Origin: Planctomycetota bacterium | GTDB lineage: Bacteria; Planctomycetota; Brocadiia; JAJRTI01 | Direction: 5' to 3' | Length of the DNA: 25,962 nucleotides | Assembly (NCBI GenBank): GCA_024278415.1 | Contig: JAJRTI010000148.1 | Coordinates: 1-25,962 of the forward strand | Shown: in pieces, positions 1 through 25,962 of the stretch | How positions within the stretch are numbered: the first letter of the stretch is position 1 | How the letters are laid out: each line of letters starts with the position of its first letter | Program-made: the position numbers and the translations under genes | The notes under the pieces: model-generated | What the model saw: the letters and a program-made list of their open reading frames with translations, nothing else | What the model was told of the DNA's origin: nothing | Database searches by the model: none

Positions 1-190
1 GCGCATAGTCGTGCATGAGCAGATCGAACGTGACCATCACCGCGCGGCGCCGGCCGTCGTCGAGCACAAGCGCTTTTGCGTAGATGTCGTCGTGGATGCC
101 GAGGAAGGGCTGCCGGTAGAGGCTGCCGTATCCGCCCATCTCGGTCTTCACTGCGGGCGTGATGAGTTCCCGTGCGGCTCCGAAGTTCAT
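1..190 (-). CDS. Neutral/alkaline ceramidase-like protein, N-terminal fragment (cut by window start)
   Basis: Sixty-three N-terminal codons are visible, and the rest lies outside the window. The reading begins MNFGAARELITPAV and continues with GGYGS, GIHDDIYAKALVLDDG and VMVTFDLL. This spacing of an ITP motif, a GYG, a GxHDxxYAxAL and a final FDLL or SLDLL strand is what I know from the N-terminal domain of neutral/alkaline non-lysosomal ceramidases, which hydrolyse the amide bond of ceramide-type lipids using a zinc site further downstream. The ATG at 190-188 has AAGGAG six bases upstream, which supports the start. No signal peptide is visible, so the protein may be cytoplasmic or belong to the many bacterial ceramidase-like proteins of unknown substrate. 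Family assignment is fairly good; the substrate is unknown. Confidence 0.72.
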   Translation of the reverse strand, partial: MNFGAARELITPAVKTEMGGYGSLYRQPFLGIHDDIYAKALVLDDGRRRAVMVTFDLLMHDYA

Positions 191-252
191 GATCGGCTCC
201 TTGTGGCGTATGTAGTCGGCTGTCGGTCATGCGCGCTTCTGGCGCGTGGCGC

Positions 253-280
253 ATTGTACCATACGCGCCGTCGCTGTAAC
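253..280 (-). promoter_or_regulatory. Candidate sigma-70 promoter for the ceramidase-like gene
   Basis: Read on the minus strand, GTTACA (275-280) is followed after 16 bases by TACAAT (253-258), with a TGG just before the -10 that makes an extended -10. The predicted start of transcription near 246 leaves a leader of about 55 bases before the ATG at 190. The call is by eye. Confidence 0.45.
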
Positions 281-380
281 GCTCCTATGACTCGGAGTTC
301 TGCGTGTGCATGGCCGAGATGATGATGCAGCACCTGGCCTCCCCCGCCTGATGGCCAGCATGAACGACTCCAGGGCGGAC

Positions 381-409
381 TTGCATTGCGCCGCCGGCGT
401 GCTTATGCT
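381..409 (+). promoter_or_regulatory. Weak candidate promoter for the phosphodiesterase gene
   Basis: TTGCAT (381-386) and TATGCT (404-409) are separated by 17 bases, about 45 bases upstream of the ATG at 455. The match to consensus is only partial, so this is a weak suggestion. The rest of 191-454 holds nothing else I recognise. Confidence 0.25.
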
Positions 410-454
410 GCGGCCGCTCCATGCTTTCATCCTTTTGGCCTCGGAGGTCCGACC

Positions 455-2299
455 ATGCCCGCTGCCAAACGCGCGATGCTCATCGGGATCGACTCGATGA
501 TGATCAAGCGGCTCGACAAGTTCGCGGCCGAGGGCCGGCTGCCCCATCTGAAGCGCCTCATGGACCGTGGCGTGTCGAGCCGCGCGTACCCGACCATCCC
601 TACGGTCACCGATCCCAATTGGACGACCATCGCAACCGGCGCGGACAGCGGCACGCACGGCGTGTACGTGATGAAGTTCAACTCCACGCTCTGCAAGGCC
701 GAGTGGATCTGGCAGGCCGCGGAGCGCGTGGGCAAGAAGTCTATCGTGCTGCGCTACCCCGGCGGCTGGCCGCCGCCCATCGAGAACGGCATCACCATGG
801 AGAGCGGCGCTCCGGCCGGGTCAGTCGGCGTCGTGAGCTTTTCCAAGCTCTACACCAATGAACATCACACGCGCTTCACCGGCGATGCGCTCAGGGGCCC
901 GCGCCTGGAGCCAGTGCAGGTCGACCTCCAGCCCGCGAGCGGCTGGCGGAACGTGCCCGAGTCCAAGCGGCCCGCGCTCGCGGCGGACGTGCCCTGCTAC
1001 GCGAACGACGGCGGGCATGGCTACACGTTCCACATGCTTGTGCTCGCGGACGGCGACGGATACGACCGCGTGATCCTCAACTCGACCGAGGACGCCTCGG
1101 CGCCGGAGGCCGACATGCGCATGGGCGAGTGGAGCCCGTTCATCACCAAGCCGTTCGAGTGCAAGGCTGGCGTGCGCGAGGCCGCGTGCCGATTCAAGAT
1201 CATCAACCTGAGCCCCGACGCCGCGCAATTCACGCTCTACCGCTCGCAGGTGCACGCGACCGAGGGCTTCACCTACCCCGACTCGTTGGCCAAGGAGCTG
1301 ACCGACCACTGCGGGCCGTACTACGACAACCCTAACCGCCTCTTCCTCGCGCTGGGCTGGTTCGACCACTACTACGAGGAAGTGGACTACCACACGCGCT
1401 GGATGGCTAAGGCGGCCGAGTATCTCACCGAACGGCACGACTGGACGCTCTACTTCACGCAATGCCACTGCCCGGACTACGCGGAGCACGAGTGGCTTGG
1501 CGGCATCGACCCGCTGTCCGGCCGCTACAGCGACGCGGAGGCCGAGAAGTGGTGGGACGCGTACCGCGGGGTGTATGAGTTGATGGACGCGCACGTGGGC
1601 CGGCTGGTCGAGATCGCCGGCGACGACACGGCGATTGTCGTCGTGTCGGACCATGGCCACATCATCCTGCGGCGCCGCGTGCTCGCGGGCAACGCTCTCG
1701 TGGACGCGGGGCTCATGGCGGTGGACGAAGCGGGCCGCGTGGATGCGTCGCAGTCGCAAGTGCTGCCGGCTCCGGGCCACGGCTTCCTCCGCGTGAACAT
1801 GAAGGGCCGAGAGCCGGAGGGCGTGGTGGAGCCGGCGGATTACGAAACCGTGCGGGAGCGCGTGATCGCGGCGCTCTTTGGCATCGTGGACGAGGAGACC
1901 GGCCTACGGCCCATCGCGGTGGCGTTGCGCACAGAGGAGGCTGGCGTGCTGGGTTGCGCCGGGCCGCACGCGCCGGGCGACATCATGCTGCTGCCGGCCG
2001 CCGGGTACGCGGAGGACACGCACTACCAACCCGGTGCGGAATCGCTCATCGTGAAGCCGGACCCGCGCTTCGGCGTGTGGGGCGGCAGCGAGGGCACGCA
2101 CGGCCACCTGCCGAGCGTGGACTACTCCGCGGGCGCAATCATGCCCGCGTTCATCATGGCCGGCCCGGGTGTGAAGGCCGGCGTGCGCCGAGAGCAGCCC
2201 ATCTACCTGCGCGACATCGCTCCCACTCTCGCGCACCTCGTCGGCATCCCTTGCCCCAAAGACGCGGATGGCCGGGTGTTGCGCGACCTGCTGGAGTAG
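455..2299 (+). CDS. Type I phosphodiesterase / nucleotide pyrophosphatase family protein
   Basis: This 614-residue protein belongs to the alkaline phosphatase superfamily, whose members hydrolyse phosphate or sulfate esters with two metal ions. The N-terminus reads MLIGIDSMM (metal-binding Asp13), followed by TVTDPNWTTIATG around residues 50-62, where Thr52 is the likely nucleophile, and then GTHGV. Later motifs include CPDYAEHEW, VVSDHGH around residue 400 and a C-terminal THG before the end, all typical metal ligands. The frame is open upstream to 386, but the ATG at 455 is preceded by GGAGG seven bases away and begins the family-conserved strand, so I chose it. There is no signal peptide. 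The gene is divergent from the ceramidase-like gene and convergent with a sulfatase-family gene. The substrate cannot be read from sequence; phosphonoacetate, nucleotide or lipid-linked phosphodiesters are possible. Confidence 0.85.
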   Translation: MPAAKRAMLIGIDSMMIKRLDKFAAEGRLPHLKRLMDRGVSSRAYPTIPTVTDPNWTTIATGADSGTHGVYVMKFNSTLCKAEWIWQAAERVGKKSIVLRYPGGWPPPIENGITMESGAPAGSVGVVSFSKLYTNEHHTRFTGDALRGPRLEPVQVDLQPASGWRNVPESKRPALAADVPCYANDGGHGYTFHMLVLADGDGYDRVILNSTEDASAPEADMRMGEWSPFITKPFECKAGVREAACRFKIINLSPDAAQFTLYRSQVHATEGFTYPDSLAKELTDHCGPYYDNPNRLFLALGWFDHYYEEVDYHTRWMAKAAEYLTERHDWTLYFTQCHCPDYAEHEWLGGIDPLSGRYSDAEAEKWWDAYRGVYELMDAHVGRLVEIAGDDTAIVVVSDHGHIILRRRVLAGNALVDAGLMAVDEAGRVDASQSQVLPAPGHGFLRVNMKGREPEGVVEPADYETVRERVIAALFGIVDEETGLRPIAVALRTEEAGVLGCAGPHAPGDIMLLPAAGYAEDTHYQPGAESLIVKPDPRFGVWGGSEGTHGHLPSVDYSAGAIMPAFIMAGPGVKAGVRREQPIYLRDIAPTLAHLVGIPCPKDADGRVLRDLLE

Positions 2300-2342
2300 C
2301 TATCGGCCCAAACAGTCTGTCAACGAAAGGCGGGACTCGCGC

Positions 2343-2420
2343 GCCTGTAGTGCTCACGTCAGTGAGCCTCTGCCGGCGTGCATGGTGAGCAGAAGGCTCA
2401 CTGACGTGAGCACTACAGGC
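2343..2420. repeat. REPIN-like dumbbell palindrome (GCTCAC type)
   Basis: Arms 2343-2369 and 2394-2420 are perfect 27-base inverted copies. Each arm carries GTAGT and then its own small hairpin, GCTCAC-GTCA-GTGAGC (2352-2367 on the left). GTAG followed by a hairpin, present twice in inverted orientation, is the architecture of REPIN/BIME elements. It also could fold as one long hairpin and hinder transcription from either side. Confidence 0.75.
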
Positions 2421-2446
2421 ACAAGACCGCTGGTCCTGCTACGAAA

Positions 2447-2479
2447 AACGGGCTTGGCGACGTCGTCGCCAAGCCCGTT
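2447..2479 (-). terminator. Candidate rho-independent terminator between convergent genes
   Basis: A perfect 15-bp stem (2447-2461 with 2465-2479) has a three-base loop. On the minus strand the stem runs into five T residues (complement of A2444-2448), as expected for a terminator of the sulfatase transcript. It lies about 265 bases after that gene's stop codon. On the plus strand no T-run follows, so termination of the phosphodiesterase transcript here would be weaker. Confidence 0.5.
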
Positions 2480-2617
2480 GTGTTGCTGCCGTGTGTGGCC
2501 GGCGAGTGTCGTGTCACGCTTGTGCTGTCGCACCGCCCGCGGCACAGCAGATGATGCCTCCTCTGGCGTGCGTGGCAGCGGGTGCAGGGGGGATTGCCGC
2601 CGGACTGCGTCGCGCTT

Positions 2618-2695
2618 GTAGTAGGCCCGTGAGGGCCTTCGGTTCGGGCGACAATTCGCCGTGGGAGCAGAGGGCGCCCTTACGGTCGCCACTAC
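2618..2695. repeat. REPIN-like dumbbell palindrome, diverged copy
   Basis: The ends are GTAGT (2618-2622) and ACTAC (2691-2695). The left half folds as AGGCCC-GTGA-GGGCCT (2623-2638), and the right half as a seven-base stem with one mismatch around loop TTAC (2673-2690). The two halves are only partly complementary to each other, so this copy is older or of mixed origin. The layout is the same as in the element at 2343-2420. Confidence 0.55.
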
Positions 2696-2744
2696 GAGCG
2701 GGCCGCTCCCGCTGTCGACATTTCAGGCGTAACACGACACTAGG

Positions 2745-4262
2745 CTACACGTCGAAGTTCCGGCGCAGGGCCAAGATGTCTTCGGGCGTGTTGCACTTTT
2801 CGAGGTATTCCACGTACTTTGCGTGGATGTCCTTGGCCACGTCCTTGTTCTCTTCGAACACGTCGTGCTGCTGCTCGGGGTCGTCGTTGAGATTGAACAG
2901 CTTCGGCCGGTAGTCGCCCATCTTGTAGTCCGCTTCGCCGTCGCCGGAGGAGAAGGTCGTGGGCAGATCGGGGTCTTCCACGCCGTCGGCCTTTTCGCCG
3001 GCCCAGTGGAGGTTCCAGCCGTCTTCGGTGACGATGGAACTCTTAGCCAAGCGCGGGGTGTTGCTTTTGAGCGAGAAGCTCGACACCGCGATGTCGTGGA
3101 GCTGGTCCGTGTCGCCCATCATGAGGGGCATGAGCGACTTGCCGTGGAGCGAGTCCACGTCGAGGCTCCACGCGAGCTGGCGGTGGAAGCCGCACTGGAG
3201 GAGCTGCACGGTGGACTCGCCGGCCGCGACGCCGGTCTCGATCGCGCCGAACATCTCCAGCAGCGTGGGCATGAGGTCCACCGAGGTGACGAGCGCGTCG
3301 GAGCGGAAGCCCTCTTCCTGTTCGGGCAGGCGGATCATGAGCGGGATGTGCGCGCACTCTTCGTAGAGCCAGATGGTCTCGAAGAACTCGTCGATGATGA
3401 TGTCCTTGCCGATGAGGTCGTGCTCGCCGAACATGAAGCCGTGGTCGGTGGTGAAGATGACCGCGGTGTTCTCGCGCAGCCCCAGGTCGTCGAGCTTGTC
3501 CAGGACCTTGCCGATCCAGCGGTCCACGAGCGAGCACTTGCCGGCGTAGAGCGCCTTGATGTGGTGCAACTCGTCTTCGTCCAGATAGTTGGCCGGCGCA
3601 TAGTGGGGATAGATGACATCTTCGCCGTCGTACCCGGGGTCGTACATGTCCACGTAGTGCTTCGGCGGGTCGAACGGCTCGTGGGGATCGAACGTGTCGA
3701 TGTAGAGGAAGAAGTCGTCGCGCTGGTAGTTGCGCTCCAGCCAATCGCACGCGGTGGTCATGGTCTTGGCCACGAACCAGTCGGACTCCTTGCGGCGCTC
3801 GGACACGTTGCGGAGGTACTGGGTGACGATGAAGTCAGGGTTGCGCATCTTGGCTGGGTCGCAGGGGAACTCGACTTCTTCGGGTGCGGTCTCGAGCCGG
3901 TCGTTTTCCTGGCCGCGGATCCAGTTCCAGCCGGTGAAGCCGCGGGCGTAGTTGAAGCCGTTCTGCGCGATGTGGGGCGTGTCGTGGATCATCATACTGA
4001 CGCAGTCCTGCGCCTGGAGGATCTGCGGCAGCACGACTTCGTCGGCCCCAAGGGGCTCCCAGCCGGCGTACGTGAAGTTGTTCTTGCCCACGAGCACGTC
4101 CCAGCGGTTGGGCACGGTGGGGAAGGAGTTCATGTAGCAGCGGTCGAACACGAACGCGTTCTCGGCAAACCGGTCGAGACAGGGGGTCTTGATCCAGTCG
4201 TTGCCGTACGCACCGAGGTAATCGCGACGGAAGGTGTCGCACATGATAAAGACGACGTTCAT
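2745..4262 (-). CDS. Sulfatase-family hydrolase with a non-canonical active-site motif
   Basis: This 505-residue protein has the sulfatase (PF00884-type) fold. It starts NVVFIMCDTFRRDYLG, with Asp9 as a metal ligand, and has TTDHGFMFGEHDL in the middle, holding the second metal-site Asp and His. Known sulfatases carry C/S-x-P-x-R, whose Cys or Ser is oxidised to formylglycine. Here the equivalent segment is SFPTVPNR (Ser46-Arg53): Ser and Pro keep their places but the Arg is displaced. The enzyme may be an atypical sulfatase or a phospho/phosphono-ester hydrolase of the same superfamily. There is no signal peptide. AGGAG lies six bases before the ATG at 4262. It is the last gene of the minus-strand run but has a plausible promoter of its own. 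Confidence 0.82.
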   Translation of the reverse strand: MNVVFIMCDTFRRDYLGAYGNDWIKTPCLDRFAENAFVFDRCYMNSFPTVPNRWDVLVGKNNFTYAGWEPLGADEVVLPQILQAQDCVSMMIHDTPHIAQNGFNYARGFTGWNWIRGQENDRLETAPEEVEFPCDPAKMRNPDFIVTQYLRNVSERRKESDWFVAKTMTTACDWLERNYQRDDFFLYIDTFDPHEPFDPPKHYVDMYDPGYDGEDVIYPHYAPANYLDEDELHHIKALYAGKCSLVDRWIGKVLDKLDDLGLRENTAVIFTTDHGFMFGEHDLIGKDIIIDEFFETIWLYEECAHIPLMIRLPEQEEGFRSDALVTSVDLMPTLLEMFGAIETGVAAGESTVQLLQCGFHRQLAWSLDVDSLHGKSLMPLMMGDTDQLHDIAVSSFSLKSNTPRLAKSSIVTEDGWNLHWAGEKADGVEDPDLPTTFSSGDGEADYKMGDYRPKLFNLNDDPEQQHDVFEENKDVAKDIHAKYVEYLEKCNTPEDILALRRNFDV

Positions 4263-4329
4263 GCCTTTCTCCTACGTGTCACAGATGGCTTGGGTATGGC
4301 GTGCTTGGAGTCGCCTATGGAAATCGCCC

Positions 4330-4358
4330 ATTGAACCGAAAACCTGTGGGCAAGTCAA
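4330..4358 (-). promoter_or_regulatory. Candidate sigma-70 promoter for the sulfatase gene
   Basis: On the minus strand TTGACT (4353-4358) and TTCAAT (4330-4335) are separated by exactly 17 bases. The predicted transcript would begin near 4323, giving a leader of about 60 bases. This suggests the sulfatase gene is transcribed separately from rimO. Confidence 0.45.
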
Positions 4359-4419
4359 ACGAGAGACATCAGGAGTTTCCCCATGGGATTTGCGAATCCG
4401 AACGGCAGACGCCGCAGGC

Positions 4420-4487
4420 TTGTCGCAGGGCGATTCATCGCCCGTCTCTGCGCCCGAAGCAACGGGCGATAAATCGCCCTACGACAA
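4420..4487. repeat. REPIN-like dumbbell palindrome (GGGCGA type), overlapping the rimO end
   Basis: Arms 4420-4445 and 4462-4487 pair over 26 bases with two mismatches. Each arm holds the small hairpin GGGCGA-TTCA/TTTA-TCGCCC. The spacer (4446-4461) begins CTCTGCG, as does the spacer of the copy at 8410-8473, and both copies lie in the same orientation, so the two are homologous. The right arm extends into rimO and contains its stop codon (4479-4481). Confidence 0.75.
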
Positions 4488-5780
4488 ACCGCCCCGCTCG
4501 CCCACCAGGTCATAGTCCGCGGCGCCCGTGATCCGGATGTCGATGAAGTCGCCGGGTTTCAGATCGGCATCGGCGATGTAGATGCAGCCGTCCACGTCCG
4601 GCGCGTCGCCGTGCGTGCGGCCGGCCCAGACTCCCTCGTCGTCGCCGGGGCCATCGATGACACAGGGGAGCACGCGGCCCACGAGCGATGCGTTCTGCTC
4701 GAACGCGATCTGCTGTTGGAGCGTCATGACCGCGTCGAGGCGCTCCTCCTTCACGTCGTCCGGCACTTGGTCCTCGAAGCTCGCCGCGGGCGTGTCTTCT
4801 TCCGGCGAATAGGCGAACGCCCCCAGCCGCTCGAAGCGCATCGCTTCGAGGAATGCAAGCAGCTCTTCGAAGTCCGCGTCCGTCTCCCCAGGGAAGCCGA
4901 CAATGAAGGTGGTGCGGATGAAGCACTCCGGCAGGCGCTCGCGGAGCGCAGCGATGAGTTGGCGGATCTCGGCCTGTGTCACGCGCCGGCGCATGGCCTC
5001 GAGCATACGGTCGCTGATGTGCTGGAGGGGGAGGTCGACGTACGGCACGACCTTGGGCGTGTCCGCAAGCGCGTCGATCAGCTCCGGGTAGTAGCGCGCC
5101 GGGTGGGTGTAGAGCAGGCGCACCCACTCGACGCCGTCGATGCCGGCAACGGCCGGGAGCAACTCGTGCAAGCGCTGCCGGCCGTAGAGGTCGAGGCCGT
5201 AGCGGGTGGTGTCTTGCGCGATGAAGCACAGCTCGCGCGCACCGTCGGCGACGAGTTGCCTGGCCTCGGCCACGAGCGATTCGAAGGGCGCGCTCGTGAA
5301 GGGCCCGCGGATATCGGGGATCGCGCAGTAGGAGCAGCGGTTGTCGCAGCCGTCTGCGACGCGCAGGTAGGCGTAGTGCCGCGCGATCAGGCGCAGGCGG
5401 GGCGGCACCTCGCATGCAGACGCGGCAGGCTTGGCCCCAGTGCAGAACGCGACGATCTCGTCCTCCGCGTGCAGGCCGATGACCGCGTCGGCCTCGGGCA
5501 GCTCCTGGGCCAACTCGTCGCGGTATCGCTCGGCGAGGCAGCCGGTGACGGCGATGCGTTCGAGGTTTCCCTTCCCCTTCTGCTCCGCGCAGCGGAGAAT
5601 GACGTCGAGCGACTCCTCTTTGGCGTCTTGGATGAAGCCGCAGGTGTTGATGATGAGCACCTGCGCGTCGTCGTGGTCCTCGCAGATCGTGCACCCGGCC
5701 TCTGCGAGCCGAGCGATGAGCCGCTCGGAGTCGACGAGGTTCTTGGCGCAACCCAGGCTGATGATGGAGACGCGGGGCAT
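4479..5780 (-). CDS. rimO: Ribosomal protein S12 methylthiotransferase RimO
   Basis: This 433-residue radical-SAM enzyme adds a methylthio group to an Asp of ribosomal protein S12. The N-terminal UPF0004 domain starts VSIISLGCAKNLVDSE, with cluster cysteines at about 11, 47 and 81 (INTCGFI, VTGCLAERY). The radical-SAM CxxxCxxC is CDNRCSYC at residues 145-152. The C-terminal stretch from about 365 fits the TRAM RNA-binding domain. SLGCAKNLVDSE and PDIRGPFTS are typical of RimO rather than MiaB. Length is normal. No Shine-Dalgarno sequence precedes the ATG at 5780; instead there are short repeats (AACCAGT units). The last four residues and the stop codon lie inside a dumbbell repeat, so the native C-terminus may have been altered. 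It is downstream of ftsK in the same direction, with a 99-base gap. Confidence 0.95.
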   Translation of the reverse strand: MPRVSIISLGCAKNLVDSERLIARLAEAGCTICEDHDDAQVLIINTCGFIQDAKEESLDVILRCAEQKGKGNLERIAVTGCLAERYRDELAQELPEADAVIGLHAEDEIVAFCTGAKPAASACEVPPRLRLIARHYAYLRVADGCDNRCSYCAIPDIRGPFTSAPFESLVAEARQLVADGARELCFIAQDTTRYGLDLYGRQRLHELLPAVAGIDGVEWVRLLYTHPARYYPELIDALADTPKVVPYVDLPLQHISDRMLEAMRRRVTQAEIRQLIAALRERLPECFIRTTFIVGFPGETDADFEELLAFLEAMRFERLGAFAYSPEEDTPAASFEDQVPDDVKEERLDAVMTLQQQIAFEQNASLVGRVLPCVIDGPGDDEGVWAGRTHGDAPDVDGCIYIADADLKPGDFIDIRITGAADYDLVGERGGLS

Positions 5781-5794
5781 GGGCAGGGGTCAGC

Positions 5795-5875
5795 AACCAG
5801 TAACCAGTAATCAGTGGGCAGAAGCCAATGGTTGATGGGCAGACGCCCCCTCATTAACCATCAACCCTCAACCAT
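5795..5875. repeat. Short AACCAGT and TCAACC repeats in the ftsK-rimO gap
   Basis: Positions 5795-5815 are three tandem seven-base units, AACCAGT, AACCAGT and AATCAGT. Positions 5828-5843 (minus strand TCTGCCCATCAACCAT) recur exactly at 21117-21132. Positions 5859-5875 match 21130-21146 at 15 of 17 bases. The gap holds no ribosome-binding site for rimO. Confidence 0.6.
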
Positions 5876-5879
5876 GGCG

Positions 5880-8330
5880 CTACGCGTCTTGGTCCTCTGG
5901 GTCGGGCGCCCCGTAGGTCTCCTCCCACTCTTCCATGGTCATGTTGACCTCGCGTGCTTGGCTGCCTTTGTATTCGCCGACGATGCCGGCGGCTTCCATC
6001 ATGTCGATGAGCCGGGCCGCGCGGGAGTAGCCGACTTCGAGGCGGCGTTGGAGGAGCGAGAGCGAGCCGCGCTGGCTCTCGACGATGATGCGCACCGCCT
6101 CTCCGAAGAGGGGGTCTTGCACGGAGGGGTCTTCGGCGCTGGCGGACTTGAGTTGCACAAGCTCCCTGCTGTACTCGGGCGAGCCCTGCTCGCGCAGCCA
6201 CTCGCAGATCTCGCGCACCTCGTGCTCGTCCACAAACGCGCCCTGGGCGCGGATGAGCTTGGACGAGCCCGGGGGCAGGAAGAGCATGTCGCCCCGGCCC
6301 AGCAGGGCTTCTGCGCCGTTGCGGTCGAGGATGGTGCGCGAGTCCACTTTGGACGCGACCTGGAACGCGATACGCGAGGGCAGGTTGGACTTGATGAGGC
6401 CAGTGATGACATCCACCGACGGCCGTTGTGTGGCCATGATGAGGTGGATGCCCACGGCGCGGGACTTTTGCGAGAGGCGAATGATGGACGCCTCGACTTC
6501 CTTCGACGCGACCATCATGAGGTCGGCCAGTTCGTCGACAATGATGACAATGTACGGCAGGTGCTTGGGCACTTCGCTGAGGTCCATACCTTCGCCGTCG
6601 GGGTCGAGGCGCTGCCGAATGCCCTCTTCGCCAAGCCGGTTGTAGCTGTTGATGTTGCGCACGCCCACGTTGGCCATCATGCTGTAGCGGTCGTCCATCT
6701 TGGCCACGGCCCATTCGAGCACAGCCGCGGCCTTTTTCATGTCGGTGACGACCGGGCTGATGAGGTGCGGGATGTCCTTGTAGACCGATAGCTCGACCAT
6801 CTTGGGGTCGACCAGCAGCAGCTTGACCTTGTCGGGCCGGTGCAGCATGCACAGGCTCATGATGATGGAGTTGATGCACACGGACTTGCCCGAACCGGTG
6901 GCGCCGGCGATGAGCAGGTGGGGCATCCCGGTGAGGTCGGCCACGAGCGGCGCGCCAGCCGCGTCCCGGCCCAGTAGCAGCGGCAGGCTGTGCTTCTTGT
7001 TGTCCGTGCTGAGCGTGTGGAACAGGTCGCGCATCTTCACCGTGTCGCGGAACGCGTTGGGCAACTCCACGCCCACGGTCGACTTGCCGGGGATGGGCGC
7101 GACCACGCGCACGCTGACGGCTTTCATGGCCCGGGCGATGTCGTCGGTGAGGCTGACAATCTTGTTGACCTTGATGCCGGGCGCGAGTTCGATCTCATAC
7201 TGGGTGATGACTGGGCCCTTCTCGATGGCCACGACCTTGCCGCCGATATTGAACTCGGAGAGCGTGGTTTCGAGCTTGCGCGCGCGGGTGCGCACGTCTT
7301 CCTCTTCGCTGCCTAGGCGGACGATCGGCGCCTCGTCGAGCAGCTCCACCGGCGGCGGATCGTACTCGTCCTCGCCGTCCTCGCGCTCGATGAGAGAGAG
7401 CTGTTTGGGCTTCTTGGGGGGGCGCTTCTTGCGCTTGGGTTCTTCAGCAGGCGAGGCGGGCTTGGGCTTGGGCTCCGGCGGCGCCTCCCTCACCACGGGC
7501 TCCTCGCGGACTTCCTTCTTGGGCCGGTCCGGCTTCTCCTCAGGCGCCGGCGCCTCCACGGCTTTGGCCGGCTCTGGCTCGGGTGCGAGTTCAGGCTCCG
7601 TGTACCGCCGGTAGCGTGGCGACTCGGCCGGGGGCTCAAGCGCCTCCTCGGCGTCCCAGTCCGGCGGATTGGTGGCGGCCTCGCGATGGGCGGCCCACCA
7701 GTTGGCGATGCCGCCCCGCATGTTGGCCCACGACTGGACCAACCAGCGCACGACCGCGGAGTAGCCGCGCCGCGCCCATGCGCCCAGGGTCTCCACGATG
7801 GGCACCAGCCCCGAACCGCCGGCGAGCACGCAGCCGATCACGAAGCTAATGGCGACAAGCAGAATGGAGCCCACCGGGCCGAGATGCCTGAGGCAGACCT
7901 GGCTGAGCTTGTACCCGATTCCACCGCCTTGCATCACGTCGTCGGGGCTGTTGTGGGTCAGCGACACGACGAGCGGCATGGCCACGCATACCACGAGCGT
8001 GAGCACGAGCGTGCCGGCAAGAATGCTCCACGCCCGAGGCATGGGCTTGCCTCCCACACCCAGCACGCCCCACACCGTGCCCACGAGCACGGGCACAAAG
8101 ACGGCGATCCCCAGGGCGCGGCGCAGCAAGCTGGCCAACTGTGCGCCCCAGATGCCGCACCAGTTGTGCACGGCCGCCCCGGGCTGGTAGTCTTCCACGT
8201 CCGTGCGGCTGTACGACAGCAGGCTGACGAGCGCAAAGAGGGCGATGACCAGAATGACGCCCGAGCGCACCCGCGCGGCCATCTGCCGCTTGGCCAAGCC
8301 CGGCTCCGAGTTCTCAGAGGAGTTTGCCAA
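5880..8330 (-). CDS. ftsK: DNA translocase FtsK/SpoIIIE
   Basis: This 816-residue protein is a hexameric ATP-driven DNA pump at the division septum that clears and resolves chromosome ends. Four hydrophobic segments lie near residues 24-42, 75-97, 104-126 and 152-180. A Pro/Glu/Lys-rich linker (about 225-320) follows, then the motor. Walker A is GATGSGKS (about 476-483) and Walker B is YIVIIVDELADLMM (about 590-600). The C-terminal winged-helix gamma domain (about 740-800) contains SLLQRRLEVGYSRAARLID, the usual contact region for KOPS-type DNA sites. The chosen start is TTG at 8330, because an in-frame stop lies shortly upstream and no ATG intervenes. A GGAG sits 12 bases before it, which is far. 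ATG at residue 17 is an alternative start. A dumbbell repeat lies 80 bases upstream. Confidence 0.95.
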   Translation of the reverse strand: MANSSENSEPGLAKRQMAARVRSGVILVIALFALVSLLSYSRTDVEDYQPGAAVHNWCGIWGAQLASLLRRALGIAVFVPVLVGTVWGVLGVGGKPMPRAWSILAGTLVLTLVVCVAMPLVVSLTHNSPDDVMQGGGIGYKLSQVCLRHLGPVGSILLVAISFVIGCVLAGGSGLVPIVETLGAWARRGYSAVVRWLVQSWANMRGGIANWWAAHREAATNPPDWDAEEALEPPAESPRYRRYTEPELAPEPEPAKAVEAPAPEEKPDRPKKEVREEPVVREAPPEPKPKPASPAEEPKRKKRPPKKPKQLSLIEREDGEDEYDPPPVELLDEAPIVRLGSEEEDVRTRARKLETTLSEFNIGGKVVAIEKGPVITQYEIELAPGIKVNKIVSLTDDIARAMKAVSVRVVAPIPGKSTVGVELPNAFRDTVKMRDLFHTLSTDNKKHSLPLLLGRDAAGAPLVADLTGMPHLLIAGATGSGKSVCINSIIMSLCMLHRPDKVKLLLVDPKMVELSVYKDIPHLISPVVTDMKKAAAVLEWAVAKMDDRYSMMANVGVRNINSYNRLGEEGIRQRLDPDGEGMDLSEVPKHLPYIVIIVDELADLMMVASKEVEASIIRLSQKSRAVGIHLIMATQRPSVDVITGLIKSNLPSRIAFQVASKVDSRTILDRNGAEALLGRGDMLFLPPGSSKLIRAQGAFVDEHEVREICEWLREQGSPEYSRELVQLKSASAEDPSVQDPLFGEAVRIIVESQRGSLSLLQRRLEVGYSRAARLIDMMEAAGIVGEYKGSQAREVNMTMEEWEETYGAPDPEDQDA

Positions 8331-8409
8331 CGGGGTGTGCGGCTCCAGCGCTATGAGGGCTTGTCAGATGGGAGATTGGGAGGAACGGGCGCGCGCCGTC
8401 AGACCGTTC

Positions 8410-8473
8410 GTAGTAGGGCGATTCATCGCCCGTCTCTGCGTTCGGAGCGACGGGCGATGAATCGCCCTACTAC
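8410..8473. repeat. REPIN-like dumbbell palindrome (GGGCGA type) between coaC and ftsK
   Basis: Arms 8410-8434 and 8449-8473 are perfect 25-base inverted copies, each beginning GTAGTAG and containing the hairpin GGGCGA-TTCA-TCGCCC. The 14-base spacer (TCTGCG...) matches the start of the spacer in the 4420-4487 copy. On the minus strand it follows coaC and precedes ftsK. It could slow or stabilise the transcript, but no T-run follows it. The rest of 8331-8536 shows nothing else I recognise. Confidence 0.8.
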
Positions 8474-8536
8474 AAACCACCTCACCTCGCGCCGCACACA
8501 TCGACAGCATGCTGCCGCGAAATCTGCGGTAAGCGC

Positions 8537-9103
8537 CTATTGTCCCAATCCCAGCAGGTCTTGCACCTGCGCGGCGATGGCCTCTGGCTCGGCCATGCGG
8601 CCCTTGCCCCCGATCTTGCCCGACGCGAGCCGGCCTTCGACCGGGCCAACGAATACGAAGCCGTGCCGTTCCAGCTTGGCTACGTTCTCCTGCGTCATGG
8701 GGCTGGACCACATGAGGTCGTTCATGGCCGGAGCGACGATCTTGGGGCAGCGCGCGGCCATGACGGTGCAGGTGAGCGGATCGTCCGCGAGGCCATTGGC
8801 GATCTTGCCGATCACGTTCGCGGTGGCCGGCGCGATCACGAGGGCGTCGGCCCTGTCCGCGAGCGACACGTGCAGGGGGTCGTACGTGTCGGGCGGCGTC
8901 CACAGGTCCGTCACCACTCGATTCTTGGAGAGCGTCTCGAACGTGAGCGGAGTGACGAACCGCTGCGCGGCCTGGGTCATGACCACGCTCACGCGGCAGC
9001 CGAGCCGGCGCAGGCGCGACACAATCTCGCACGCCTTGTATGCAGCGATGCTGCCAGCGACGCCCAGGACGACCTGGGGCGGGTCTGTGGGGCTATCGGC
9101 CAC
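8537..9103 (-). CDS. coaC: Phosphopantothenoylcysteine decarboxylase (standalone CoaC)
   Basis: This 188-residue flavoprotein decarboxylates 4'-phosphopantothenoylcysteine in coenzyme A synthesis. The start VVLGVAGSIAAYKA binds FMN. His78 (DPLHVSLADRAD) is the catalytic His, and APAMNDLMW (124-132) is the substrate motif. The substrate clamp reads RLASGKIGGKGRMAEP. Where E. coli Dfp has a catalytic Cys (ACGD), this protein has Ser161. Most bacteria fuse CoaC to CoaB; here the frame stops after the CoaC domain, so CoaB must be elsewhere. The start is GTG at 9103, only three bases after the rpoZ stop, so translation is probably coupled. The gene order gmk-rpoZ-coa(B)C is widely conserved. Confidence 0.9.
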   Translation of the reverse strand: MADSPTDPPQVVLGVAGSIAAYKACEIVSRLRRLGCRVSVVMTQAAQRFVTPLTFETLSKNRVVTDLWTPPDTYDPLHVSLADRADALVIAPATANVIGKIANGLADDPLTCTVMAARCPKIVAPAMNDLMWSSPMTQENVAKLERHGFVFVGPVEGRLASGKIGGKGRMAEPEAIAAQVQDLLGLGQ

Positions 9104-9106
9104 GGG

Positions 9107-9352
9107 TTAGTCTTTGGCTTCAGCATTGGCTTCGGCTTCGGCTTCCGCGGCGGCTTCCTCAGGCGTGAGGAGGCGGATCTTGCCTTCTATGGCTTCCTGG
9201 AGTGCGGCCTCTTGGGGCCGTTCGGGTTGGCCCCCCATGAGTGACGGCGCGCCCAGGCAAATCTCGCGGGCGCGCTTCTCAAGCAGTGTCGTGATGCGGA
9301 AGCGCCCGCCGGCCTCGCGGGTCAGCCTTTCAAGGATGTCAGGAGGAATCAT
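9107..9352 (-). CDS. rpoZ: RNA polymerase omega subunit
   Basis: This 81-residue protein helps assemble RNA polymerase by binding the beta-prime subunit. The recognisable part is ILERLTREAGGRFRITTLLEKRAREI (residues 6-31), where the R-F-x-I-T-x-L-x-x-K-R-A core is typical of omega. The second half is weakly conserved, and the tail is an Ala/Glu-rich repeat (EAEAEANAEAKD). The position between gmk and coaC is the usual one and supports the call more than the sequence alone. The ATG at 9352 has AAGGAG 11 bases upstream. It follows gmk after a 101-base gap that contains a GAGGGAT direct repeat. Confidence 0.82.
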   Translation of the reverse strand: MIPPDILERLTREAGGRFRITTLLEKRAREICLGAPSLMGGQPERPQEAALQEAIEGKIRLLTPEEAAAEAEAEANAEAKD

Positions 9353-9453
9353 AAGCGATGCGTCTCCTTGGGAAAATGAGGGATGAGGGATGATCCCCAG
9401 TCGCCCATTTCAGATCGGTCTGGTGAACAGTGTCAGTTCCGTCGAGGAGCCGC

Positions 9454-10071
9454 CTACGGGCGGGACTCCAGACCCGCGGCTTGGCGGATCTTCTCTTTCA
9501 ACTCCGCCACGGCCGCGGCGAGGTCGTCGTTCAGGACAGAGAAATCGTAGAGGTGCTTCTGGCGCATCTCCGAGCGCGCGATCTCCAGCCGGCGTTGGAT
9601 GGCCTCGGCCGAGTCGCGCTGGCGCTTGCCAAGCCGGTCCAGGAGCGTCTGCTCGTCAGGCGGCTCGATGAAGGCCAGGATCGCGTCGGGGTACAGCTTG
9701 CGCACTTGACGCGCGCCTTGCACCTCGATCTCCAGCAGCACCCACTGCCCGCGGGCGAGTGCGTCGTTGAGCGGCGCCAGGGGCGTGCCGTAGAGGTGGT
9801 TGCCGTACTCGGCATATTCCACGAACCGGCCGGCCGCGATGTCGCGATCGAACTCCTCACGGGACAGGAAGTAGTAGTCCACACCGTCTCGGTCGTTCGG
9901 CCCGGGGGGCCGGGTCGTGGCCGAGATAGACACGTGGACGTTCGGATCCTTGGCGAGGGCCTTCGTGAGCGTAGTCTTGCCCGAGCCCGACGGCCCAGAC
10001 ACGACAATCACGCGGCCGCGGCCGCCGGGCGGCGGGCCGAGCCATTCGTCACTCGTGTGCGTCGGGCTCAT
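9454..10071 (-). CDS. gmk: Guanylate kinase
   Basis: This 205-residue enzyme phosphorylates GMP to GDP using ATP. The P-loop GPSGSGKTT follows RVIVVS near residue 25. The GMP-binding segment includes SATTRPPGPNDRDGVDYYFLSREEF and FVEYAEYGNHLYGTP, and VLLEIEVQGARQVR carries the Walker B-like strand. LGKRQRDSAEAIQRRL forms the lid. The frame is open to 10113, but the ATG at 10071 has GAGG nine bases upstream and gives the shorter, family-like N-terminus. This start lies 23 bases inside the 3' end of remA, so the two genes overlap and are likely translationally coupled. Confidence 0.95.
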   Translation of the reverse strand: MSPTHTSDEWLGPPPGGRGRVIVVSGPSGSGKTTLTKALAKDPNVHVSISATTRPPGPNDRDGVDYYFLSREEFDRDIAAGRFVEYAEYGNHLYGTPLAPLNDALARGQWVLLEIEVQGARQVRKLYPDAILAFIEPPDEQTLLDRLGKRQRDSAEAIQRRLEIARSEMRQKHLYDFSVLNDDLAAAVAELKEKIRQAAGLESRP

Positions 10072-10324
10072 CGGGCATATCCTCGACCGCATGGCCCGAA
10101 AGCTTGGCCACAAGCGTATGGGTGCTAACGTGCGAGAGCACGATGTGGTTGCTGTCAGTGACCACGACCGAACGCGTGCGCCGGCCGCTGGTGGCGTCCA
10201 CGAGCCGGCCCTCGCGCTCGGCCAGGTCGATCAGCCGTTTGATCGGGTTCGACTCCGACCGTACGACGGCCACGACGCGCTCGGCGACCACACAGTTGTC
10301 GAAGCCGATGGTCAGGGTTTCCAT
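10049..10324 (-). CDS. remA: RemA/DUF370 family regulatory protein
   Basis: This 91-residue protein matches the RemA (DUF370) family: IGFDNCVVAERVVAVVRSESNPIKRLID, then GRLVDATSGRRTRSVVVTDS and VLSHV. In Bacillus subtilis RemA is a DNA-binding activator of extracellular-matrix genes. Outside the Firmicutes the function is mostly untested. Family members are often about 85 residues; this one has a short acidic tail (EDMPDEPDAHE) created where it overlaps gmk. The ATG at 10324 is eight bases after the yicC stop, and GGAG (11 bases upstream) lies in the yicC stop region. The yicC-remA-gmk-rpoZ order is classic and makes the call secure. Confidence 0.9.
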   Translation of the reverse strand: METLTIGFDNCVVAERVVAVVRSESNPIKRLIDLAEREGRLVDATSGRRTRSVVVTDSNHIVLSHVSTHTLVAKLSGHAVEDMPDEPDAHE

Positions 10325-10332
10325 GGGCAGCC

Positions 10333-11217
10333 CTACTCCACGTTCGCGACTTGCTCGCGCATCTTGTCCACTTCGCCCTTGATGTCCACCACCAGGCGCA
10401 CCATGCCAGTGTCGTTGGCCTTAGAGCCCATGGTGTTGGCCTCGCGGAACATTTCTTGGGCGATGAATTCGATCTTTCGGCCCACCGGCTCGTTGGAGCC
10501 CAGACTCTCGCGAAACTGCTCGATGTGGCTCTTGAGCCGGGAGATTTCCTCGGCCACATCGGAGCGCTCAGCAAAGAGCGCGACTTCGCGGTAGAAATCG
10601 GGGTTGTCCGCCTCCACGTCGACCGATTTCAGCATGCCAACGATGCGTTCGGTGAGGCGTTTGCGGTAGGCCTCGATGGCCTCTGGCGCTCGCTCCTCGA
10701 CTTGAGCGAGGAGGGCCGAGAGTTGTTCGCAGCGCTCTTCGAGGTCGCGCTTGAGGTGCTCGCCTTCCGTGCGGCGCATCTCCTTCATGTTCACCAGCGC
10801 CTCTTCGAGCAGCACCGCCAGTTGCGCGCGCACTGCGCCTTCGTCACCCACCGCGTCCGTCGCCTTCTGGAGCACGCCGGGCAGGTTGATGAGTTCGAGG
10901 ATGGGCACGTCTTGGTCGCGGCCCAGCTCGACGTGGATTCGCTTGAGTTCCTCGAGGTACGAGCGCAGCAGGGGCCGGTTGAACTCGTACTCGGTCGCGT
11001 CCTCCGCGGTCGCACAATCGAGGCTCACGTAGACGCTGCCCCGCGTGACGTGGCGCTTGACGATGGCCTCTACCTGGCTCTCGAAGAAGGCCACCGCGTC
11101 GCTCGACTTGGTGCTGACCTTGAGGCCGCGGTTGTTGACGGAGCGCACTTCGACGCGCAGCACGATGTGCTCGTGCTGGCCCTCGGCTCGGCCATAGCCC
11201 GTCATACTGTTGATCAT
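10333..11217 (-). CDS. yicC: YicC/YloC family endoribonuclease
   Basis: This 294-residue protein belongs to the YicC family. Members have been linked to endoribonuclease activity and to sRNA decay together with PNPase, which is also encoded in this window. The N-terminus MINSMTGYGRAEG and EVRSVNNRGLKV are hallmark motifs. The C-terminal DUF1732-type region includes RSDVAEEISRLKSHIEQF, VGRKIEFIAQEMFREANTMGSKAND and a final helix. The frame is open to 11247, but the conserved MINSMTGYG starts at the ATG at 11217. Only a weak ribosome-binding site precedes it. A perfect 8-bp hairpin (11231-11257) lies between the secG stop and this start. Confidence 0.92.
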   Translation of the reverse strand: MINSMTGYGRAEGQHEHIVLRVEVRSVNNRGLKVSTKSSDAVAFFESQVEAIVKRHVTRGSVYVSLDCATAEDATEYEFNRPLLRSYLEELKRIHVELGRDQDVPILELINLPGVLQKATDAVGDEGAVRAQLAVLLEEALVNMKEMRRTEGEHLKRDLEERCEQLSALLAQVEERAPEAIEAYRKRLTERIVGMLKSVDVEADNPDFYREVALFAERSDVAEEISRLKSHIEQFRESLGSNEPVGRKIEFIAQEMFREANTMGSKANDTGMVRLVVDIKGEVDKMREQVANVE

Positions 11218-11230
11218 GGGATGCTCATCA

Positions 11231-11257
11231 CGCGTTCGCGGCTGCACGACGAACGCG
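11231..11257 (-). other. Intercistronic hairpin between secG and yicC
   Basis: CGCGTTCG (11231-11238) and CGAACGCG (11250-11257) form a perfect 8-bp stem with an 11-base loop. It sits in the 42-base gap just upstream of yicC. No T-run follows, so RNA processing or stabilisation is more likely than termination. Confidence 0.4.
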
Positions 11258-11259
11258 GG

Positions 11260-11694
11260 CTACTTGGTGTCGGCCGCATTGCCCGCGGGTTGGACCGGCG
11301 CGGCCGGTGCGGCAGGCGCCTTGCCCGTGGGCGAGGGCGTGACCGGCAAGGTCGGGAACGTCGGCTGTGGCCGCTGGACGACGACCGCGGATCCCATGCG
11401 CACGAGCAGCAGCGTGGCGAGCATGAACATTCCGAGCAGGTAGTACGTCGCGTAGCGCAGTGCCGCGCTGGATCGGGCGCCGAGGAAGGACTGGTCGCTC
11501 ATTCCGCCGAGAGCGGACAGGCCGCCGCCTTTGCCCGACTGGAGCAAAATGGCGGTGACGACGAGCACGCACACGGTGATCTGGATCGCGGAGAGCGCGC
11601 CCTTCCACTGCATGTTGTACATGAGGAAGAGCACTGCAATAGCGCCGCCGATGGCGACGGCCCATTTCATTTGCCGAGCAGCTTTGGGTTCCAT
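11260..11694 (-). CDS. secG: Preprotein translocase subunit SecG
   Basis: This 144-residue membrane protein is the small accessory subunit of the SecYEG export channel. The signature is LLQSGKGGGLSALGGMSDQSFLGARS between two hydrophobic helices (about 35-52 and 84-102). It is longer than usual: an additional hydrophobic segment (about 10-27) lies before the normal first helix, and a Pro/Ala-rich tail follows (about 110-144). The ATG at 11694 shares its A with the TAA stop of tpiA (TAATG), which supports this start and argues for coupled translation. An internal start at Met26 or Met29 would give the standard two-helix form. The tpiA-secG pairing is common in bacteria. Confidence 0.9.
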   Translation of the reverse strand: MEPKAARQMKWAVAIGGAIAVLFLMYNMQWKGALSAIQITVCVLVVTAILLQSGKGGGLSALGGMSDQSFLGARSSAALRYATYYLLGMFMLATLLLVRMGSAVVVQRPQPTFPTLPVTPSPTGKAPAAPAAPVQPAGNAADTK

Positions 11695-12449
11695 TACACC
11701 GCCTCGATAATGCCCATGAAGGAATCGACCTTGAGCGCGGCGCCGCCGACAAGCGCGCCGTCAATGTCGGGCTGCGACAGCAGTTCGGCCGCGTTTTCGG
11801 GCTTCACGCTGCCGCCATATTGGATGCGCGTCGCGTCCGCCACGTTGGAGCCGAGCAGCTCGCCCAGCCGGCCACGAATGAACGCGTGCACGGCCTGCGC
11901 CTGGTCGGGGGTGGCCACTTCGCCGGTGCCGATGGCCCACACCGGCTCGTACGCGAGGATCACGTCGGCCATCTGTTCCGGCGCCACACCGTCGAGGCCC
12001 TGGGTTGTTTGCCGGTCCACGACGGTCTCGGTCTGGTTGGCCTGGCGCTCTTCGAGGAGTTCGCCGATGCAGAGGATGACCTTGAGGCCGAGGGCCAAGG
12101 CCTTCTTGACCTTCGTGTTGATGAGTGCGTCGGCCTCGCCCATGACGTGGCGGCGCTCGGAGTGGCCGAGAATCACGTGGGTCGCGCCCACGTCGAGGAT
12201 CATCTGCCCAGCGATCTCGCCGGTGAACGCTCCGGGGTTCTCGAAGTACATGTTCTGCGCTCCCACCTGGACAGGGCTTCCCAGGCAGGCCTTCACCACG
12301 TCGGCCAGATACACGAAGGGGGGGCACACGCCGACTTCGACCGAGCAGTGGTGGTCAATCGAGCGGGCGAGGCCGCTCGCGAGGTCAAGCGCCTGCAGGG
12401 GGTTCAGGTTCATCTTCCAGTTGCCAAAGATGACTGTGCGTCGGCTCAA
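11694..12449 (-). CDS. tpiA: Triosephosphate isomerase
   Basis: This 251-residue glycolytic enzyme interconverts dihydroxyacetone phosphate and glyceraldehyde 3-phosphate. It has FGNWKMN with catalytic Lys12, GHSERR with catalytic His96, AYEPVWAIGTG with catalytic Glu168 and the flexible loop, and IQYGGSVKPENA for phosphate binding. Length is normal. The start is TTG at 12449, since no ATG fits and AGGAG lies eight bases upstream. It follows pheA by 31 bases on the same strand and overlaps secG by one base. Confidence 0.97.
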   Translation of the reverse strand: MSRRTVIFGNWKMNLNPLQALDLASGLARSIDHHCSVEVGVCPPFVYLADVVKACLGSPVQVGAQNMYFENPGAFTGEIAGQMILDVGATHVILGHSERRHVMGEADALINTKVKKALALGLKVILCIGELLEERQANQTETVVDRQTTQGLDGVAPEQMADVILAYEPVWAIGTGEVATPDQAQAVHAFIRGRLGELLGSNVADATRIQYGGSVKPENAAELLSQPDIDGALVGGAALKVDSFMGIIEAV

Positions 12450-12480
12450 CGGTAGTGCTCCTGAAGTGTTCAGTGGTTGC

Positions 12481-13557
12481 TCATTCTTCTGGCGGGCTCT
12501 GTGGGAAGGAGCCCAGAATCTTCAGTTCTTTGCAGAGCTTGCGGGCTTCCTCGATGGCTTGCATGACGGCCTCGTCTTGGCAGTGGCCTTCCAAGTCCAG
12601 GAAGAAGAGGTAGTCCCACGGGCGCCGGCGGGAGGGGAACGACTCGATCTTGGTCAGGCTGATGCCGTGCTCTTTGAACGGCAGGAGGACGCCGTAGAGA
12701 GCGCCGACCTCGTCCTTGATCCAGCACATGAGCGAGGTCTTGTCCTTGCCCGTGGGCTTGCCCACTTGCTTCTTGGCAATCACCAGGAAGCGGGTCATGT
12801 TGTGGGCCCAGTCTTCGATGGCGGTCGCAAGGATCTTGAGCCCATGGAGCTTGGCCGTGCCTTCATGTGCGATGGCCGCGCAGTCCTCAGGCGAATCCGC
12901 GGCGCGGCGCGCGGCCTCCGCGGTGCTGCTCACCTCGACTTGCTCGGCGTGGGCGAGGTTGTCCGAGAGCCAGCGTTTGCACTGGCCAAAGACTTGGATT
13001 TTCGAGAAGACTTGGCGCACGTCCGCGATGTCACATGCGCCGATAAGGTGGTGATGCACCGGGAGCGTGATCTCCGCACAGACCTTCAGCGCCGAGTCCA
13101 TGAACATCTCGAGCGTGTCGGCAATGCCGCCCTCGGTCGAGTTCTCGATGGGCACGACGCCGTAGTCCGCGTCGCCGCGGGCCACGTCATGGAAGATGGC
13201 GTCCACCCCGCGCACGGGCAGGTAGCTCACCGACTCGCCAAACTTGGCCTTGGCCGCGAGGTGGCTAAACGTGCCTTCGGGCCCGAGGAAACAGACCGTG
13301 GTAGGCCTCTCCAGCGCGATCGATGCGGACATCAACTCGCGGTAGATCGCGAAGAGGCACTTGTCTGGCAGGGGGCCTTCGTTGGCCTTGGAGATCTTCT
13401 CCATCACGGCCCGCTCGCGGCTCGGATCGTAGATCGGCCGGCCTTGCTGGCGCTTCCACTCGCCAATCTGGAGCACCACCTTGGCGCGCTCGTTGAGCAA
13501 CTCGACAATGCGCCGGTCGCAGTCGTCGATCTTCTGGCGCAGTTCGTCCAGGTCCAT
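12481..13557 (-). CDS. pheA: Bifunctional chorismate mutase / prephenate dehydratase (P-protein)
   Basis: This 358-residue protein converts chorismate to prephenate and on to phenylpyruvate, the committed route to phenylalanine. The AroQ-type chorismate mutase is at residues 1-88 (LDELRQKIDDCDRRIVELL, then ERAVMEKI). The dehydratase follows: FLGPEGTFSHLAA near 90, GVVPIENSTEGGI with substrate contacts, and the Thr of NMTRFLVI near 245. The ACT regulatory domain is at about 265-350. Its phenylalanine-binding segment reads KIESFPSR where the family usually has ESRP, so the Arg is replaced by Phe. The ATG at 13557 has only a distant GGAG (12 bases). It is the first gene of the minus-strand operon, about 75 bases after a strong promoter. 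Confidence 0.96.
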   Translation of the reverse strand: MDLDELRQKIDDCDRRIVELLNERAKVVLQIGEWKRQQGRPIYDPSRERAVMEKISKANEGPLPDKCLFAIYRELMSASIALERPTTVCFLGPEGTFSHLAAKAKFGESVSYLPVRGVDAIFHDVARGDADYGVVPIENSTEGGIADTLEMFMDSALKVCAEITLPVHHHLIGACDIADVRQVFSKIQVFGQCKRWLSDNLAHAEQVEVSSTAEAARRAADSPEDCAAIAHEGTAKLHGLKILATAIEDWAHNMTRFLVIAKKQVGKPTGKDKTSLMCWIKDEVGALYGVLLPFKEHGISLTKIESFPSRRRPWDYLFFLDLEGHCQDEAVMQAIEEARKLCKELKILGSFPQSPPEE

Positions 13558-13641
13558 CGTGTGTCGCTACTCCGCTTGCCGTGCGAGGAGGTACGTACGA
13601 GCGCGCCCCGTCTGTGGCCGCTGCACCGTGAGGAGTCGCAC

Positions 13642-13670
13642 AGTATAGCAGGGGCCATTCGCGATGTCAA
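13642..13670 (-). promoter_or_regulatory. Near-consensus sigma-70 promoter of the pheA operon
   Basis: On the minus strand a perfect TTGACA (13665-13670) is followed after exactly 17 bases by TATACT (13642-13647). This is the best promoter match in the window. The transcript would begin near 13635 with a leader of about 78 bases before pheA. The leader has no obvious leader peptide or attenuator. Confidence 0.8.
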
Positions 13671-13768
13671 CTGAACGGCGTTTTTCAAGGCCATGCGTGG
13701 GCTTATGGCCGCGAATGGCCCCAGCCGACGCCGGGGACGCTATGCGGAAGCCCCGCACGTGTGGGAAT

Positions 13769-13789
13769 CGCGTCGTGTCCCCAGACGCG
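13769..13789 (-). terminator. Possible hairpin terminator after the FmdB-type gene
   Basis: CGCGTC (13769-13774) and GACGCG (13784-13789) form a 6-bp stem with a nine-base loop, four bases beyond the stop codon on the minus strand. No T-run follows, so this is a weak call. It lies upstream of the pheA promoter and could insulate it. Confidence 0.25.
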
Positions 13790-13793
13790 GGAC

Positions 13794-14060
13794 CTACGTC
13801 ACCTTCCGAAACTGCCCGTCGCCTTCGTTCACCAGCTTGTGGAACCCCTTCTCCTTAAGGTTTTTCTCGCTCAACACGCTCCGGGTCTTGGGCAAGGCCG
13901 TGTTGATGCCAACCGTGGTGATGCACTTCACGACCGGGCCGCCACACTTGGGGCACTGGGCCAGCTTGGGGTCATTGATGCTCTGGCGCACGTCGAAGGG
14001 GTGCTGGCAGTGCGTGCAGCCCTCCGACTCGTCCGTTTTCTTGTATTCGTAGATGGGCAT
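13794..14060 (-). CDS. FmdB-type zinc-ribbon protein
   Basis: This 88-residue protein starts MPIYEYKK and has two cysteine pairs, CTHC and CPKC, about 24 residues apart, which would bind one zinc ion. MPIYEY plus two CxxC pairs is the FmdB/putative regulatory zinc-ribbon family, of unsettled function. The usual MPIYEYxCxxC spacing is lengthened here, with the first pair at residues 15-18. The C-terminal half (TALPKTRSVLSEKNLKEKGFHKLV) is lysine-rich. The frame is open to 14114, but the ATG at 14060 begins the conserved motif and has GGAGG seven bases upstream. Its own promoter is close upstream, so it is probably a single-gene transcript. Confidence 0.85.
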   Translation of the reverse strand: MPIYEYKKTDESEGCTHCQHPFDVRQSINDPKLAQCPKCGGPVVKCITTVGINTALPKTRSVLSEKNLKEKGFHKLVNEGDGQFRKVT

Positions 14061-14085
14061 GAGTTCGCCTCCTGTTGTTCTCTTC

Positions 14086-14114
14086 ATTATAATGCCGGCC
14101 ATGCACATACACAA
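14086..14114 (-). promoter_or_regulatory. Candidate promoter of the zinc-ribbon gene
   Basis: A perfect TATAAT (minus strand, 14086-14091) is preceded, 17 bases upstream, by a weak -35, TTGTGT (14109-14114). Transcription would start near 14079, leaving a leader of about 20 bases that carries the ribosome-binding site. Confidence 0.55.
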
Positions 14115-14126
14115 GCGATGCGCCCG

Positions 14127-14155
14127 GAGAGATTCTTCGCTGCGCTCAGAATGAC
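14127..14155. repeat. Short imperfect palindrome of a widespread intergenic type
   Basis: The stretch contains ATTCTTCGC and GCGCTCAGAAT around a short centre, which pair imperfectly. I have the impression that ATTCTTCGC...GCTCAGAATGA is a common dispersed intergenic sequence in many bacterial genomes, but I cannot confirm that here. Only one copy is in this window. Confidence 0.35.
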
Positions 14156-14214
14156 CACTCGTGCCGCCAAGGCAGCATAACTACGGATCGGACAACGAAC
14201 GAAAGGCGATCACG

Positions 14215-16938
14215 ATGAAACATGGCGCAACGATGTTCGTGGCAGCGGCGATGCCGGCACTCGCCTTGGTTCTTGCCGCCGGCCGGGCGGAGTCGACGGA
14301 TGTGGGCACGTTCCGCCTCGAGCCGGCGGCCACGCTCTACGTCGTGTCCGATGGAAAGCCGTGCCGGGTGAGGGTGACGTTCTCGCCCGGCCCGCGGCCG
14401 GGCGACGATTGGCTGCTGACCCGGTCGTTTGACGCGAACGAGAAGCTCGTGTTCTGGAAGAACCAACGCGTCAAGCTGGCGGACTTCCCCGTCGTCCACG
14501 AATTCACGCTGCCGGGCCAAGCTGGCGTGCATCAGATCCGCCTGCTGGCCGGGGAATACAAGACGAAGGCCAAGGTTGAGTTCGATCGGCCGTTGCCGGC
14601 AGGCGTGTGTGGCCAGCGCGGCACGCTGTACGCATGGGACTCCAGCGTCGAGCAAGCCTGGGCCTACGTGCCGCCGAAGGCGTCGGTCATGGAACTGAGC
14701 GGCGGGCCGTGCCGCGTCACCGACGAGAGCGGCGCGGTGCTCGCCGACTTGCCGAAGCCGAAGTCGAGGGCGGAGGTGGCAATCCGCCAGCGCCGCGTCG
14801 TGCTGAAAGTGCAGTTCCCCAAGCCCGGCCAGTGGTCGCTCCAGATGCGCGGCTTCCCGTTCATCCTTTGCCCATCGCCGGAAGTCGCACGCACGATCAA
14901 GGCGTCCATCGAGGAACTGCCCGACGGCACGGTGGTGCACCACAAGTTCCAGGTCGAGATCGCGAAGGTGCTGCCCAAGCTGCTCGCGCCCGAAAACGCC
15001 GGCCGCGCCCGGTCTCTCGTGTTCGGCCTGAGGCGCCTCCAGCGCGAGTGGCTCAAGGCCCCCATCCGCAACTCGAATCTCCTGGGCTCGTACGGGTTCA
15101 TGGAGCACGTGAACTGGTCGCTGCGCATGCAAGATATGAATCCTCGCAGCTCCACGAGCGGCGCGATCACCGCGGAGAAAGGCCGGCGCTGGGACAACTA
15201 CGGCGCCGGCGGATCGCTCACCGGCGGCAGCCTCGCGGCCGGCCTCGCGCAGGCCGCGACGCTCGACGCGGCGTTCAACCCCTGGTTTGCGAAGCGGGAG
15301 CTGGTCTACCGCGCGGCCGCGTGCGCGATGCGCGACCTCATGCTGTTGGCCGAGGACGAGACGTTCCAGAGCGGCCACTCGGGCGACATGAACCCCTACC
15401 CCACGGGCTGCCTCCTCTTTCCGCTCGCACAGTCGCACACCGGCGCGTTCGATCTAGCCGCGCCGCTGTTGCCGGCACAAGTGCGGCGGCTTTGGGCCGA
15501 GGGCCTCCAGCGCGCGGTGGATCGATGTTTTCCCATCCAACTTGTCACCTGCCGCAACCAGTCGGCGCACGGGCTCATCATCCTCTGGCAGTACTACCAA
15601 GGCACGCAGGACGAGCGCTATCGGGACGCGGCCTATCAGTTCAGCGAACGCTTTCTGGAACAGATGAGCAAGCCCGGCTACGACATGGAGTGCATCGGCC
15701 CCGACGCGACGTACCAGGGCATGACCCATTGGTACAAAGGCCTGTTCCTGCGGCTCACCCGCGACCCCATCATCATGGAGTCCCTGCGCAAGACGTATCG
15801 CTTCTTCAACCACACGGTCGCGCCGGAGCCCGACGGCCGCATGCTGGGCGCGAGCAACTTCTCGCACCGCACCGCGGGCTCGTTCGCAGCCGAGCAATAT
15901 GGCGGGGCCAAGGGCATCTGCGACGGCTTGCTGCCGGAGGTGGGTATCTGGGCCAAGCCGCGCACGCCCGAAGCGAGAGCCAAGGCTGAGGAGATGATCC
16001 GCAAGCGCCTCGCCGATCCGTTCACGAACAAGGACTACGCCACGCCTGGCGGACGCGCCCGCGGGCGCAAGGCGTCGCAGATCACCACCCCCCGCTACCT
16101 CTATTACGCCGCAAAACCGCTCCGGGGCGTCTGGCCCGCGCAGGAAGCCGCGCCGTTCATCCGCAACTTCGGCAACGAGATGGTCGCGGTCAAGCGGCCG
16201 GCGTCCTACTGCGTCGTGTACGTGGGCAAGCCGGCCAGCGCCTTCTACATCCGCGGCAAGGAGAAGTTCCGCAAGCCGCTGCCGGGCGACATTGAGAACA
16301 AGGGCGGCGACAAGGCGGCCAAGCCGGTCACGCCTTACCTGGGCGGCGGCCTGTCGCTGTTTTGGACTCCCGCCTACGGCAACGCGCTGCTCGCCATGAA
16401 CTGGAGCCCCGTCACCCACCACGGCCTCATCCTGCGCCGCGCGGACACGACGCGCTGGTGGGAGGACTACCTCAAGACGGAGTTCGCGCTCGACGCAGAC
16501 GCCGGTGTGCTCACGGTGGCCGGCCAAGTCGAAAAGAGCCCGCTGGCATACGAACGGCGCTACACGTTTGGCGACGACGCGCTCACCGTGGAGCTGACGC
16601 TGGCCGCGACGGATGGCTTCGCGTGCGCGAGCCTCGTCGAGAACGTGCCGCTCGTGTTTGGCTCGGTGAAAGCGCGAGGCGTGACGCTCGTCGCGCCAGA
16701 GCGCGGGCGGGCGTTCCGCGTGCAGGACTCGGCCGGCGCGGGCGTCGAGTGGGTGTTCGACACGGAACAATCGTTTGTGAAGTACGAGACGGGCCTGCGC
16801 GGGCAGAAGTGGACCGACCACGTGTGTGGCAGGGTCGAGGTGGCGTTGCCGCGCAAATTCGAGAAGGGTCAGCGCGTGGTGCTGCGGTACCAGATGCGCC
16901 CGGTGGGAGTGGCGCGTCAGATTCGCGCTCGGCCTTGA
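14215..16938 (+). CDS. Large secreted protein of unknown family, possible (alpha/alpha)-toroid carbohydrate-active protein
   Basis: I do not recognise this 907-residue protein. The start MKHGATMFVAAAMPALALVLAAGRAES is a signal peptide, probably cleaved near residue 26, so the protein is exported. Residues 27-240 look beta-rich. Residues 250-610 are helix-rich, with repeated aromatic and histidine clusters such as FMEHVNWSLRM, SGHSGDMNPYP, NQSAHGLIILWQYYQG and DATYQGMTHWYKG, as in toroid-fold polysaccharide lyases and heparinase-like enzymes. Residues 690-907 look like a C-terminal beta sandwich (YERRYTFGDDALTVELTL). That order resembles some polysaccharide lyases, but I see no diagnostic motif. 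The frame is open to 14161; the ATG at 14215 begins the signal peptide and has AAGG eight bases upstream. It ends at the -35 of the rpsO promoter. Confidence 0.75.
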   Translation: MKHGATMFVAAAMPALALVLAAGRAESTDVGTFRLEPAATLYVVSDGKPCRVRVTFSPGPRPGDDWLLTRSFDANEKLVFWKNQRVKLADFPVVHEFTLPGQAGVHQIRLLAGEYKTKAKVEFDRPLPAGVCGQRGTLYAWDSSVEQAWAYVPPKASVMELSGGPCRVTDESGAVLADLPKPKSRAEVAIRQRRVVLKVQFPKPGQWSLQMRGFPFILCPSPEVARTIKASIEELPDGTVVHHKFQVEIAKVLPKLLAPENAGRARSLVFGLRRLQREWLKAPIRNSNLLGSYGFMEHVNWSLRMQDMNPRSSTSGAITAEKGRRWDNYGAGGSLTGGSLAAGLAQAATLDAAFNPWFAKRELVYRAAACAMRDLMLLAEDETFQSGHSGDMNPYPTGCLLFPLAQSHTGAFDLAAPLLPAQVRRLWAEGLQRAVDRCFPIQLVTCRNQSAHGLIILWQYYQGTQDERYRDAAYQFSERFLEQMSKPGYDMECIGPDATYQGMTHWYKGLFLRLTRDPIIMESLRKTYRFFNHTVAPEPDGRMLGASNFSHRTAGSFAAEQYGGAKGICDGLLPEVGIWAKPRTPEARAKAEEMIRKRLADPFTNKDYATPGGRARGRKASQITTPRYLYYAAKPLRGVWPAQEAAPFIRNFGNEMVAVKRPASYCVVYVGKPASAFYIRGKEKFRKPLPGDIENKGGDKAAKPVTPYLGGGLSLFWTPAYGNALLAMNWSPVTHHGLILRRADTTRWWEDYLKTEFALDADAGVLTVAGQVEKSPLAYERRYTFGDDALTVELTLAATDGFACASLVENVPLVFGSVKARGVTLVAPERGRAFRVQDSAGAGVEWVFDTEQSFVKYETGLRGQKWTDHVCGRVEVALPRKFEKGQRVVLRYQMRPVGVARQIRARP

Positions 16939-16963
16939 ATGGCCAGAGGGCAGATGCTACAAT
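16935..16963 (+). promoter_or_regulatory. Extended -10 sigma-70 promoter of rpsO
   Basis: TTGAAT (16935-16940) and TACAAT (16958-16963) are exactly 17 bases apart, with TGC just before the -10. The -35 overlaps the stop codon of the upstream gene. The transcript would start near 16970, giving a leader of about 95 bases before rpsO. Confidence 0.65.
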
Positions 16964-16976
16964 CTTGGCCGTATAT

Positions 16977-17023
16977 GACCATCCTACGTTGGGCATGCCG
17001 AGCCCCGCGCGCATATGATGGTC
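16977..17023 (+). promoter_or_regulatory. Structured rpsO leader, candidate S15 autoregulatory site
   Basis: GACCATC (16977-16983) pairs perfectly with GATGGTC (17017-17023), enclosing a smaller GGGC/GCCC stem (16991-16994 with 17002-17005). S15 represses its own mRNA in several bacterial groups through leader structures that differ between lineages, so a structured 95-base leader here is a plausible regulator. This is inference from base pairing only. Confidence 0.35.
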
Positions 17024-17065
17024 GGACTCCGAATTCTCAGTCGGCACAGAGGATGTATCCCACCT

Positions 17066-17335
17066 ATGAGCGAAGACGCAGATTGCAAGACGAAGGTTAT
17101 CGAGGAATTTCGGCTGCACGAGAGCGATTCGGGCTCTGCTGAGGTCCAGATCGCTTTGCTCACCCGCCGAATCCAGCAGTTGACCGAGCACCTGAAGGTG
17201 CACAAAAAAGACCACGCGTCGCGCCGCGGCCTACTCAAGATGGTCGGCCGGCGTTCGTCGCTGCTCAAGTATCTCAACCGCAAAGACCCCAAGCGCTACC
17301 AGACGATCATCGCGAAGCTGGGTCTGCGCAAGTAG
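17066..17335 (+). CDS. rpsO: 30S ribosomal protein S15
   Basis: This 89-residue primary 16S rRNA-binding protein has the normal family length. Motifs include [47 protein letters not shown] and [21 protein letters not shown]. LHExDxGSxEVQ and SRRGLL are diagnostic. The frame is open upstream to 17015, but the ATG at 17066 gives the standard length. GAGG lies about 13 bases upstream, which is a little far. It precedes pnp by about 200 bases in the same direction, the classic rpsO-pnp pair. Confidence 0.97.
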
Positions 17336-17497
17336 AGGCGGGCGCGTTGGACACGGGGAGGCCAGGCTATTGCTCGTCTTCGTTCGAGGCCGCCAATGGC
17401 TCCTCGATCAGCCCGGGAAGCGTGCGCCTCATCAGCCGTACCGTGTCCGCACTCCCTCACATTAACTGTTGACCGTCAATCACTCTGACATTGCCAG

Positions 17498-17515
17498 CCG
17501 CGGCAGCCGCCGCGG
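17498..17515 (+). promoter_or_regulatory. GC hairpin just upstream of pnp
   Basis: CCGCGGC (17498-17504) and GCCGCGG (17509-17515) form a perfect 7-bp stem with a four-base loop, a few bases before the pnp ribosome-binding site. In E. coli pnp is autoregulated through a leader stem processed by RNase III; whether this hairpin acts similarly is unknown. A diverged TCAACC-type repeat lies at 17460-17483. The rest of the 17336-17497 gap shows nothing I recognise. Confidence 0.4.
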
Positions 17516-17536
17516 CGGATGGGAGGCTACGCAACT

Positions 17537-19927
17537 GTGAGTATTCATGACCTCGGGCCGAAAGTCGTCGGAACCATTGGCGGGAAGGAACTCACGATCT
17601 CCACGGGGTTCATGGCCAAGCAGGCCAGTGGCGCCGCGGTCGTGCAATGCGGCGACACCGTCGTGCTCGTCACGGCCGTGGGCGCGCCAGCATTCAGGGA
17701 GGCCGACTTCTTCCCGCTCACCGTCGACTACCGCGAGAAGACATACGCCGCAGGCAAGATCCCCGGCGGCTATTTCAAGCGAGAGGGCCGGCCCTCGACC
17801 AAAGAAATCCTGACCATGCGCCTGATCGACCGGCCCGTGCGGCCGCTCTTCCCCAAGGGCTACCGCGACGAAGTGCAGATCATGTGCGCGGTCCTGTCGG
17901 CCGACAACATCATCGATCCCGACTCGCTCGCAATGGTCGGCGCGTCCGCGGCGCTGAGCCTATCGGGCCTTCCCTTCGCGGGGCCCACCGGCTCCGTGCG
18001 CGTGTGCCGCGTCAAAGGGGAACTCGTCGTCAACCCCACGAAGGATGAGATCGAAGAGGCCGACCTCGAATTGGTCGTCGCCGGGACGAAAAACGCCATT
18101 ATGATGGTCGAGGGCGAGGCCAAAGAGGTGCCGGAAGAAGACCTGGTCAAGGCCATCCTCTGCGCCCATGAAAGCATCAAGCAGATCGTCGACCTCCAGT
18201 TCGAATTGCTCCAGCAATGCGGCAAGGAGGCCTACGTCCCTGAAAAGGACAAGCCCGTCGACCCGGTGTGCGAGATGCTCAAGCCCATCGCGATGGACGA
18301 GTTGAAGAAGCGGCTCATGACCGAGGGCAAAATGGCCCGCTCGGCCGCGGTGAAGGAATACCGCAACGAACTGATCGAAGCCTACGCGAGCGAAGAGGAC
18401 GACGGCAAGCCCACCCCCGCGGAGATCAAAAGCGCGTTCGAATCGCTGCAGCGCGAGGCCTTGCGCCGAATGGTCATCGACGACAACATCCGTTGCGATG
18501 GCCGCAAGCTCACCGACGTGCGCCCCATCACCATCGAACTCGGCACCCTCCCCCGCGCACACGGCTCGGCGCTCTTCACCCGCGGCGAAACGCAGGCCCT
18601 GGTCGTGGCCACGCTCGGCACCAAGACCGACGAGCAGAAGATCGACACCCTCGACGAGGTCGTGTCGAAGCGCTTCATGCTCCACTACAACTTCCCGCCC
18701 TTCTGCGTGGGCGAGGCCAAGCCCATCCGCAGCGTGGGCCGCCGCGAGATCGGCCACGGCAACCTCGCCGAGCGCTCCATCGAGCAAGTGCTGCCCACGC
18801 CCGAAGAGTTCTCCTACACGATTCGGATCGTGTCCGACGTGCTGGAGTCCAACGGCTCCTCGTCCATGGCCTCCGTGTGCGGCGCGTCGCTGTGCCTCAT
18901 GGACGCCGGCGTGCCCACGCACGGCCAAGTGGCCGGCATCGCATTGGGCTTGGTGAAGGAAGGCGACGAGGTGCGCATCCTTTCCGACATCCTCGGCTCC
19001 GATGACCACTGCGGCGACATGGACTTCAAGGTCGCCGGCACCGCCAAGGGCGTGACCGGCCTCCAGATGGACATCAAGATTGACGGCATCAACGAGACGA
19101 TCCTCACCGACGCGCTCGCACAGGCGCGCGAAGGCCGCCTGCATATCCTCAGTGTCATGAACGAGGCCATCGCAGAGCCCCGGCCCCAAGTCAGCCCGTA
19201 CGCGCCCAAGATCCTCCGCATCCAGATCGACCCCGACAAGATCGGCTCGATCATTGGCCCCGGCGGCAAGATCATCCGCAAGATGCAAGACGAGACCGGC
19301 GCACGAATCGAGGTCCAAGACGACGGCACCGTGCTCATCTCCTCGGAGGACGCGGAGAACGCCGAGGCCGCGAAGAAGCGTATCGAAAGCCTGACCGAGG
19401 AGATCCAAGTCGGACGCATCTACGAGGGCACGGTCGTGTCCATCAAAGACTTCGGCGCGTTCGTGCAGATCCTGCCCGGCCAGGACGGCCTGCTGCACAT
19501 CTCAGAGATGTCCGACGACTTCGTGGACAGCGTCGAGGATGTGGTGTCCATCGGCGACGAGGTGAAAGTGAAGGTCCTTGAAATCGACGGCCAGGGCCGC
19601 GTGCGCTTGAGCCGAAAGGGGCTGTCCGGCAACGGCGAGGGCGGCAAGATGCAAGAGGAGAGTGGCGCGCGCGTGGCCGAGGAGATCCAAGTCGGACGCA
19701 TCTACGAGGGCACGGTCGTGTCCATCAAGGACTTCGGCGCGTTTGTGCAGATTCTGCCGGGCCAGGACGGCCTGCTGCATATTTCGGAGATGTCCGACGA
19801 CTTTGTGGACCGCGTCGAGGATGTGGTCTCTATCGGCGACGACGTGAAGGTCAAGGTTCTTGAAGTCGACGGGAAGGGCCGCGTGCGCCTGAGCCGCAAG
19901 GGGTTGTCGGGCGGCGAGGAGAACTAG
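17537..19927 (+). CDS. pnp: Polynucleotide phosphorylase with duplicated S1 domain
   Basis: This 796-residue enzyme degrades RNA from the 3' end using phosphate and is a core part of RNA turnover. Two RNase PH domains come first (KQASGAAVVQCGDTVVLVTA, then CDGRKLTDVRPI and GDMDFKVAGTAKGVTGLQMDIKI with the catalytic Asp residues). The KH domain (about 554-618) has GPGGK. Two S1 domains follow, at about 621-698 and 715-792. The family normally has one. The copies differ at 4 of 78 residues and are joined by a 16-residue linker (GEGGKMQEESGAR) that resembles the KH segment GPGGK...MQDETGAR. I chose GTG at 17537 because GGGAGG lies ten bases before it; the in-frame ATG at 17519 has no ribosome-binding site. 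Confidence 0.95.
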   Translation: MSIHDLGPKVVGTIGGKELTISTGFMAKQASGAAVVQCGDTVVLVTAVGAPAFREADFFPLTVDYREKTYAAGKIPGGYFKREGRPSTKEILTMRLIDRPVRPLFPKGYRDEVQIMCAVLSADNIIDPDSLAMVGASAALSLSGLPFAGPTGSVRVCRVKGELVVNPTKDEIEEADLELVVAGTKNAIMMVEGEAKEVPEEDLVKAILCAHESIKQIVDLQFELLQQCGKEAYVPEKDKPVDPVCEMLKPIAMDELKKRLMTEGKMARSAAVKEYRNELIEAYASEEDDGKPTPAEIKSAFESLQREALRRMVIDDNIRCDGRKLTDVRPITIELGTLPRAHGSALFTRGETQALVVATLGTKTDEQKIDTLDEVVSKRFMLHYNFPPFCVGEAKPIRSVGRREIGHGNLAERSIEQVLPTPEEFSYTIRIVSDVLESNGSSSMASVCGASLCLMDAGVPTHGQVAGIALGLVKEGDEVRILSDILGSDDHCGDMDFKVAGTAKGVTGLQMDIKIDGINETILTDALAQAREGRLHILSVMNEAIAEPRPQVSPYAPKILRIQIDPDKIGSIIGPGGKIIRKMQDETGARIEVQDDGTVLISSEDAENAEAAKKRIESLTEEIQVGRIYEGTVVSIKDFGAFVQILPGQDGLLHISEMSDDFVDSVEDVVSIGDEVKVKVLEIDGQGRVRLSRKGLSGNGEGGKMQEESGARVAEEIQVGRIYEGTVVSIKDFGAFVQILPGQDGLLHISEMSDDFVDRVEDVVSIGDDVKVKVLEVDGKGRVRLSRKGLSGGEEN
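19397..19630 (+). repeat. S1-domain direct repeat, first copy (inside pnp)
   Basis: This 78-codon unit recurs at 19679-19912, starting 282 bases later. By my count 22 of 234 bases differ (about 91% identity), most at third codon positions, and the first 50 bases are identical. Only four residues change (Ser/Arg, Glu/Asp, Ile/Val, Gln/Lys). Confidence 0.95.
19679..19912 (+). repeat. S1-domain direct repeat, second copy (inside pnp)
   Basis: This is the second S1 unit, in frame and near the C-terminus; only five codons, including the stop, follow. It is preceded by a 48-base relic (19634-19681) that resembles the KH coding segment at 19256-19312, with an internal deletion of about four codons. 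Confidence 0.95.
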
Positions 19928-20169
19928 CCCGCATTTCTCACCAGCCCGGGATAGAACTGTCGGAAAAGTCGCCGCCTGAAAACCTTCCGGCCCAAGCGGA
20001 CGCGTGGGTCGAGCAACACCTGCACGCGTCGAATGGGAGGGGCTGGCCCTTCGGGCGAGCCCACTCGGGCGCCGCTGCTGCGTTGCACGGCACTCGACGC
20101 GCCCCGAGCACGCCTTCGCGACCGTGCGCCTTGCAGCGGCACCCGCCTGAACTCGTGAGAAATGCGGGC
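19927..20169. repeat. 243-bp element bounded by 15-bp inverted repeats, possible MITE
   Basis: GCCCGCATTTCTCAC (19927-19941) and its exact inverse (20155-20169) bound the stretch, and the left end begins at the last base of the pnp stop codon. Inside, CGCGTCGA (20025-20032) pairs with TCGACGCG (20094-20101), and a ten-pair hairpin with one mismatch lies at 20040-20062. The nested symmetry suggests a miniature mobile element or a structured RNA. No target-site duplication is obvious. No convincing gene lies in 19928-20264. Confidence 0.55.
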
Positions 20170-20217
20170 GAGGGCGCGGCGCCCACTGTGGCTCCTCTTC
20201 ATGCCCTCCGTATCCCT

Positions 20218-20235
20218 CGTGGCGGCTGCGCCACG
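20218..20235 (+). promoter_or_regulatory. Perfect hairpin just upstream of the histidine kinase gene
   Basis: CGTGGCG (20218-20224) and CGCCACG (20229-20235) form a perfect 7-bp stem with a GCTG loop. It lies three bases before a possible TTG start and 29 bases before the preferred ATG. It could influence translation or act as an operator; the role is unknown. Confidence 0.35.
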
Positions 20236-20264
20236 GATTGAAGACCGCGCAGTTGAGCGATGCC

Positions 20265-21095
20265 ATGGTCCATGCTCTTATCGGCGCCGCGGTTGCACTC
20301 GCGGTGGCCATCCCGGCGGCCGTGTTCATGTCGCGTCGGGTGTTGGCGAGGACGCTGCAACTGGAGAAACGTGCGCGCAACGCCGAACGCCTCGCGCACG
20401 TGGGCCAACTCGCCGGCGGGCTCGCGCATGAGATCAAGAACCCCCTCAGCACCGTCAATATCAACCTCCAGCTCCTCGAAGAGGACTGGGCCAACGATGG
20501 CACGCCTGAGGGCCGGCGTCTGCGGTCGAAGATCGAGGTGCTGCGCCGGGAGGTGCACCGGCTAGAGGAGATCCTCAGCGACTTCCTGCGTTTCGCCAAG
20601 GAGCCGGAACTCCAACTCACCACCTGCGACGTCAATGAATTAGTCGGCGAGGTGCTCGACTTCGTCGGCCCGGAAGCCCAGGCTCAAGGCATCCAGATAC
20701 GCCGAGGCTTCTCGCCAAACCTCCCGCCGTGCGCGCTCGACGTGGACCTGATGAAGCAGGCGCTGCTCAACCTCATTATCAACGCACAACAGGCCATGCC
20801 CGGTGGCGGCGAGTTGATGGTGAGAACATCGTCCGGCCCCGACGGAGTGCAGATCAGCGTGACCGACACCGGCGTCGGCATCCCGGCTGAGGAGCAAGAG
20901 CGGATTTTCCAGGTCTACTACTCGACCAAGAAAAACGGCACGGGCTTGGGCCTGCCCACGGCCCGGCGTATCATCGAAGACCACCGCGGCGAGTTGCGCG
21001 TCGAGAGTGAAGTCGGCAAGGGCACCCACTTTCAGATTCTGCTGCCGCAGCCCGACGCGCCAGCACTCGCTTCGGAGCATGAGAAGACCGGATAA
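20265..21095 (+). CDS. Membrane histidine kinase without a sensor domain
   Basis: This 276-residue sensor kinase partners the response regulator that follows it. One transmembrane helix (about 3-23) is followed directly by the HisKA domain with the H-box GGLAHEIKNPLST (His55). The ATPase domain has the N-box LLNLIINAQQAM, G1 DTGVGI, the F-box IFQVYYSTK and G2 GTGLGLPTARRI. No periplasmic, PAS or GAF domain is present, so the input must come from the membrane helix or a partner protein. NtrB/AtoS-type kinases have the same HEIKNPL box. An in-frame TTG at 20238 would add nine residues; neither start has a good ribosome-binding site. It lies 58 bases upstream of the regulator gene. Confidence 0.92.
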   Translation: MVHALIGAAVALAVAIPAAVFMSRRVLARTLQLEKRARNAERLAHVGQLAGGLAHEIKNPLSTVNINLQLLEEDWANDGTPEGRRLRSKIEVLRREVHRLEEILSDFLRFAKEPELQLTTCDVNELVGEVLDFVGPEAQAQGIQIRRGFSPNLPPCALDVDLMKQALLNLIINAQQAMPGGGELMVRTSSGPDGVQISVTDTGVGIPAEEQERIFQVYYSTKKNGTGLGLPTARRIIEDHRGELRVESEVGKGTHFQILLPQPDAPALASEHEKTG

Positions 21096-21114
21096 TACCT
21101 GATGCTTCCACAGG

Positions 21115-21146
21115 ACTCTGCCCATCAACCATCGACCCTGAACCAT
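21115..21146 (+). repeat. TCAACC-type microrepeat in the response-regulator leader
   Basis: TCTGCCCATCAACCAT (21117-21132) also occurs, inverted, at 5828-5843, and 21130-21146 matches 5859-5875 at 15 of 17 bases. The regulator's ATG is eight bases beyond and has no Shine-Dalgarno sequence. Confidence 0.55.
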
Positions 21147-21153
21147 CTCCCCC

Positions 21154-22518
<1,365 letters not shown>

Positions 22519-22561
22519 CTCCAGCCTCCGTGTTCGACGCGTCTTGTTGTGAGGAAACGCC

Positions 22562-25282
22562 ATGAAGTATTTCCCCTTCTGCGCGGCTGCGATGCTCGCC
22601 GCGGCCGCGGCGCTCGGCGCGGACAACGACGCGGTGCTGGTCCTTCAGCGCAAACCCATGAACCCCGGCGGGCCTGACTACAAGGGCGCAACCGTTGAGT
22701 TTCTCGATCTCTCCATCGCCGACCAACTCGTGCACATCGGCGCCGGCGACCGTATCCCCCTGCGACTGCGCATCCGTTACAACGTCCTCAAGACCGCGCA
22801 GGTGATCCTGAATTCCCGGATGGGCACGGAATACTGGCGCCTTTACAACTACGCCAATGAGACCTGCGCCAACCTTCACACCCTGGAGAACATCGACCTT
22901 TCCAAACCCGGCGAAGCTGCGACGGAAGTCACAACAGCTTCGGTCGACCTCGGGCACGGCGACAAGCTTGCCAAAGGTCTGTGCGGCATCCGCGGGCGCT
23001 ACTACTTCCTCATCGATCAGCCCAACGGCAAGTGGCTCGGTGTGGAATCGCCGCCGGCGTTTTTTGAGCGGCAAGAGTTGGCGGCCAAGCTCATGCTCAC
23101 GCTCGCCAACTTGAAGCAGTTCAAGATTGACTGCACAGAGGTGGAGTCCGATTGGCGGCCTGGTGGACCCATCCGCGTTCGCTTCATGGTGGCCGACGCG
23201 GATGGCGAACAATTCCCGGTTCTGCCTGCGTCCGCGACCATTTCGGGCGGCGACTGGCGCGCGGCGCTCGCGCCCCAGACCGACCTACTGCATCAGCCCT
23301 TGGGCTGGATGATCGCCACGCTGCCGAAGGCCGCGGTCCCCGCGCAAGTGCAGGTGCGGGCAAAGGTGAGCGCCATGACGCCCAACGGGCCGGTCGTGCG
23401 CACGGTCGAGGCCGCGTTCTCAAAAGGACAAGGCATGAAGCCGGCCGCGGCCATCGTGCCTCGGCTCAAAGCCTCGGACCTGCCGCGGGACGCACAAGGC
23501 GTCGCCCTCGAAACGCGGGCCCTGTGGGTCGCAATGAGCGACCTGTACACCAAGGCCGACGTGGAAAACGTGGTCGAACGCGCCGCGCAGGCCCGGCTCA
23601 ACGTGCTGGTGCCCGATGTGTTCGTGCGCTCATCGTTGACGGTGAAGAGCCCCCTGTGGCCCATGTCCGACAGGGTGGAGAAGGGGCTGGACCCGCTCGC
23701 CTACATGATTGAACTCGCGCACAAGCGGCACATCGAGGTGCATCCGTGGTTCTGTGTGACCTATCGCGACAAGGCCTTCCGCGCCAAGCTCGGCGGCGTG
23801 GACGTGGTGCAGAAAAACGGCAAAATCCACGCGACCGCGGCCGACGTGCATCGGCCTAAGTATCGCGACTTCATCGTGAACCTCATGGTGGGCGTCGCGC
23901 GGGACTACAACGTGGACGGCATTCACCTCGACTACATTCGCACGATGGCCGCATGCTATTGCCCGGCCTGCCAGCGCGAGTTCGCCGCGAAGTTTGGCCA
24001 CCCGCTCAAGGACGCGACCCAGGAGGAATGGACCGTTTGGCAGCGCGAAGCAATCGGCGACATCGTGCGCCGCACCGCGGAAGGCGTGCGCAAGGTGCGG
24101 CCCAACGCAAAACTTTCGGCCGCGGTCTTCGCCAACATGAAGAGCGGCGCGGCCCAAGGCCAAGACCCCGCCGGGTGGGCGCGGCAGGGCTGGTTGGACA
24201 TCGTTATTCCCATGGACTACAAGATGCAAACGCTCATGGTGAAGAACACCGAGCTGAAGTTCCTCGACGCGCTCGACGACGACTCCAAACTCGTGACCGG
24301 CCTATCGCTTTATCAGCGCAGCGGGGGCAAGGTGTCCACGCGGCCCACCGCGCTCACGAAGGAGCAAATCACGCTTGTGCGTCTTATGCGCATTCATGGC
24401 TATTGCCTCTTCGTCTCCGGCTACCTCAACGACGACATGGTGACGATGCTGCGGAATGAGATGAACAAGGAACGGGCGAAGCCGTACTTCCGCGCGCCGG
24501 CTGAGACGCGGTTACGGGCGCGGTGCATCGGCATTCTGAAAGACGCGCTCAGCGGCGACGAGTTCTGGCCGTCCATGCACGCGGCGGAGGCGCTCACGCA
24601 GGCCGGGCTCGGCCAGGTCGTGCTGGACGCGCTCAAGGATCGCCTACAAGCTGAAAAGGACGACCGCCAACGCTGCGGGCTCGCCCGCGAGCAGGTGCGC
24701 GCCGGCCGGCGCGATCTGGCGTCCGTCATGCTGTCGATCCTGGCCGACAAAAAGAGCCCCGGCCGCGTGCATGCCGCGGAGAGTCTCTACAAAGTCGGCG
24801 AGATCGGCGACGGCATGCTGCTGCGCGCGGCGCTCGACGAAGGCAACCCCGCGCTGGAGATGATGGCCGCAGCCGCGCTGGCCAAACGGGGCGACAAAGC
24901 CGTCTTGGCGCGCGTGCGGCGCGGCCTCAACACCGGCGACGCCAACGAAAAACGTATCGCGGCTTGGGTGCTGGGCCGGCTGGGCGACCGGCGCGATTGG
25001 CCGGGCCTGCAAAAGATCGCCAATGCCAAGACCACGCCTCTGATCCAAAGCTTCGCGGTCAACGCTCTCGCGCAACTCCGCGCGCCCGGCGCGCTGGACG
25101 CGGTTGCGAAAAACCTCAAGAGCCCAGACGCGCAAGTGCGCACGTACGCCGCTCAAACCGTCGGCGATTGCCGCGCGGCGTCGCTGCTGAAACCGCTCAT
25201 CGCGTTGCTCGACGACCCCAACCTCGACACCCGCATCCGCGCGGCCCAGGCCATCCTGCGCCTCACGGACACGCGGAAGTGA
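22562..25282 (+). CDS. Secreted GHL10-like glycoside hydrolase with C-terminal HEAT repeats
   Basis: This 906-residue protein has a signal peptide (MKYFPFCAAAMLAAAAALGAD). A beta-rich region of unknown fold spans about 25-300. A DUF187/GHL10-type TIM barrel follows from about 317 to 640: ETRALWVAMSDLYTKADVENVV, RLNVLVPDVFV, HPWFCVTY and VDGIHLDYIRT (about 450-462), then CYCPACQREF, which is common next to this barrel. VIPMDYKMQ lies further on. From about 650 the protein is a run of HEAT-type helical pairs (AAESLYKVGEIGDGMLLRAAL, AAWVLGRLGDRRDWPGLQKIA, AAQTVGDCRAASLLKPLIALLDD). The barrel family is thought to act on glycans, but activity is rarely proven. GAGG lies seven bases before the ATG. 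It follows the response regulator by 43 bases, so read-through from it is possible. Confidence 0.85.
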   Translation: MKYFPFCAAAMLAAAAALGADNDAVLVLQRKPMNPGGPDYKGATVEFLDLSIADQLVHIGAGDRIPLRLRIRYNVLKTAQVILNSRMGTEYWRLYNYANETCANLHTLENIDLSKPGEAATEVTTASVDLGHGDKLAKGLCGIRGRYYFLIDQPNGKWLGVESPPAFFERQELAAKLMLTLANLKQFKIDCTEVESDWRPGGPIRVRFMVADADGEQFPVLPASATISGGDWRAALAPQTDLLHQPLGWMIATLPKAAVPAQVQVRAKVSAMTPNGPVVRTVEAAFSKGQGMKPAAAIVPRLKASDLPRDAQGVALETRALWVAMSDLYTKADVENVVERAAQARLNVLVPDVFVRSSLTVKSPLWPMSDRVEKGLDPLAYMIELAHKRHIEVHPWFCVTYRDKAFRAKLGGVDVVQKNGKIHATAADVHRPKYRDFIVNLMVGVARDYNVDGIHLDYIRTMAACYCPACQREFAAKFGHPLKDATQEEWTVWQREAIGDIVRRTAEGVRKVRPNAKLSAAVFANMKSGAAQGQDPAGWARQGWLDIVIPMDYKMQTLMVKNTELKFLDALDDDSKLVTGLSLYQRSGGKVSTRPTALTKEQITLVRLMRIHGYCLFVSGYLNDDMVTMLRNEMNKERAKPYFRAPAETRLRARCIGILKDALSGDEFWPSMHAAEALTQAGLGQVVLDALKDRLQAEKDDRQRCGLAREQVRAGRRDLASVMLSILADKKSPGRVHAAESLYKVGEIGDGMLLRAALDEGNPALEMMAAAALAKRGDKAVLARVRRGLNTGDANEKRIAAWVLGRLGDRRDWPGLQKIANAKTTPLIQSFAVNALAQLRAPGALDAVAKNLKSPDAQVRTYAAQTVGDCRAASLLKPLIALLDDPNLDTRIRAAQAILRLTDTRK

Positions 25283-25324
25283 GTTCGGTCTGTTAGTCCC
25301 CCCCCTCTTGCGCATTCCCTCCTC

Positions 25325-25962
25325 ATGGCAAAATCGACTAAGACGAAGTCCTTCGGCACGAGCAAGCGCGAGAGCCACGACGCGTCCGCATACTACGGCC
25401 GGCGCATGATCGACGTGGACATCTCCAAGGACGATACGGTCAACGAGCCTGACCCATCCGTGGTCGACAAAGTGTATGGCCACTCGTCGGAGGACATGAG
25501 CGAATTGCCCGACAGCTCGGTTGCGCTCATGGTCACGTCGCCGCCCTACAACGTGGGCAAGGACTACGACGACGACCTGAGCCTCGACGAATATTTGGAT
25601 CTGCTGCGCCGCGTCTTCACCGAGACCTACCGCGTACTCCAGCCCGGCGGCCGCGCGTGTGTGAACGTGGCCAACCTCGGGCGCAAGCCCTACATCCCCC
25701 TCGCGTCGCTCGTGAACCAACTCATGATCGACATCGGTTACTTCATGCGTGGGGAGATCATCTGGGTCAAGGCCAAGGGAGCGTCCGGCTCCTGCGCGTG
25801 GGGGTCGTGGAAGTCTGCGTCCAACCCGACGCTGCGCGACCTGCACGAGTACGTGCTGGTGTTCTCGAAGGGCCGTTTCGACCGCGTGGTCAAGGGCGAG
25901 AACTCGATTACGAAAGCCGCGTTCATGCGCGACACACTGTCGGTGTGGTATATCAAGCCCGA
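25325..25962 (+). CDS. DNA methyltransferase (TSPPY type), N-terminal part (cut by window end)
   Basis: At least 212 codons are open to the end of the window with no stop. The catalytic motif TSPPYN (71-76) is that of amino-methyltransferases acting on adenine-N6 or cytosine-N4. It lies before an expected SAM-binding FxGxG motif, which would be beyond the window, so this is the beta-type order. Further family features are LDEYLDLLRRVFTETYRVLQPGGRACVNVANLG, EIIWVKAKGASGSCAWGSWKSASNP and LHEYVLVFSKG. The first 40 residues are Lys/Ser-rich and look disordered. No Shine-Dalgarno sequence precedes the ATG at 25325, so the start is uncertain. Whether a restriction enzyme gene follows cannot be seen here. 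Confidence 0.88.
   Translation, partial: MAKSTKTKSFGTSKRESHDASAYYGRRMIDVDISKDDTVNEPDPSVVDKVYGHSSEDMSELPDSSVALMVTSPPYNVGKDYDDDLSLDEYLDLLRRVFTETYRVLQPGGRACVNVANLGRKPYIPLASLVNQLMIDIGYFMRGEIIWVKAKGASGSCAWGSWKSASNPTLRDLHEYVLVFSKGRFDRVVKGENSITKAAFMRDTLSVWYIKP

Follow-up and report, generated by a model that had tools for sequence, protein, structure and literature searches.

The pnp gene in the window (the whole stretch of 25,962 nucleotides analysed here) encodes a PNPase (polynucleotide phosphorylase, an enzyme that degrades RNA) that ends in two nearly identical S1 domains, separated by a short linker that contains a remnant of a KH domain. The usual description of a PNPase has a single KH and a single S1 domain. 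We think it probable that the protein is a genuine PNPase whose gene underwent a lineage-specific tandem duplication at its 3' end, that the second KH domain decayed while both S1 domains were kept, and that a longer arm for RNA capture was the result. What we rate as new is the recent and independent origin of the second S1 domain together with the KH scar; the enzyme is otherwise ordinary, and its architecture recurs in the databases. The gene lies downstream of rpsO, which is the usual gene order in bacteria, and the features needed for the argument are as follows.

17066..17335, + strand: rpsO (ribosomal protein S15), upstream of pnp; TIGR00952 with 129 bits (cut-off 64).
17519..19927, + strand: pnp (PNPase), a single open frame of 802 residues counted from the ATG at 17519.
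19199..19396, + strand: intact KH domain, residues 561-626 (Pfam KH_1 at 566-623), with the GPGG loop kept.
19266..19290, + strand: three GCAAGA direct repeats within the intact KH domain (at 19266, 19278, and 19285).
19395..19446, + strand: block of 52 nt opening both S1 copies, identical to 19677-19728; a possible conversion tract.
19397..19630, + strand: S1 copy 1, residues 627-704 (Pfam S1 in two stretches; 124 bits with our own HMM).
19622..19678, + strand: inter-S1 linker, residues 702-720, 19 residues between the S1 HMM matches, predicted to be disordered.
19634..19675, + strand: KH remnant, residues 706-719, matching the protein's own residues 580-597 with one gap of four residues.
19679..19912, + strand: S1 copy 2, residues 721-798 (Pfam S1 in two stretches; 120 bits with our own HMM).

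The GTG at 17537, which would give a protein of 796 residues, is a likelier start than the ATG at 17519 because the closest relative, P0121, starts at the matching residue; the motif GGGAGG is found just ahead of it at 17521-17526. The product scores 1088 bits with the NCBIfam model TIGR03591 (polyribonucleotide nucleotidyltransferase, cut-off 525), and Pfam identifies RNase_PH (in two stretches), RNase_PH_C, the PNPase helical domain, KH, and two S1 domains in this order. The domain order of the bacterial PNPases (two RNase PH domains, helical domain, KH, S1) is therefore present, and the likeness to the TIGR03591 enzymes, such as those of E. coli and Caulobacter, extends to the active-site residues and the upstream rpsO; the number of S1 domains is two instead of exactly one. 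Residues S447, S449, D496, D502, and K504 do not vary across an alignment of 40 rows, the last three being the equivalents of D486, D492, and K494 in the usual PNPase numbering. The phosphate-site serines of PNPase are located at 437-439 according to an excerpt of a published study (PMC4748814), and the alignment indicates that the window protein keeps these serines as well as the active-site residues. The 50 matches listed in a fold search are ordinary PNPases. In a separate comparison with the PDB, each PNPase chain listed matches in one stretch that reaches no further than query residue 719 and stops before S1 copy 2. In the surroundings of the gene, an open frame of 925 residues without a Pfam match lies upstream of rpsO (14161-16938). 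The window also contains two copies of a palindromic repeat of 72 nt that are 88% alike (4422-4493 and 8410-8481), one of which overlaps the last bases at the 3' end of rimO while the other is found in the gap before ftsK; it looks like an element of the REP or MITE type. Rfam and tRNA scans gave no matches.

The initial annotation had described two almost identical S1 domains in tandem and in frame, and this description holds: one open reading frame spans both copies, Pfam finds two S1 domains behind the KH domain, and the range 19397..19912 assigned to the pair corresponds exactly to two copies of 78 codons and the 16 codons in between. It had also counted 22 differences in 234 bases, mostly at silent sites, and we obtained the same number, with 18 silent and four replacing changes (S/R, E/D, I/V, and Q/K), each in a separate codon. 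When 22 changes were placed at random 20,000 times, no placement reached 18 silent ones. The purifying selection that had been proposed is seen in a dS of 0.416, a dN of 0.023, and a ratio of 0.055 (Nei-Gojobori counts with Jukes-Cantor correction). In a repeat search the copies appear as a 266-nt repeat with 87% identity and a spacing of 282 nt, corresponding to 94 codons. No other direct repeat detected in the window comes close in length, the runners-up comprising 72 and 40 nt. With the default score setting, Tandem Repeats Finder does not list the S1 repeat and reports only an 18-nt repeat elsewhere. Chance or low complexity as source of the repeat is ruled out by the repeat search and the counts of silent and replacing changes.

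At the protein level the two copies are 94.7% identical. Among the 119 relatives with a single S1 domain, the best identities are 84.0% for copy 1 and 81.3% for copy 2, both to P0124, and with respect to P0121, the closest relative by whole protein, they amount to 81.3% and 78.7%, respectively. A derivation of copy 2 from the ribosomal S1 protein was considered and rejected because the copies share 95% identity, whereas the best of 123 S1 domains from 30 multi-S1 proteins without KH domain is only 51% identical to either of them. Ribosomal protein bS1 and other multi-S1 proteins share the tandem S1 domains with the window protein but have neither RNase PH nor KH domains. A tree of S1 domains alone, based on 75 columns and without ribosomal S1, has few firm forks.

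Copy 1 contains a single derived residue, S671, where 117 of the 119 single-S1 relatives have K or R. Copy 2 contains three, namely D instead of E (E in 114 of 119), V instead of I (I in 118 of 119), and K instead of Q (Q in all 119), and these changes at nearly invariant sites may point to a weaker constraint on copy 2. The residues of the PNPase S1 domain that bind RNA are F19, F22, H34, D64, and R68 as given in an excerpt of PMC6832287, and their equivalents, placed by motif, are kept in both copies. In the monomer model, the pLDDT per block is 81-88 for copy 1 and 82-90 for copy 2, whose last block has 71, and it falls below 50 for the linker residues 705-720. Concerning the identical 52 nt at the beginning of both copies, the chance of finding no change in the first 16 codons is 0.0024, a measure picked after seeing the data, while a permutation of the longest run gives 0.054. 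Gene conversion is thus suggested by one measure but not by the other.

The linker between the S1 domains contains the best evidence for how the second copy came about. Its residues 706-719 (14 residues) can be aligned with positions 580-597 in the KH domain of the same protein, comprising the GPGG loop and the next helix, with a BLOSUM62 score of 44. This score was matched by none of 20,000 shuffles of the linker, none of 2,056 segments of 14 other genes of the window, and none of 4,462 segments upstream of the KH domain in the PNPases. In a first null, built from PNPase core segments, 23 of 4,376 reached or exceeded the linker score, which we put down to truncated proteins that have their own KH domain within the first 540 residues. 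At the DNA level, 19644-19671 and 19278-19305 agree in 23 of 28 bases (score 36). Of 1,227 other 57-nt pieces of the window, none scores above 25 when compared with the KH DNA, but the best reaches 35 when the whole upstream gene is searched, which leaves little distance to the linker. The gapped DNA alignment covers the 28-nt match and a later gap but stops short of the 12-nt gap, which is read from the protein alignment and from the base sequence with its repeats: the intact KH domain has three GCAAGA, the remnant only two (19644 and 19651). Direct repeats flank the missing 12 nt, a pattern expected from replication slippage. In total, 96 nt (32 codons) of KH sequence are missing from the remnant, in frame and in two places. 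When the linkers of 90 two-S1 PNPases were tested for a KH remnant, that of the window alone passed at the 1% level and none was detected in the 89 others, for which 300 shuffles each were used. Similarly, the tails following the S1 domain in the single-S1 relatives contain no KH match above 23 (95 of 119 tested, with tails of at least eight residues).

Because of the KH remnant in the linker, the duplicated unit probably began at the GxxG loop of the KH domain and extended to the 3' end of pnp. Such a unit, ending with the last codons, would have comprised 282 + 96 = 378 nt, or 126 codons. The second KH domain would then have been cut down in frame by a 12-nt deletion between the GCAAGA direct repeats and by the loss of a further 84 nt, leaving a short flexible linker, and both S1 copies would subsequently have been retained under purifying selection.

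The single S1 domain that the initial annotation regarded as the PNPase norm, next to one KH domain, stands as a rule. One S1 domain is present in all 119 closest PNPase relatives listed, in all 44 complete PNPases among 50 comparison loci (the six other loci run off the contig, two with one S1 domain and four ending before S1), and in 30 of 30 loci of one phylum. The rule is not universal because 89 other PNPases in the best 120 C-terminal matches carry two. The best 120 matches to the KH-S1-S1 region consist of 90 two-S1 PNPases, the window's included, and 30 proteins without KH domain that hold four to six S1 domains. By whole protein, the closest relatives among those listed are P0121 (79%) and P0122-P0125 (69-71%); the named entries that follow are Brocadiales and further Planctomycetota. 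A similar list, with Omnitrophota added, was obtained for the window's chorismate mutase/prephenate dehydratase gene. Judging by these names, the DNA probably comes from a member of the Planctomycetota close to the Brocadiales.

The named two-S1 PNPases of the best 120 matches belong to Lentisphaeria, Limisphaerales, Verrucomicrobiota, and one Limnocylindria, most of them to Lentisphaeria or Verrucomicrobiota. Pfam was run on ten of the 89 others and found two S1 stretches in each. Nine of the 90 have less than 700 residues and are probably fragments. The proteins from Lentisphaeria, Limisphaerales, and other groups (for example P0010, P0037, and P0058) end in KH-S1-linker-S1 as the window protein does. 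However, the S1 pairs of the other two-S1 PNPases are only 61-83% identical, the 95% of the window being the highest of the 90, and their linkers have 17-121 residues and no detected KH remnant. The 24 two-S1 PNPases that were aligned are 46-50% identical to the window protein and are placed elsewhere on the core tree. Some of these proteins have peculiarities of their own. In P0107, P0109, and P0113, which are long two-S1 PNPases, the S1 domains are separated by an RGG-like linker of 69-99 residues with many R, G, E, and D, a possible disordered RNA-binding stretch. The copies of P0085, P0086, P0104, and P0119 are 77-83% alike and connected by short linkers; this group could be another recent duplication or a case of concerted evolution. 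P0087 and P0092 have a shorter N-terminal part, with the KH domain starting at 504-511 compared to about 557 in many others, and for P0090, which resembles them, the listed source is 'tara'.

In a tree of the PNPase core without S1 domains (49 rows, 23 with two and 26 with one S1 domain), the arrangement needs three changes in S1 number, and in 200 bootstrap trees the 5-95% range gives the same count. The rows were picked by hand and represent 23 of the 90 two-S1 PNPases, 12 of the 119 single-S1 relatives, and 14 locus proteins (15 loci were chosen, but the incomplete L041 was dropped). The tree was computed without a mixture model, long branches were flagged, losses are possible, and the count applies to this sample. 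The two-S1 proteins appear in three places: the window, a group with Lentisphaeria and Limisphaerales, and P0087/P0092. The window protein groups with the single-S1 P0121 at 100/100 support, and a single clade of all two-S1 rows is rejected with a p-AU of 8e-55 under LG+G4. Common descent of the two-S1 arrangement in the window protein and in the group of Lentisphaeria and Limisphaerales is not compatible with this sampled topology. A quick core tree showed the same three places; it counted two changes because the locus rows carried no label. The P0087/P0092 group branches with Chloroflexota sequences (L024 and L041 in the quick tree, L024 in the core tree). No close match to this group was found among 201 genomes (198 matching) of the phylum of G004, the best listed having 57%, and none of the PNPase matches listed there extends past residue 665 of 744 or reaches the second S1 domain. 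A more far-reaching reading is that doubling of S1 is a recurrent convergent adaptation with at least three origins, each giving a crown of six S1 domains, and that the window shows such a form soon after its birth, with the scar of a KH-S1-KH-S1 arrangement. We offer this reading tentatively.

The main rival to a duplication that has been put to use is a real duplication whose second S1 domain is neutral and transient, bringing no gain and awaiting a loss that has not yet been fixed. It is rather unlikely in our view. The closest relatives manage without a second S1 domain (119 of 119 listed are single), copy 2 carries the three changes at nearly invariant sites, and a tandem repeat with an exact block of 52 nt should be prone to deletion, all of which would suit a short-lived copy. 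However, 0.42 silent changes per site against 0.023 replacing ones indicate long selection, unless conversion restored copy 2, and the two-S1 architecture persists in other lineages.

It could also be imagined that the ends of the PNPase genes of two related species were joined in one contig during assembly. The window may be a metagenome record, the copies have the exact 52-nt stretch in common, at which assembly graphs could cross, and their divergence at silent sites is also expected for the orthologues of two species. Silent divergence alone can therefore not exclude such a chimera, and the KH remnant, which the initial annotation did not mention, is the better evidence. A fusion of two intact genes would not yield an in-frame linker with a KH piece that is 5 of 28 bases off the intact KH domain and lacks 96 nt in two places. 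In addition, a single open reading frame runs through, and the third-position G+C is alike in core, copies, and linker (0.85-0.89). A second contig with the same pnp was not found, the protein cluster having one member, from the window's own contig. Because of the KH scar in the linker we regard an assembly artefact as very unlikely. Still less probable is an old, shared duplication whose copies were homogenized by gene conversion and of which the single-S1 relatives lost one. The exact 52-nt block would suit conversion, but losses would be needed in P0121-P0125 and in the other single-S1 relatives branching around the window, and the tails of the relatives (95 of 119) score at most 23 against the KH domain compared to 44 for the window linker. 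A lineage-specific duplication followed by decay of the second KH domain is the preferred explanation.

Concerning its function, the likeliest role of a second S1 domain on a flexible linker of 19 residues would be to add reach and avidity. A trimer would carry six S1 domains instead of three, and the extra domains would lengthen the flexible arm that catches single-stranded RNA for the KH aperture, which would strengthen the binding of longer or structured RNAs or bring them within reach. According to excerpts of earlier studies, S1 domains have been suggested to be flexibly tethered and to act by fly-casting for RNA (PMC3376730), and the sRNA in the PNPase-Hfq complex of E. coli is held by the KH and S1 domains (PMC8294330). 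Deletion of S1 in the E. coli enzyme strongly decreased binding of the sRNA RyhB in vitro, but the sRNAs MicA and GcvB were bound in vivo without a significant difference (excerpt of PMC4748814). The PNPase of seed-plant mitochondria has a second S1 domain too, but at the N-terminus (excerpt of PMC9181182), and S1 repeats in bacterial PNPase are mentioned in passing in an excerpt of PMC7352785. The listings and excerpts covered, mostly of papers from outside the subscription journals and including PMC6705787 and PMC11641769, contained no description of C-terminal S1 doubling in a bacterial PNPase.

The two-S1 forms in several lineages offer natural material for studying the role of the S1 domain in PNPase. 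At least one of them has probably been generated by duplication of a KH-S1 unit with subsequent decay of the KH domain, and this case would allow a comparison of forms with one and two S1 domains that are otherwise nearly the same.
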